Positions 1-51,210 of a DNA stretch of 51,210 nt are shown here, piece after piece. The first letter of the stretch is position 1; each line of letters opens with the position of its first letter. The notes under the pieces are model-generated. The model was not told the DNA's origin. It did no database searches and saw nothing but the letters and a program-made list of their open reading frames with translations. This stretch comes from Aneurinibacillus terranovensis DSM 18919. Lineage in GTDB: Bacteria; Bacillota; Bacilli; Aneurinibacillales; Aneurinibacillaceae. A program made the position numbers and the translations under genes. The stretch is taken from contig NZ_KE387174.1 of NCBI RefSeq assembly GCF_000430625.1, forward strand, positions 45,519 to 96,728. The letters are read 5' to 3'.

Positions 1-127
1 CCCTGCAGAAAAAGGACGAGCGGCAACGCCCGCGAGTTTTTCTCATTTTTCCTGTACAATAAGAAGGAGAAGGCGAACATTGCACGAATAAATAGAAAAT
101 GGTTTGGGAGACAAAGGGGATGTGGCG
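1..127. other. Upstream flank of cheR, no gene seen
   Basis: No coding region that can be supported ends or starts here. A short hairpin (GCGG at 20-23 with CCGC at 30-33) followed by a T-rich stretch at 37-50 could be the terminator of a gene outside the window, but the stem is only 4 bp. In B. subtilis the gene upstream of cheR is ndk; that is expectation, not something visible here. Confidence 0.3.
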
Positions 128-904
128 ATGGAAGATAAAGATTTTCTCCAATTTATAGAGAAAGTAAAGAAAAAAACAGGCATTGACCTGGCATTGTATA
201 AAGAGGCACAAATGAAACGCAGATTGACTTCGTTGCGGATGAAGCGGGGATTCAATGATTTTTCCGGTTTCTTTGAAGGAATGGTAAAAAATCCGGAACT
301 GTTTAACGAATTTTTGGACCGGATGACGATTAACGTGTCCGAATTTTTTCGTAATCCGAGCCGATGGAAGGTGCTGGAAACAAAAATCATTCCCCGCCTG
401 CTGAAGGAAAAAGGAAAGATTAAATGCTGGAGTGCGGCTTGTTCAACAGGCGAAGAACCGTATTCACTCGCGATGTTATTTTCGCGGTTTATGCCGCTTT
501 CCCAAGTGGATATAACGGCGACCGACCTTGACGAGGGCGCCATTGCCAAGGCGAAACGCGGCCTTTATGCCGAACGTTCTTTGCAGGATGCGCCGCCGGA
601 TTTGGTAAACAAATATTTCCGCAAAGAACCTCCGATGTTTGCGATTTCTGACGAGATCAAGCGAGTGATCAAATTTAAAAAACACAACATGCTTGCCGAC
701 CCTTTTGACAAAAATTACGATTTAATCGTCTGCCGGAATGTCATGATTTATTTTACGGAAGAGGCGAAGAACGAACTCTACCATAAATTCAGCGATTCTT
801 TGCGGCCCGGCGGTGTGCTGTTCGTCGGTAGTACCGAACAAATTTTTCAGCCGCAGCAGTACCGTTTTGAGTCGGAGGACACGTTCTTTTACAAAAAAGT
901 ATAG
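128..904 (+). CDS. cheR: Chemotaxis protein methyltransferase CheR
   Basis: CheR transfers methyl groups from S-adenosylmethionine to glutamates of chemoreceptors, setting receptor sensitivity during adaptation. The 258-residue length matches the family. The N-terminal helical domain (about residues 1-70) is followed by the SAM-binding domain, with the characteristic ACSTGEEPYS signature at about residues 104-113 and the later CRNVMIYF motif. I chose ATG 128 because AAAGGGG (113-119) sits 8 nt before it; TTG 104 and GTG 122 are in frame but less well placed. The position directly before aroC is the same as in B. subtilis, so this is a location outside the main chemotaxis operon. Identification is secure. 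Confidence 0.95.
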   Translation: MEDKDFLQFIEKVKKKTGIDLALYKEAQMKRRLTSLRMKRGFNDFSGFFEGMVKNPELFNEFLDRMTINVSEFFRNPSRWKVLETKIIPRLLKEKGKIKCWSAACSTGEEPYSLAMLFSRFMPLSQVDITATDLDEGAIAKAKRGLYAERSLQDAPPDLVNKYFRKEPPMFAISDEIKRVIKFKKHNMLADPFDKNYDLIVCRNVMIYFTEEAKNELYHKFSDSLRPGGVLFVGSTEQIFQPQQYRFESEDTFFYKKV

Positions 905-1049
905 GTGGCTGGAATGGAATGGTCCGTTTTATTTTTTGTACGTCTTTCCTTTGCGAGGAAGCTGCAACTGACCGTGTTCTGCCAAAAAAGGGGTACCCTG
1001 TCCGAAACATCTGGGTAGCTCGACATTCCCCCCCTATGATTTTCCGAAT

Positions 1050-1067
1050 TGCTATACTATAATAGCA
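1050..1067 (+). promoter_or_regulatory. Candidate promoter/dyad before aroC
   Basis: A dyad TGCTAT-ACTATA-ATAGCA contains two possible -10 elements, TATAAT (1058-1063) and TATACT (1053-1058, preceded by TG as an extended -10). No good -35 is visible. It lies 34 nt before the aroC start, so it could be a promoter for the aro genes with an overlapping operator. The rest of the 196-nt cheR-aroC gap shows nothing else I can name. Confidence 0.4.
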
Positions 1068-1100
1068 CATAAAAGCGTTAAAGGATGGGAGAGAAAATTC

Positions 1101-2261
1101 ATGCGTTATTTAACAGCAGGAGAGTCACACGGACCACAACTAACCGCAATTATTGAAGGGGTTCCCAGCAATTTGCCCCTTTCCATTGAGAAAATTAATG
1201 AACAATTGCTGCGGCGGATGAAAGGGCACGGCCGTGGGCGGAGGATGCAAATCGAAAAGGATGAAGTAAAAATCGTTGCAGGCGTTCGCCATGGAAAAAC
1301 AACCGGGGCGCCCATTTGCCTCGTTGTGGAAAATAAAGATTGGACGCACTGGGAAAAAATTATGAGTGTGGAGCCGATCGATGATGAGGAAGATAAGCGC
1401 CGTGTAGCACGCCCTCGCCCGGGTCATGCGGATTTGAACGGGGCTCTGAAATACAATCAGCGTGATATGCGAAATATTCTTGAGCGGTCCAGCGCCCGTG
1501 AAACAGCGATTCGTGTAGCAGTCGGGGCGGTAGCCCGCCAATTGTTAGAACAATTCGACATTGTTGTTGCAGGTCAAGTGCTGCGCATTGGAGAAGTGGA
1601 AGCCAAACGGCTTCAGCTTGATCTTAAAGAGTTAATTCGCGTCACAGAGGAATCCCCTGTGCGCTGCGCCGATCCGGAAGCTACACAGAAAATGATGGAT
1701 TTAATCGATAAGGCAAAGGCGGACGGCGATTCTCTTGGCGGTATTGTCGAGGTGCAGGCGGACGGTCTTCCGGTCGGGCTGGGAACCCATGTGCAGTGGG
1801 ATCGCAAGCTTGACGGGCGCCTTGCCCAGGCCGTTATGAGCATCCAGGCATTTAAAGGCGTCGAAATCGGTATCGGTTTTGAAGCCGCTGAACGTCCGGG
1901 ATCCCAGGTTCACGATGAAATCATTTTAAATGAACAAGGAACGTATACCCGTGGCACGAATCGGGCGGGTGGACTTGAAGGCGGAATGACGAACGGGATG
2001 CCAGTTGTTGTTCGCGGGGTGATGAAGCCCATTCCAACGCTATACAAGCCGTTGAATAGCGTGGACATCGATACGAAAGAACCGTTCGCCGCCAGCATCG
2101 AGCGTTCGGATAGCTGTGCGGTTCCCGCCGCGAGTGTGGTGGCCGAGGCTGTCGTGTGTTGGACGCTGGCCGAAGCGATCATGGAAAAATTCGGCGGGGA
2201 CTCGCTAGAAGAGATGAAAGATAACTACAAGCGATATGTTGAATATGTGGAGAGGTTTTAA
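1101..2261 (+). CDS. aroC: Chorismate synthase
   Basis: Converts 5-enolpyruvylshikimate-3-phosphate to chorismate, the last common step of aromatic biosynthesis, using reduced FMN. The 386-residue protein begins with the family signature GESHGPQL and carries the RPGHAD motif and RSSARETA region that line the active site. Start ATG 1101 has a GGGAGAG ribosome-binding site. It is the first gene of the aro/trp cluster, 2 nt before aroB, so the two are almost certainly cotranscribed. The B. subtilis name for this gene is aroF. Confidence 0.97.
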
Positions 2262-2263
2262 AG

Positions 2264-3376
2264 ATGGAAGATACCCGGTCATTGAAATGCCTTGAAGTCG
2301 CTTTAGGGGAACGGTCCTACCCGATTTGGATCGGCCCGGGTGCGGTCGATGAATTGCCCCGCCTTTTCAGGGAACAGGGGATCGGCACGAACAGGCGGCT
2401 GTTTATAATTACAGATGAGAATGTTGCCCCCTTGTATTTGAACAAGGTTGAACATATGTTGACCGTTGCAGGTTATATCGTATCGCACGCTGTCGTTGCC
2501 GCGGGTGAAAAAGCAAAAAGTTTACCCGTATTTGAACAGATGATCACCCGTGCGCTAGAAGCGGGGCTTGACCGCAAATCTGTTTTTATTGCCTTGGGCG
2601 GCGGGGTAGTCGGGGATTTGACAGGTTACGTAGCCGCCGCGTACATGCGAGGTGTAGACTTCGTACAGGTGCCCACCACTTTACTGGCACACGACAGCAG
2701 TGTGGGCGGCAAGGTCGCGGTTAACCATCCGCTGGCCAAAAATGTGATTGGAGCTTTTCACCAGCCAAAATTTGTTGCGTATGACACGGCTCTACTTACG
2801 AGCCTGCCTGCGCGGGAAGTGGCAGCCGGCTTTGCCGAAGTAATTAAGCACGGCCTGCTGTGGGACGAATCGTTCGTAACGTGGATAGAAGAACATGCGG
2901 CGGGTTTACAGGCGCTTGACCACTCGCTGCTCCAGGAAGCGATTTACCGGGCCTGCAGCATTAAAGTGGCCGTTGTGTCGAAAGATGAGCGGGAAAGCGG
3001 CCTGCGCGCGATTTTAAACCTTGGGCACACGTTTGCCCACGCATTTGAATCACTCACAGGGTATGGAACAATAAACCATGGAGAAGCTGTCGCCATTGGT
3101 ATGGTGGCTGCCGCCCGTCTGGCTGAAAAACTCGGATTGGCTGAAAATATTAGCCGTCGAACGCAAACCATTCTGGAAGATTTCAAGCTGCCCGTACGGT
3201 TAACCGAAGATTTAGACATCCCAACCATTATTGAAGTCATGCGCCGCGACAAAAAAGGGGAGAACGGGAAACTTGTATTTGTTCTGCCCGCTGCAATCGG
3301 CAAGGTTGTCATAAAAAAAGATGTGCCGGAAGCACCGGTGTGTGAAGTGCTACATGAATTAAAAGGAGGAAGCTAA
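2264..3376 (+). CDS. aroB: 3-Dehydroquinate synthase
   Basis: Second enzyme of the shikimate pathway: cyclises DAHP to 3-dehydroquinate using NAD+ and a divalent metal. The 370-residue protein has the nucleotide-binding GGGVVGDLTGYVAA segment (about residues 107-120), the VPTTLLAHDSSVGGK substrate region and the metal ligands in AEVIKHG and LGHTFAHA/NHGEAVAIGM. Starts 2 nt after aroC and is followed directly by aroH, giving a tight aroC-aroB-aroH unit. Confidence 0.97.
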   Translation: MEDTRSLKCLEVALGERSYPIWIGPGAVDELPRLFREQGIGTNRRLFIITDENVAPLYLNKVEHMLTVAGYIVSHAVVAAGEKAKSLPVFEQMITRALEAGLDRKSVFIALGGGVVGDLTGYVAAAYMRGVDFVQVPTTLLAHDSSVGGKVAVNHPLAKNVIGAFHQPKFVAYDTALLTSLPAREVAAGFAEVIKHGLLWDESFVTWIEEHAAGLQALDHSLLQEAIYRACSIKVAVVSKDERESGLRAILNLGHTFAHAFESLTGYGTINHGEAVAIGMVAAARLAEKLGLAENISRRTQTILEDFKLPVRLTEDLDIPTIIEVMRRDKKGENGKLVFVLPAAIGKVVIKKDVPEAPVCEVLHELKGGS

Positions 3377-3772
3377 ATGGCTGTACGTGGTGTTCGCGGT
3401 GCGATTACCGTGCCTGCAAACGAGGAAAAGGAAATACTTAGCGGAACGGAAACGTTAGTTCGAAAAATGATTGAAGTCAACGAAATTGAAGCGGAAGATG
3501 TAGCCAGTGTCGTTATCACGGTTACTCAGGACTTAAACGCTGCCTTTCCGGCACGGGCTGTCCGCTGTATTTCCGGGTGGGATCTCGTCCCTCTGATGTG
3601 TTCGACAGAGATTTCCGTTCCGGGCGGTCTGGAGCGGTGCATCCGGGTGATGATGCTTATCAATACGGAAAAAACGATTGGGGAAATCCACCATGTCTTT
3701 TTAGAAGGTGCCGTTGTTCTGCGCCCGGATTTACACGCTAGAGAAAACAACTTGAAAGAAAGTAAGTGTTGA
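3377..3772 (+). CDS. aroH: Chorismate mutase, AroH type
   Basis: Rearranges chorismate to prephenate, the branch to phenylalanine and tyrosine. This is the small trimeric alpha/beta-barrel-like class of B. subtilis: 131 residues, N-terminal VRGVRGAITV, and the C-terminal FLEGAVVLRPDL region with the active-site arginine. The start ATG follows the aroB stop codon immediately and has a perfect AAAGGAGG. Its stop codon TGA lies inside the -35 element of the trp promoter, so aroH transcription may run into trp or collide with initiation there. Confidence 0.95.
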   Translation: MAVRGVRGAITVPANEEKEILSGTETLVRKMIEVNEIEAEDVASVVITVTQDLNAAFPARAVRCISGWDLVPLMCSTEISVPGGLERCIRVMMLINTEKTIGEIHHVFLEGAVVLRPDLHARENNLKESKC

Positions 3773-3797
3773 CAGAAAAGTAGAACACATTTATTAT
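3769..3797 (+). promoter_or_regulatory. trp operon promoter
   Basis: TTGACA (3769-3774) is followed after exactly 17 nt by TATTAT (3792-3797), close to the sigma-A consensus. The -35 overlaps the aroH stop codon. Transcription would begin near 3804 and give a leader of roughly 225 nt before trpE. The internal promoter before trpE inside a larger aro-trp transcript is the arrangement known from B. subtilis. Confidence 0.85.
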
Positions 3798-3821
3798 AAA
3801 AACAACCATAAACAGATATGG

Positions 3822-3913
3822 TAGAGCAAGCAGAGTTGAGAGATAGACCGACAGAACAGCCCGCCGTTATCGGCCGTTAAGTGTGAGTTGAGAAGAGTAG
3901 AGCCTGAGGAGAG
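3822..3913 (+). promoter_or_regulatory. TRAP-binding (G/T)AG triplet array in the trp leader
   Basis: The leader RNA carries (G/T)AG triplets with short spacers, the signature of binding by TRAP, the 11-subunit tryptophan-activated RNA-binding protein. Cluster 1: TAG/GAG at 3822-3826, a degenerate AAG at 3828, GAG at 3833 and 3838, TAG at 3844. Cluster 2: GAG at 3885, 3890, 3895, 3900, 3906 and 3911, spaced 2-3 nt. The last triplets overlap the antiterminator. Between the clusters lie 38 nt without good triplets but with a small GCCG/CGGC stem, so the array is split. The TRAP gene itself (mtrB) is not in the window. Confidence 0.85.
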
Positions 3914-3977
3914 ACATAATCTGTTTGTATTGAACGGGATACGTCTGTCCGGAGCGTTGTGCTCCGGACTTTATTTG
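3908..3977 (+). terminator. trp attenuator: antiterminator and intrinsic terminator
   Basis: The terminator is a perfect 9-bp stem, GTCCGGAGC (3947-3955) with GCTCCGGAC (3961-3969), loop GTTGT, followed by TTTATTT. Its 5' arm also pairs with upstream RNA: GGAGAGAC (3908-3915) with GTCTGTCC (3943-3950), one mismatch. That alternative helix uses the last two GAG triplets, so bound TRAP would block it and let the terminator form. This is the classic TRAP attenuation logic: high tryptophan stops transcription before trpE. Confidence 0.85.
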
Positions 3978-3995
3978 CATATTTTCCTCCAAGGC

Positions 3996-4018
3996 CCTCT
4001 TCATCATGAAAGAAGAGG
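3996..4018 (+). promoter_or_regulatory. Hairpin masking the trpE ribosome-binding site
   Basis: CCTCTTC (3996-4002) pairs perfectly with GAAGAGG (4012-4018), which is the core of the trpE Shine-Dalgarno sequence (AGAGGTGA). The 9-nt loop contains an in-frame ATG at 4006 that has no ribosome-binding site of its own. In B. subtilis an SD-blocking hairpin lets TRAP repress trpE translation in read-through transcripts; this one looks equivalent. Confidence 0.7.
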
Positions 4019-4029
4019 TGAAGCGCCAA

Positions 4030-5547
4030 ATGTATACTCCAACTGTTGATGAAGTGCTCGAACTTCGTCAAACATACAACCTGATCCCGATTCGCTATAC
4101 GTTTTTAGCCGATCAGGTTACCCCGATTCAGCTGTATCAGACGCTTCGCGCGGACGATACGTTCCTGCTCGAGAGTGTAGAAGGCGGGGAGCGCTGGGCC
4201 CGCTACTCCTTTATTGGCATCAATCCATTTCAAACCGTGAAAACGAAAGACACGACGATTGAATTCACACACCGCTGCGGGAAAACGGAAAAAATGGAGG
4301 GCAATCCCCTGGAACTGTTGCGTTCCCGGATTTCCCATTACCGCAGCCCGCAGGACAGTCAATTGCCGCCATTTACCGGAGGGGCAATCGGCTTTCTCGG
4401 GTATGATACGATGCAGCATATTGAAAAATTGCCGAAACCCAAAAAAAGTTCGCTGCAGCTTCCGGATATCCATATGTTTTTTGTCGACGAGGTCATTGCA
4501 TACGACCATTTGAAACAGGAAGTGCAGGTCATTGTCAATCTGTATGTCGAAGAACAGGCGAATGAAGGAGAAATTAAATCCGCCTATGAACAATGCTGCA
4601 GGCGCATTATGGAAATTGTCAAACAAATGACAGAACGTTCCTTTTCCTTGCAGCGCGTCGATAATATTCCAAAGTCGGTCGAACCGATTCCGGTTGTTAG
4701 CAATATTTCAAAAGAAACTTATCTGGAAATGGTGCGCCGGGGAAAAGAATACATTGCAGCAGGCGATATTTTTCAGGTTGTGCTGTCCCAGCGGTTTCAA
4801 GCCCCTGCAAAGTCCGACCCGCTGTTTGTCTACCGGATATTGCGCGTGACAAACCCTTCCCCCTACATGTACTATTTTCAAACGTCAGATGCAACAGTTG
4901 TCGGCACTTCGCCGGAATTGCTCGTAAAAGTCACCGGGAATAAAGTGGACGTCCGCCCGATCGCGGGCACCCGGCCGCGCGGAAGTGACCAGGCCGAGGA
5001 TGAACGGTTAAGGGAAGACCTTCTGGCAGATGAGAAAGAGCGGGCTGAACATTTGATGCTGCTTGACCTGGGGCGCAATGATGTGGGCCGAGTTTCACGT
5101 TTTGGCAGCGTTGAAGTGAGCGAACAAATGGTGATCGAATTGTATTCGCGTGTCATGCATATGGTTTCACATGTAAGCGGGCGGCTGGCAGAAGGGAAGG
5201 ATTCCTTTGATGCCCTGCTGTCATGTTTCCCGGCCGGGACCGTTTCAGGGTCGCCGAAAATCAGGGCGATGGAAATTATTAATGAACTCGAACAGGAATC
5301 CCGCGGCATCTATGCCGGTGCCATCGGATATTTTAGTTTCAATGGAAATCTTGATTCTTGCATTGCAATTCGAACCATTGTGTTTCAAGGCGGCCAGGCA
5401 TATGTGCAGGCCGGGGGAGGCATCGTAGCCGACTCGATTCCGGAAAATGAGTATGAAGAGACGAGAAATAAGGCAAGGGCCATGTTTCATGCATTGAGTT
5501 TAGCAGAGCAAATGATGAGAGTAGAGGAGATGAGCGTGGATGTTTAA
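4030..5547 (+). CDS. trpE: Anthranilate synthase component I
   Basis: Forms anthranilate from chorismate with ammonia supplied by a glutamine amidotransferase subunit; first committed step to tryptophan. The 505-residue protein has the N-terminal anthranilate-synthase domain, including the LLESVEGGERWARYSFIG feedback-binding region, and the C-terminal chorismate-binding domain with IAGTRPRG, LDLGRNDVGR and PAGTVSGSPK. Start ATG 4030 is chosen because AGAGGTGA lies 9 nt before it; ATG 4006 lies in the loop of the SD hairpin. No trpG is present in the operon, as in B. subtilis where the folate-operon PabA serves both enzymes. Stop overlaps trpD by 8 nt. Confidence 0.96.
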   Translation: MYTPTVDEVLELRQTYNLIPIRYTFLADQVTPIQLYQTLRADDTFLLESVEGGERWARYSFIGINPFQTVKTKDTTIEFTHRCGKTEKMEGNPLELLRSRISHYRSPQDSQLPPFTGGAIGFLGYDTMQHIEKLPKPKKSSLQLPDIHMFFVDEVIAYDHLKQEVQVIVNLYVEEQANEGEIKSAYEQCCRRIMEIVKQMTERSFSLQRVDNIPKSVEPIPVVSNISKETYLEMVRRGKEYIAAGDIFQVVLSQRFQAPAKSDPLFVYRILRVTNPSPYMYYFQTSDATVVGTSPELLVKVTGNKVDVRPIAGTRPRGSDQAEDERLREDLLADEKERAEHLMLLDLGRNDVGRVSRFGSVEVSEQMVIELYSRVMHMVSHVSGRLAEGKDSFDALLSCFPAGTVSGSPKIRAMEIINELEQESRGIYAGAIGYFSFNGNLDSCIAIRTIVFQGGQAYVQAGGGIVADSIPENEYEETRNKARAMFHALSLAEQMMRVEEMSVDV

Positions 5548-6565
5548 AGACCTTCTGCACCGGGTTGTGGCCGGTGTATCGTTAACACGCGAGGAAGCGA
5601 GTCTCGCGATGCGTCTGATTATGGAAGGGGAAGCGACTCCCCTGCAAATCGCAAGCTTTTTAACGGCACTTCGCATGAAAAATGAAACGGTGGAAGAAAT
5701 GGTTGGTTTCGTACAGACGATGCGAAACAAGGCAGCGTCCATTGATACATCGCGCGACTATTTGCTTGATACATGTGGAACCGGCGGGGACGGCGGTATT
5801 TCATTCAATGTTTCTACCGCTTCTGCCATTGTAGCGGCGGCAGGCGGAGTGCGCATCGCCAAGCATGGAAACCGGGCCGTATCCAGCAAGAGTGGGAGCG
5901 CCGATGTACTCGAAGCGCTCGGTGTAAGCATTACGTTAACGCCGGAGGAGGCAACCCGGTGTCTGGAAGAGACGAACCTGTGCTTTTTGTTTGCTCCCCA
6001 GTACCACCAGGCGATGAAACATGCGGTAGAGCCCCGCAAACAAATTGGGTTTCGCACCGTTTTCAATCTGCTTGGCCCGCTGACCAATCCGGCAGGAGCT
6101 GACCGTCAGCTGATTGGAATCTACGACCACAATCTTGGGCATAAGGTTGCCGAAGTTCTGGCTGAGATGGGTGTCAAGCGTGCGCTTGTCGTTACGGGAG
6201 AAGACGGGCTTGATGAAATTAGCATTAGTGGTCCGACCCATGTGGTCGAACTCGACCACGGAACCATTGCAGACTACCGGATTGAGCCTGATATTTTCGG
6301 TTTGCCCACCTATCCGCTGCAGGCAGTAGCGGGCGGGGCCGCAGATTTGAACGCTAAAATTATTCGGGCGGTGCTCAACGGTGAAAAAGGGGCATATCGC
6401 GACATTGTGCTACTCAATGCCGGAGCAGCCCTGTATTTAAACGAGCAGGTTTCATCGATTGGCGAAGGGGTCAAACAGGCAAGGGATGTTATTGACTCAG
6501 GGAAAGCGAAACAAAAGCTGCAGCAGCTTATAGAGGTAACAGGAGGTGTCAGCCATGCTTCATAG
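5540..6565 (+). CDS. trpD: Anthranilate phosphoribosyltransferase
   Basis: Joins anthranilate to phosphoribosyl pyrophosphate. The 341-residue protein has the PRPP-binding glycine-rich motif in DTCGTGGDGG (about residues 76-85), the following NVSTASA and KHGNRAVSSKSGSADVLEALG segments, and the anthranilate-site region HHAMKH/GFRTVFNLLGPLTNPA, with the usual YHQAMKH form. It overlaps both trpE (8 nt) and trpC (11 nt), so the proteins are probably translationally coupled. Confidence 0.96.
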   Translation: MFKDLLHRVVAGVSLTREEASLAMRLIMEGEATPLQIASFLTALRMKNETVEEMVGFVQTMRNKAASIDTSRDYLLDTCGTGGDGGISFNVSTASAIVAAAGGVRIAKHGNRAVSSKSGSADVLEALGVSITLTPEEATRCLEETNLCFLFAPQYHQAMKHAVEPRKQIGFRTVFNLLGPLTNPAGADRQLIGIYDHNLGHKVAEVLAEMGVKRALVVTGEDGLDEISISGPTHVVELDHGTIADYRIEPDIFGLPTYPLQAVAGGAADLNAKIIRAVLNGEKGAYRDIVLLNAGAALYLNEQVSSIGEGVKQARDVIDSGKAKQKLQQLIEVTGGVSHAS

Positions 6566-7367
6566 AATTGTCGCGCAAAAACAGCAGGAAGTGGCTTTAT
6601 TAAAAGAACGGCTTACCGTCCGGGATATGGAGCAGCATATTGCGGCACTTCCTCCGTGTATTTCGATGAAAGAACGTTTTCGCAACCGTACGCGTCCTGT
6701 CGGTGTGATTGCAGAAGTTAAAAAAGCATCGCCTTCCAAAGGAGTAATTCGGGAGTATTTCGATCCGGTTGACATTGCCAGTCGATATTCGGATGCAAAT
6801 GTAGAAGCGATTTCCGTTTTAACCGACCAGACTTTTTTTCAGGGTGATGTATCCTATCTTGCTGCAATAAAGCATAATCTCACAAAGCCTATCCCTCTTT
6901 TGCGCAAAGACTTCAACATCGACCCGCTGCAAATTTATGAGGCAAGGGCCAATGGGGCGGATGCGGTTCTTCTCATCGCGGCCATTCTCGATAAACAGCG
7001 AATGAGTGAACTGGCGCGTGAAGCGGGCAATGTAGGCCTTGAGATTCTCGTGGAAGTGCATACGGAACGTGAACTTGACGGCGTGTTAAGCAGCATTGAA
7101 CCGGATTTACTCGGCATTAACAACCGCGATTTAAAAACGTTTACCACCTCGCTGTCGAATACGTTCCGGTTAATTACCAAGATTCCTTCGTCTATAATAA
7201 GAATCAGTGAGAGCGGAATCCGCACGAAAGAAGATATTGCCCTGCTGCATCAATCCAATGTGGACGGTGTTCTCGTCGGGGAAACATTTATGCGTCAGGC
7301 TGACGTTACCGGTGCTGTGTTCAACCTGGTCGGGCCTGCACCGGTGCAAAAGGACGTTCTCGTATGA
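6555..7367 (+). CDS. trpC: Indole-3-glycerol phosphate synthase
   Basis: Decarboxylating ring closure that makes indole-3-glycerol phosphate. A 270-residue TIM barrel with the family motifs VIAEVKKASPSKG, LRKDFNID, and the C-terminal ISESGI and VLVGE phosphate-binding loops. ATG 6555 is preferred: AGGAGG (6541-6546) is 8 nt upstream, while the in-frame GTG 6546 lies within that site. Monofunctional, not fused to TrpF. Confidence 0.95.
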   Translation: MLHRIVAQKQQEVALLKERLTVRDMEQHIAALPPCISMKERFRNRTRPVGVIAEVKKASPSKGVIREYFDPVDIASRYSDANVEAISVLTDQTFFQGDVSYLAAIKHNLTKPIPLLRKDFNIDPLQIYEARANGADAVLLIAAILDKQRMSELAREAGNVGLEILVEVHTERELDGVLSSIEPDLLGINNRDLKTFTTSLSNTFRLITKIPSSIIRISESGIRTKEDIALLHQSNVDGVLVGETFMRQADVTGAVFNLVGPAPVQKDVLV

Positions 7368-8092
7368 CCGGTTTGTTTACGAAACATCCGCTCGTCAAAA
7401 TATGTGGAATCACGCAGGCTGATACGATTACAGAAATTGTTGAACGGAGGCTGTCCGTCGATTGGCTCGGTTTTGTCTTCGCTCCAAGCCGCCGGCAGGT
7501 TGCCCCGTCGCGCTGGCAGGAGCTGGCTGGCTTGATTCCATCCGATATAAAAACCGTCGGCGTGTTTGTCGATCCGGCGCTGGAAGAAATCGCAGCTGTT
7601 TTTAACACGGCGCGGCTTGATATCGTTCAGCTTCACAGTGAAGCTTCCCCGGCTTTTTGTCAACGCGTAAAAGAACAATTTGGCTGCCAATTAATTAAGG
7701 TGTTTGGGATTAACGAACCTGGCGGCATGCAGCATAACTCTGACAATCCCTGTGACGATGAGGAATATAAAATCAGCTCTGTGCTTGATTCTTACCTGGG
7801 AATCGTCGATTATGTACTGCTAGATACTGTTACAACGTCTCAGGCAGGGGGAACAGGCAAAGCGTTTGCGTGGGATGAAATGACCCCATACCGTGCATGG
7901 TGCGAAACCCACGGGTTGCCGCTTATCGTTGCCGGGGGCATCAACGAGCGAAATGTTGCCGAACTGGTACGAAAATATAATCCCGACGGTATCGATGTTT
8001 CAAGCGGGGTAGAAACCGATGGCAGGAAAGACGCGGACAAAATTCAAACTTTAATAGAAAGGGCGTTATGCGATGAACGGAGCAGAGCTTGA
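7364..8092 (+). CDS. trpF: Phosphoribosylanthranilate isomerase
   Basis: Amadori rearrangement of phosphoribosylanthranilate. The TIM barrel starts with VKICGIT containing the catalytic cysteine, has the [13 protein letters not shown] segment, the catalytic aspartate in LLDT, and ends with GGIN and IDVSSGVET phosphate-binding loops. At 242 residues it is about 30 longer than usual; the extra length is an acidic insertion (about residues 122-140, [12 protein letters not shown] region) between KVFGI and the VDYVLLDT strand. ATGA overlap with trpC, and 20-nt overlap with trpB. Confidence 0.94.
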
Positions 8093-9278
8093 AAAGAAAA
8101 TAAGAGGAAGATTTGGCGCTTTTGGCGGCCGCTATGTTCCGGAGACGCTCGTCAATGCGCTCGACGAGCTGGAAACCGCCTATGAAAAAGTGATGACCGA
8201 CCCCGGATTTCAGAAAGAACTGTCTGCATTTCTGCGCCAATATTCCGGTCGGCCGACTCCGCTTTATTTTGCCGAACGCCTCACGGAAAAAGTGGGAGGT
8301 GCGAAAATCTACTTAAAACGGGAAGATTTGAACCACACCGGCGCGCACAAAATCAATAATGCGATCGCGCAGGGCTTGCTCGCGAAGTACATGGGAAAGA
8401 CGTCAATTATCGCTGAAACCGGTGCCGGTCAGCACGGAGTGGCTGCGGCTACCATTGCGGCACGGCTTGGTATGTCATGCAAAGTATTTATGGGTGAAGA
8501 GGACATGAAGCGCCAGAAGCTGAACGTATTTCGTATGGAAATGCTTGGTGCGGAAGTGGTACCGGTGTATTCCGGCACTCGGACACTAAAAGATGCCACG
8601 AGTGAGGCGATCCGCTACTGGGTAAGCACGGTTGATACGACGTTTTACATGATTGGCTCGGTTGTCGGTCCCCACCCTTATCCGCAGATGGTTCGCGATT
8701 TTCAGCGGATTATTGGAGACGAGACGAAAGAGCAAATCCTCACACAAGAGAATCGCCTGCCCGATTATATCGTGGCCTGCGTAGGCGGGGGCAGCAACGC
8801 AATGGGCATATTCTACCCGTTTATAGCCGACAAAGAAGTTGCCCTTATCGGCGTTGAAGCCGCAGGTGTCGGGATTGACACCGATAAACATGCCGCCACT
8901 TTTTCCAAGGGGAGCCGAGGAATTATTCATGGAGCGATGACGTATCTCCTCCAGGATGAATACGGCCAGATTATTGAGCCCTATTCCATTTCCGCTGGTC
9001 TTGACTACCCGGGGATTGGTCCGGAGCACTCCTACCTGCATGACAGCGGCCGGGCAGCATACCGTCCGATAACCGATGATGAAGCGCTCGCCGCCCTCCA
9101 TTTGTTGTGCGAGGTGGAAGGAATTATCCCGGCTCTCGAGAGCGCCCATGCGGTGGCGGAAGCGATAAAGATTGCACCTGAGCTGGATAAAGACAGCATC
9201 ATCGTTGTGTGCCTTTCAGGCCGTGGAGATAAAGATGTCACGCAAATCTATGAAAGAGAAAAGGGGGAGCAGGCATGA
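8073..9278 (+). CDS. trpB: Tryptophan synthase beta chain
   Basis: Condenses indole with serine to tryptophan using pyridoxal phosphate. The 401-residue protein has the [11 protein letters not shown]-terminus, the PLP-lysine motif [11 protein letters not shown], the ETGAGQHG phosphate loop, and the GGGSNAMG cofactor-phosphate site, all typical of TrpB1. Its stop codon overlaps the trpA start (ATGA), as expected for subunits of one alpha2beta2 complex. Confidence 0.97.
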
Positions 9279-10096
9279 TAACGAGTACTGGAGGCACGAA
9301 ACGAATCGAGGGTGCGTTCGCAAAAGGGCGGCAGGCATTCATCCCTTTTATTACGGCCGGTTTCCCGACACCTGAAACAACCCTTTCGCTTGGGCTCGCC
9401 CTGCAGGAAGCAGGAGCCGATTTACTTGAGCTTGGTGTGCCGTATTCGGATCCTCTTGCCGATGGGCCGACGATCCAGTTTGCTTCCGCACAGGCTCTCA
9501 CCCACGGTGTTACCATTCAGCGGGTGATTGAACTGGCGGGAGCGATGCGGGAAAAAGGGGTAACCATTCCGATTATTTTATTTACGTACTATAATCCGGT
9601 GTTGCGCTACGGGATTGACCGTTTATTTGAGGAAATGGCTGCTGCGGATATAGACGGTATTCTTATCCCGGATTTGCCTTTCGAAGAAGCGGAGGAAGTG
9701 GAAGAGATCGCTGCCAGGTATGGCCGTCCTCTCATCTCGCTGGTTGCTCCGACCTCGCAGAAGCGCATTCAAATGATCGCCTCCCGTGCCCGTGGGTTCC
9801 TGTACTGTGTCTCTTCGCTCGGTGTAACGGGTACTAGAAAAGAATTGGGAGAGCATATCGTCCCCTTCCTTGAAGAAGTGAAACGCTATTCAGGTGTTCC
9901 TGTTGCGGTTGGGTTCGGAATTTCAAGCCGTGAACAGGCCGAGCGGCTGGCGCCATACAGCGACGGGTTTATTGTCGGCAGTGCTCTGATTGAAAAAATC
10001 CGTGAACTTTCACCCCGGCTGATCGCTCCTGATTCTTTGGAGGAGGCGTTGAACGACGTAAAAATATTTGTAAAACAGCTTCACTCTGCGGTATGA
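9275..10096 (+). CDS. trpA: Tryptophan synthase alpha chain
   Basis: Cleaves indole-3-glycerol phosphate to indole and channels the indole to TrpB. The 273-residue TIM barrel has the catalytic glutamate in [19 protein letters not shown], the second acidic residue in [12 protein letters not shown], and the GFGIS and FIVGSAL phosphate-binding loops. Last gene of the trp block proper; hisC follows after 37 nt. Confidence 0.96.
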
Positions 10097-10133
10097 TGAA
10101 AGGAATAGACTGCATATTTAATGAGGTGAATAT

Positions 10134-11213
10134 ATGATTCCTAAATCGCAGATTGTAAATTTACCAGTATATGAACCCGGCAAACCAATTGAAGACGTAA
10201 AGCGGGAGCTAGGCCTCACCGAGGTGATTAAACTCGCGTCCAATGAAAATCCGTTTGGATATTCACCTAACGTACGCGAAGCTCTGCTTTCGCAATTAGA
10301 CCATCTGCCGATTTATCCGGATGGGGCCTGTCTTGAGTTGCGCGAAGCGGTCGCCTCGTTTCTTGGTGTGAAAGGCGATGAACTTGTTTTTGGCAACGGA
10401 TCCGATGAACTTGTTGTCCTCATTACGCGTGCCTACTTGCAGGGCGGCACCAATACGATTATGGCTGTGCCAACATTCTCGGTATACAAAACGAACGCGG
10501 AGATTGAAGGGGCGGATGTCATTGAAGTACCGTCGATTGAAGGGGCGCACGATCTCGACGGCATGCTTGCCAAGGTTGACGAGCGGACGCGCGTGATCTG
10601 GATTTGTAACCCGAATAACCCGACGGGTACGATGATAACCGAAACCGAACTGGTCCGTTTTTTGAATCAAGTTCCGGATCACGTACTCGTAGTTCTTGAC
10701 GAAGCGTACAGTGAGTACGTGAAAAGTGAGGAATATCCGAACTCAATTAAGTTGATGGACGAATACAAGAATCTTATTATCCTGCGCACCTTCTCAAAAA
10801 TATATGGGCTTGCCGCCCTGCGCGTCGGTTATGGAATTGCCAGCGCCGAAATCATAGATAAGCTTAATCGCGTACGTGAGCCGTTTAATGTCAATCATCT
10901 CGCACAAAAAGCCGCACTGGCTGCGCTGGCGGACCAGGAATTTGTCCGGAGTTGTCAACAGGCCAATGCCGAAGGATTGCAGCAGATGTATGCCGGGCTT
11001 GATGAGCTCGGTGTCAAATACTACCGTTCCGAAACGAATTTTGTTTACATTATGCCGGAGCGGGATTCAAGGGAAATCTTTAATGAAATGCTGAAGTTGG
11101 GCATTATCATCCGCGCATTTCCCGAAGCAATCCGTGTGACGGTCGGCAGCCGCGAACAGAATGAGAAAATGCTGGCAGCGATGCGGGCAGTGTTGACTCC
11201 AACCGCTTCCTGA
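10134..11213 (+). CDS. hisC: Histidinol-phosphate aminotransferase
   Basis: PLP-dependent aminotransferase of histidine synthesis that in B. subtilis also transaminates the tyrosine and phenylalanine precursors, which explains its place in the aromatic cluster. The 359-residue fold-type I protein shows IKLASNENPFG, the NPNNPTG motif, DEAYSEY and the PLP-lysine region TFSKIYGLAALRVGY. It has its own ribosome-binding site (TGAGGTGA) and no overlap with trpA. Confidence 0.94.
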   Translation: MIPKSQIVNLPVYEPGKPIEDVKRELGLTEVIKLASNENPFGYSPNVREALLSQLDHLPIYPDGACLELREAVASFLGVKGDELVFGNGSDELVVLITRAYLQGGTNTIMAVPTFSVYKTNAEIEGADVIEVPSIEGAHDLDGMLAKVDERTRVIWICNPNNPTGTMITETELVRFLNQVPDHVLVVLDEAYSEYVKSEEYPNSIKLMDEYKNLIILRTFSKIYGLAALRVGYGIASAEIIDKLNRVREPFNVNHLAQKAALAALADQEFVRSCQQANAEGLQQMYAGLDELGVKYYRSETNFVYIMPERDSREIFNEMLKLGIIIRAFPEAIRVTVGSREQNEKMLAAMRAVLTPTAS

Positions 11214-11240
11214 GCGGGCGGATTAAAAATCTCCTTCAGT

Positions 11241-11276
11241 CATGGAGTGGCCTTTATAACCGGAGGTCACTCCATG
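11241..11276 (+). repeat. 12-bp stem-loop between hisC and tyrA
   Basis: CATGGAGTGGCC pairs with GGTCACTCCATG (one G-T pair) around the loop TTTATAACCGGA. No T-run follows, so it is not a standard terminator. It may be an mRNA processing or stabilising structure, or an operator. Nothing else is apparent in the 124-nt gap. Confidence 0.6.
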
Positions 11277-11337
11277 CTGTATAGCAGATGCATCGTCTGA
11301 ATTTTGTTGCCAAGCTTTCTTTACAGGGGAATTACGA

Positions 11338-12456
11338 GTGGAGGGTTTAGACAGAACGATGAGACAGGTAGCCATTCTTGGAGTGGGGCTTATTGGCGGT
11401 TCGCTGGCTCTTTCCTTAAAAAAGCACGAAGACGTACATATTACCGGTTTTGATGTAACGGAAGATAATTTACGCATGGCCCAATCCCTCGGGGTGATCG
11501 ACAGAGGGACAACGCAATTGGCTGAGGCGGTCGCCGCAGCTGATTTTATTTTTTTGTGTGCTCCCGTCGGAAAATTGCATGAATTGATTTCCTTTTTGCG
11601 GTATACTCCATTGAAAAAAGGAGTCGTCATTTCCGATACCGGGAGCACAAAGGCGTGCATTATGGAGATGTCGGAGGGGTTTGCCAGCAGAGGGGTTTAT
11701 TTTGTCGGGGGACATCCGATGGCTGGCTCGCACAAATCCGGAGTGGAAGCATCGAATGAGCGCCTGTTTGAGAATGCGTATTACGTACTAACACCGGCCG
11801 CTGACACGCCTCCGGAGGTAATTGAGCAGATGAAGGAACTTCTTGCTCCAACCCGGGCGAAGGTGATTGTGCTGGACGCGGGGGAACATGACCGCATCGT
11901 CGGTGCAATCAGCCACTTTCCTCATATTATCGCCGCTACCCTTGTTAACCAAGTTGCCGGTTACGATGACGGAAATGACTGGTACAGGCGTCTTGCCGCA
12001 GGCGGCTTTCGCGATATTACACGCATTGCGTCGAGCAACCCGCGGATGTGGCGGGACGTACTGCTGAACAATCGTACGGTGATGATTAACCTGGCTCGGG
12101 ATTGGAGGAGTACACTGGATGACATTATCTCGCTTGTAGAAAAAGCAGACGGCCCCGGAATAGAGAAGTTTTTTGCGGCGGCCCGTTCGTTTCGTGATCA
12201 GCTTCCGGAAAAACAAAAAGGAGCGATCCCGCCGTATTTTGAGTTGTATGTGGATATTCCCGACCATCCCGGTATCATCGGGAAAATTACGACAATGTTG
12301 GGCGAACACGAAATTAGCATCACCAATATACACATTCTCGAAACCCGTGAGGATATACTCGGCGTTCTACGCGTCTCTTTCCGTAACTTTGAAGAGATGG
12401 AAGCTGCCGACGATGTATTGAAAAAAGCAGGATACCAGACATATCAGCGAGAGTAG
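11338..12456 (+). CDS. tyrA: Prephenate dehydrogenase
   Basis: Oxidative decarboxylation of prephenate to 4-hydroxyphenylpyruvate, the tyrosine branch. The 372-residue protein has an NAD-binding Rossmann motif GVGLIGGSLALSL near the N-terminus, the GGHPMAGSHKSG substrate region, and a C-terminal ACT domain (about residues 300-372; ELYVDIPDHPGIIGKI) that should mediate tyrosine feedback. Start GTG 11338 has AGGGGA 7 nt upstream; ATG 11359 (seven residues later) with GGAGGG 13 nt upstream is the alternative. Confidence 0.94.
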   Translation: MEGLDRTMRQVAILGVGLIGGSLALSLKKHEDVHITGFDVTEDNLRMAQSLGVIDRGTTQLAEAVAAADFIFLCAPVGKLHELISFLRYTPLKKGVVISDTGSTKACIMEMSEGFASRGVYFVGGHPMAGSHKSGVEASNERLFENAYYVLTPAADTPPEVIEQMKELLAPTRAKVIVLDAGEHDRIVGAISHFPHIIAATLVNQVAGYDDGNDWYRRLAAGGFRDITRIASSNPRMWRDVLLNNRTVMINLARDWRSTLDDIISLVEKADGPGIEKFFAAARSFRDQLPEKQKGAIPPYFELYVDIPDHPGIIGKITTMLGEHEISITNIHILETREDILGVLRVSFRNFEEMEAADDVLKKAGYQTYQRE

Positions 12457-12465
12457 GGGGTTATC

Positions 12466-13749
12466 ATGAAACAAGTATTGCCTGTTCAAGCGGTGCAGGG
12501 AAACGTGAAGGTTCCCGGGGACAAATCGATATCCCATCGTTCCGTTATGCTAAGTTCACTGGCGGACGGGACGACAAACATCTACGGCTTTTTGCCCGGA
12601 GCGGACTGTTTAAGTACGATTTCCGCTTTTCGGCGGCTCGGCATCACGATCGAGCAGCATGAAGACCGGGTGACCGTATACGGAAAGGGCTGGTATGGTT
12701 TACGTGAGCCGAGCGAGATTCTCGATATCGGAAACTCCGGCACAACGATCCGGCTGATGATGGGGATTCTCGCCACTCTCCCTTTCCACAGTGTATTGAT
12801 TGGAGATGAATCGATCGCCCGTCGGCCGATGAAACGTGTGACCACTCCCCTGCGTGAAATGGGTGCAGAAATCGACGGGCGTGCAGGCGGGGAATTCACA
12901 CCGCTTTCCATTCGCGGAGGAAAGCTAAGAGCGATCGAGTATCATTCTCCGGTAGCAAGCGCCCAGGTTAAGTCGGCGATTTTGCTGGCCGGTCTGCAGG
13001 CCGATGGAGTCACTACGTTATATGAACCTGAATTATCGCGCGACCACACGGAACGCATGCTTCGCTCTTTTGGTGTCGATGTCGAATCATTCCCGGGTGG
13101 CGTCCGGGTGCGCGGCCGACAGACGCTTACTTCACCAGGCGAAATTCATGTGCCGGGTGATATTTCCTCCGCCGCCTTTATCCTTGCCGCCGCAGCGATC
13201 CTGCCGGGAAGCCATGTGACCGTGGAAAATGTAGGGATGAATCCGAGCCGGACAGGTATTATTGATGTTCTTCAGGCGATGGGTGCTGACCTCACCCTGC
13301 ATAACGAAAGGGACATCAACGGCGAACCTGTTGCCGATATTGAATTGAAATACACTCCACTACATGGAACGGAAATTGCCGGGAATCTCATTCCGCGTTT
13401 AATTGATGAAGTACCTGTTATTGCGGTTATCGCAAGCCAGGCGGAAGGAACAACGGTGATTAGGGACGCGGCGGAACTGAAAGTAAAAGAAACCAATCGA
13501 ATTGATACGGTGGTTAGTGAACTGGGCAAAATGGGCGCTCGTATTGAAGCGACAGAGGATGGGATGACGGTTCATGGACCAGTACCCCTGATGGGAACTG
13601 TATGTGACAGTCACGGTGACCATCGAATCGGCATGTCTATCGCCATTGCCGGCTTGAAGGCTGCGGGGGAGACCCACGTTCGTGATGCGGAATCCATTGA
13701 TGTCTCATTTCCTGGCTTTTTTGCTGTCTTAAAAAGCATAAGCTGTTAA
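12466..13749 (+). CDS. aroA: 5-Enolpyruvylshikimate-3-phosphate synthase
   Basis: Adds phosphoenolpyruvate to shikimate-3-phosphate, the step before chorismate synthase. The 427-residue protein has PGDKSISHR near the N-terminus, [12 protein letters not shown] (about residue 89), the [15 protein letters not shown] segment and C-terminal KVKETNRID and HGDHRIGM. The glycine-rich PEP site reads GNSGTT, so this is the class II type often found in Gram-positives. Last gene of the aromatic supraoperon, 9 nt after tyrA. B. subtilis name aroE. Confidence 0.96.
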
Positions 13750-13781
13750 CTTCAGAAAATAAAAATTGCACAGGAAATTTG

Positions 13782-13809
13782 TTGACATTTTACTTATATC
13801 ACCTATAAT
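13782..13809 (+). promoter_or_regulatory. Strong promoter downstream of aroA
   Basis: TTGACA (13782-13787), 16-nt spacer, TATAAT (13804-13809). It is one of the best sigma-A matches in the window, yet no protein-coding gene lies immediately downstream on this strand; a terminator follows within about 80 nt. Confidence 0.75.
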
Positions 13810-13815
13810 AATCGT

Positions 13816-13897
13816 ATAGTATGGTTTCTCTCCACTCCTATCCATAATATGGGTTATCCCCATTCCACTCGTCTTGCAGGCGGGTGGTATTTTTTTG
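13816..13897 (+). ncRNA. Candidate small RNA between aroA and the Spo0E-like gene
   Basis: A promoter with near-consensus elements ends at 13809 and a terminator hairpin with a T-run ends at 13897, predicting an RNA of about 80 nt. It contains a small hairpin (ATGGG/CCCAT around 13849-13863) before the terminator stem. An 8-codon reading frame (ATG at 13821) is also possible, but it would be nearly leaderless. The terminator may instead serve only the aro-trp transcript, in which case the promoter is coincidental. Confidence 0.4.
13865..13897 (+). terminator. Terminator after the aromatic supraoperon
   Basis: CCACTCGTC (13865-13873) pairs with GGCGGGTGG (13879-13887), two G-T pairs, loop TTGCA, followed by TATTTTTTT. 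Ends the trp/aro transcript and the candidate small RNA, and faces the minus-strand gene at 13944-14108. Confidence 0.8.
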
Positions 13898-13943
13898 CTT
13901 GCCGACTGCATCAACCGGCGCAATTCGTAGGGGCAGGTTTTTG

Positions 13944-14108
13944 TTAAACCGATAATCTTTGCTTCATAATTTCATTAACAAGACAATCGATTTCTTGACT
14001 GATTTTAAGCACTTTTTTGTCGAGCAAATTCCTGTTCGATTGCTTATAAATCTGGTGCATCGATGTTCTCTTCTCTATAATCAATTGAATTAACTTATTT
14101 TCCTCCAT
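13944..14108 (-). CDS. Spo0E-like aspartyl-phosphatase family small protein
   Basis: A 54-residue protein read leftward. Spo0E-family proteins are two-helix peptides that dephosphorylate Spo0A-P and delay sporulation. The C-terminal half contains KISQEIDCLVNEIMK, which matches the family signature SQELD followed by a hydrophobic helix; the first half (about residues 4-24) is a predicted helix, as in the family. Start ATG at 14108 has GGAGG 7 nt upstream on the minus strand. It converges with the terminator of the aromatic operon. Assignment rests on the short signature, so function is probable rather than certain. Confidence 0.75.
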   Translation of the reverse strand: MEENKLIQLIIEKRTSMHQIYKQSNRNLLDKKVLKISQEIDCLVNEIMKQRLSV

Positions 14109-14261
14109 AATTTGACCTCCAAATACGTAAAATCACAAGTTTTATTTTATTATGCGAGGTGAATTTGTAAAAGCCCTAATCATTCGACAAATAGCTACAA
14201 AATATTTTTTGTATGTTTTACTACTCGATTCATATGTTTGTACAAAGGAGGGGATATAAAC

Positions 14262-14717
14262 ATGTTTCTTCGTTATGTATTGTTCTCAATGAGTGTAATT
14301 ACGGGTTTAGTCATCCTTAAAATAAATATATTTCCATACCTGCTGTGGCAGTTCGGAACTGTCGGTGACACAGGAGCTGTTCTTTATGAAATGCTTTGTT
14401 TAGCGCTTGGCGGTTTGGCGCTTATTGTGTATCTCGCATTTGGCCATTGTGGAAGATACAAGTATCGTCTTCGGGCCGATTTGCATTTTTTAGCTTCTTT
14501 ATTGTTGCAATGGCCATTTATCATTCCGGGGTGGTCTGATATGCGGCCTCATGCCCCGGCCACATGGATGTACTCCTTTATCGAAGGATGGTGTTCCCTG
14601 TTGGCCGAACCGATACGCCTATTGCTGTTCACCTATCCGTGGACCGATATTCTCGCCGTCTTTCTTAGTTTATTGTTAATTTTTGTCGGGCGCAGAGCCA
14701 AGTTTTCTTTACCGTAA
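14262..14717 (+). CDS. Hypothetical four-segment membrane protein
   Basis: Not recognised. The 151-residue protein has about four hydrophobic segments (near residues 5-28, 39-60, 74-92 and 127-146), separated by short loops including a Trp-rich stretch (IIPGWSDMRPHAP). ATG 14262 is chosen over an in-frame upstream TTG because AAAGGAGGGG sits just before it. It lies between the aromatic operon and an ECF sigma gene and is absent from the equivalent place in B. subtilis. It could belong to the envelope-stress patch, but nothing in the sequence proves this. Confidence 0.75.
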   Translation: MFLRYVLFSMSVITGLVILKINIFPYLLWQFGTVGDTGAVLYEMLCLALGGLALIVYLAFGHCGRYKYRLRADLHFLASLLLQWPFIIPGWSDMRPHAPATWMYSFIEGWCSLLAEPIRLLLFTYPWTDILAVFLSLLLIFVGRRAKFSLP

Positions 14718-14792
14718 ATTAGGGGGTTTACATTTTTTGTGGAACATCATACGATAGGAGATGTGTCTTATAATAAATTTTTTAGCAAACGG

Positions 14793-14822
14793 TGCAACCT
14801 TTTGCCACCCATCTGTCGTCTA
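14793..14822 (+). promoter_or_regulatory. Candidate ECF-sigma autoregulatory promoter
   Basis: TGCAACCTTTT (from 14793) followed after an ECF-type spacer by CGTCTAAA (14817 onward). An AAC-containing -35 with a CGTC -10 is the usual form recognised by extracytoplasmic-function sigma factors, which normally transcribe their own operon. The remaining bases of the 222-nt gap contain an AT-rich TATAAT at 14769 without a good -35. Confidence 0.6.
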
Positions 14823-14939
14823 AAATAGAGAAATGTATATTTCATGTCTTGTTTTACATATGGTAATTTGTACCCCGTTTTCTGGTTTTTGCGTACATAA
14901 TCCGCTGGGGCATGGAATCGAAGGAGGTTACCCGTATTG

Positions 14940-15542
14940 ATGACCGATTCCCAATTAATTCGTGAGATCAAAGATGGGCGAATCGAATATTACGCTGAAT
15001 TAATTCGCCGGTATGAGCGTAGAATTCTTGCTTTTATTTTACATATGCTTAAAAGCTATCATATGGAAGATCAGGCGGAAGATTTAGCTCAGGAAACATT
15101 TTATAAAGCGTTTCGCAATTTACAGTCTTTTCGCGATGTCGAAGCCTCCTTTTCTACTTGGCTTTATACGATTGCACGCAACACGGTGCTTAGTGAACTG
15201 CGCAAGAGCCGCAATTCCGAAGTATACTTGGAAGATAATAACCAGCAGCCGGCCCGCATTTCGACAGACAGGCTGCCGGAACAGGAATTATTGCGAACGG
15301 AGCGTGTGGATCTCGTTCGCCGGGCGATTAACCAATTACCGGAAAAACAGCGAACCGCTTTAATTTTACGGGAATATGAACAGCTCGATTATAAAGAGAT
15401 TGCCGATATTCTTGATACAACGATCAGTTCTGTTAAATCGCTCCTTTTCCGTGCAAGGGGGAGCATAAAATCACAGCTTGAGCCATATATTCTTGACTCA
15501 AATGATGAACGGGTGAAGGGTGTGGCAAGCAATGGATTGTAA
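14940..15542 (+). CDS. ECF-family RNA polymerase sigma factor
   Basis: A 200-residue sigma-70 family protein with only regions 2 and 4. Region 2 (about residues 8-85) includes EDLAQETFYKAFRNL and the FSTWLYTIARN -10 recognition helix; region 4 (about 125-180) includes LPEKQRTALILREYEQLDYKEIA and the helix-turn-helix ISSVKSLLFRAR. Such factors respond to envelope stress when released by a membrane anti-sigma. AAGGAGG (14921-14927) precedes adjacent TTG 14937 and ATG 14940; either could be used. The next gene overlaps by 11 nt and encodes its likely anti-sigma. Confidence 0.93.
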   Translation: MTDSQLIREIKDGRIEYYAELIRRYERRILAFILHMLKSYHMEDQAEDLAQETFYKAFRNLQSFRDVEASFSTWLYTIARNTVLSELRKSRNSEVYLEDNNQQPARISTDRLPEQELLRTERVDLVRRAINQLPEKQRTALILREYEQLDYKEIADILDTTISSVKSLLFRARGSIKSQLEPYILDSNDERVKGVASNGL

Positions 15543-16155
15543 AACCGTACGTCTTTTACTTGATGCTCCTACTCTATCAGCAGAAAATAAACTCAAAGTA
15601 GAACAGCATGTGGAAGAATGTCCGGTATGTCGGGAAGATTATTCATTTTACATACGAGTTACATCAGAAAGTGAAGATTCTCCACTACATACGATGAAAC
15701 TTCCGGCCGAATATGGAGACTTCTCGATAGCAGATGGCGTGATGGCCCGCATTTGGCAGGAAAATAAATGGGCCGACCCTGTTAAACAGAAGGCCGGCCA
15801 ATTAACGAAAAGAAAGCAGCGGTATTTGCTTTTCATCACCGTGCTTCTTCTGGTGGCAACTCTGTTTCCTATTATTGTAAATGAAGGGGATAACGGGTCG
15901 ACCTCGTTTGCCCAGAGTGCGGACGGCACGACGGATACCATTTCTTCTTTCGATCAGTTGCAGTTGCAAAATACTGAGTCCGGCCACTCTAAAATTAAAT
16001 ACGGAATTGTCGCAAGTGTTGAAAATCCCATCATTTATCAGGTGGAAGATACGGACAAAGATTTTCGTGTAAATTATGGTTTGCTCACTTCTTTATTTGG
16101 TATACTGGTTACCGTAGTCAGTTTAAGCTGGCTGACGCGGTGTAAGAGTAATTAA
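15532..16155 (+). CDS. Zinc-binding anti-sigma factor, two transmembrane segments
   Basis: A 207-residue membrane protein with an N-terminal zinc anti-sigma (ZAS) motif: Cys3, His26, Cys30 and Cys33 (H-x3-C-x2-C). A first transmembrane helix lies at about residues 98-117, an extracytoplasmic stretch of about 60 residues rich in Ser/Thr/Asp follows, and a second helix lies near 180-200. The overlap with the sigma gene and the motif indicate it holds that sigma inactive. Most ZAS proteins have one helix; the second puts the C-terminus back in the cytoplasm. ATG 15532 is preferred to GTG 15520, which overlaps the AAGGG ribosome-binding site. Confidence 0.88.
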   Translation: MDCKTVRLLLDAPTLSAENKLKVEQHVEECPVCREDYSFYIRVTSESEDSPLHTMKLPAEYGDFSIADGVMARIWQENKWADPVKQKAGQLTKRKQRYLLFITVLLLVATLFPIIVNEGDNGSTSFAQSADGTTDTISSFDQLQLQNTESGHSKIKYGIVASVENPIIYQVEDTDKDFRVNYGLLTSLFGILVTVVSLSWLTRCKSN

Positions 16156-16179
16156 ACCGTTCACAAGAGAACGGTTTTT
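16154..16179 (+). terminator. Terminator after the sigma/anti-sigma pair
   Basis: AAACCGTTC and GAACGGTTT form a perfect 9-bp stem with loop ACAAGA and a short T-run. It overlaps the anti-sigma stop codon and separates this operon from the TPR gene that starts at 16199. Confidence 0.8.
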
Positions 16180-16198
16180 CTTATATGGAGGAAAATGT

Positions 16199-17287
16199 AT
16201 GTACGAACAGTGGCAGAAAGAACTGGATACAGCCATGCAAGTAATAGAGAACGGAAATATTGAAGAAGGCCTTATGCTGCTTGGGGAATTGCGGAATGAA
16301 GCGTTTGGGGAGCCTGTTCTGTCGCTGGAACTTGTCCGTCTTTACCATAGTCTGGGACATCATACGACCGCTCTGTTGCTGCTCGATGAGCTGGACAGTT
16401 GGAAAGATGAACATGATAGGGAACTGCGTGCAGAGATTCAAATCTATCGCGCCTCTCTTTATATGGATATGGATAGATTAAATGAAGCAATGGAGCTTCT
16501 TATTGAATTAAAGGAAACCGTTACGGATGATTATCGTGTGTATGCACTGCTTGGCGAACTTTTTCTTATCGAAGGCCTTCCGGAAGTAGCCATACGATAT
16601 TTTGAACAAGCGCTTGAAATTGACCCCGGCCAGGAAGAAATTCAATACTGGGCGGGGAAGCTGTATGCGGAGCTGGGCGAAAGTGGCCGCGCACTGTCGC
16701 AATGGGAAACGATGGAGGGTTTTGACCGAAATGAACAGATCCTGCTTGAACGGGCTGCTCTTTCGGCAAAGCAGGGGCTGTTTGAAGAGGCGCTTGAGTT
16801 GTATGAGCGGATTCTTAAGGAATCCGGCGACCATGTGGAAGCATTGTATGGCTGTGGAGTGGTTGCCTACCAGCTTGGAAACTGGCAGCAGTCTATCAGC
16901 CGGTTTGCTAAACTGCTGGATGTAGACGAAGAGTACGTGGCCGCTTATCCGCTGCTGGCGGAGTCATTATGGAAGCTTGGGTTGAAAGATAAGGCCCTGG
17001 CCGTTTACCGTCAGGCTCTTCAACTGCAGCCGGAAGAGGAGATTCTTACGGAATGCTATGTAACGAGATTGGCTGAACTGGAAAAATGGGACGAAGTAAA
17101 TGAATGGGCCACCCATTTGTTAGAAAAAGACGAAGAGGATATGACCGCATGGTACTGGCGCGCGCGTGTAGCTGAAGGAGAAGGCGACCGCGAGCTCGCT
17201 CTGCAGTATTATGAGTATGTGATAGACAGCGGCGAAGAAGTATACGACACGGCCCAACGGTATGCCTACCTCCTTGAACACTTATAA
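16199..17287 (+). CDS. ypiA: Tetratricopeptide-repeat protein YpiA
   Basis: A 362-residue all-helical protein composed of consecutive TPR units (for example LFLIEGLPEVAIRYFEQALE near residue 122 and LGLKDKALAVYRQALQL near 261), very acidic, with no signal peptide or membrane segment. TPR proteins act as protein-binding scaffolds. The place after aroA and before ypiF/qcrA matches ypiA of B. subtilis, which is somewhat longer (about 420 residues). Ribosome-binding site TGGAGGAAA before ATG 16199. The biochemical role is unknown. Confidence 0.85.
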   Translation: MYEQWQKELDTAMQVIENGNIEEGLMLLGELRNEAFGEPVLSLELVRLYHSLGHHTTALLLLDELDSWKDEHDRELRAEIQIYRASLYMDMDRLNEAMELLIELKETVTDDYRVYALLGELFLIEGLPEVAIRYFEQALEIDPGQEEIQYWAGKLYAELGESGRALSQWETMEGFDRNEQILLERAALSAKQGLFEEALELYERILKESGDHVEALYGCGVVAYQLGNWQQSISRFAKLLDVDEEYVAAYPLLAESLWKLGLKDKALAVYRQALQLQPEEEILTECYVTRLAELEKWDEVNEWATHLLEKDEEDMTAWYWRARVAEGEGDRELALQYYEYVIDSGEEVYDTAQRYAYLLEHL

Positions 17288-17326
17288 AAAGACGACGGCG
17301 AACTAACCTCGCCGTCGTCTTTTTTT
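17286..17326 (+). terminator. Strong terminator after ypiA
   Basis: AAAAAGACGACGGCGA pairs perfectly with TCGCCGTCGTCTTTTT around loop ACTAACC, and the T-run continues. One of the strongest terminators of the window. Confidence 0.92.
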
Positions 17327-17364
17327 GCGTCGGCGAACGAACGTAGTTTCAGAGAAGTGTGCAA

Positions 17365-17408
17365 TGGAATCATTTGTTTTTACAAAAAAATAAAAACAAA
17401 TGATTTCA
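17365..17408. repeat. 18-bp inverted repeat upstream of the 360-residue protein
   Basis: Positions 17365-17382 pair with 17391-17408 (one G-T pair) around the loop CAAAAAAA; the core 15 bp are perfect and AT-rich. No T-run follows on either strand, so it is not an obvious terminator. It lies 80 nt before the gene at 17488 and could be an operator or an RNA structure. Confidence 0.7.
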
Positions 17409-17487
17409 TCTACCTGAATGCAACCTTTTCCAACGGTCAATACTGAACATATATACATACTAAAATCGGGTAAAGGGGCGGCGACTC

Positions 17488-18570
17488 ATGAAGTTATCGG
17501 AGACGCTCGGGATCGTGGACATTAAACAGCTTAATCAGCTTGCTTCAACATACCGCTGTGAATGCAATCTCAATTCTAAACATGAACTCATTCAAAGCCT
17601 TTTTGTGAAATTAACGCGTAGGTCGTTCTATGGTGAACAATTTCAAAGGCTCAGTCCAAAAGAAAAAAGATTTTTGTTGCAGCTAATCAGCGACCCGAAA
17701 AGCACCTACAGTAAAAGCGCCCTTTATGTGAAAGCGCGCTGTGCCTGTGAAAGGGGTCAAACAGACCGGACGCTTATCGATCAGGCGCTTGCCAACGGCT
17801 GGTTATATCGCGTTAACCTTCAGACGGAAAGCTACGTGTTTCCGGAAGACGTGCGGGCTGGTTGGCGACGCTGCTTGCTTGAGCAGGGAAGAGAAGCGGT
17901 TGAACCGATGCCGGATGCACCGGAACTATACCGCGATGATACATTTATTCTCGCCGGAGATTTGTACATACTTCTCACGCATCTAAAAGAAAATAGCCTT
18001 CCCCTGTCTAAGACAGGCACACTTTACCGCAACCATCTCGTAAATATAATGAAAAGGTTTGCCGTACAGGAAGCTTTACCTGAAAAACATGAATGGAGAT
18101 TCGGCTATGGCAGGAGATTCAGAGACTACCCTGATAGGTTTGGCCTGCTCTATGACTTCGCCTATCAACAGGATCTTATTGAAGAAAATGCCGTGTTGGG
18201 GCTTATTCTCACAGAGAAAGGCTCTATGAGTATTCATCCGGACAAATGGAACGTACAGGAGGTTGCGCAATCCCTTGTAACATACTGGCGTAAGACGTTC
18301 GGAAAATCTATTTCTGCATTAGACGGGTTATGTATACTAACAGGCGGCATATGCACGGAATGGACGGATGAAAAGATGCTGGCCGACTACCTTTCTGATT
18401 GGGTGACTTCCTTTTACTATGACACACCCGTAGAGATTATTAAGCGCCGGGTGCTGGGGATGATGGTCCATACAGGTTTGCTGCGCAAAGGGGTAAGTGG
18501 TGAATCAAACACCGTTTACCGGTTTACCGTCTGGGGTAAATCAATACTAAGCAAGTTACTAAATTGTTGA
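17488..18570 (+). CDS. Unrecognised 360-residue protein
   Basis: I do not recognise this family. The protein looks soluble and mostly helical, with no signal peptide or membrane helix. The N-terminal stretch (about residues 12-45) has the helix-loop-helix spacing of small nucleic-acid-binding folds of SAP/Rho-N type (LNQLAST, then SKHELIQSL), and the C-terminal part (about 270-355) looks like a winged-helix layout ending in YRFTVWGKSILSKLL. Both are impressions from pattern only. Cysteines cluster near residues 85-90 (ARCACERG). It occupies the place of ypiB relative to B. subtilis. Start ATG has AAAGGGGCGG upstream. Confidence 0.7.
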   Translation: MKLSETLGIVDIKQLNQLASTYRCECNLNSKHELIQSLFVKLTRRSFYGEQFQRLSPKEKRFLLQLISDPKSTYSKSALYVKARCACERGQTDRTLIDQALANGWLYRVNLQTESYVFPEDVRAGWRRCLLEQGREAVEPMPDAPELYRDDTFILAGDLYILLTHLKENSLPLSKTGTLYRNHLVNIMKRFAVQEALPEKHEWRFGYGRRFRDYPDRFGLLYDFAYQQDLIEENAVLGLILTEKGSMSIHPDKWNVQEVAQSLVTYWRKTFGKSISALDGLCILTGGICTEWTDEKMLADYLSDWVTSFYYDTPVEIIKRRVLGMMVHTGLLRKGVSGESNTVYRFTVWGKSILSKLLNC

Positions 18571-18736
18571 TATTTTAGTACCAAACAGGCGGACGAGAAT
18601 ACAATATAGTAGGATGAACAAACGTATATCGACAAATCCAATTTCAAAACGAGATCTGCTTTAAAAATTCCAATTATTGAGTAAATATTGCACAAGATTG
18701 ACGAAGAGTAAAATCTTTGAAATGGAGGGATCGAAA

Positions 18737-18937
18737 GTGGAAAAACAAAAATTAGGCATAGCCAGCGGCCCGCTTCTAAGCCTTTTGGCGGAAATGGTAT
18801 TAGATGAGGCAATTACAAGCTTTCGTATACAGGATTTATATACAAAAATAGATAAAGCACTCGAAGCGAAAGACGAAGAAGCGTTCTATCGATTGACCAG
18901 CGAATTAAAACAAGTTGTCCCGACTTTTAAAAAGTAG
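18737..18937 (+). CDS. Stand-alone IDEAL-domain protein
   Basis: A 66-residue protein whose C-terminal half (IDKALEAKDEEAFYRLTSEL) matches the IDEAL domain, a short helical module of unknown function found at the C-terminus of B. subtilis YpiB (ReoY) and in other Firmicute proteins. GTG 18737 is chosen because GGAGGG ends 7 nt before it; ATG 18722 overlaps that site. In B. subtilis the YpiB IDEAL domain follows a UPF0302 domain, which is missing here, so this gene may be the remnant or the separate form of ypiB. Confidence 0.8.
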   Translation: MEKQKLGIASGPLLSLLAEMVLDEAITSFRIQDLYTKIDKALEAKDEEAFYRLTSELKQVVPTFKK

Positions 18938-18963
18938 CGAGACGTCATAATATATGGTACGCT

Positions 18964-18992
18964 AAAACCCGGATTTATCCGGGTTTTATTTC
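18964..18992 (+). terminator. Terminator after the IDEAL gene
   Basis: AAAACCCGGA and TCCGGGTTTT form a 10-bp stem with loop TTTA, then TATTT. Confidence 0.85.
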
Positions 18993-19091
18993 GCTTGTAA
19001 TAAAGGATAACCTTATAATTGCGGCTATGGCAATCGTTTGCGCCTTCGGCCTGATGTTAGCCAAGTACTCATTATTTTGGAGGGGATTGAA

Positions 19092-19544
19092 TTGCGTTGG
19101 AAAGTGGAAGATATGAAGAAAATTTTGGACATGCAAGATTACATAGATACCGTCATTTACCCTGTGTGTGTGTCGCATGTGCCGTGGGATAAAAAATCGA
19201 TAGCCGAGCCATTCTGGGTGGAAAAAGTGAGCGCAGCCGCGGAGCAGCAGCTCACCGGACGGGTTCTTCTGTTCCAAACGCTTTCGGCAGTTTGGCACGA
19301 TCAATACATAGACACCACATTCCCATACGTGATGCAAAATCTGGAAGCTCTGAGAGGCGGTTTCCCTTATTGTCTCGTTGTTACGAATGCAGAAGAACTG
19401 GCGGCAAAATTGCGTGAAGCAAATGTGGAAGCGTATGTTGTAAGAGCAGTTCCTGAGGCAGCGGTACAATCGAAAAACTTTTTGGAGAAATCGCTCGTTG
19501 AAGGAAACCGGATCGTTCAAAAGATAATTTCCGTATGGAATTAG
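19092..19544 (+). CDS. ypiF: YpiF family protein (DUF2487)
   Basis: A 150-residue soluble protein immediately before the qcr operon, as in B. subtilis. The N-terminus reads as MRWKVEDMKKIL with a predicted TTG start at 19092: GGAGGGG (19079-19085) lies 6 nt upstream and no better codon is near. The upstream in-frame extension to 19038 runs over the ribosome-binding site and is not used. The function of the family is unknown; its constant place next to qcrABC suggests a link with respiration. Confidence 0.8.
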   Translation: MRWKVEDMKKILDMQDYIDTVIYPVCVSHVPWDKKSIAEPFWVEKVSAAAEQQLTGRVLLFQTLSAVWHDQYIDTTFPYVMQNLEALRGGFPYCLVVTNAEELAAKLREANVEAYVVRAVPEAAVQSKNFLEKSLVEGNRIVQKIISVWN

Positions 19545-19624
19545 TATTTTTCGACAATGTTCACACAAATTTTACAATTATAAAGTTAACAAGTTCGGCA
19601 TAGGGTTAATATATCAAAATATTC

Positions 19625-19653
19625 TTGACAGTCTAAAACCCATTCAGTATGAT
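19625..19653 (+). promoter_or_regulatory. Promoter of the qcrABC operon
   Basis: TTGACA (19625-19630), 17-nt spacer, TATGAT (19648-19653). Transcription would start near 19660, leaving a leader of about 67 nt before qcrA, which has a perfect AGGAGG. Confidence 0.8.
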
Positions 19654-19726
19654 GAATCTGTCCTAGTAATAGATGTGTATTTATAAGTCCGAAACGGACG
19701 TTATTATAGGGATAGGAGGTTAGAGG

Positions 19727-20251
19727 ATGAGCGAGAAGAAAGACCAGGGGGTCTCCAGACGGCAGTTTCTTAATTACTGTCTGACTGGAGTAGGTGGATT
19801 CTTAGCTGCTGGGATGGTGGCGCCAATGCTTCGCTTCGCAATTGATCCGGCTTTGAAAAAAGCGGGATCAGCAGGTGGGATGGTTCCTGTTGCGAGTGAA
19901 AGCGATATTACAGAAGAACCTAAAAGTTACAGCTTCAAAGTGAAAGTCAAAGACGTGTGGACCGGCGAACAAGAGACTTCTCAAACGGCCTGGGTCTACA
20001 AATATCAGGGGCAAATTATCGCATTGTCCCCCATTTGTAAGCACCTCGGTTGTACCGTTAGTTGGGGTACGAATAAACAATTCCCCAACCAGTACCACTG
20101 CCCATGCCATGGAGGGCGTTATGAGAAGAACGGAAAAAATGTTCCGGGTACTCCGCCGATGAAACCGCTTGACCAGTATCAGTTGGCGGTAAAGGATGGA
20201 AAAGTGCTGCTCGGCAAAGTAGAGCCTAACAAGATAGCAGGGGGGGCGTAA
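19727..20251 (+). CDS. qcrA: Menaquinol:cytochrome c reductase Rieske iron-sulfur subunit
   Basis: Carries electrons from menaquinol to the cytochrome c part of the bc complex. The 174-residue protein has an N-terminal membrane anchor with a twin-arginine-like SRRQF motif at about residues 10-14, and the two Rieske cluster motifs: Cys104-x-His106-x2-Cys109 and Cys125-x-Cys127-His128, which bind the 2Fe-2S cluster through two Cys and two His, with Cys109/Cys127 giving the disulfide. First gene of qcrABC. Confidence 0.97.
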   Translation: MSEKKDQGVSRRQFLNYCLTGVGGFLAAGMVAPMLRFAIDPALKKAGSAGGMVPVASESDITEEPKSYSFKVKVKDVWTGEQETSQTAWVYKYQGQIIALSPICKHLGCTVSWGTNKQFPNQYHCPCHGGRYEKNGKNVPGTPPMKPLDQYQLAVKDGKVLLGKVEPNKIAGGA

Positions 20252-20256
20252 CCTAC

Positions 20257-20928
20257 ATGATCCGTAAAATGTATGATTGGGTCGATGAACGTCTTAACGT
20301 TACGCCCATGTGGCGTGATATTGCCGACCATGAAGTGCCTGAACACGTTAACCCGGCCCACCATTTCTCCGCGTTTGTTTATTGTTTTGGCGGTCTGACA
20401 TTTTTTATTACGGTGATTCAGATTTTATCCGGTATGTTTCTTACTATGTACTATGTTCCAGATATTATTAATGCCTATGAATCGGTTAAGTATTTACAAA
20501 ACGAAGTAGCTTTTGGTGTCATTGTGCGCGGCATGCATCACTGGGGTGCAAGCCTTGTAATCGTAATGTTATTTTTACATACGTTGCGTGTATTCTTCCA
20601 GGGAGCGTATAAGCGTCCACGTGAATTAAACTGGGTTGTCGGAATGCTAATATTTTTCATTATGCTCGGTCTCGGGTTTACAGGTTACCTGCTTCCCTGG
20701 GATAACAAAGCTTACTTTGCAACAAAAGTAGGGATCCAGATTGCTGACCAGGTACCGTTGGTTGGTCCTTTTATTGCGACATTGCTGCAGGGCGGGGATC
20801 TGGTTGGGGCTGAAACGCTGGCGCGTTTCTTCGCCATCCATGTATTCTTCCTTCCGGGCGCCTTATTTGCTCTTCTGGGTGCACACTTTATCATGATTCG
20901 GAGACAGGGGATTTCCGGACCACTATAA
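20257..20928 (+). CDS. qcrB: Menaquinol:cytochrome c reductase cytochrome b subunit
   Basis: A 223-residue cytochrome b6-type subunit with four transmembrane helices that bind two b haems and a third covalently linked haem near the quinone site. Visible landmarks are RGMHHWGASLVIVMLFLHTLRV (split over the second helix) with paired histidines, GYLLPWDNKAYFA, and the RFFAIHVFFLPGAL helix with the second histidine set. Translation begins 5 nt after qcrA. Confidence 0.97.
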   Translation: MIRKMYDWVDERLNVTPMWRDIADHEVPEHVNPAHHFSAFVYCFGGLTFFITVIQILSGMFLTMYYVPDIINAYESVKYLQNEVAFGVIVRGMHHWGASLVIVMLFLHTLRVFFQGAYKRPRELNWVVGMLIFFIMLGLGFTGYLLPWDNKAYFATKVGIQIADQVPLVGPFIATLLQGGDLVGAETLARFFAIHVFFLPGALFALLGAHFIMIRRQGISGPL

Positions 20929-20967
20929 GATGGAGTTGGGGCTCCATAAGACAAGGGGGGTAATTAA

Positions 20968-22146
20968 ATGTCAAACCATAAAAAGGACATCGAGTATGTG
21001 GGGGACTCGCGTGTTCCTGCGAAGCGAACGCCGAATATCTCGCCGTCCTATGCGGAGTTTCCGGGCAAGTCGGAAGCTTTCTGGCCGAATTTTCTGTTAA
21101 AAGAATGGATGGTTGCCGCGGTTGTATTAATCGCTTTTCTTGTATTGACTGTAAGTCATCCGGCTCCGCTTGAAGCAAAAGCGGACCCGAATAACGCAGG
21201 GTATATCCCGTTGCCTGACTGGTACTTTCTGTTCCTGTATCAGCTTCTCAAATATCCTTGGGCTTCCGGTCCGTACGTAGTATTTGGTTCACTTGTTATT
21301 CCGTTGATTACGTTCGGATCGCTCATTCTTGCTCCGTGGATTGACAAAGGGCCCGAACGCAGGCCCAGCAAGCGCCCGATCGCAACGAGCGTCATGCTGC
21401 TTGCTATCGTCAGCATTGTTTATCTTACATGGGCGGCAATGGATGAGCATAGTAAATTACATCCGGCAGCGGCTGCAGGTGCCAGCGGCGGATCTGCAGC
21501 AAAACCACCGGCTGATTTCAAACCGGCTGCCATTTGGACGGATAAAACCAAAACAAGCTGCCAGGCTTGCCACGGTGCAAACATGGAAGGCGGGGCGGGT
21601 CCTGCCTTATGGAATGTGGGAAGCAAATTAAGTGAAAAACAAATCCTCGATAAAATCAAAAATGGTGGGGGAGCAATGCCGCCTGGAGGTATGTTCCAGG
21701 GAACAGAGCAAGAAAAACAAGAGCTTGCACATTATCTTTCTACCCTGAAAGGCGGTAATGGAAGCAGTTCCGGTGCATCGTCCGATACATCGTCTGCACC
21801 TGCTGCCGGTTCAGATAATAAAGCAGCAGCGCCTGCCGCAAGTTCGCAGCCAGCTGCAAATAACGCTGGCGCAGCAGCACCTGCCGGTGGCACAGCAGCC
21901 GCTGGCGGAGCCGTTAGCGTGGCGGCTGGACAGGATCTCGTTAACCAGAACGGTTGTATGGGCTGCCATGGCCAGGACTTAAAAGGCGGAGCCGGTCCTA
22001 ATCTTCATGGCGTTGTTGACCGGTTAAAGCCGGAAGGTGTGAAAGAGGTTTTAACGAAAGGCCGTAATTCCATGCCTCCGCTCGCTGCTTCCTGGACGGA
22101 TCAGCAGAAAGATTCAGTAGTTGCTTACCTTAAATCATTGAAGTAA
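20968..22146 (+). CDS. qcrC: Menaquinol:cytochrome c reductase subunit QcrC with two cytochrome c domains
   Basis: Fusion of the subunit IV-like membrane part (about residues 45-155, three hydrophobic helices, PDWYFLFLYQLLKYP motif) to cytochrome c. B. subtilis QcrC has about 255 residues and one haem c; this protein has 392 and two complete cytochrome c domains. The haem motifs are CQACH at 198-202 and CMGCH at 330-334, each followed by a GGAGP stretch and a later MPP methionine ligand (about 237 and 369). The domains are joined by an Ala/Ser/Gly-rich linker (about 263-318). The similarity of the two domains points to an internal duplication. Confidence 0.95.
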   Translation: MSNHKKDIEYVGDSRVPAKRTPNISPSYAEFPGKSEAFWPNFLLKEWMVAAVVLIAFLVLTVSHPAPLEAKADPNNAGYIPLPDWYFLFLYQLLKYPWASGPYVVFGSLVIPLITFGSLILAPWIDKGPERRPSKRPIATSVMLLAIVSIVYLTWAAMDEHSKLHPAAAAGASGGSAAKPPADFKPAAIWTDKTKTSCQACHGANMEGGAGPALWNVGSKLSEKQILDKIKNGGGAMPPGGMFQGTEQEKQELAHYLSTLKGGNGSSSGASSDTSSAPAAGSDNKAAAPAASSQPAANNAGAAAPAGGTAAAGGAVSVAAGQDLVNQNGCMGCHGQDLKGGAGPNLHGVVDRLKPEGVKEVLTKGRNSMPPLAASWTDQQKDSVVAYLKSLK

Positions 22147-22326
22147 TGAAATAAAAGCCGGATGGGACTGCCCGTCCGGCTTTATTTCTTCTATTTTGCC
22201 TAATAATATGCAGCCGTTTTCAGTCTTTAGAATTTCCAGACTGTTGTCAAGTTCATGCGTGATCTGCTGCAGGCCATCGTTTAATTGTTGTTTCATGAAT
22301 GAAAAATCGCAATCACTCTCGTTCAT
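22135..22326 (-). CDS. Possible small hypothetical protein opposite the qcrC end
   Basis: A 63-residue minus-strand reading frame with a helical middle (residues 12-36, KQQLNDGLQQITHELDNSLE) that looks protein-like. Against it: the best ribosome-binding site (AAGGGG) is about 14 nt from the ATG, the frame runs through the qcr terminator and ends inside qcrC. No family recognised. Kept only as a possibility. Confidence 0.25.
   Translation of the reverse strand: MNESDCDFSFMKQQLNDGLQQITHELDNSLEILKTENGCILLGKIEEIKPDGQSHPAFISLLQ
22153..22191. terminator. Terminator after qcrABC
   Basis: AAAGCCGGATGGG pairs with CCCGTCCGGCTTT (one G-T pair), loop ACTG, followed by TATTTCTTC. The A-rich 5' flank would let it act on the minus strand too. 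Confidence 0.88.
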
Positions 22327-22576
22327 GCTACACGTTTCAACCCCTTATTTGCCATTGGAACGTTTCTGTTATTTCTTTACGGTTAGTATCTATAGGTCGT
22401 TGCTTGTTATACCGTACCGATCTTAACCATGTTCGTTCCGTTCCGTGAGCGCCGTGACCGGTGCTGTTCGCTTCTCTGCCGATTGCTTTTTTTCCTTTGG
22501 ACCAGTAGCATAGAGAGTAAAATGTAGCTAAGATTAATCTATTGAATAATCGTACATAGAAGGTTGGGGAAAAGAC
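22327..22576. other. Intergenic stretch before ypjA
   Basis: No supported gene. A weak promoter for ypjA is possible: TTGGAC (22497-22502), 15-nt spacer, TAAAAT (22518-22523). Otherwise I see nothing nameable in it. Confidence 0.35.
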
Positions 22577-23173
22577 GTGAATTTTATGTGGAAGTGGTTT
22601 ATCGCTTCGCTGCGGACGAAATCGTTTTTGTGGATGATGATTATTATCAACTTTCTTGGCTCTGTTTACGGTTTTTACTGGTACAAAGATCAACTTGAAC
22701 AGACCCCCGCTTATTTGCGGATTTTTGTTCCGGACAGTCCTACCGCCAGTTCATTATTTACGCTTGTGCTTATTGCCTATCTGATTGGGCGCAGCATTCC
22801 CACACTGGAAGCATTCGCAGCTGTAACGAGCTTTAAATATGGGGTGTGGGCGGTAGGCGTTATTTTGGCCGGAGCCGCACTGGGAGACCAACTGGTCTGG
22901 CAGCATTACATGCTGATGATTTCCCACGGGGGGATGGCGGTGGAAGCACTGTTGTATGCACGGTTTTATACGATTCAGCTTCGCCACATTTTTTACGTGG
23001 CTGTCTGGACGCTGCTTAATGATTTGCTGGATTACACGCTGAAAATCCATCCGTGGTTGGCTGACCAATTAGAACCGTATTATATCACGGTCGGCTGGAT
23101 CACACTTTGCTTAAGCTTATTCAGCCTGTGGTTGATTTACGCATTGACTAAATTTTATAAAAAGGCAAGATAG
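22577..23173 (+). CDS. ypjA: YpjA family membrane protein (DUF1405)
   Basis: A 198-residue integral membrane protein with about six hydrophobic segments, among them the N-terminal FLWMMIIINFLGSVYGFYWY and the central VWAVGVILAGAALG. Family function is unknown; conserved place after qcrC and before ypjB. Start is GTG 22577 (GGGGA upstream) or the ATG three codons later. Confidence 0.85.
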   Translation: MNFMWKWFIASLRTKSFLWMMIIINFLGSVYGFYWYKDQLEQTPAYLRIFVPDSPTASSLFTLVLIAYLIGRSIPTLEAFAAVTSFKYGVWAVGVILAGAALGDQLVWQHYMLMISHGGMAVEALLYARFYTIQLRHIFYVAVWTLLNDLLDYTLKIHPWLADQLEPYYITVGWITLCLSLFSLWLIYALTKFYKKAR

Positions 23174-23229
23174 CAAGCATATCCTTCCCTTTGTCTCCAT
23201 ACATATGGGATAGAAGGGGAGGACGAGTC

Positions 23230-24072
23230 GTGAAAAAAACAATTATAATTTCTGTAAGTTTGCTGCTACTCGTTACGGGGATTCTATACGGGCCCGGTAT
23301 GATCCGGAATAAACCGATTGATCCGCCTCAGCAGACGATGTCTGCTTATCAAAAAATGGACCAGCTTTCGCAGGATATTTATCAGTTGACGAAAGAAGAA
23401 AAATATAGCGAAGCCAAACAATTGATTGACGGGCTTGGAATTATGTTCGCGAAGACAACCCCGCCCAAAGGCTTATCCATCGAGGCGCTTGATACAATAA
23501 CGGAAACGATTGTAAAGGCCAAACGTGCTTTTACGATGGTAAAACCGGATCCAAGTAAATTGCTCTGGTATTCCCTTCAATTGCGCCTTACCATCGATAG
23601 TTTGACACATGAAGAGCAGCCGCTCTGGAAGAATTATTACAATGCTTATAAGGAACACCTGAACAAAATGATGCTGCTTGCCGCCAGCCATAAGCAGCAC
23701 GAGTTCGCTTATGCTTTTGCACAAAATATGCAGCTCTATCAAACACTCAAACCTGCGCTGAGTGTACAGGCTTCCTCGCAGGATATGGAAAAACTCCTTT
23801 CAATATACAGCTTTTTCCTCAAGGAGACGCGGAAAGTCGAATACAATTGGGGGGATATTTCCAATGTTTTACAGGAGTTAACTGCGCTTATCGATAAAAT
23901 CTTCCTCGGTAAGGATGAATCTACGCTTGCCATGGGAGTTCCTCCTGAATCGCCAACGATTTTAATTGCTCTTATCGGCTCCATTCTTTTGCCGGCGCTG
24001 AGCTATGTTGCCTGGAAAAAATATAAAGCCGAAAAAAAGGTTCGGCGGTACAAAAAGAGAAGCCACGATTAA
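23230..24072 (+). CDS. ypjB: Sporulation protein YpjB
   Basis: A 280-residue exported or membrane protein with an N-terminal signal/anchor (about residues 1-22), a helical extracytoplasmic domain, and a C-terminal transmembrane helix near 238-257 followed by a very basic tail (KYKAEKKVRRYKKRS). GTG 23230 is chosen: GGGGAGG ends 7 nt before it. B. subtilis YpjB is of similar size and its family is named for a role in sporulation; the mechanism is unknown. Confidence 0.85.
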   Translation: MKKTIIISVSLLLLVTGILYGPGMIRNKPIDPPQQTMSAYQKMDQLSQDIYQLTKEEKYSEAKQLIDGLGIMFAKTTPPKGLSIEALDTITETIVKAKRAFTMVKPDPSKLLWYSLQLRLTIDSLTHEEQPLWKNYYNAYKEHLNKMMLLAASHKQHEFAYAFAQNMQLYQTLKPALSVQASSQDMEKLLSIYSFFLKETRKVEYNWGDISNVLQELTALIDKIFLGKDESTLAMGVPPESPTILIALIGSILLPALSYVAWKKYKAEKKVRRYKKRSHD

Positions 24073-24090
24073 TGGGCTTCTCTTTTTTTT
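24052..24090. terminator. Bidirectional terminator between ypjB and the YitT-family gene
   Basis: AAAAAGAGAAGCC and GGCTTCTCTTTTT form a perfect 13-bp stem that overlaps the ypjB stop. The A-run on one side and T-run on the other let it stop both convergent transcripts. Confidence 0.9.
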
Positions 24091-24093
24091 ACA

Positions 24094-24951
24094 TTACTTA
24101 ACCAGAGGATTTTTATTACCGTCCAATGTAAAGCCTTCCCCAAACACTTCATGTACATCATTAATAATAATAAACGCGTACGGGTCGGTCTCATGTACCA
24201 TATTCTTAAGGCGAACGATTTCATTGCGGCTAACCACACAGTACAACACCTCTTTATCGATTCCCGTGTAGCCCCCCCGTCCTTTCAGCAGGGTAGCCCC
24301 TCGTCCCATTTCTTCCATAATTTTTTGAGAGATCTCTACTGCGTGTTCTGAAATAATCATAATTGCTTTTCCCGCGTACGCTCCCTCCTGGACAAAATCA
24401 ATGACACGTGCCGCTAAAAATACTGCTACAAGCGTATACATAGCAAGATTCAGATTCAAATAATAGAGTGAAATACCGATGACAACAAAATCAAACATAA
24501 ACATCGTACGGCCGATGCCCCAGCCAAAGTATTTGTTAAATAAACGGGCGATGATATCTGAGCCGCCGGTTGTTCCGCCAAAACGAAATACAATCCCTAA
24601 TCCCACTCCGACGGTAACTCCGGCATACAGCGCGGCAAGAAGAGTGTCATTTGGTATTGGGTGGCGAAACGAACCAAACAGTGAGAGGAAAAACGAAACA
24701 GACAGTGTGCCGATAATGGTATATACGAGTGACTGCCTGCCTAACGTTCGCCAGCCCAGAATAAGCAGCGGGATATTTAGAATGAGGTTGGTTACTCCGG
24801 GGTCCCAATTAAATATGTATTTAAGAAGGAGGGTAATCCCGGTAATGCCGCCTTCGGACAGGCGATTGGCAATATTAAAATAGTTAATGCCAAAGCCCAT
24901 AATGGCGGATCCAAAAATAATAGCAAGTATATTACGGATATGAAATTTCAT
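24094..24951 (-). CDS. ypjC: YitT-family membrane protein (YpjC-like, DUF2179)
   Basis: Minus-strand gene for a 285-residue protein: five or so transmembrane helices (about residues 7-190; GITLLLKYIF, GVTVGVGLGIVFRFGGTTGGSDIIARL) followed by a cytoplasmic C-terminal DUF2179 domain (about 215-280; GRGATLLKGRGGYTG). Family members are of unknown function. ATG 24951 is preferred because GGAGG lies 5 nt before it; a longer TTG start at 24963 would use that site as codons. B. subtilis has ypjC at this place. A TATAAT on the minus strand (24993-24998) may be its -10. Confidence 0.85.
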   Translation of the reverse strand: MKFHIRNILAIIFGSAIMGFGINYFNIANRLSEGGITGITLLLKYIFNWDPGVTNLILNIPLLILGWRTLGRQSLVYTIIGTLSVSFFLSLFGSFRHPIPNDTLLAALYAGVTVGVGLGIVFRFGGTTGGSDIIARLFNKYFGWGIGRTMFMFDFVVIGISLYYLNLNLAMYTLVAVFLAARVIDFVQEGAYAGKAIMIISEHAVEISQKIMEEMGRGATLLKGRGGYTGIDKEVLYCVVSRNEIVRLKNMVHETDPYAFIIINDVHEVFGEGFTLDGNKNPLVK

Positions 24952-25101
24952 AAATGCCTCCAAAAATGGATGGATGATAGGTGACGATTGCTATTATACC
25001 GAATGGTGAATCATCATGCCAGAGCTGGGAGGGAATAAAGTATTCCATACACGAGGAATATCACGTTTTTATCACGTTGGCTCCCGCTATATTTTTAACA
25101 A

Positions 25102-25129
25102 TTGACAAGGTTAAAAAACCAATTAGAAT
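25102..25129 (+). promoter_or_regulatory. Promoter in the ypjC-ypjD intergenic region
   Basis: TTGACA (25102-25107), 16-nt spacer, TAGAAT (25124-25129). It precedes a structured 90-nt segment ending in a terminator, about 250 nt before ypjD. Confidence 0.6.
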
Positions 25130-25135
25130 CCGATC

Positions 25136-25228
25136 AACAAATAAAATATATTCGAAGGTGAACTTCTTACTGCCTAATGCAGAACCTTCAACTGTCATGG
25201 GTTTTCCCATGACAGTTTCCCTTTTTCC
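25136..25228 (+). ncRNA. Candidate small RNA or terminated leader before ypjD
   Basis: The predicted RNA holds a hairpin closed by GAAGGT (25154-25159) and ACCTTC (25184-25189) with an inner CTGC/GCAG stem, then a strong terminator (25190-25228). No reading frame with a ribosome-binding site is present. Either it is an independent small RNA, or the 5' leader of ypjD-dapB controlled by premature termination. I do not recognise a known riboswitch class. Confidence 0.4.
25190..25228 (+). terminator. Terminator upstream of ypjD
   Basis: AACTGTCATGGG (25190-25201) and CCCATGACAGTT (25206-25217) form a perfect 12-bp stem with loop TTTT, followed by TCCCTTTTT. There is no protein gene on this strand before it. 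Confidence 0.8.
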
Positions 25229-25381
25229 GGTCTTTTTTATGGTTTTATCGTTTCATCCTGTGTCTGCAAAAATGAAAATTAATCAAGTTTGTTTATTTAA
25301 CATGATTGTGAATCAATTGTCAACGTTCTACATTCTGATGTAACATAGAGGAAAGCTGACCCGCAGAGGAGGAAAATAAAA

Positions 25382-25723
25382 GTGAGTGAACATACACCTT
25401 TAACTGTGCAGGAGATGCAGCAGATTGTAGACAGATATATTGGACAATTTAAAGAAGGATATTTTTCTCCACTGGCAATGATGGCCCGCCTGAGTGAGGA
25501 GGTCGGTGAGCTGGCCCGGGAGATTAACCACTATTATGGCGAGAAGCCCAAGAAAAAGGATGAAGCAGAAAAGCCAATTGATATGGAGCTGGCTGACTGC
25601 ATGTTTATTCTGATTTGCTTTGCTAATTCACTCGGCGTTAACCTGGAAGAAGCTTTTTATGCGATGATGGATAAGTTCAATACGCGTGATAAAGATCGCT
25701 GGACGAGAATTGACACGGAGTAA
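25382..25723 (+). CDS. ypjD: MazG-like nucleotide pyrophosphohydrolase YpjD
   Basis: A 113-residue all-alpha NTP pyrophosphohydrolase. The metal-binding signature is visible as EEVGELAREI (about residues 40-49) and the second acidic pair in ELADCMF (about 75-81). Such enzymes clear non-canonical nucleotides. Start GTG 25382 with GGAGG upstream. It leads the ypjD-dapB-mgsA-bshB1-bshA run, as in B. subtilis; a gap of 90 nt separates it from dapB. Confidence 0.9.
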   Translation: MSEHTPLTVQEMQQIVDRYIGQFKEGYFSPLAMMARLSEEVGELAREINHYYGEKPKKKDEAEKPIDMELADCMFILICFANSLGVNLEEAFYAMMDKFNTRDKDRWTRIDTE

Positions 25724-25744
25724 TCCGGCCACAATCGTACATAA

Positions 25745-25765
25745 TTCAACCAAACACAAGTTGAA
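25745..25765. repeat. Short dyad upstream of dapB
   Basis: TTCAAC and GTTGAA flank a 9-nt spacer. It lies about 50 nt before dapB, near a TACAAT that could be a -10 without a good -35. Possible operator; may be chance. Confidence 0.3.
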
Positions 25766-25813
25766 CGCATTATTACAATATATCAGACATAACCGAAAGA
25801 AGAGGGATATAAC

Positions 25814-26614
25814 ATGAATGTCATTCGCGTAGCTGTAGCCGGACCAAGAGGCAGGATGGGCTCTGAGGCAGTAAAAATGATTTTGCGGGATGAGACGTTA
25901 CAGCTCGTCTGCGGAATTGACCCGAAGTATAACGGGGAGGATGTGGGAACCGTGCTAGGAATCGGCCCGGCGGATGCGGTGTTGGTTCCAGACATTAGAC
26001 AGGCTTTGGATCACTATAAGCCGGATGTGCTCGTCGATTTCACTACACCGCTTGTGGTCAAGCAAAATATGATTGCTGCGATTAAAAAAGAAGTTCGCCC
26101 GGTGGTGGGTACAACGGGTCTTTCCCCGGAAGATATCGCCGAATTGGAACACCTCTGCCAGACGAACCGTGTGGGTGCGATTATTGCCCCGAATTTCGCA
26201 ATCGGGGCAGTTCTCATGATGAAATTTGCCCAGGAAGCGGCTAAATATATGCCCCACGTGGAAATTATTGAACAACACCACGATCAAAAACTGGATGCGC
26301 CCTCTGGAACGGCGATTAAAACGGCGGAACTGATCCAAACAGCCCGAATGGAAATGAGGCAGGGGCATCCGGAAGAAAAAGAGGTAATTGAAGGCGCACG
26401 CGGCGGCTATTACAATGGGTTCCGGATACACAGCGTCCGCCTGCCCGGCCTCGTGGCACATCAGGAAGTGATTTTCGGTGCGGTCGGGCAAACGCTGACC
26501 ATTCGCCATGATTCTATCAATCGGGAATCATTTATGCCGGGCGTCAATCTTGCGATAAAAAAAGTGATGAATCATACCGGACTGATTTACGGACTTGAAA
26601 ATATAATGGAATAA
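25814..26614 (+). CDS. dapB: 4-Hydroxy-tetrahydrodipicolinate reductase
   Basis: NAD(P)H-dependent step of the diaminopimelate/lysine pathway, also supplying the precursor branch to dipicolinate in sporulating bacteria. The 266-residue protein has the Rossmann motif [13 protein letters not shown] (residues 7-19) and the substrate signature [15 protein letters not shown] with the catalytic His-His pair and Lys. Ribosome-binding site AGAGGG. Confidence 0.96.
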
Positions 26615-26627
26615 GGGGGAGTGCAAG

Positions 26628-27074
26628 ATGAATATTGCATTGATTGCTCATGATAATAAAAAGAACGAAATGGTTAACTTTTCCATCGCCTACCAGGATA
26701 CGCTGGCGCATCACACCGTATATGCCACCGGTACAACCGGGCAACGCATCAGAGAAGCGACGGGGCTTCCTGTTAAGCGGGTTCTTTCCGGCCCACTTGG
26801 CGGGGACCAACAAATTGGAGCCCTTATTGCCCAGGATGAGATGGATCTGGTTATTTTTCTCCGAGATCCGCTGACTGCCCAGCCGCATGAACCGGATGTA
26901 ACGGCTCTTTTGCGATTGTGCGATGTTCACAGCATCCCGCTAGCCACGAATATTGCCACTGCGGAAATGCTGATTCACGCACTGCAGCATGGAAGTTTTA
27001 GCTGGCGCGAAATTGTGAATAAATATAAAGGAGAGAACGTAGTACATGATACTAGACAACGAGCCGAAGATTGA
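26628..27074 (+). CDS. mgsA: Methylglyoxal synthase
   Basis: Converts dihydroxyacetone phosphate to methylglyoxal and phosphate, a relief valve for sugar phosphates. The 148-residue protein contains the N-terminal [10 protein letters not shown], the TGTTG phosphate site, [13 protein letters not shown] and the catalytic aspartate in [14 protein letters not shown]. Its last ten codons overlap the start of bshB1 by 29 nt. Placing this next to bacillithiol genes makes sense, since bacillithiol detoxifies methylglyoxal. Confidence 0.95.
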
Positions 27075-27783
27075 TGTTCTCGCGTTTGGCGCCCATCCTG
27101 ATGATGTAGAAATCGGAGCGGGAGGGGTGCTGCACCGGCTGTCCGCCAAAGGAGAAAAAGTGGCGATATGCGACTTGACCCTTGCCGAGAAATCATCGAA
27201 TGGCACGGTGGAACGCCGCCAGCAGGAGGCAAAAGAAGCGGACCGTGTGCTCGGTATTTGTTTGCGGCGCAATCTTCATCTCCCGGACAGGGGCTTACGC
27301 CTTATGGATGAGCACATACGTCCGATTGTCCGCACAATACGTGAACTGCGTCCGGATATCGTGCTTATGCCTTATTGGAAGGACCGCCACCCGGACCATG
27401 AAATGTGCCATTCACTCGTGAGGGAAGCGGTTTTTAACGCTAAAATCCGCAAATATGAAGTAAGCGGCGACAGGGAGCCGCTGCCGCCCCATAGCGTCAG
27501 CCGCCTGTTATGTTATTTTATAAATGACCATGTGGAGCCGCAGTTTATGGTGGATATCAGTAACGATATCGAGGCGAAACTCGCCGCTCTGTCGGCGTAC
27601 CGCTCCCAGTTTGAAAAAGAAAGCGGTTCGGTGACCACACCTTTGACAGAAGGATACATAGAGCGGGTTCGTGCGCGGGAATATTTGTTCGGACAGGCTT
27701 CAGGCGTGGCGTATGCGGAAGGTTTCGTTAGCTATACGCCCCTGTTATTACATACTTTGCCAGGAAAGGAATCTACCATATGA
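27046..27783 (+). CDS. bshB1: Bacillithiol biosynthesis deacetylase BshB1
   Basis: Zinc-dependent removal of the acetyl group from GlcNAc-malate in bacillithiol synthesis. The 245-residue LmbE-like protein shows the metal motif [12 protein letters not shown] (residues 17-28) and the later HPDHEMCH with the second histidine ligand. Starts inside mgsA with GGAGAG about 10 nt upstream; stop and bshA start overlap (ATGA). Confidence 0.94.
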
Positions 27784-28919
27784 GAATTGGGATCACCTGT
27801 TATCCATCCGTCGGCGGTTCAGGCGTTGTTGCGACGGAACTTGGGAAATTGTTGGCGGAAAAAGGGCATACCGTGCACTTTATTACCTCCGGTATGCCCT
27901 TCCGGCTGGGACAATATTACCGCAACATTTATTTTCACGAGGTGGATGTAAACAGCTATTCCGTGTTTCAATATCCCCCTTATGATTTAACGCTGGCAAG
28001 CCGTATGGCACAGGTGGCCAAAACAGAACAACTGGACTTGCTCCATGTACATTATGCGGTGCCGCATGCCATTTCCGCCTACCTCGCCAAACAAATGGTT
28101 GGCGACCGGCTTAAAGTGGTCACTACGCTGCACGGGACGGATATAACCGTATTGGCCAACGACCGCACGCTTAAAGATATCATTCGCTTTGGCATTGAAC
28201 ACAGCGACGCGGTTACCGCTGTCTCCCGCAATCTAATCGAAGACACAAAACAGATGCTGCAGGTTAAACGTCCGATTGATCTTGTGTACAATTTTATTGA
28301 TAAACGTGAGTATTATCCGCGGGATATGTGCGACATTCGGGAAGAATATGCGCCCAATGGTGAAAAGGTGTTTATCCATATTTCGAATTTTCGCCAGGTG
28401 AAGCGGGTACCTGACGTGGTGAAAATTTTTCATAAAGTGCGCCAGAAAGTTCCGGCTAAATTGCTTCTGATTGGTGAAGGCCCCGAATTGCCTGTCGTGC
28501 GGGAACTCGTGTATGAACTTGGCGTGGCCAGGGACGTCTTTTTCCTTGGAAAACAGGACAGCGTGGCCTGCGTATTATCCATGGCGGATATCCTGCTACT
28601 GCCTTCAGGCCAGGAAAGCTTCGGGCTTGTGGCACTGGAAGCAATGGCTTGCGGCAAGCCGGTGATCGCAAGCGATGCGGGTGGACTGCCTGAAGTTGTG
28701 CAGAACGGAGAAACAGGGTTTACGTGCGCGATAGGTGATCTGGAAACGATGGCAGAACGGGCGATTCAACTGGTTGAAGATGAAGCAATATATGAGCGGT
28801 TTTCCCGCGCGTGTATCGAACGGGCGTATGGTGAATTTTCGCATACGTCGATTACCGAACAGTATGAGGCAATATATAAGCGGGTTTTGCAGACAGAAAC
28901 GGAGCCGTGTTCCCGTTAG
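27780..28919 (+). CDS. bshA: N-acetyl-alpha-D-glucosaminyl L-malate synthase BshA
   Basis: First enzyme of bacillithiol synthesis: glycosyltransferase family 4 protein joining UDP-GlcNAc to malate. The 379-residue protein has the N-terminal glycine-rich loop SVGGSGVVATELG, the HISNFRQVKR central segment and the C-terminal donor site ESFGLVALEAMACGKPVIAS with the E-x7-E motif. Coupled to bshB1 by ATGA. Confidence 0.95.
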   Translation: MRIGITCYPSVGGSGVVATELGKLLAEKGHTVHFITSGMPFRLGQYYRNIYFHEVDVNSYSVFQYPPYDLTLASRMAQVAKTEQLDLLHVHYAVPHAISAYLAKQMVGDRLKVVTTLHGTDITVLANDRTLKDIIRFGIEHSDAVTAVSRNLIEDTKQMLQVKRPIDLVYNFIDKREYYPRDMCDIREEYAPNGEKVFIHISNFRQVKRVPDVVKIFHKVRQKVPAKLLLIGEGPELPVVRELVYELGVARDVFFLGKQDSVACVLSMADILLLPSGQESFGLVALEAMACGKPVIASDAGGLPEVVQNGETGFTCAIGDLETMAERAIQLVEDEAIYERFSRACIERAYGEFSHTSITEQYEAIYKRVLQTETEPCSR

Positions 28920-28958
28920 TCATATCGTGCTGTTAGTAGGCGTTCGTAACGGATGAGC

Positions 28959-29036
28959 TTATTTGCGTCGGCTGAGCTTAACGCTTTGCACGACTTTGGA
29001 TATGAGAACGACCATGCCAATAAAAAAACGGTTCAT
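28959..29036 (-). CDS. 25-residue hydrophobic peptide with a strong ribosome-binding site
   Basis: Minus-strand gene between bshA and cca. The peptide is a single hydrophobic helix (about residues 4-16, FFIGMVVLISKVV) with a basic end (KLSRRK), the shape of a small membrane protein. AAGGAGGAT lies 5 nt before the ATG, far better than expected by chance. A minus-strand CATATAATA at about 29091-29099 resembles the -10 of mother-cell sigma factors (sigma-E/K), which would make it a sporulation peptide; that part is inference. No family recognised. Confidence 0.5.
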   Translation of the reverse strand: MNRFFIGMVVLISKVVQSVKLSRRK

Positions 29037-29149
29037 AAGGATCCTCCTTCATTTGTCCGCAGATCTGAGGAGTTCGTCTGCGCTTAATTCTATTATATGT
29101 GAAAATGAGGTTGATTTTTCATGTATTTGTTAAACGGGGGGCTGCAAAA

Positions 29150-30445
29150 TTGAAAGGGAATGTCATACGGGCCGGCACGCGTCTGCTCGAAACGTTAGAG
29201 CATGCCGGCTATACCGCCTATTTTGTCGGGGGGTATGTGCGCGATTTTTTTTTAAACCGCCCTGTGAACGACCTTGATGTAGCTACCTCGGCCGCACCGG
29301 AAGAAGTAATGAAGCTGTTTGAACGGGTGGTGCCGACCGGTCTCGCGCACGGCACGGTTACCGTTCTGATGGATGGGATTCCGATTGAAGTGACCACGTA
29401 CCGCACGGAAACCGGCTATGCAGACTACAGAAGGCCGGATCAAGTAAAATTTGTCACTTCGATTGAAGAAGATTTAGCGCGCCGGGATTTTACGATAAAT
29501 GCGATGGCAATGGATGTGCGGGGAAAACTGGTCGACCCGTATAATGGGAAATGCGACCTTCGACGCAGGCAAATTCGCGCTGTCGGAGAGGCGAACGAGC
29601 GCTTTGCTGAAGATGCCCTGCGCATGTTTCGCGCGCTCCGGTTCGCCAGTCAGCTTTCGTTTGAAATCGAAGCTGCGACAATGGCGGCCATTGCAGACAA
29701 TGCCAGCCTGATCAGCCACATTGCCGTCGAACGCATCCGCGCAGAATGGCACAAGCTTATCATGGGGACGGAACCCGAAAGCACGATCATTTTACTGGCT
29801 GGAACCGGACTTGCTGCGCATATCCCCGGGCTGTCCCGTCTTCTTCATACAACGGAATGGATCGACCCTTCAGAAGGGAAGCGAACGGTTACACTGCGGG
29901 AGTGGTCCGACCTGCACGTCAGGTGGGCGGTTCTGCTTTTGCTGTCCGGCACAGGCAATGAAAGCACAAACATTATGCGGGCTCTCCGCTGTGAAAATAA
30001 ATTGATTAAAAAGTGTAAGCAATTGATACACCTTGTCATGAATTTTGCGGAAAACACGGAACCGGTCTCACAAAGCACAAAATCACCGGCAGCTTCTATG
30101 ACGGTGCCGGAAGAAAAAGCGCTGTGCATTTTGCTTACCCACGCATACGAAGAGGTTGTAGCAGCCGCCAGCGTGTACGATCGTCTTATCGGGGCAGGGG
30201 GAAGATCTTCTCCCTGCGGCCTTGAGCCGTTTTTCCGGCAGAGGTATGAAACGATGGCTGTTAAAAATATTAGCAGCCTGGCTGTGAGCGGCGCCGACCT
30301 GCAGCGGGCCACTGGCCGTTCACCCGGCATGTGGATCAGTCGCGTCTTGCTGCAGCTTGCGCTGGACGTGAATACAGACTGCGTGGCCAATACAGCGGAC
30401 GCGCTGTTGGCCCGGGCGAGGATGATGGTGAATGAATATACGTGA
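29150..30445 (+). CDS. cca: CCA tRNA nucleotidyltransferase
   Basis: Adds or repairs the 3' CCA of tRNAs. The 431-residue class II enzyme has the catalytic GGYVRDFFLNRPVNDLDVAT (about residues 25-44) with the DxD metal pair, the RRDFTINAMA motif and the EDALRMFRALRFA neck. TTG 29150 is preferred as start: GGGGGG lies 8 nt upstream, and the longer form from GTG 29099 lacks a ribosome-binding site. Overlaps birA by 14 nt, as in B. subtilis. Confidence 0.93.
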   Translation: MKGNVIRAGTRLLETLEHAGYTAYFVGGYVRDFFLNRPVNDLDVATSAAPEEVMKLFERVVPTGLAHGTVTVLMDGIPIEVTTYRTETGYADYRRPDQVKFVTSIEEDLARRDFTINAMAMDVRGKLVDPYNGKCDLRRRQIRAVGEANERFAEDALRMFRALRFASQLSFEIEAATMAAIADNASLISHIAVERIRAEWHKLIMGTEPESTIILLAGTGLAAHIPGLSRLLHTTEWIDPSEGKRTVTLREWSDLHVRWAVLLLLSGTGNESTNIMRALRCENKLIKKCKQLIHLVMNFAENTEPVSQSTKSPAASMTVPEEKALCILLTHAYEEVVAAASVYDRLIGAGGRSSPCGLEPFFRQRYETMAVKNISSLAVSGADLQRATGRSPGMWISRVLLQLALDVNTDCVANTADALLARARMMVNEYT

Positions 30446-31409
30446 AGGAATGCTCCAGCTTTTAAAGGAAGCAGGGGACAATTTTATCTCAGGGGAAGAA
30501 ATCAGCAAACGGCTTGGTGTTTCCCGCACGGCGATCTGGAAGCATATCGAAGAACTGCGCGAAGAGGGGTATGTTTTCGAAGCTGTGCGCCGTTCAGGAT
30601 ATCGATTACTCGCCACCCCTGATGTAACGTCGGCCGAAGAAATTAAACTTGGTCTGACAACAAAGACATTCGGCTGTGCAGTCCACCATTTTGCGGTGGT
30701 CGATTCCACGCAGAATAAATGCCAGGACCTTGCCAAACAGGGGGCACCGGAAGGAACGCTGGTTGTGGCGGACCAGCAGATCGGCGGCAAAGGCCGTCTT
30801 GGCAGGGTATGGTACTCTCCTGCAGGGAAAAACATTTCCATGAGTTTATTGCTTCGCCCTACGCTGGAACTGCAGGAATGCCCGCAGATTACCTTACTCG
30901 CAGCCGTTGCTATCGTGGAGACAATGCGGGACATTTGTGGAGTGGAAGCGTCAATTAAGTGGCCGAACGACATCCTCGTGAATGGGAAAAAGGTTTGTGG
31001 AATTCTCACAGAATTGAATGCGGAGGCCGAACGTATCAATTGGCTTATCATTGGTATGGGGATTAATGTGAATACTTTAGAAGAGGATTTTCCGCCGGAG
31101 ATTCTGGAAATTGCCACATCGCTGGCCATCGAAAAAAAAAGGCAGTTTCGCCGGGCTGAAATCATCCAAGGAATTTTAAAGCGCCTGGAAGAACTTTATT
31201 TGCTCTACATTGATGAAGGATTTGCACCGATAAAAAAAAGGTGGGAATTATACGCGGTAACGATCGGCAAACGGGTGACTATTCGCACCCTGCACGGTTC
31301 CCTGACAGGCTATGCGGAAGGGATCGACGAAACCGGCGTTTTGCTTGTGAGGCGGGATAATGGCAGCCTGAATAAAGTATATTCCGCCGATGTAGAAATA
31401 CATGCTTAA
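30432..31409 (+). CDS. birA: Bifunctional biotin-protein ligase and biotin operon repressor BirA
   Basis: Attaches biotin to carboxyl carrier protein and, as biotinyl-AMP complex, represses biotin genes. The 325-residue protein has an N-terminal winged helix (about residues 18-60; KRLGVSRTAIWKHIEELR), the ligase core with GGKGRLGRVWYSPAGKN (the GRGRxGR adenylate loop in GKGR form) and KWPNDILVNGKK, and a C-terminal SH3-like domain. The helix-turn-helix shows it is the repressor type. Confidence 0.95.
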   Translation: MNIREGMLQLLKEAGDNFISGEEISKRLGVSRTAIWKHIEELREEGYVFEAVRRSGYRLLATPDVTSAEEIKLGLTTKTFGCAVHHFAVVDSTQNKCQDLAKQGAPEGTLVVADQQIGGKGRLGRVWYSPAGKNISMSLLLRPTLELQECPQITLLAAVAIVETMRDICGVEASIKWPNDILVNGKKVCGILTELNAEAERINWLIIGMGINVNTLEEDFPPEILEIATSLAIEKKRQFRRAEIIQGILKRLEELYLLYIDEGFAPIKKRWELYAVTIGKRVTIRTLHGSLTGYAEGIDETGVLLVRRDNGSLNKVYSADVEIHA

Positions 31410-31473
31410 AAAATTCTTTTCTGATATAATAAAGAAAATTGCCGGTGTATGTGCGCAAAAGTTGACACACCGC

Positions 31474-31501
31474 GAGAGGGCTGTATCAATTCGAACGGCA
31501 C
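31474..31501 (+). promoter_or_regulatory. Candidate promoter of the panBCD leader
   Basis: A TTGACA within GTTGACACACC, followed after 16 nt by TATCAA, gives a moderate sigma-A promoter about 200 nt before panB. An upstream TATAAT near 31424 lacks a good -35. Confidence 0.4.
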
Positions 31502-31538
31502 CTTTTCTTTTCTTAACCAAACCCATAATCACATCTGC

Positions 31539-31569
31539 TCTGAGCCTGCCATGTGAGGACCGAGACAGA
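31539..31569 (+). promoter_or_regulatory. Stem-loop resembling the pan motif upstream of panB
   Basis: TCTG (31539-31542) pairs with CAGA (31566-31569), and G-CCT with AGG-C further in, leaving unpaired adenines (31543 and 31559). The published pan RNA motif in Firmicutes is a stem-loop with two conserved bulged adenines in leaders of pantothenate genes. The place and general form agree; I cannot check the consensus, so this is a suggestion. Confidence 0.4.
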
Positions 31570-31611
31570 AGGAAGCTAGCTGGATACACTGCGTATGCAC
31601 GCTTTTATAGA

Positions 31612-31647
31612 GCGCCTTCTCCTTTCGGTGAAGGCGTTTTTCTATTC
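31612..31647 (+). terminator. Terminator in the panB leader
   Basis: CGCCTTCTCC and GGTGAAGGCG form a 10-bp stem with one T-T mismatch, loop TTTC, followed by TTTTTCTATT. It lies after birA but also 50 nt before panB, so it can be the birA terminator or an attenuator of panBCD. Confidence 0.75.
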
Positions 31648-31696
31648 CTTCGCTACCTTAGGATGCGGCTGCAAGCAGGTAAAGGAGGATTTTTTA

Positions 31697-32548
31697 GTGA
31701 CGAACCCGATTACAACGGCCAGCCTGAAAGAAATGAAAAAGAACAAGCAACCGATTGTCATGCTCACCGCCTACGATTATCCTTCTGCAAAACTTGCGGA
31801 CGAAGCGGGTGTCGACATGATTCTTGTCGGGGATTCGCTTGGAATGGTTGTGTTAGGCTACGAATCAACGATTCCTGTGACAATGGAAGATATGGTTCAC
31901 CACACAAAGGCGGTAACGCGCGGTACGGCGAGAGCGTTTGTTGTTGCGGATCTCCCTTTTTTAACCTATCACGCAACGATCGAGGAAGGTCTGCATAACG
32001 CGGGTCGCCTTATGCAGGAAGGGGGAGCAAAAGCGGTAAAAATGGAAGGCGGAGAAGAGCTTGTTCCGCTTATTCGCCGCTGCACACAGGCGGGTATTCC
32101 TGTGGTCGCCCACATCGGACTTACTCCGCAATCGGTTCACCAGTTTGGCGGCTATAAAGTCCAGGGAAAGACGCCGGAAGCAGCTCGAAAATTGCTGGAC
32201 GATGCGCTGGTTCTGGAAGCGGCGGGGGCTTTTATGATTGTCATGGAATGTGTGCCACGGCAGCTTGCCCGCCTTATTTCTGAAAAATTGACGATTCCGA
32301 CCATCGGAATCGGGGCAGGAGCTGGCTGTGACGGGCAGGTTCTGGTTTACCATGATATTTTAACTTATGGAAATGACCGCGTACCAAAGTTTGTAAAAAA
32401 ATATGCGGCCATCGGTGAAACAATAAAGGAAGCAATTGCCGGTTATGCACTGGAAGTGCGGACGGGTGAGTTTCCTAAGGAAGATCATACGTTTACGATC
32501 AAAGAAGAACTTATTGAACAACTATACGGAGATGGGGTAAAACAATGA
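31697..32548 (+). CDS. panB: 3-Methyl-2-oxobutanoate hydroxymethyltransferase
   Basis: Transfers a hydroxymethyl group from methylenetetrahydrofolate to ketoisovalerate, first step to pantoate. The 283-residue TIM barrel has the metal-site residues in [20 protein letters not shown] and [14 protein letters not shown]. Start GTG 31697: AAAGGAGG lies 8 nt upstream; the open frame extends to 31595 but runs over the terminator. Overlaps panC by 4 nt. Confidence 0.95.
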
Positions 32549-33483
32549 AATGTGTAACCACGATTCATGAACTTCGCTCAGATCTTAAGCCGAGCCGTGG
32601 AAAAATAATCGGTTTTGTCCCAACTATGGGATACCTGCACGAAGGACACTTAAGCCTGGTTGAGCGGGCGAAAAAAATGTGTGATGTTGTGGTCATGAGC
32701 ATTTTCGTCAATCCGCTGCAGTTTGGCCCAACGGAAGATCTCGAGAAGTATCCGCGTGATTTAGCACGTGATACGGCCCTGGCTGAAGCAAACGGGGTTG
32801 ATTTTCTGTTTACGCCTTCGGTTGAAGAAATGTATCCAACAGCAAGCAAAACACTGGTAACCGTCAAAGACATTACCGATTCACTGTGCGGTGCCTCTCG
32901 CCCGGGCCATTTTGACGGGGTGGCGACGGTTGTGTCCAAACTGTTTAACATCGTGCAGCCTGACTATGCATTTTTCGGTATGAAGGATGCTCAGCAGGTG
33001 GCTGTTATTCAACAAATGGTGTCGGATCTTAACATGCCTGTAACGATTGTTCCCTGCGAAATTGTCCGTGAAGCGGACGGGCTCGCGTTAAGTTCCCGCA
33101 ACGTGTACCTAAACGAAGAACAGCGCAGGCAGGCGCTTGTCTTATTCCGTTCTCTCAACACGGTTAAGCAGGCGTTTGATAATGGTGAACGCCGTACCGC
33201 CGCATTAAAAGAAGCAGCCGTGTCAGCCATCAGCAAGAGTCCGGAAGCGCGCATTGATTATGTTGAAATTCGCGAGTACCCGTCCCTGGCGGAAATCGAA
33301 ACGATCGATGGGGAAGCTCTGGTCGCACTCGCCGTATACTTTGAAAATACCCGTTTAATTGACAATATAAAGCTGTCTGTAAGAGGAGGAAACGCACATG
33401 TTTCGCACCATGATGAAAGCCAAAATTCACCGGGCCACGGTGACAGAAGCGAACTTGAACTATGTGGGCAGTATAACAATTGA
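32545..33483 (+). CDS. panC: Pantothenate synthetase, with a C-terminal extension into panD
   Basis: ATP-dependent joining of pantoate and beta-alanine. The class I aminoacyl-tRNA-synthetase-like core is complete: [13 protein letters not shown] (HxGH ATP site), [23 protein letters not shown], and ALSSRNVYL (KMSKS-like loop). Family members end soon after TRLIDN; here the frame runs on for about 30 codons, overlapping panD by 86 nt, to 312 residues in place of about 286. A TAA lies in the +1 frame just after the normal end (KLSV), so a single-base change may have removed the stop. Activity is probably retained. Confidence 0.92.
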
Positions 33484-33781
33484 CCGCGATATCATTGATG
33501 CGGTGGATATTTTGCCAAATGAGAAGGTTCAGATTGTGAATAATAACAACGGTGCCCGCCTGGAAACGTATGTGATTGAGGGGGAACGGGGCAGCGGAGT
33601 GATTTGCCTGAACGGGGCAGCCGCGCGCCTTGTCCAGCCGGGAGACACGGTCATTATTATTTCGTATGCAATGATGACCGAGGAAGAAGCCAGAGGGTAC
33701 CAGCCGACGATTGCCATCATGGATAAAAACAATCATATTGAGCAGTTAATCGGGCAAGAAATCCATGCCACCGTGCTGTAA
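33398..33781 (+). CDS. panD: Aspartate 1-decarboxylase, pyruvoyl type
   Basis: Makes beta-alanine from aspartate. The proenzyme cleaves itself at Gly24-Ser25 (YVGSITID), turning Ser25 into the pyruvoyl group; both residues and the catalytic Lys9 are present. 127 residues, the family's length. Good AGGAGG before ATG 33398, located inside the extended panC frame. Confidence 0.96.
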
Positions 33782-33810
33782 TCGATATGGAAACATAGCG
33801 GATTGATAAG

Positions 33811-33866
33811 GCCCCCCTTCTTGAGACACACTGAATGTATGGACCAAGAAAGGGGGCTTTCTTTTG
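33811..33866 (+). terminator. Terminator after panD that also covers the next ribosome-binding site
   Basis: GCCCCCCTTCTTG (33811-33823) pairs with CAAGAAAGGGGGC (33845-33857), one mismatch, and TTTCTTTT follows. The 3' arm is also the only ribosome-binding site (AAAGGGGG) of the TTG start at 33864, so in read-through RNA the site would be masked. Confidence 0.7.
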
Positions 33867-35357
33867 CTTTCACACTTTTTTGCTGCATTGAACGAACGAT
33901 TGCTTCAGATCCAAACGAAGCTTGCCGGAAATAAACAAAAAGAAAAACAAAAATATTACAATGAAATTATGGAGCTGCGTGCACTCAGTGATTGTTTCGT
34001 CGAAGAATGGCTGGCATTTGAAGAAAAGCTTATCGACCTGCAGCGGATGATGGAACGGGAATGGGAATCGTCGGCCGGAAGTTCAAAGGGTTCGTCCCAT
34101 GGCCATGGCGCAGGTTTATCTGCGATAAATCAGGCGGAGGTTTCACCATCTGTCATCGATGCAGACGGTGGGTTCGCATCGGAAAGCGAGGCAGCGATCC
34201 CTCTCCCTGTCGCGATGAATTTTCGCAAAGGACAAGGATATTTTGCCCTATCCATGTATGACGAAGCCGTCAAATCGTTCAGCGCGGTCATCGAGCATGA
34301 ACCAGATCTTACCATCGCTCGCTTATACCTCGCCTTCGGATTTTTAATGTCCAATCATCTGGAAGTTGCCTACAAACAATTTCAATTGCTCGTTAAAACG
34401 TCGAATCATCCGCTGATTAAGGCGGCTTCGCTAAATGCGCTCGGCTGCATTTCTGTACTTGAAAGCCGCACAGACCTTGGGCTCAAATGGTTTGACCGCG
34501 CATTGGAACAATACCCGGAGTTTCAGGATGCGGCGTTTAACAGAATGCTGACGCTTTATCACGCCGGGGAGTATAATGCATGCGTTCAGGCTGTGTGCTC
34601 CATTCGCGATGCCGATGCGGATTTGGAAATCCAGTTCCTGCTGTTCAGTGCGTTCCTGAAGAGCGGCCGCAAGAAGGAAGCGAAAGAATGCTTACGGCGG
34701 GCCCGCCGAATTGCGTCGCAGCAGGAAGGGACACCCCGCGATTGGCAGGTCATCGCGCACGGATATGAGCAGTTGTACTTGTTTAAGGAAGCTGCATTTT
34801 GCTACAGGCGGTTGCTTCCGGATTTGCGGAAAGAGGCATGGGTCTGGCACGGCATCGGCTGGTCTTTGTGGCAGCAAAAAAAAGAAGCAGACGCCGTTCC
34901 TTATCTTAAGCGGGCACTGGCGCTTGAGCCGCATAATGCGGAATACGCCTGTTCGTATGGCTGGGCAATGCTCGGGCTGGGTGAAACAGAAAAAGCCTAT
35001 CAAATTTTCAGTCTCATCGACCTCCAAAAAAAAGGAACGCATGAAGCCGTACTTGCGGTAGCCGGCATGATTGAGGCTCTTTTACAAAACCCGGAGATAG
35101 GTGAAGGGCTTACAGAAGCCGAAACGCTGACCCGGCGGATGCTGTATGATGCCCGACCGAACACACGGGCGCTCGGTCATTTCCAATTGGGGAAAATTTG
35201 CATGGTGCAGGAAGACAAAGACGGAGCGATGCACCATTTTTCATTAAGCGAGTCATTGATTCGTGAAGGGGCTTTGTATACCGGGCTGCTTCACTATATG
35301 AAAGGGAACCGCCTGAAAGCGTATGATAAATGGGAAATGACCCCGCCGATTCTGTAG
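33864..35357 (+). CDS. Tetratricopeptide-repeat protein between panD and dinG
   Basis: A 497-residue soluble protein with an N-terminal coiled-coil-like helix (residues 5-70, charged, QKEKQKYYNEIMELR), a Ser/Gly/His-rich linker (about 72-110) and then TPR repeats to the end (for example YFALSMYDEAVKSFSAVIE near 128 and YSYG/WAMLGLGETEKAYQIF near 365-385). Partner-binding role likely; specific function unknown. B. subtilis has no gene here. TTG 33864 has AAAGGGGG 7 nt upstream. Confidence 0.8.
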   Translation: MLSHFFAALNERLLQIQTKLAGNKQKEKQKYYNEIMELRALSDCFVEEWLAFEEKLIDLQRMMEREWESSAGSSKGSSHGHGAGLSAINQAEVSPSVIDADGGFASESEAAIPLPVAMNFRKGQGYFALSMYDEAVKSFSAVIEHEPDLTIARLYLAFGFLMSNHLEVAYKQFQLLVKTSNHPLIKAASLNALGCISVLESRTDLGLKWFDRALEQYPEFQDAAFNRMLTLYHAGEYNACVQAVCSIRDADADLEIQFLLFSAFLKSGRKKEAKECLRRARRIASQQEGTPRDWQVIAHGYEQLYLFKEAAFCYRRLLPDLRKEAWVWHGIGWSLWQQKKEADAVPYLKRALALEPHNAEYACSYGWAMLGLGETEKAYQIFSLIDLQKKGTHEAVLAVAGMIEALLQNPEIGEGLTEAETLTRRMLYDARPNTRALGHFQLGKICMVQEDKDGAMHHFSLSESLIREGALYTGLLHYMKGNRLKAYDKWEMTPPIL

Positions 35358-35432
35358 AAATCGGCATTTTTATCTTGCACTTCACGCCCCGGTGATTCAG
35401 AATAGATGGAAGAGCTTTCTGAGGTGAAGTGA

Positions 35433-38279
35433 TTGAATACATTTGTAGTAGTTGACTTTGAAACAACAGGCAATAAAGCAAAGGACGGGGACAAAATCAT
35501 CCAGATAGGCGCCGTGCGCGTTGAAAATGGAGAAATCGTCGACCGTCTGGCAACCTTTGTGAATCCCGGAGTGGATATCCCTCCTTTTATAGAAAAGCTA
35601 ACCGGCATCACGAACACGATGGTGGAAGGCGCACCGGGAATCGAAGATGTGCTCCCTGATTTATTACGCCTGCTCGACGGTGCCTCGTTTGTCGCTCATA
35701 ATGTTTTTTTTGATTTGTCTTTTTTACAGAATGCTTTGCTGGATGCGGGGTACAATGCTTTTACCGGTCCGCTTCTCGACACGGTAGAATTATCCCGCCT
35801 GCTGTTGCCCAGCCAGGAAGGGTACCGCTTAACCGATCTTTCCATGGGGCTTGATATCGATCATGACCGCCCGCACCAAGCGGATTCGGATGCGGAAGCT
35901 ACCGCCGTGCTGCTAATGCAGCTGTTGGAAAAGCTTAACCGGCTCCCCCTTGTTACGGTCCAGCATCTCCAAAGTATAAGCCGCTCGTTTCAATCTGATA
36001 TCGGGCCTCTGCTAACGGCGATTGAACAGCGCAAAATTCATGAGGGGCTGTTTGAACCCGGTGAAGGGCTTGAGGTTGTCAATCAGGTCGCATTAAAAAT
36101 AAGAACGGAACCGGAAAAGATCGGTTTTTCTCCGAAAGAGACGATTCCATTTGATGAATTCGTCGATAATCTGTTCGGGGAAAATGGGGGACTGCAGCTT
36201 CATATGCCCGGTTTCGAGCTTCGGCCCGCCCAGGTTACAATGATGAAGCAAGTGTATGATTCGTTTGCCAGCGGACGGCATTTGATGGTGGAAGCGGGAA
36301 CCGGGACAGGCAAATCACTCGCGTATTTAATCCCGGCTGTTTTCTGGGCCAAACAAGAACAGGAAACGGTGGTGATTTCGACCCACACGATTCAGCTTCA
36401 GGAACAGATGTATACACGGGATTTGCCTATACTCCAGGCTCTTTTTCACAATGATTTACCCCGTGTATCCATCCTCAAAGGCCGCAACAATTATTTGTGT
36501 CTTCGCAAATATCACCACAGCCTTAGTGAAGAGCAGGATAATTATGATGTTCAGCTTGCCAAATCACAAATGCTGGTCTGGTTGACAGAAACGGAGACAG
36601 GCGACGTAGAAGAAATCAACCTGCCGTCGGGCGGCCAACCGTACTGGAAGCAAGTTCAAAGCGATGCCAACTCTTGTCTGAACAGGCATTGTCCATGGTT
36701 TTCCCGTTGCTATTATCACCAGGCGCGCCGGAAAGCGCAGCAAGCGGAGGTCATTGTAACGAATCATTCGCTGCTCTTCACCGATGTCGGAGCAGAACAC
36801 CGCATTATTCCGTCGTTTCAGTATGCGATCATCGACGAGGCTCACCACTTTGATGATGTGGCGAGCCGCCATCTTGGCGACAAACTATCGTCGTATCAAC
36901 TGGAGGGAATGCTGTTCCGTCTTCGTCCGGACCGGGGAGTGGGTCTGCTGGAAGAGATGGAAGAAGCGGTGCGGGCATGGAAAGTATCGCGGTATGATCA
37001 AATCAAGCATCAGGTAGAATTGACATACCAGCAGGTGAAAGAATGCAAGGAATCAGTGCGGGAGATGTATCATCTGCTATACCAGTGGTCGCACCAACGG
37101 GCCAAAGAAGCGGATGAAATCGGACGGACGGTCCTCAGGTACAGCCAGGAAGATTTACAGAACCGGTGGGGACGAGCCGTTCTGTCCGCGGTAAAGAATA
37201 GCGTCGACTTCTTGTTAACGGTCGGGCGCAGCCTGGAAACGATTTATTCCAAGCTCCACGGGGATGATGACATGCCGGTGGAACTGCGGGGACTTACGAC
37301 CGATTTGAACGGCATGATGAAAGATGCGCTGTCTTATGCCCAACTCTTGCATGAAATGATGTTGAGCGACGATAATCAGTATGTATACTGGGTGGAACTC
37401 GATATACGCAGCAGCACCCGCAAAGGAATTTATTTAAACCGGGTACCAATCGACGTGTCCGCGCTTGTGCGTGAGTTGTTTTTCGAAAAGAAAACAAGCG
37501 TGGTCCTTACATCCGCAACGATGAGTGTGAATTCATCGTTTACGTACGCGCTCGATGCCCTGGGATTATCTGATTTGCACGCCAGCAAAGGAATTGGAAC
37601 ATCGGTTCTCCCGTCGCCGTTTGATTACAAAAACCAAACGCTCTTATGCATTCCGAATGAAATACCGAACATTAAGGATGCATCCGAAGCCGAGTTTACA
37701 ACCGCTTTGATCGAATCACTCGCCCGGGTGGGGATCGCAACAAAAGGCAGGATGCTCGTTCTGTTTACCTCTTATTCCATGCTGCGTTCCGTGTATGAAC
37801 CGTTAAAAGATCTCCTGAAGGAATACGGGATTACCGTGCTCGGCCACGGGATTGACAGCAGCAGCCGCAGCAAACTGACGAAGCAATTCCGCTCGCTTGA
37901 TGAATGTATTCTGCTTGGAACGAGCAGTTTCTGGGAGGGTGTGGACATCCCGGGCAGGGACCTTTCTGTGCTGGCGATTGTCCGACTTCCTTTTGTTCCG
38001 CCGAATCACCCGCTTGTCGAAGCGCGCAACCAAATGTTAAAGGAACAAAACAAAAATCCGTTTATGCAGCTTTCCGTACCGCAGGCAGTTATTCGTTTTA
38101 AACAGGGGTTCGGCCGTCTCGTGCGAACGAAAGAAGATCGTGGGGTGGTTCTGGTGTATGACCGCCGTTTAATTGATGCCCGGTATGGACGCCTGTTTTT
38201 AACCTCCCTGCCGGAGACAACTGTTCTCTGTCAACCCACAGGAGAACTTCTGCCTGTGATTAAGCAATGGATTGAATAA
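35433..38279 (+). CDS. dinG: DinG-family exonuclease/helicase
   Basis: A 948-residue protein with an N-terminal DnaQ-like 3'-5' exonuclease (about residues 1-165; VVDFETTG and AHNVFFDLSFL) fused to an XPD-type superfamily 2 helicase: Walker A EAGTGTGKS near 288, DEAH box near 467, and the C-terminal GTSSFWEGVDIPG and GFGRLVR motifs. A lone Cys near 356 plus C-x4-C-x5-C near 415-426 matches the four iron-sulfur ligands of E. coli DinG; S. aureus DinG is known to lack the cluster, so retention is notable. TTG start with GAGGTGA upstream. Likely acts on damaged DNA or R-loops. Confidence 0.93.
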   Translation: MNTFVVVDFETTGNKAKDGDKIIQIGAVRVENGEIVDRLATFVNPGVDIPPFIEKLTGITNTMVEGAPGIEDVLPDLLRLLDGASFVAHNVFFDLSFLQNALLDAGYNAFTGPLLDTVELSRLLLPSQEGYRLTDLSMGLDIDHDRPHQADSDAEATAVLLMQLLEKLNRLPLVTVQHLQSISRSFQSDIGPLLTAIEQRKIHEGLFEPGEGLEVVNQVALKIRTEPEKIGFSPKETIPFDEFVDNLFGENGGLQLHMPGFELRPAQVTMMKQVYDSFASGRHLMVEAGTGTGKSLAYLIPAVFWAKQEQETVVISTHTIQLQEQMYTRDLPILQALFHNDLPRVSILKGRNNYLCLRKYHHSLSEEQDNYDVQLAKSQMLVWLTETETGDVEEINLPSGGQPYWKQVQSDANSCLNRHCPWFSRCYYHQARRKAQQAEVIVTNHSLLFTDVGAEHRIIPSFQYAIIDEAHHFDDVASRHLGDKLSSYQLEGMLFRLRPDRGVGLLEEMEEAVRAWKVSRYDQIKHQVELTYQQVKECKESVREMYHLLYQWSHQRAKEADEIGRTVLRYSQEDLQNRWGRAVLSAVKNSVDFLLTVGRSLETIYSKLHGDDDMPVELRGLTTDLNGMMKDALSYAQLLHEMMLSDDNQYVYWVELDIRSSTRKGIYLNRVPIDVSALVRELFFEKKTSVVLTSATMSVNSSFTYALDALGLSDLHASKGIGTSVLPSPFDYKNQTLLCIPNEIPNIKDASEAEFTTALIESLARVGIATKGRMLVLFTSYSMLRSVYEPLKDLLKEYGITVLGHGIDSSSRSKLTKQFRSLDECILLGTSSFWEGVDIPGRDLSVLAIVRLPFVPPNHPLVEARNQMLKEQNKNPFMQLSVPQAVIRFKQGFGRLVRTKEDRGVVLVYDRRLIDARYGRLFLTSLPETTVLCQPTGELLPVIKQWIE

Positions 38280-38285
38280 TTATTC

Positions 38286-38327
38286 TTCCTTTCCACATAT
38301 TCTTATAAAAGAGTGTGTGGGAAGGAG
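38286..38327 (+). promoter_or_regulatory. Hairpin masking the ribosome-binding site of the lipoprotein gene
   Basis: A 12-bp stem (38286-38297 with 38316-38327, two G-T pairs) has GGGAAGGAG, the Shine-Dalgarno of the next gene, as its 3' arm. No T-run follows, so it is unlikely to be a simple dinG terminator. Confidence 0.5.
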
Positions 38328-38335
38328 AAATGACA

Positions 38336-39220
38336 ATGACACGAAGAAAATGGCCCGTCTTCCCCCTGAGTATTCTGCTCCTGCTTTTTACCGGTCTCGG
38401 TTGTTCAGCAGCGATGAATGTGGGAAGTTCGATGTTTGACCGCAATACATACAAAGAAAAGCTATACACACCCGCAGCCCTTGATGCTCAATTCCTCGGC
38501 ATTCCAGATGGAGAAGCAACCTTGCTGCATTTTCCGTCTTATAATGTGCTCATTGACACAGGCACGAATATGAGCGGGCGGTCAGTGGTTGAGTTGCTTC
38601 GAAAACAACATATTCTACAGGTAGACTTGCTGGTGCTCACCAACAATCTGGAGGATTATGCCGGCGGTGCTGGTGAAATCATTCACGAACTTCATGTTAA
38701 AAAGCTGATCGTGCCTGCCTCGCTTGCCCCCTCAATTCTCCGGCGGATAGGGGCATTGGATATGCCGGTCAGGCGAGTAAAAAAAGGGGATGTACTTGTT
38801 TTGCCTGAGGGGGCAAAAATTCAAGTTCTTCTGCCAACCGACCCGCTCCTTCTTTCACCGGAAGACAATTCACTTGTCCTGCAATTGACGTATAATAAAA
38901 TGAAGATGCTTTTTACAAGCGGGATCCACGCAGAAGCAGAACGAAGATTGTTAGGGTATAATCTGCGTTCCCAAATCCTGAAGGTAAGCGACGAAGGCTG
39001 CAATGCCGCAACCGACCCGTTTTTTCTAAAGAAGGTCGACCCCCAGACTTCTATCATATTTACCGGCTCGGACGGCCTTTCACGAAAAGATGTGGTACGA
39101 CGGCTTGCCGAGGATTGGAGCGATGTTTATCAAGTTTGCAGTAAAGGGACGGTTCATGTTCTTACCAATGGGCATGACTATCAAATTTATACGGAGCGGT
39201 TAACAAAGGGGAGTATGTAA
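38336..39220 (+). CDS. Lipoprotein resembling a catalytically dead ComEC-type metallo-beta-lactamase domain
   Basis: A 294-residue exported protein: basic N-terminus, hydrophobic stretch (9-22) and Cys23 in TGLGC, a degenerate lipobox. The rest follows the metallo-beta-lactamase fold of the ComEC C-terminal domain (LIDTGTNMSG, DLLVLTNNLEDYAGGAGEI, and SEDNSL-like SPEDNSLVLQL). The metal motif THxHxDH is TNNLEDY (102-108): all three His are lost and only Asp107 stays. The later GDA and HHGS positions read TSGI and DEGC. So it cannot bind zinc in the usual way and is probably a binding protein. ATG 38336 has AAGGAG 8 nt upstream. Confidence 0.75.
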   Translation: MTRRKWPVFPLSILLLLFTGLGCSAAMNVGSSMFDRNTYKEKLYTPAALDAQFLGIPDGEATLLHFPSYNVLIDTGTNMSGRSVVELLRKQHILQVDLLVLTNNLEDYAGGAGEIIHELHVKKLIVPASLAPSILRRIGALDMPVRRVKKGDVLVLPEGAKIQVLLPTDPLLLSPEDNSLVLQLTYNKMKMLFTSGIHAEAERRLLGYNLRSQILKVSDEGCNAATDPFFLKKVDPQTSIIFTGSDGLSRKDVVRRLAEDWSDVYQVCSKGTVHVLTNGHDYQIYTERLTKGSM

Positions 39221-39234
39221 GGAGTGAACTTATT

Positions 39235-39852
39235 ATGAAGACATTAAAAATTTCTGAAGCGGTTGTTCGCAGACTGCCTTTATATTTACGGTACCTAAAT
39301 CGTTTGATGAATATGAACGTCCGAACGGTCTCATCCCAGCAGCTTGGCGACGGGCTCGATTTAAACCCTGCCCAGATTCGAAAGGATTTAGCGTGCTTTG
39401 GCGAATTCGGCCGCAAAGGGATTGGCTATGAAGTGGATTATCTGATTGCGAAAATTAAAAATATTTTAAAGCTTGACCAGCAAATTAACGTCGTTCTGAT
39501 CGGTGCCGGACACCTCGGTTACGCAATTAGCAACTACAATGCGTACCTTAAGGATAATATGCGCATCGTGGCTATACTTGACACAGACCCCGCCAAAGTG
39601 GGCAAACAAACGGCTGGCATTGAAATTCAACCTCTGGAAAGGTTAGAGAAAGTTGTGGAAGAAAAGAATATACGGGTCGGCATTATCGCGGTTCCCGCCG
39701 AAGCGGCCCAGGCGGTTGCGGACGCGCTGGTACGAGTCGGAATTTCCGCGATCTTGAACTTTGCCCCGATCAATTTGCGCGTGGCCGATGGAGTACGCGT
39801 CCATTATGCTGATGTGACTATGGAATTATATAGTCTGGCATACTATCTGTAA
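39235..39852 (+). CDS. rex: Redox-sensing transcriptional repressor Rex
   Basis: Senses the NADH/NAD+ ratio and represses fermentation and respiration genes. The 205-residue protein has an N-terminal winged helix (about residues 8-60; LGDGLDLNPAQIRKDLACFGEFG) and a Rossmann domain with GAGHLGYAISNY (about 90-101), plus the C-terminal swapped helix. Rex is usually elsewhere in B. subtilis, near ydiH. I searched the qcr promoter region by eye for a Rex box and found none. Confidence 0.95.
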   Translation: MKTLKISEAVVRRLPLYLRYLNRLMNMNVRTVSSQQLGDGLDLNPAQIRKDLACFGEFGRKGIGYEVDYLIAKIKNILKLDQQINVVLIGAGHLGYAISNYNAYLKDNMRIVAILDTDPAKVGKQTAGIEIQPLERLEKVVEEKNIRVGIIAVPAEAAQAVADALVRVGISAILNFAPINLRVADGVRVHYADVTMELYSLAYYL

Positions 39853-39920
39853 CTGTTTGTAACTATCTGCAAAATTTGCAACAATCTGCAACGATTCATC
39901 GGGTGGTTCTTCTGCCTTAA

Positions 39921-39949
39921 GCGCCGGCAATTGCCAGACGTTTTTTTTC
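39921..39949 (+). terminator. Probable rex terminator
   Basis: GGCAATTGCC (39926-39935) within a weak GC-rich stem, then TTTTTTTT. Stem is short; the T-run is strong. Confidence 0.5.
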
Positions 39950-40007
39950 ATGTCATCCGATTAGGAAGCTGCGCATTACCCCACACTATACAGAGGGGGT
40001 GCACTCT

Positions 40008-40847
40008 ATGCATACGATGTGGAAAGGGAGCATATCATTCGGCCTGGTCAACATTCCGGTGAAGATGTTTGCAGCAACGGAAGAAAAAGACATTCATTTT
40101 CGCATGCTGCACAAAACGCTGCATGCCCCGATTAAATATGTAAAAACGTGCGAACAGTGTGAGGGCGAAGTTCCCGTATCCGATATCGTTAAAGGATACG
40201 AATACGAGCCCGGCCATTATGTCATTGTCGAGGAAGACGAGTTAAAAGCGATTACGCCTCATACACGAAAAGCGATTGAAATCATGGATTTCGTGGACAT
40301 CAAAGAAATTGATCCGATTTATTTTAACAAGACCTATTTTCTCTCTCCAAACGAAACCGGGGATAAAGCGTATGTATTGCTCCAGTCCGCGATGCAGAAA
40401 ACAGGGAAAATTGCGATTGCCAAAATTACCATTCGTTCCAAGCAGAACCTTGCCTGTGTCCGGGTATACGAAAACGCCCTTGTGATGGAAACGCTGTATT
40501 ATCCTGATGAAGTGCGCGAGGTCAAGCAAGTTCCCGGGCTGCCTGATGCGGCATCGACAGAGGTTAATGAGAAGGAGTTGACGATGGCTGAACAGCTCAT
40601 CGAACAACTTTCGGGGCCGTTTAATCCGGCCGCGTATGAAGATGAATACAGAAAGCAGCTGCAGGATCTTATCCAGCAGAAAATCGACGGCAAAGAGGTC
40701 CGGCACGTTGCGGAGGCACCGCGCGCCCGCGTCGTTGACCTGATGGAGGCGCTGCAGGCAAGCATTGAAGAATCGAAAACCAAAAAAGCCACGGCTAAAC
40801 GAGCGCCGGCGAAACGTAAAAAAGTAAAGGCGAGCGCAAGTGGGTAA
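40008..40847 (+). CDS. ku: Non-homologous end-joining protein Ku
   Basis: Homodimeric ring that binds DNA ends and recruits LigD. The 279-residue protein has the bacterial Ku core from MHTMWKGSISFGLVNIPVKM through the HxxC-like CEQC segment to about residue 250, then a basic Lys/Ala tail (AKRAPAKRKKVKASASG) typical of C-termini that contact DNA or LigD. ATG 40008 is chosen because GAGGGGG is 8 nt upstream; GTG 39999 is in frame but overlaps that site. Confidence 0.95.
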   Translation: MHTMWKGSISFGLVNIPVKMFAATEEKDIHFRMLHKTLHAPIKYVKTCEQCEGEVPVSDIVKGYEYEPGHYVIVEEDELKAITPHTRKAIEIMDFVDIKEIDPIYFNKTYFLSPNETGDKAYVLLQSAMQKTGKIAIAKITIRSKQNLACVRVYENALVMETLYYPDEVREVKQVPGLPDAASTEVNEKELTMAEQLIEQLSGPFNPAAYEDEYRKQLQDLIQQKIDGKEVRHVAEAPRARVVDLMEALQASIEESKTKKATAKRAPAKRKKVKASASG

Positions 40848-40958
40848 ACGATAAGCAGGTACACGAGAATAAGACCGGGCAGCTTCTCAGCGATGGCGGG
40901 CTGCCCGGATTCATTCTCAACCTCTCATGTCCCTCACTGTCGGAAATGGAGTGGTAAC

Positions 40959-41822
40959 GTGAAAAACATCTCTGTTACAAATCCGGATAAAATTTTATGG
41001 CCGAAAACCGGAACAACAAAAATGGAATATCTCACGTATCTATTTGCTATGGCCGATTATATCCTGCCCTATACCAGGGAAAGGCTGCTCACCGTCATTC
41101 GCTTTCCAGACGGTGTTGAAGGCAAGTCCTTTTATCAAAAGAATGCCCCCGCCTACACACCGGAATGGATTAAAACCTATTCATGGCATCAAAACGAATA
41201 CATTGTATGCAACGATAAAGAAACGCTTCTCTGGCTTGGCAATCAGGCAGCGCTCGAACTCCATGTAGCGTTTAACCGGGTGGGTGCGGAAAATATGCCG
41301 ACGGAACTCGTTTTTGACCTTGACCCGTCCACAGAGGGATTTGATCATGTTAGAGAAGCGGCCTTATATGTCCGTGAGGCGCTGGAGAAAATCGGACTGA
41401 TTTCGTTTGTCAAAACGTCGGGTGCGACCGGTCTTCAGGTGTACGTGCCGATCACATTTACCTATACATATGAACAGACCCGGCGAGTCGGTAAGTTTAT
41501 CGCCGAATTTCTCGTAGAAACGTATCCGTCTTTGCTGACAGTCGAGCGATTTAAAGGAAAAAGAGGGGACAAATTATATATTGACTACGTGCAGCATGCT
41601 CCGGGAAAAACGTTGCCCCCGCCCTATTCCGTTAGAGCCAGGGCGCTTCCAACCGTTTCGGCGCCCGTGACATGGCAGGAAATTGAAAAAGGATGCCGGC
41701 CGGAAGATTTCACCATTGGGACGATTCCGGATCGTGTGAAAACATACGGAGACCTATTTGCACCGCTTACAAACGAGTCGAACCGTCAGCCACTGGACGC
41801 CATTTTAAAAATTCTTGATTGA
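40959..41822 (+). CDS. LigD-type primase-polymerase domain protein
   Basis: A 287-residue archaeo-eukaryotic primase-family polymerase as found in LigD (PolDom). Visible: DKILWPKTGTTKMEYLTYL start, the catalytic FDLDPS metal pair (about residues 132-137), KTSGATGLQVYVP with the Ser/His-type nucleotide site, and YIDYVQHAPGKT with the third acidic residue. There is no ATP-dependent ligase or phosphoesterase domain, so the ligase must be encoded elsewhere. Start GTG 40959 after GGAG. Lies 111 nt after ku, forming a minimal NHEJ pair. Confidence 0.93.
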   Translation: MKNISVTNPDKILWPKTGTTKMEYLTYLFAMADYILPYTRERLLTVIRFPDGVEGKSFYQKNAPAYTPEWIKTYSWHQNEYIVCNDKETLLWLGNQAALELHVAFNRVGAENMPTELVFDLDPSTEGFDHVREAALYVREALEKIGLISFVKTSGATGLQVYVPITFTYTYEQTRRVGKFIAEFLVETYPSLLTVERFKGKRGDKLYIDYVQHAPGKTLPPPYSVRARALPTVSAPVTWQEIEKGCRPEDFTIGTIPDRVKTYGDLFAPLTNESNRQPLDAILKILD

Positions 41823-41878
41823 AGCCTTTTTACACAAAAGGTAAAATAATGTGGATGATGAATGGAGAGGAGTTTCAA

Positions 41879-43174
41879 ATGAAAACACTAATCATGAACG
41901 CTACGGTTCTTACAGTAAATTCAACAAATGAAGTGATATATAACGGAGCCGTTGGGTTCGAGAATGGAACCCTGACTTATGTGGGCCCGACTCCTGAGCA
42001 GGTGGATACATATGATGAAGTGATCGATGCAGATGGCCGGATCGTTATGCCTGGACTGGTGAATACGCACGGGCATACAGCCATGTCGCTTCTCCGGGGT
42101 TATGCGGATGATTTGCCGTTACAGGAATGGCTGGAAACAAAAATGTGGCCGCTGGAAGCCCGGTTTACGGAAGAACATGTGCGCTGGGGAACCTCGTTGT
42201 CAATCGTGGAAATGCTAAAAACAGGCACAACGACCTTCGTGGATATGTATGACCACATGGATATGGTCGCCGGGCTGGCTGCTGCTTCCGGCATGCGCGC
42301 CGTTCTCTGCCGCGGTGTAATCGGATTGTGCCCTCCGGATGTGCAGACGCAAAAGCTTGAAGAAGCAAGCGCATTTGCCGCCAAGTGGAATAATACGGCC
42401 GATGGGCGCATAAAAACAATGATGTCTCCACATGGCGCGTATACGTGCCCGCCTGATTTTATTGAGCGAATCGTCGCAAAAGCGAGAGAACTTGATTTAC
42501 CGATTCACATTCATATGTCCGAGACCGAATGGGAAATTCAGCAGAATGTGTCCGATTACGGTTCGCGCCCGGTTGCCCACCTTGAAAAACTTGGTGTATT
42601 TAATCGTCCGACCTTGGTCGCCCATGCGGTTCATTTAACGGATGAAGAGCTCGATACGTTGGCGAAATATGATGTGAAAGTGTCACACAATCCAATTAGC
42701 AATCTGAAGCTTGGCAGCGGCGTTGCACGCGTTCCTGAAATGCTGGAGAGGGGCATTTGTGTTTCCCTTGGCACCGACAGCTCGGCAAGCAACAACAATT
42801 TGGATTTGTTTGAAGAAATGAGAATGGCGGCTTTACTTCATAAAGGAGTTCGGCATAATCCCGTTTTGGTTCCGGCAACGGAAGCGATCCGCATGGCAAC
42901 GATTTATGGGGCGAAAGCGCTTTGGATAGATGATAAAACGGGGTCGCTTGAAGTTGGGAAACAGGCGGATTTTATTGTGCTAGAGTCGCACAGCGTCTAT
43001 TTTCAACCGGCGCACGACCCCATTTCCCATGTTGTTTATTCGGCAAGCGGTCGCGATGTCAAAGATGTGTATGTCCAGGGCAAGAAGCTGGTTGAAAATG
43101 GACAGTGTGTAACGATGGACGAAAAGAAGATTGTTGCGGAAGCGAACCGCATGTTTTCCACCCTGCAAAAATAA
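41879..43174 (+). CDS. mtaD: 5-Methylthioadenosine/S-adenosylhomocysteine deaminase
   Basis: Amidohydrolase-family deaminase salvaging methylthioadenosine or S-adenosylhomocysteine. The 431-residue protein has the metal motif VNTHGHTAMSLLRG (about residues 62-75), HIHMSETEWE, the VAHAVHL histidine strand and the LGTDSSASNNNLD aspartate. ATG 41879 is taken as start (GAGAGGAG upstream); the upstream frame extends into the polymerase gene. It shares no obvious function with the Ku pair. Confidence 0.92.
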   Translation: MKTLIMNATVLTVNSTNEVIYNGAVGFENGTLTYVGPTPEQVDTYDEVIDADGRIVMPGLVNTHGHTAMSLLRGYADDLPLQEWLETKMWPLEARFTEEHVRWGTSLSIVEMLKTGTTTFVDMYDHMDMVAGLAAASGMRAVLCRGVIGLCPPDVQTQKLEEASAFAAKWNNTADGRIKTMMSPHGAYTCPPDFIERIVAKARELDLPIHIHMSETEWEIQQNVSDYGSRPVAHLEKLGVFNRPTLVAHAVHLTDEELDTLAKYDVKVSHNPISNLKLGSGVARVPEMLERGICVSLGTDSSASNNNLDLFEEMRMAALLHKGVRHNPVLVPATEAIRMATIYGAKALWIDDKTGSLEVGKQADFIVLESHSVYFQPAHDPISHVVYSASGRDVKDVYVQGKKLVENGQCVTMDEKKIVAEANRMFSTLQK

Positions 43175-43191
43175 ACGAATTCATAAAGAAA

Positions 43192-43222
43192 AAACCCCTG
43201 CCCACAGGCAGGGGAAAAAGAA
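43192..43222 (-). terminator. Minus-strand terminator for the small gene at 43264-43446
   Basis: CCCCTGCC and GGCAGGGG with a CACA/TGTG loop form a perfect 8-bp stem. On the minus strand it is followed by TTTTTTC, on the plus strand only by A-runs, so it acts leftward. Confidence 0.85.
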
Positions 43223-43263
43223 GGATAGGTAGGGAGTAATGGTCGTACAGCTTGAAAAGATCA

Positions 43264-43446
43264 TCAGATATCTTCCATACTGATCCATGAGGAAATATTC
43301 GGTTGGCGAAAGGCTGCAAAGGGAAGATCCGGTGTTGTGCGGAACGGTGATGAGAGGTATAACCACGAAGGATTATGCTCGTCGATCAATCCGGAAATTT
43401 CCACCGGCAAATCCTCCGGCAGGTGGTGTGCAAAAATGGTTTGCAC
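43264..43446 (-). CDS. Small unrecognised minus-strand protein
   Basis: A 60-residue protein read leftward, with GTG start at 43446 preceded by AAGGAGGTGA about 6 nt upstream and followed 45 nt after its stop by a proper minus-strand terminator. The sequence is soluble-looking, aromatic and proline-rich (HHLPEDLPVEISGL, then SSPFRTTPDLPF), with no membrane segment. I do not recognise a family. Signals at both ends make it likely a real gene; a possible -10 (TACTAT near 43471) lacks a clear -35. Overlapping plus-strand frames have no ribosome-binding site. Confidence 0.6.
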   Translation of the reverse strand: MQTIFAHHLPEDLPVEISGLIDEHNPSWLYLSSPFRTTPDLPFAAFRQPNISSWISMEDI

Positions 43447-43563
43447 GTTCGCTCACCTCCTTGCTTACCTATAGTATCTCCCGCCGTGGAGTCAGTATGT
43501 TGCCCAGATTTTACACCGCTCCCCATCTATTGCAGACACGAAAGAACAAAGGAGAAAGTAAAC

Positions 43564-44046
43564 GTGAAGAATTGGTTACTCGGTGCAGCGGGCTTGCTAC
43601 TTGTGATCCTGTGTGTAAGCCTTGGGTTATACCTGCACCTGAATGGGCAGCAGAGAACGCTACTCGAAACAGGCAAGACACTGGCCCATGAAAAAACCGA
43701 TATCAACGAAGTGCTTTCCGTAGATCAGTATAACGGCAAGGTACCATATATAGTGGTTCAGGGAATTACAAAAAAAGGGGAGCCATTAGTTGCCTGGTTT
43801 AAAGGGAACCAGGTGGATGCCGTTGAGGATATGAACAGGCTGGTATCAAAAAAGAGTGTCATCCAGGCGATTGTCAATAAAAATCCGCGGGCGGAAATCA
43901 TTCATGTCATCCCTGGCGAAGATGGCCAGCAAAAGTTTTGGGAAGCATTATTTGTTGATTCAAAAAATAAATTTAATTATTATTATATTGATATGTACAC
44001 GGGCCAATTTATAAAATCCTACCAATTACAGCAGGCAACCTCATAA
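43564..44046 (+). CDS. ypmB: YpmB family protein (DUF5590)
   Basis: A 160-residue protein with one N-terminal transmembrane helix (about residues 4-24, LLGAAGLLLVILCVSLGLYL) and an extracytoplasmic domain related to the PepSY fold. It sits before aspB in B. subtilis as well; here two genes have been inserted between. Function unknown. GTG 43564 follows AAAGGAG. YpmA, which precedes ypmB in B. subtilis, is not visible. Confidence 0.85.
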   Translation: MKNWLLGAAGLLLVILCVSLGLYLHLNGQQRTLLETGKTLAHEKTDINEVLSVDQYNGKVPYIVVQGITKKGEPLVAWFKGNQVDAVEDMNRLVSKKSVIQAIVNKNPRAEIIHVIPGEDGQQKFWEALFVDSKNKFNYYYIDMYTGQFIKSYQLQQATS

Positions 44047-44068
44047 TTGTACAGAGGTTGTCTTTTTT
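44036..44068 (+). terminator. Terminator after ypmB
   Basis: CAACCTC (44036-44042) and GAGGTTG (44054-44060), 7 bp, loop of 11 nt, then TCTTTTTT. Overlaps the ypmB stop codon. Confidence 0.75.
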
Positions 44069-44119
44069 GTGACAGAAAAATTAGTATTCACCACAAATAA
44101 GTTATTTATGATATACTAC

Positions 44120-44141
44120 GTGATATATAAAATTATATCAC
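44120..44141. promoter_or_regulatory. Operator-like dyad before the FtsH-like operon
   Basis: GTGATATA and TATATCAC flank TAAAAT: a perfect 8-bp dyad just downstream of a TATACT (44113-44118) that could be a -10, and 24 nt before the start of the next gene. The form suits a GntR-type or other dimeric repressor. No -35 match; regulator unknown. Confidence 0.55.
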
Positions 44142-44164
44142 TCAGGTAGAAAGGGGTAGAATAG

Positions 44165-44686
44165 ATGAAGGTACGTACAATGCCCATCTTTTTATCCATT
44201 TTGATAAGCAGTATCGTTCTTTTCGGAGGGTGGTATGTTTTTCAAAGTCAATTCGTAAAAAAACCAATCGCCACTGAGATTGCCGCGATGAAAGGTGTCA
44301 AACTTGGCGCCATTTCAGTAGGACGCGATTCGGTTGATGTGAAAGTAACCTTTACGAACCCGGATACATTCGCCGACCAATATAAAGCCATCCAGCGGCT
44401 CGTTGCTGAGAAAACGAACGGAAAACCTGCAACGATCCAACTCAATTCCCCTGACAATCGACTCCAGCAGATATGGAATAAAAATGCGTTTGCCATTGAT
44501 GAAGCGCTGGATCTGCATACGTACTCCAAAATTCCTGCTGTGCTGAATTCGATGAAAAAGACGTATGGCCTTACGGCTGCAAGTTCACAAATTGATGACC
44601 AGAACATTTATGTTTATTTAAATGACGGTAAGAACCCTTACTTTACCGTTCTTCCCAGATATAAAGAGGTGAGCCGCAATGGGTAA
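44165..44686 (+). CDS. Single-pass membrane protein coupled to the FtsH-like protease
   Basis: Not recognised as a named family. The 173-residue protein has one transmembrane helix (about residues 7-26, PIFLSILISSIVLFGGWYVF) with positive residues before it, so the 145-residue C-terminal part should face outside. That part looks alpha/beta (VDVKVTFTNPDTF, QIDDQNIYVYLNDGK). The stop codon overlaps the start of the FtsH-like gene by 8 nt, which implies balanced synthesis and a shared complex. It may supply the extracytoplasmic domain that the protease lacks; that is inference. Confidence 0.8.
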   Translation: MKVRTMPIFLSILISSIVLFGGWYVFQSQFVKKPIATEIAAMKGVKLGAISVGRDSVDVKVTFTNPDTFADQYKAIQRLVAEKTNGKPATIQLNSPDNRLQQIWNKNAFAIDEALDLHTYSKIPAVLNSMKKTYGLTAASSQIDDQNIYVYLNDGKNPYFTVLPRYKEVSRNG

Positions 44687-46208
44687 AGAGATCATGATTG
44701 GCACCATACCGGTTGTCATTGCGTTTTTGGTTTTTATCGGGGTGAATGTGGCGCCGTTTATTATAGCCGCAGTCATTCTTAGTTTTCTGACGTTTGTTAT
44801 TATGCGCCAGGGTGGAATGTCTGTTGCACAGAAGAAGACGCCGATTGATACTCCGAAGACGACGACGAATTTTAACGATATCGGCGGTCAGGAACGCGCC
44901 AAGAAAGAAGTAAAGGAAGCGCTGGATTTCCTTATTCATAAAGATACGTTAAAGCAATACGGAATTCGTCCGCTGAAAGGCCTTTTGCTAACGGGACCTC
45001 CGGGAACCGGAAAAACGCTTATGGCGAAAGCGGCCGCGAACTATACGAATTCAGCGTTTGTGGCGGCTTCTGGCTCACAGTTTGTCGAAATGTACGTAGG
45101 CGTAGGTGCGCAGCGCATCCGAGATTTATTTAAAGAGGCGAAACAGAAAGCCGAAAAGAATAATCAGGACAGCGCCATTATTTTCATCGATGAGATTGAT
45201 GTGCTCGGCGGAAAACGCGAAGGCAGCCAGCACCGCGAATACGACCAGACACTTAACCAGCTGTTGACAGAAATGGATGGTATTTCTACATCAGAAACCC
45301 CCCGCGTTCTCATGGTGGCGGCAACCAACCGGGCGGATATGCTTGATGACGCTCTAATCCGGCCGGGCCGATTCGACCGGCAAATTGTTGTTGACCTGCC
45401 GGATAAAAAAGCACGCAAGCAGATTTTAGAAATCCATGTAAAAAACAAACCGCTTGCTGCTGACGTGGATATTGACGCGATCGCTCGTGATACCTTTAAT
45501 TTTTCCGGAGCTCAGCTGGAAAGCGTAACGAACGAAGCGGCTATTTATGCGTTCCGTGAAAACAGCAAAGAAATTACCCAGCGCCACTTCTCGCATGCGA
45601 TTGACAAGGTGATGATGGGTGAACAGACGGACCGCGAATCGACAGCAGAGGAGCGGGAACGGGTAGCGAATCACGAATTAGGCCATGCGATTGTCTCTGA
45701 AGTAGTGCGTCCGCTTTCTGTTTCACAAGTCTCCCTGCGTCCGCGCGGACAGGCTTTGGGTTATGTCCGGCAAAGCCCGCAGCAGGATCGTTATTTGTAT
45801 ACAGTTGAAAACCTTGAGCACCAGATTATGATCGCGCTCGGCGGCGCCGTCGCGGAAGAAATGCTGTATGGCGGCCGCAGCACGGGGTCCCGCAATGACT
45901 TCGAACAGGCGCTGAATCTGGTGAATACGATTATTGATTGCGGCTTATCGCAGCTTGGCATCGTAAAGATGGATATGGTTTCACGTGAAGCGCTGCATGA
46001 AGAACGCCAGCGCATCTTAAATGAACTGCTTGAGGAAACCCGAGCCATACTGCGGAGTTATTTCCCGGTCTTTCAACACGCGTTCGACCATTTGATTCGT
46101 GAGGAAGTATTGAACGGTGAAGAATTCCGTGCCATGATGGCAGAAGCAAAAGCAATGCCGCGGAAAAACAATGTGGAAGACCTGGAATCTCACTTGATAA
46201 ATTCATAA
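44679..46208 (+). CDS. Short FtsH-like AAA+ zinc metalloprotease
   Basis: A 509-residue membrane-bound ATP-dependent protease of the FtsH (M41) family. Two hydrophobic segments (about 8-24 and 26-42) are almost adjacent, so the extracytoplasmic domain normally between them is missing. The AAA module is complete: Walker A GPPGTGKT 106-113, Walker B IIFIDEID 167-174, second region of homology TNRAD...RPGRFDR 217-234. The protease site HELGH is at 332-336 and the third zinc ligand is probably Asp407. About 130 residues shorter than housekeeping FtsH. Probably a paralogue dedicated to one task. Confidence 0.9.
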   Translation: MGKEIMIGTIPVVIAFLVFIGVNVAPFIIAAVILSFLTFVIMRQGGMSVAQKKTPIDTPKTTTNFNDIGGQERAKKEVKEALDFLIHKDTLKQYGIRPLKGLLLTGPPGTGKTLMAKAAANYTNSAFVAASGSQFVEMYVGVGAQRIRDLFKEAKQKAEKNNQDSAIIFIDEIDVLGGKREGSQHREYDQTLNQLLTEMDGISTSETPRVLMVAATNRADMLDDALIRPGRFDRQIVVDLPDKKARKQILEIHVKNKPLAADVDIDAIARDTFNFSGAQLESVTNEAAIYAFRENSKEITQRHFSHAIDKVMMGEQTDRESTAEERERVANHELGHAIVSEVVRPLSVSQVSLRPRGQALGYVRQSPQQDRYLYTVENLEHQIMIALGGAVAEEMLYGGRSTGSRNDFEQALNLVNTIIDCGLSQLGIVKMDMVSREALHEERQRILNELLEETRAILRSYFPVFQHAFDHLIREEVLNGEEFRAMMAEAKAMPRKNNVEDLESHLINS

Positions 46209-46218
46209 TTTCTTACTA

Positions 46219-46255
46219 AGCCCGTACAATTATCCCAAATTGTGCGGGCTTTTTC
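46219..46255 (+). terminator. Terminator after the FtsH-like gene
   Basis: AGCCCGTACAATT pairs with AATTGTGCGGGCT (one G-T pair), loop ATCCCA, then TTTTTC. Confidence 0.9.
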
Positions 46256-46274
46256 GTGTTTTCCCTTGTAATTT

Positions 46275-46304
46275 TTAAGATTCACGTTAAAATGAGAATA
46301 TAAT
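46275..46304 (+). promoter_or_regulatory. Candidate aspB promoter
   Basis: TTAAGA (46275-46280), 18-nt spacer, TATAAT (46299-46304). Perfect -10, moderate -35; about 60 nt before the aspB start. Confidence 0.5.
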
Positions 46305-46363
46305 TTATTTTATTTTGCACAAAACATATTATATTTATTTACCTATATACAGGAGGCTCAATC

Positions 46364-47542
46364 ATGAATTTATCGCAGCGAGTTGAACAGGTAACCCCTT
46401 CAAAAACACTGGCAATCACGGCTAAAGCCAAAGAATTAAAAAGCCAGGGATTTGATGTTGTTGGGCTTGGGGCAGGGGAACCGGATTTCAATACGCCCCA
46501 GCATATTATTGATGCCGCAGTGAAGGCTATGGAAGAAGGTCAAACGAAATATACAGCTGCTTCCGGTATCATTGAGTTAAAAAAAGCCATTTGTGAAAAA
46601 CTTGCTGACGATAACGGTTTGTCCTACCAACCTTCACAAATTCTTGTTACGAATGGCGCTAAACACGCACTTTATAACTTATTCCAGGCACTTTTGAACC
46701 CTGGCGATGAAGTGATTATCCCAATACCTTACTGGGTCAGCTACCCGGAAATGGTCGTTCTAGCCGAAGGTGTGCCGGTGTTTATCGAAGGTAAAGAAGA
46801 GAATGAATTTAAAGTAACGCCTGAGCAAATTGAAGCAGCCATTACGCCGAAAACACGCGCATTTATTCTTAACTCACCAAGCAATCCGACAGGAAGCATT
46901 TACAGGAAAGAAGAGCTCAAAGCAATCGCTGACGTGTGCCTCCGCCATCATATTTTAATCGTTTCAGATGAGATTTATGAAAAGCTGATTTATGATGGAC
47001 TGGAGCATGTAAGCATTGCAAGCCTCAGCCAGGCAGCGTATGAAAACACAGTTGTGATCAATGGGATGTCTAAACCGTATTCCATGACGGGTTGGCGTAT
47101 CGGATATGCGGCTGGCAATGAACAGCTGATTAAAGCTATGACCAATTTATCCAGCCACAGCACCTCGAATCCGACAACGTTTGCCCAGTACGGCGCTTTA
47201 GCCGCGCTGAAAGGTTCACAGGAACCTCTCCGGGTAATGAAGGAGGAGTTTGACAAACGTCGCAGGGCTATTACAGAACTTATGAATGATATTGAAGGTG
47301 TGTACTGTACGATGCCGAAAGGAGCTTTTTACCTTTTTGCCAATGTGAGCGAAGCCATGCAAAAGGGTGGGTTTACGAATGTAGACGAATGGGCGCAGGC
47401 ATTATTGGAAAAAGAATATGTGGCGCTTATACCCGGATCAGGATTTGGTGCCCCCCATCATGTCCGCATTTCGTATGCCACATCCCTCGAACAGCTGCAG
47501 GAAGGCGCCGCCCGCATCAAACGCTTCGTGGAAGGAAACTAA
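46364..47542 (+). CDS. aspB: Aspartate aminotransferase
   Basis: PLP-dependent transfer of the amino group between glutamate and oxaloacetate. The 392-residue class I subgroup-1b enzyme shows GLGAGEPDFNTP, the YTAASGIIELK segment, NSPSNPTG, SDEIYEKLIYDG and the PLP-lysine in NGMSKPYSMTGWRIGY. Follows ypmB in B. subtilis; here it has its own promoter and terminator. Confidence 0.94.
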   Translation: MNLSQRVEQVTPSKTLAITAKAKELKSQGFDVVGLGAGEPDFNTPQHIIDAAVKAMEEGQTKYTAASGIIELKKAICEKLADDNGLSYQPSQILVTNGAKHALYNLFQALLNPGDEVIIPIPYWVSYPEMVVLAEGVPVFIEGKEENEFKVTPEQIEAAITPKTRAFILNSPSNPTGSIYRKEELKAIADVCLRHHILIVSDEIYEKLIYDGLEHVSIASLSQAAYENTVVINGMSKPYSMTGWRIGYAAGNEQLIKAMTNLSSHSTSNPTTFAQYGALAALKGSQEPLRVMKEEFDKRRRAITELMNDIEGVYCTMPKGAFYLFANVSEAMQKGGFTNVDEWAQALLEKEYVALIPGSGFGAPHHVRISYATSLEQLQEGAARIKRFVEGN

Positions 47543-47572
47543 TATCTTTATATAAGCCAAATATAAGCCAAG

Positions 47573-47621
47573 ACGCTTTTATTGACTACGAATTTAGTCA
47601 ATAAAGGCGTTTTTATTTTTT
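47573..47621 (+). terminator. Terminator after aspB
   Basis: ACGCTTTTATTGACTA and TAGTCAATAAAGGCGT pair over 16 bp (one G-T pair) around CGAATT, followed by TTTTATTTTT. Just before it, ATATAAGCCA occurs twice in tandem. Confidence 0.92.
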
Positions 47622-47680
47622 TGCTAAACTATTTGCTAATTTTTGAGAAAAATTTTTTAAAAACGTATTGCTCAATTTGA

Positions 47681-47808
47681 ATTGTTATATTACAATATAA
47701 AAAACCGGATACGTTGTTATATAATACAGCTGAAAATGGTAAAACATTAAGGGAACACATTGGCTGTATCATAATAATTTATACAGAAACATATTGTTAT
47801 ATAATAAC
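47681..47808 (+). promoter_or_regulatory. Repeated operator-like dyads and promoter of aceBA
   Basis: The 13-mer TTGTTATATAATA occurs exactly at 47714 and 47794, 80 bp apart. The second copy is the dyad GTTAT-ATA-ATAAC (47796-47808). A related dyad ATTGT-TATATT-ACAAT lies at 47681-47696, and CTGTAT/ATACAG (47764-47786) lies between. TATAAT at 47800-47805 with TTTATA 16 nt upstream is the likely promoter, so the last dyad would cover the -10. Suggests a repressor acting at multiple sites on the glyoxylate genes. Confidence 0.55.
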
Positions 47809-47848
47809 GATCCGAAAAAATATAAGTTTTGGAGGGAGGCTTTAATTC

Positions 47849-49450
47849 ATGGGTACAACAACTTATCCAGCGGGTGTCGAGCTTCTGGAACCTGTAACCG
47901 AAGCATATGCAGCAATTCTTACGCCCGAAGCACTTGGATTTGTAGCTTTATTGCAGAGAAAATTCAATCAGACACGTATTTCCCTTCTGCAGAAAAGGGA
48001 AGAGAGACAAAAAGAAATAGACGCGGGCAAACTTCCGGATTTTTTACCGGAGACAGAACATATCCGCAGCGGTTCCTGGACGATTGCTCCTCTTCCACCG
48101 GATCTGCAAGACAGAAGAGTCGAGATCACCGGACCTGCGGGAGATCGTAAAATGGTCATCAATGCCTTGAATTCGGGTGCAAAGATGTTTATGGCCGACT
48201 TTGAGGATGCTAATTCTCCGACCTGGAGCAACACGATTGAAGGTCAAATCAACTTAAGGGATGCGATTCGGGGAACCATTCAATTTGTAAGTCCGGAAGG
48301 TAAGCAATATTCACTCAAAGAGGATACCGCTACATTAATTGTTCGTCCGCGTGGTTGGCATTTGGAAGAAAAGCATGTGCTTATCGACGGAGAACCTGTT
48401 TCCGGCAGCTTATTTGATTTTGGACTTTATTTCTACCATAATGCGGACGCTCTTCTTAGCAGCGGCACAGGTCCTTATTTTTATTTGCCGAAGCTGGAAA
48501 GCCATCTGGAAGCGCGGTTGTGGAATGAAGTTTTTGTTCTGGCACAGCAGGAACGAGGGATTCCCCAGGGAACCATAAAAGCTACGGTTCTTATCGAAAC
48601 AATTTTGGCAACATTTGAAATGGATGAAATTTTGTATGAATTACGTGAACATTCAGCAGGTCTAAACTGCGGCCGCTGGGATTATATATTCAGCTACATC
48701 AAGAAGTTTCGCAATCAACCGGATGTGATTTTGCCTGACAGGTCCACCGTAACGATGACAGTGCCGTTTATGAGCGCCTATACACAGTTAACGATTAAAA
48801 CATGCCACCGGCGCAATGCTCCGGCCATCGGCGGTATGGCGGCCCAGATACCGATTAAAAATGACCCGGCAGCAAACGAAGAAGCGTTTAACAAGGTTCG
48901 GGCGGATAAGGACAGAGAAGCAAGAAATGGTCATGACGGAACGTGGGTCGCTCATCCGGGGCTGGTTCCGGTTGCGATGGAAGTATTTAACGTATTAATG
49001 CCGCAGCCGAATCAAATTGACAACAAACGGGAGGATGTGCAAGTGTCGGCTCAGGAACTTCTTGCTGCACCGGAAGGAGTGATTACAGAGACAGGGCTCC
49101 GCACAAACATCAGTGTGGGTATCCAATATATTGAGGCCTGGCTGTGTGGATTTGGAGCGGTTCCGATTTTCAATCTCATGGAAGACGCAGCTACGGCGGA
49201 AATTTCCCGGGCGCAAATATGGCAGTGGATTCGCCATCCCAAAGGCATCCTTGATGATGGAAGGAAGGTTACGACGCAGTTATTTGAGCAGCTGTTAACT
49301 GAAGAACTGGAGAAAATCAAAAATATAGTCGGAGAAAGCCGCTATCAATCTGGTAAGTACCAACTGGCCAGTGAGCTGTTATCCAATCTTATCCTCAACG
49401 ATGAGTTTGAAGACTTTTTAACTCTCCCTGGTTATAAATATATTAAATAA
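47849..49450 (+). CDS. aceB: Malate synthase A
   Basis: Condenses glyoxylate with acetyl-CoA to malate, second step of the glyoxylate shunt. The 533-residue protein contains the [13 protein letters not shown] metal region, [35 protein letters not shown] with catalytic residues, and [17 protein letters not shown]. The length is that of the A isoform. Strong GGAGGGAGG before ATG 47849. Cotranscribed with aceA 20 nt downstream. Confidence 0.96.
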
Positions 49451-49470
49451 TTTTTGAAAGGGTGGAAGAG

Positions 49471-50763
49471 ATGAAAAAAGAACATTTTGATCATTATGTG
49501 TCGCAATTGGAGCAAAGCTGGAAAGATGAACAGCGTTGGGACGGTATTACAAGGCCTTATTCAGCAGAGGATGTCATTCGGCTCCGCGGCTCGATTCAAG
49601 TCGAACATACACTCGCACGCATGGGTGCCGAGCGTCTCTGGTACCTCGTAAATAATGAAGACTATGTAAATGCACTGGGCGCTTTAACAGGTAATCAAGC
49701 GATTCAACAAGTCAAAGCCGGGTTAAAAGCGATCTACTTAAGCGGCTGGCAGGTTGCAGCTGATGCCAATCTTTCCGGAAACATGTACCCTGACCAGAGC
49801 TTGTATCCGGCTAACAGCGTACCGCATGTAGTAAAACGGATTAACCAGGCGCTGCAGCGGGCGGATCAAATTGACCATTCGGAGGGAAAAAACGATACGT
49901 ATTGGTTTGCTCCCATCGTTGCTGACGCCGAAGCCGGGTTTGGCGGTCCGCTGAACGTATTCGAGATGATGAAAGCGATGATTGAAGCAGGTGCGGGAGG
50001 AGTTCATCTGGAAGACCAATTATCTTCTGAGAAGAAATGCGGACACCTGGGAGGTAAAGTTCTGCTGCCAACCCAAACTGCTGTACGCAATCTCATTGCT
50101 GCACGATTAGCTGCCGATGTCATGGGGGTTCCCACTGTATTAATTGCAAGAACGGACGCCAATGCAGCCAACCTGATCACGAGCGATGCCGATCCGTATG
50201 ATGCTCCGTTTATTACCGGCGAACGCACTCCGGAAGGTTTTTATCAGACGGAGGCAGGACTTGACCAGGCAATCGCCAGAGGGCTTGCGTATGCGCCGTA
50301 TGCCGATATGATCTGGTGTGAAACTTCTGAACCGAATATCGAAGAGGCAAAACGGTTTGCCGAAGCCATCCATGAAAAGTTTCCTGGTAAATTGCTTGCA
50401 TACAACTGCTCGCCTTCTTTCAACTGGAAGAAAAAGCTGGATGAAAAAACGATTGCCGTTTTCCAGGAAGAACTGGGCAAAATGGGCTACAAGTTCCAAT
50501 TCGTTACACTTGCAGGTTTCCACGCCCTGAATTACAGTATGTTTGATTTGGCACTTGGCTATAAAGAACGTGGTATGGCCGCCTATTCAGAATTACAGCA
50601 GGCTGAGTTTGCCGCTGAAAAATACGGATACACCGCCACGAGACATCAACGTGAAGTCGGTACCGGTTATTTCGACGAAGTTTCTCAAGTGGTTAGTGGC
50701 GGCACATCTTCAACGGTAGCGCTTAAAGGTTCAACAGAAACGGAACAGTTCACCAAAGCATAA
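49471..50763 (+). CDS. aceA: Isocitrate lyase
   Basis: Splits isocitrate to succinate and glyoxylate, first step of the glyoxylate shunt used for growth on acetate or fatty acids. The 430-residue protein has the family signature KKCGHLGG with the catalytic cysteine (Met to Leu relative to the usual KKCGHMGG), [18 protein letters not shown] and [13 protein letters not shown] 49471 is chosen because AAAGGG is 8 nt upstream; GTG 49462 is part of that site. Confidence 0.96.
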
Positions 50764-50866
50764 TGTACTAACGTATTCTTCCTGTTATCCGTATGCATTA
50801 AATTAATGGATAATTAAACTTAATTATATAACGTAGGTTAATAAAATTAAAGCGGGGGAATTAATA

Positions 50867-50992
50867 ATGTATTCGGATTCTTATGGGGATACCTCAAAAA
50901 AGGTATGCAGTGAATGCGGTTGTGAAATCCAGGAACAAGTCGAATCGTATGTGCATCTTTGTGAACGCTGTATGAATAAAGTACACGAGTAG
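50867..50992 (+). CDS. Small zinc-ribbon protein, YhfH-like
   Basis: A 41-residue protein with two CxxC pairs: C-S-E-C-G near residues 14-18 and C-E-R-C near 33-36, joined by IQEQVESYVHL. This is the layout of the small YhfH family of Bacillales, of unknown function, presumed to bind one zinc. GGGGGA lies about 6 nt before ATG 50867. Too short for usual gene finders; separate from aceA by 103 nt that include an AT-rich dyad (ATAATTAA/TTAATTAT near 50809-50827). Confidence 0.7.
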   Translation: MYSDSYGDTSKKVCSECGCEIQEQVESYVHLCERCMNKVHE

Positions 50993-51210
50993 AAATTTTC
51001 AGGATAGACATCCATGCCGCTAACGCAGCACCATCAGATGATGAAAATGGGGTGCGTGTTGTATAATTTTCTTACGGCTGGCGAAGGTAGGTCGTGTTAC
51101 TATGGTGTCTCGAACCCGCAGGATAGACTGATCACAGCGACCAGGTGCACCACAGATTGTTGCTCCCTCCACGGAAGCACGCAAGATAGAATAACCGGGA
51201 TATGGTTGTT
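50993..51210. other. Unassigned end of the window
   Basis: No coding region with a ribosome-binding site on either strand. An imperfect stem (ACGCA-C-CCAT with ATGGGGTGCGT, 51020-51060) is followed by TATAAT near 51061 without a good -35. The GC-richer part after 51080 has several short complementary stretches (TGGTG, CACCA) and might start a structured RNA or leader that continues outside the window. Confidence 0.3.

Follow-up and report, generated by a model that had tools for sequence, protein, structure and literature searches.

A bipartite variant of the TRAP-controlled trpE leader in Aneurinibacillus terranovensis and a candidate second TRAP site at the trpE/trpD junction

The window analysed here is a stretch of 51,210 nt from Aneurinibacillus terranovensis DSM 18919 (NZ_KE387174.1, positions 45,519 to 96,728 of the forward strand), placed on contig C11 of the 4.25-Mb genome. 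It includes the trp operon, whose upstream neighbours are aroC-like, aroB-like and aroH-like genes (named by eye from the translations of their open reading frames). Features of the trpE leader and of the trpE/trpD junction are collected in Table 1. As judged from the sequence, the trp transcript probably starts at about 3804-3805. The TTGACA element located 5' of the triplet array is also present in leaders from relatives of the family. The short stem-loop found at the 5' end of the leader is beyond chance (fold z -3.04, equalled by 3 of 200 shuffles), and the sister genome L004 carries the same element with changed bases. A second ATG, at 4006, falls within the loop of the Shine-Dalgarno (SD) hairpin. 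A potential leader peptide (ATG 3818, 20 codons, TAA 3878-3880) was dropped, as it is preceded by no SD and contains, by eye, no Trp codons. No Rfam family matched positions 1-14000 of the window at the gathering threshold.

Table 1. Features of the trp leader and of the trpE/trpD junction (window coordinates)
Feature	Position	Strand	Basis
Sigma-A type promoter of the trp operon, TTGACA - 17 nt - TATTAT	3769..3797	+	read in sequence
5' stem-loop ACCAUA-aacaga-UAUGGU	3805..3822	+	fold vs shuffles
Array 5' half: UAG 3822-3824, (AAG 3828-3830), GAG 3833-3835, GAG 3838-3840, UAG 3844-3846; spacers 3,2,2,3	3822..3846	+	read in sequence
Gap, 38 nt, with weak 4-bp hairpin GCCG-UUAU-CGGC and weak CAG, CAG, AAG	3847..3884	+	
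Array 3' half: six GAG starting at 3885, 3890, 3895, 3900, 3906, 3911; spacers 2,2,2,3,2	3885..3913	+	sequence, folding tests
Antiterminator (predicted), overlapping the last two triplets and the terminator 5' arm	3908..3950	+	folding
Terminator: 9-bp stem, 5-nt loop, interrupted U-tract	3947..3976	+	sequence, folding
SD-sequestering hairpin CCUCUUC...GAAGAGG over the trpE SD	3996..4018	+	sequence, folding
trpE (start ATG 4030, SD AAGAGGTG)	4030..5547	+	
Candidate TRAP site: 7 (G/U)AG, spacers 2,2,8,2,2,2	5496..5534	+	sequence, conservation

The leader had originally been predicted to carry an array of TRAP-binding triplets divided into about 4-5 and 6 triplets by 38 nt containing a small stem. 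The division itself is borne out and can be read directly between 3822 and 3913. The 5' half consists of 4 (G/U)AG triplets, or 5 in register with one AAG, and the leader as a whole contains 10 (G/U)AG triplets (11 with the AAG), with one spacer of 38 nt and another of 6 nt unless the AAG is counted. The six-triplet run of the 3' half is far beyond chance: a run of this length in register occurred in 0/300 dinucleotide and 1/3000 mononucleotide shuffles of the leader, and in 0/20,000 when the 3' part alone was shuffled. The 5' run is moderately beyond chance (p = 0.004 for a five-NAG register run and p = 0.017 for a run of (G/U)AG only). The small stem fared less well, since its 4 bp are readable but fold no better than shuffled sequence (z -0.49, with 58 of 200 gap shuffles folding equally well). 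The gap is not a dispersed repeat, its own copy being the only one in the genome at up to 3 mismatches. A strict pattern of five consecutive KAGNN units misses the known leader array, spacers being variable.

TRAP occupancy was mimicked by forcing triplets to remain unpaired in thermodynamic folding, a model that leaves out the protein and pseudoknots. The terminator stem-loop, GUCCGGAGC-GUUGU-GCUCCGGAC at 3947-3969 followed by UUUAUUUG, and the antiterminator, which contains the last triplets, were predicted to be mutually exclusive in these decoy-controlled folds. The antiterminator was predicted at 0.96 in the nascent RNA and at 0.94 in the RNA extending through the terminator, with the terminator at 0.10. 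Blocking the 3' half brought the antiterminator from 0.94 to 0.04 and the terminator from 0.10 to 0.86, while with the 5' half blocked they stood at 0.85 and 0.70, respectively. In the readthrough RNA, the SD hairpin was predicted at 0.06 when the array was free, where its 5' arm would pair with array triplets, at 0.76 with the 3' half blocked and at 0.20 with the 5' half blocked. Blocking the last triplet by itself lowered the antiterminator to 0.07, and a single block on the second or third GAG of the 3' half gave an SD hairpin of 0.86 or 0.93, respectively. Among 60 decoy sets of six blocks each, none matched the antiterminator value of 0.05 or the SD hairpin value of 0.76, and one matched the terminator value of 0.86. 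Since blocking the 3' triplets flips the folds and blocking the 5' triplets changes antiterminator and SD hairpin little, the 3' half is predicted to be the effector of the structural switch; of the two read-outs the antiterminator is the cleaner, because the terminator is also lifted by the 5' block. The most likely contribution of the 5' half is to provide binding sites. Deletion of the gap in silico left the predicted switch unchanged, so that no part in the switch itself is predicted for the gap. All the elements named in the original prediction of combined attenuation and ribosome-site control of trpE are present, and the predicted competition between them goes in the direction claimed when triplets are blocked.

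The same response was predicted in relatives, the SD hairpin going up on blocking of the 3' half in 10/10 family leaders scored. In several of them the equilibrium fold retains the terminator even without TRAP, so that the switch there would rest on the order of folding; a measure of nascent-chain capture applied to the relatives' leaders gave no clear outcome. We also considered a ring-closing helix between AACAGAU (3811-3817, in the 5' stem-loop) and AUCUGUU (3918-3925). A helix of 6-8 bp was found, by eye or by script, in 7/11 family leaders with one covarying pair; among 57 other leaders no excess of this complementarity was detected. The helix is too weakly supported to be claimed. The AUCUGUU segment is the antiterminator arm directly 3' of the array.

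To place the split among other leaders, sequences upstream of trpE were surveyed in TRAP-bearing Bacilli, taking one genome per species without phylogenetic weighting. This gave 72 distinct leaders, 64 of which were usable, that is, had a ten-triplet path with at most one spacer above 12 nt. With a path definition and cut-offs (12 nt, 20 nt, three triplets) chosen after the first leaders had been seen, ten triplets with every spacer at or below 12 nt were found in 52/64 leaders, and a gap above 20 nt flanked by at least three triplets on each side in 2/64. These two are the leader studied here (L002, 38 nt between 4 and 6 triplets) and L089 of genome G136 (by eye 5 triplets, a 46-nt gap, then 8 triplets), in which the split is independent. 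The split is real and rare. Family leaders often have their longest, or nearly longest, spacer directly 5' of the last five or six triplets; it measures 7 nt in L010 and L011, 9 nt in L003, 10 nt in L008, 15 nt in L006 and 38 nt in L002. As family spacers at this place range from 7 to 38 nt, the split appears to be the extreme of a graded series rather than a separate system. In the sister genome L004, the corresponding stretch holds additional triplets and a 7-bp stem. Across the family the final six (or five) triplets are conserved and the 5' part is variable.

The TRAP gene, mtrB, named in the original prediction as the first thing to look for, is present in the genome: a profile search with PF02081 scored 129.6 bits, over a cut-off of 21.3, at C11:40120, 9.4 kb upstream of trpE and beyond the window edge. 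The gene was found in 11/11 genomes of the family (Aneurinibacillaceae) and in 179/250 genomes sampled from the class. An alignment shows that the MtrB protein keeps the RNA-contact residues (E/K and K/R) described for TRAP of B. subtilis (PMC4027176). The B. halodurans TRAP is a 12-mer with markers K15, D71 and T72 (PMC3184956); the MtrB studied here shares D71 and T72, but has Leu at position 15 and a longer C-terminus. An 11-subunit ring is thus an assumption for this protein. An Anti-TRAP candidate was rejected, as it scored 22.4 bits, below threshold, with a model that also scores in E. coli. This match is a small CxxCxGxG protein (L084, 1483-1623, minus strand) with no Rfam match nearby, and looks like another small zinc-motif protein.

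Together, these observations lead us to favour, with a probability of about 0.72, a TRAP-controlled trpEDCFBA leader in which one ring spans both halves of the array and the gap is looped out. The leader elements and mtrB are read from the sequence, and the switch, with the 3' half as its effector, comes from predicted folds; the single ring on both halves, the order of binding and the ring size are what we infer. In the presence of tryptophan, TRAP (MtrB) would wrap the nascent leader, taking up first the 5' stem-loop and the 5' triplets and last the six 3' triplets; TRAP has been reported to bind RNA 5' to 3' (PMC4027176). The 38-nt gap would be looped out between adjacent sites on the single ring, an arrangement of which no example was found in the literature searched. 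TRAP on the 3' triplets would disrupt the antiterminator and allow the terminator to form. In transcripts escaping termination, the same block would release CCUCUUC to base-pair with the SD of trpE and shut off translation. In the TRAP-free leader, the antiterminator would include the last triplets, and triplets further upstream would pair with CCUCUUC, leaving the SD exposed.

The original prediction had left two options for the ring, binding to both halves with a loop or binding to the 3' half alone. The first is favoured because the six triplets of the 3' half fall short of the seven or more repeats for which stable TRAP binding has been reported (PMC4027176). Almost every leader in the survey, moreover, retains a path of some ten triplets, which argues against the second. 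We therefore regard as unlikely that the 3' half works alone, perhaps helped by the 5' stem-loop, the 5' half being a decaying remnant of a continuous array. Blocking the 3' half by itself does flip the predicted structures, and relatives show more variation in the 5' half, which exceeds chance by a moderate margin only (p 0.004 to 0.017). However, the 5' triplets are also retained in the sister genome, and the survey is dominated by leaders with at least 10 triplets.

Two rings, or one ring loading in two stages, could instead be involved, with early capture by the 5' half and a gap that holds back the 3' half and defines a kinetic window. The 5' to 3' binding of nascent RNA by TRAP (PMC4027176), the separation by the gap of a capture part from an effector part and the independent 5+46 nt+8 layout of L089 would all be consistent with such a process, yet 5 or 6 triplets per ring are again fewer than the reported stable minimum, and we consider it improbable.

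CAG is a poor TRAP triplet. Equally improbable is an effectively continuous array in which CAG/AAG at 3852, 3857 and 3879 are bound too, reducing the uninterrupted gap to a hairpin insert of about 19 nt: these weak triplets lie 2 or 3 nt from their neighbours and the B. halodurans leader has been described with 19 NAG triplets (PMC3184956), but three AG pairs in 38 nt are, by eye, no more than chance.

The leader is a known TRAP system in an unusual bipartite variant. It shares with the B. subtilis trpEDCFBA leader the mtrB gene, (G/U)AG triplets mostly at 2-3 nt spacers, a 5' stem-loop, a predicted antiterminator formed from the last triplets, a terminator with an interrupted U-tract and an SD hairpin that closes (here, as predicted) once the array is covered. 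It differs in that its 4-5 + 6 triplets are split by 38 nt, in contrast to 11 nearly even triplets in B. subtilis, and in its SD switch, in which a short arm, CCUCUUC, would pair with triplets of the array. Like the B. halodurans system it departs from the 11-triplet plan, although with fewer triplets and one large gap. In the split leader, a binding half that varies is set apart from an effector half that is fixed, and nature here provides a case for testing how a ring protein whose sites are evenly spaced deals with a divided RNA site.

A pattern search for further TRAP sites brought up a second cluster, of seven triplets, which spans the last trpE codons and the trpD SD (trpD ATG at 5540). 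A window-wide scan for triplet chains with spacers of up to 8 nt gave two matches, the 3' half of the leader array and this cluster. Its layout recurs, with small changes, in all ten readable family members. When codons were randomised synonymously using each gene's own codons, the cluster was significant in 9/10 junctions (p <=0.002; L007, p 0.16), and p ranged from 0.009 to 0.07 when the SD part was held fixed; the ten sequences are related and these p-values are therefore non-independent. The Leu codon that creates a UAG ends in A in 10/10 sequences (8 TTA, 2 CTA), compared with 29/190 over the 19 remaining invariant Leu columns. In L005 and L007, which have Ala in place of Ser, TTA is used there too and a UAG is thus kept. 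Codon identity reached 0.71 over the last 20 trpE codons versus 0.44. RNA structure does not account for the conservation of the trpE tail, whose folds are ordinary in 8/10, nor does dual coding with trpD, the trpD frame being closed upstream by a TGA at 5531. As judged at the sequence level, the junction triplets appear to be conserved beyond coding needs.

We therefore propose this cluster as a candidate second TRAP site, acting on the trpD SD. With 7 triplets and one 8-nt spacer, it is below the size of SD-overlapping TRAP sites in B. subtilis, which contain 9-11 triplets (PMC4347634). Like the sites on trpG, trpP and ycbK, where TRAP blocks ribosome binding directly, it overlaps an SD, as does a pabA/trpG cluster described below; it differs from them in that its target gene sits inside the trp operon. 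The literature searched, which was partial, gives trpE, trpG, trpP and ycbK as targets and does not include trpD, and the candidate would be a more novel part of the system than the split leader. If real, it would represent a TRAP target added within an operon already under TRAP control at its leader. A combined scheme, in which TRAP of the Aneurinibacillus group would use the bipartite leader site (one ring, looped gap) and in addition block the trpD SD, uncoupling trpD from trpE, is put forward tentatively.

The pabA/trpG SD of the same genome also carries a (G/U)AG cluster (L168, 1932-1976), a TRAP site type known for trpG in B. subtilis. Such clusters are present at the pabA/trpG SD of two relatives as well (L170 and L171, near 2000-2053), and in weaker form in L169.
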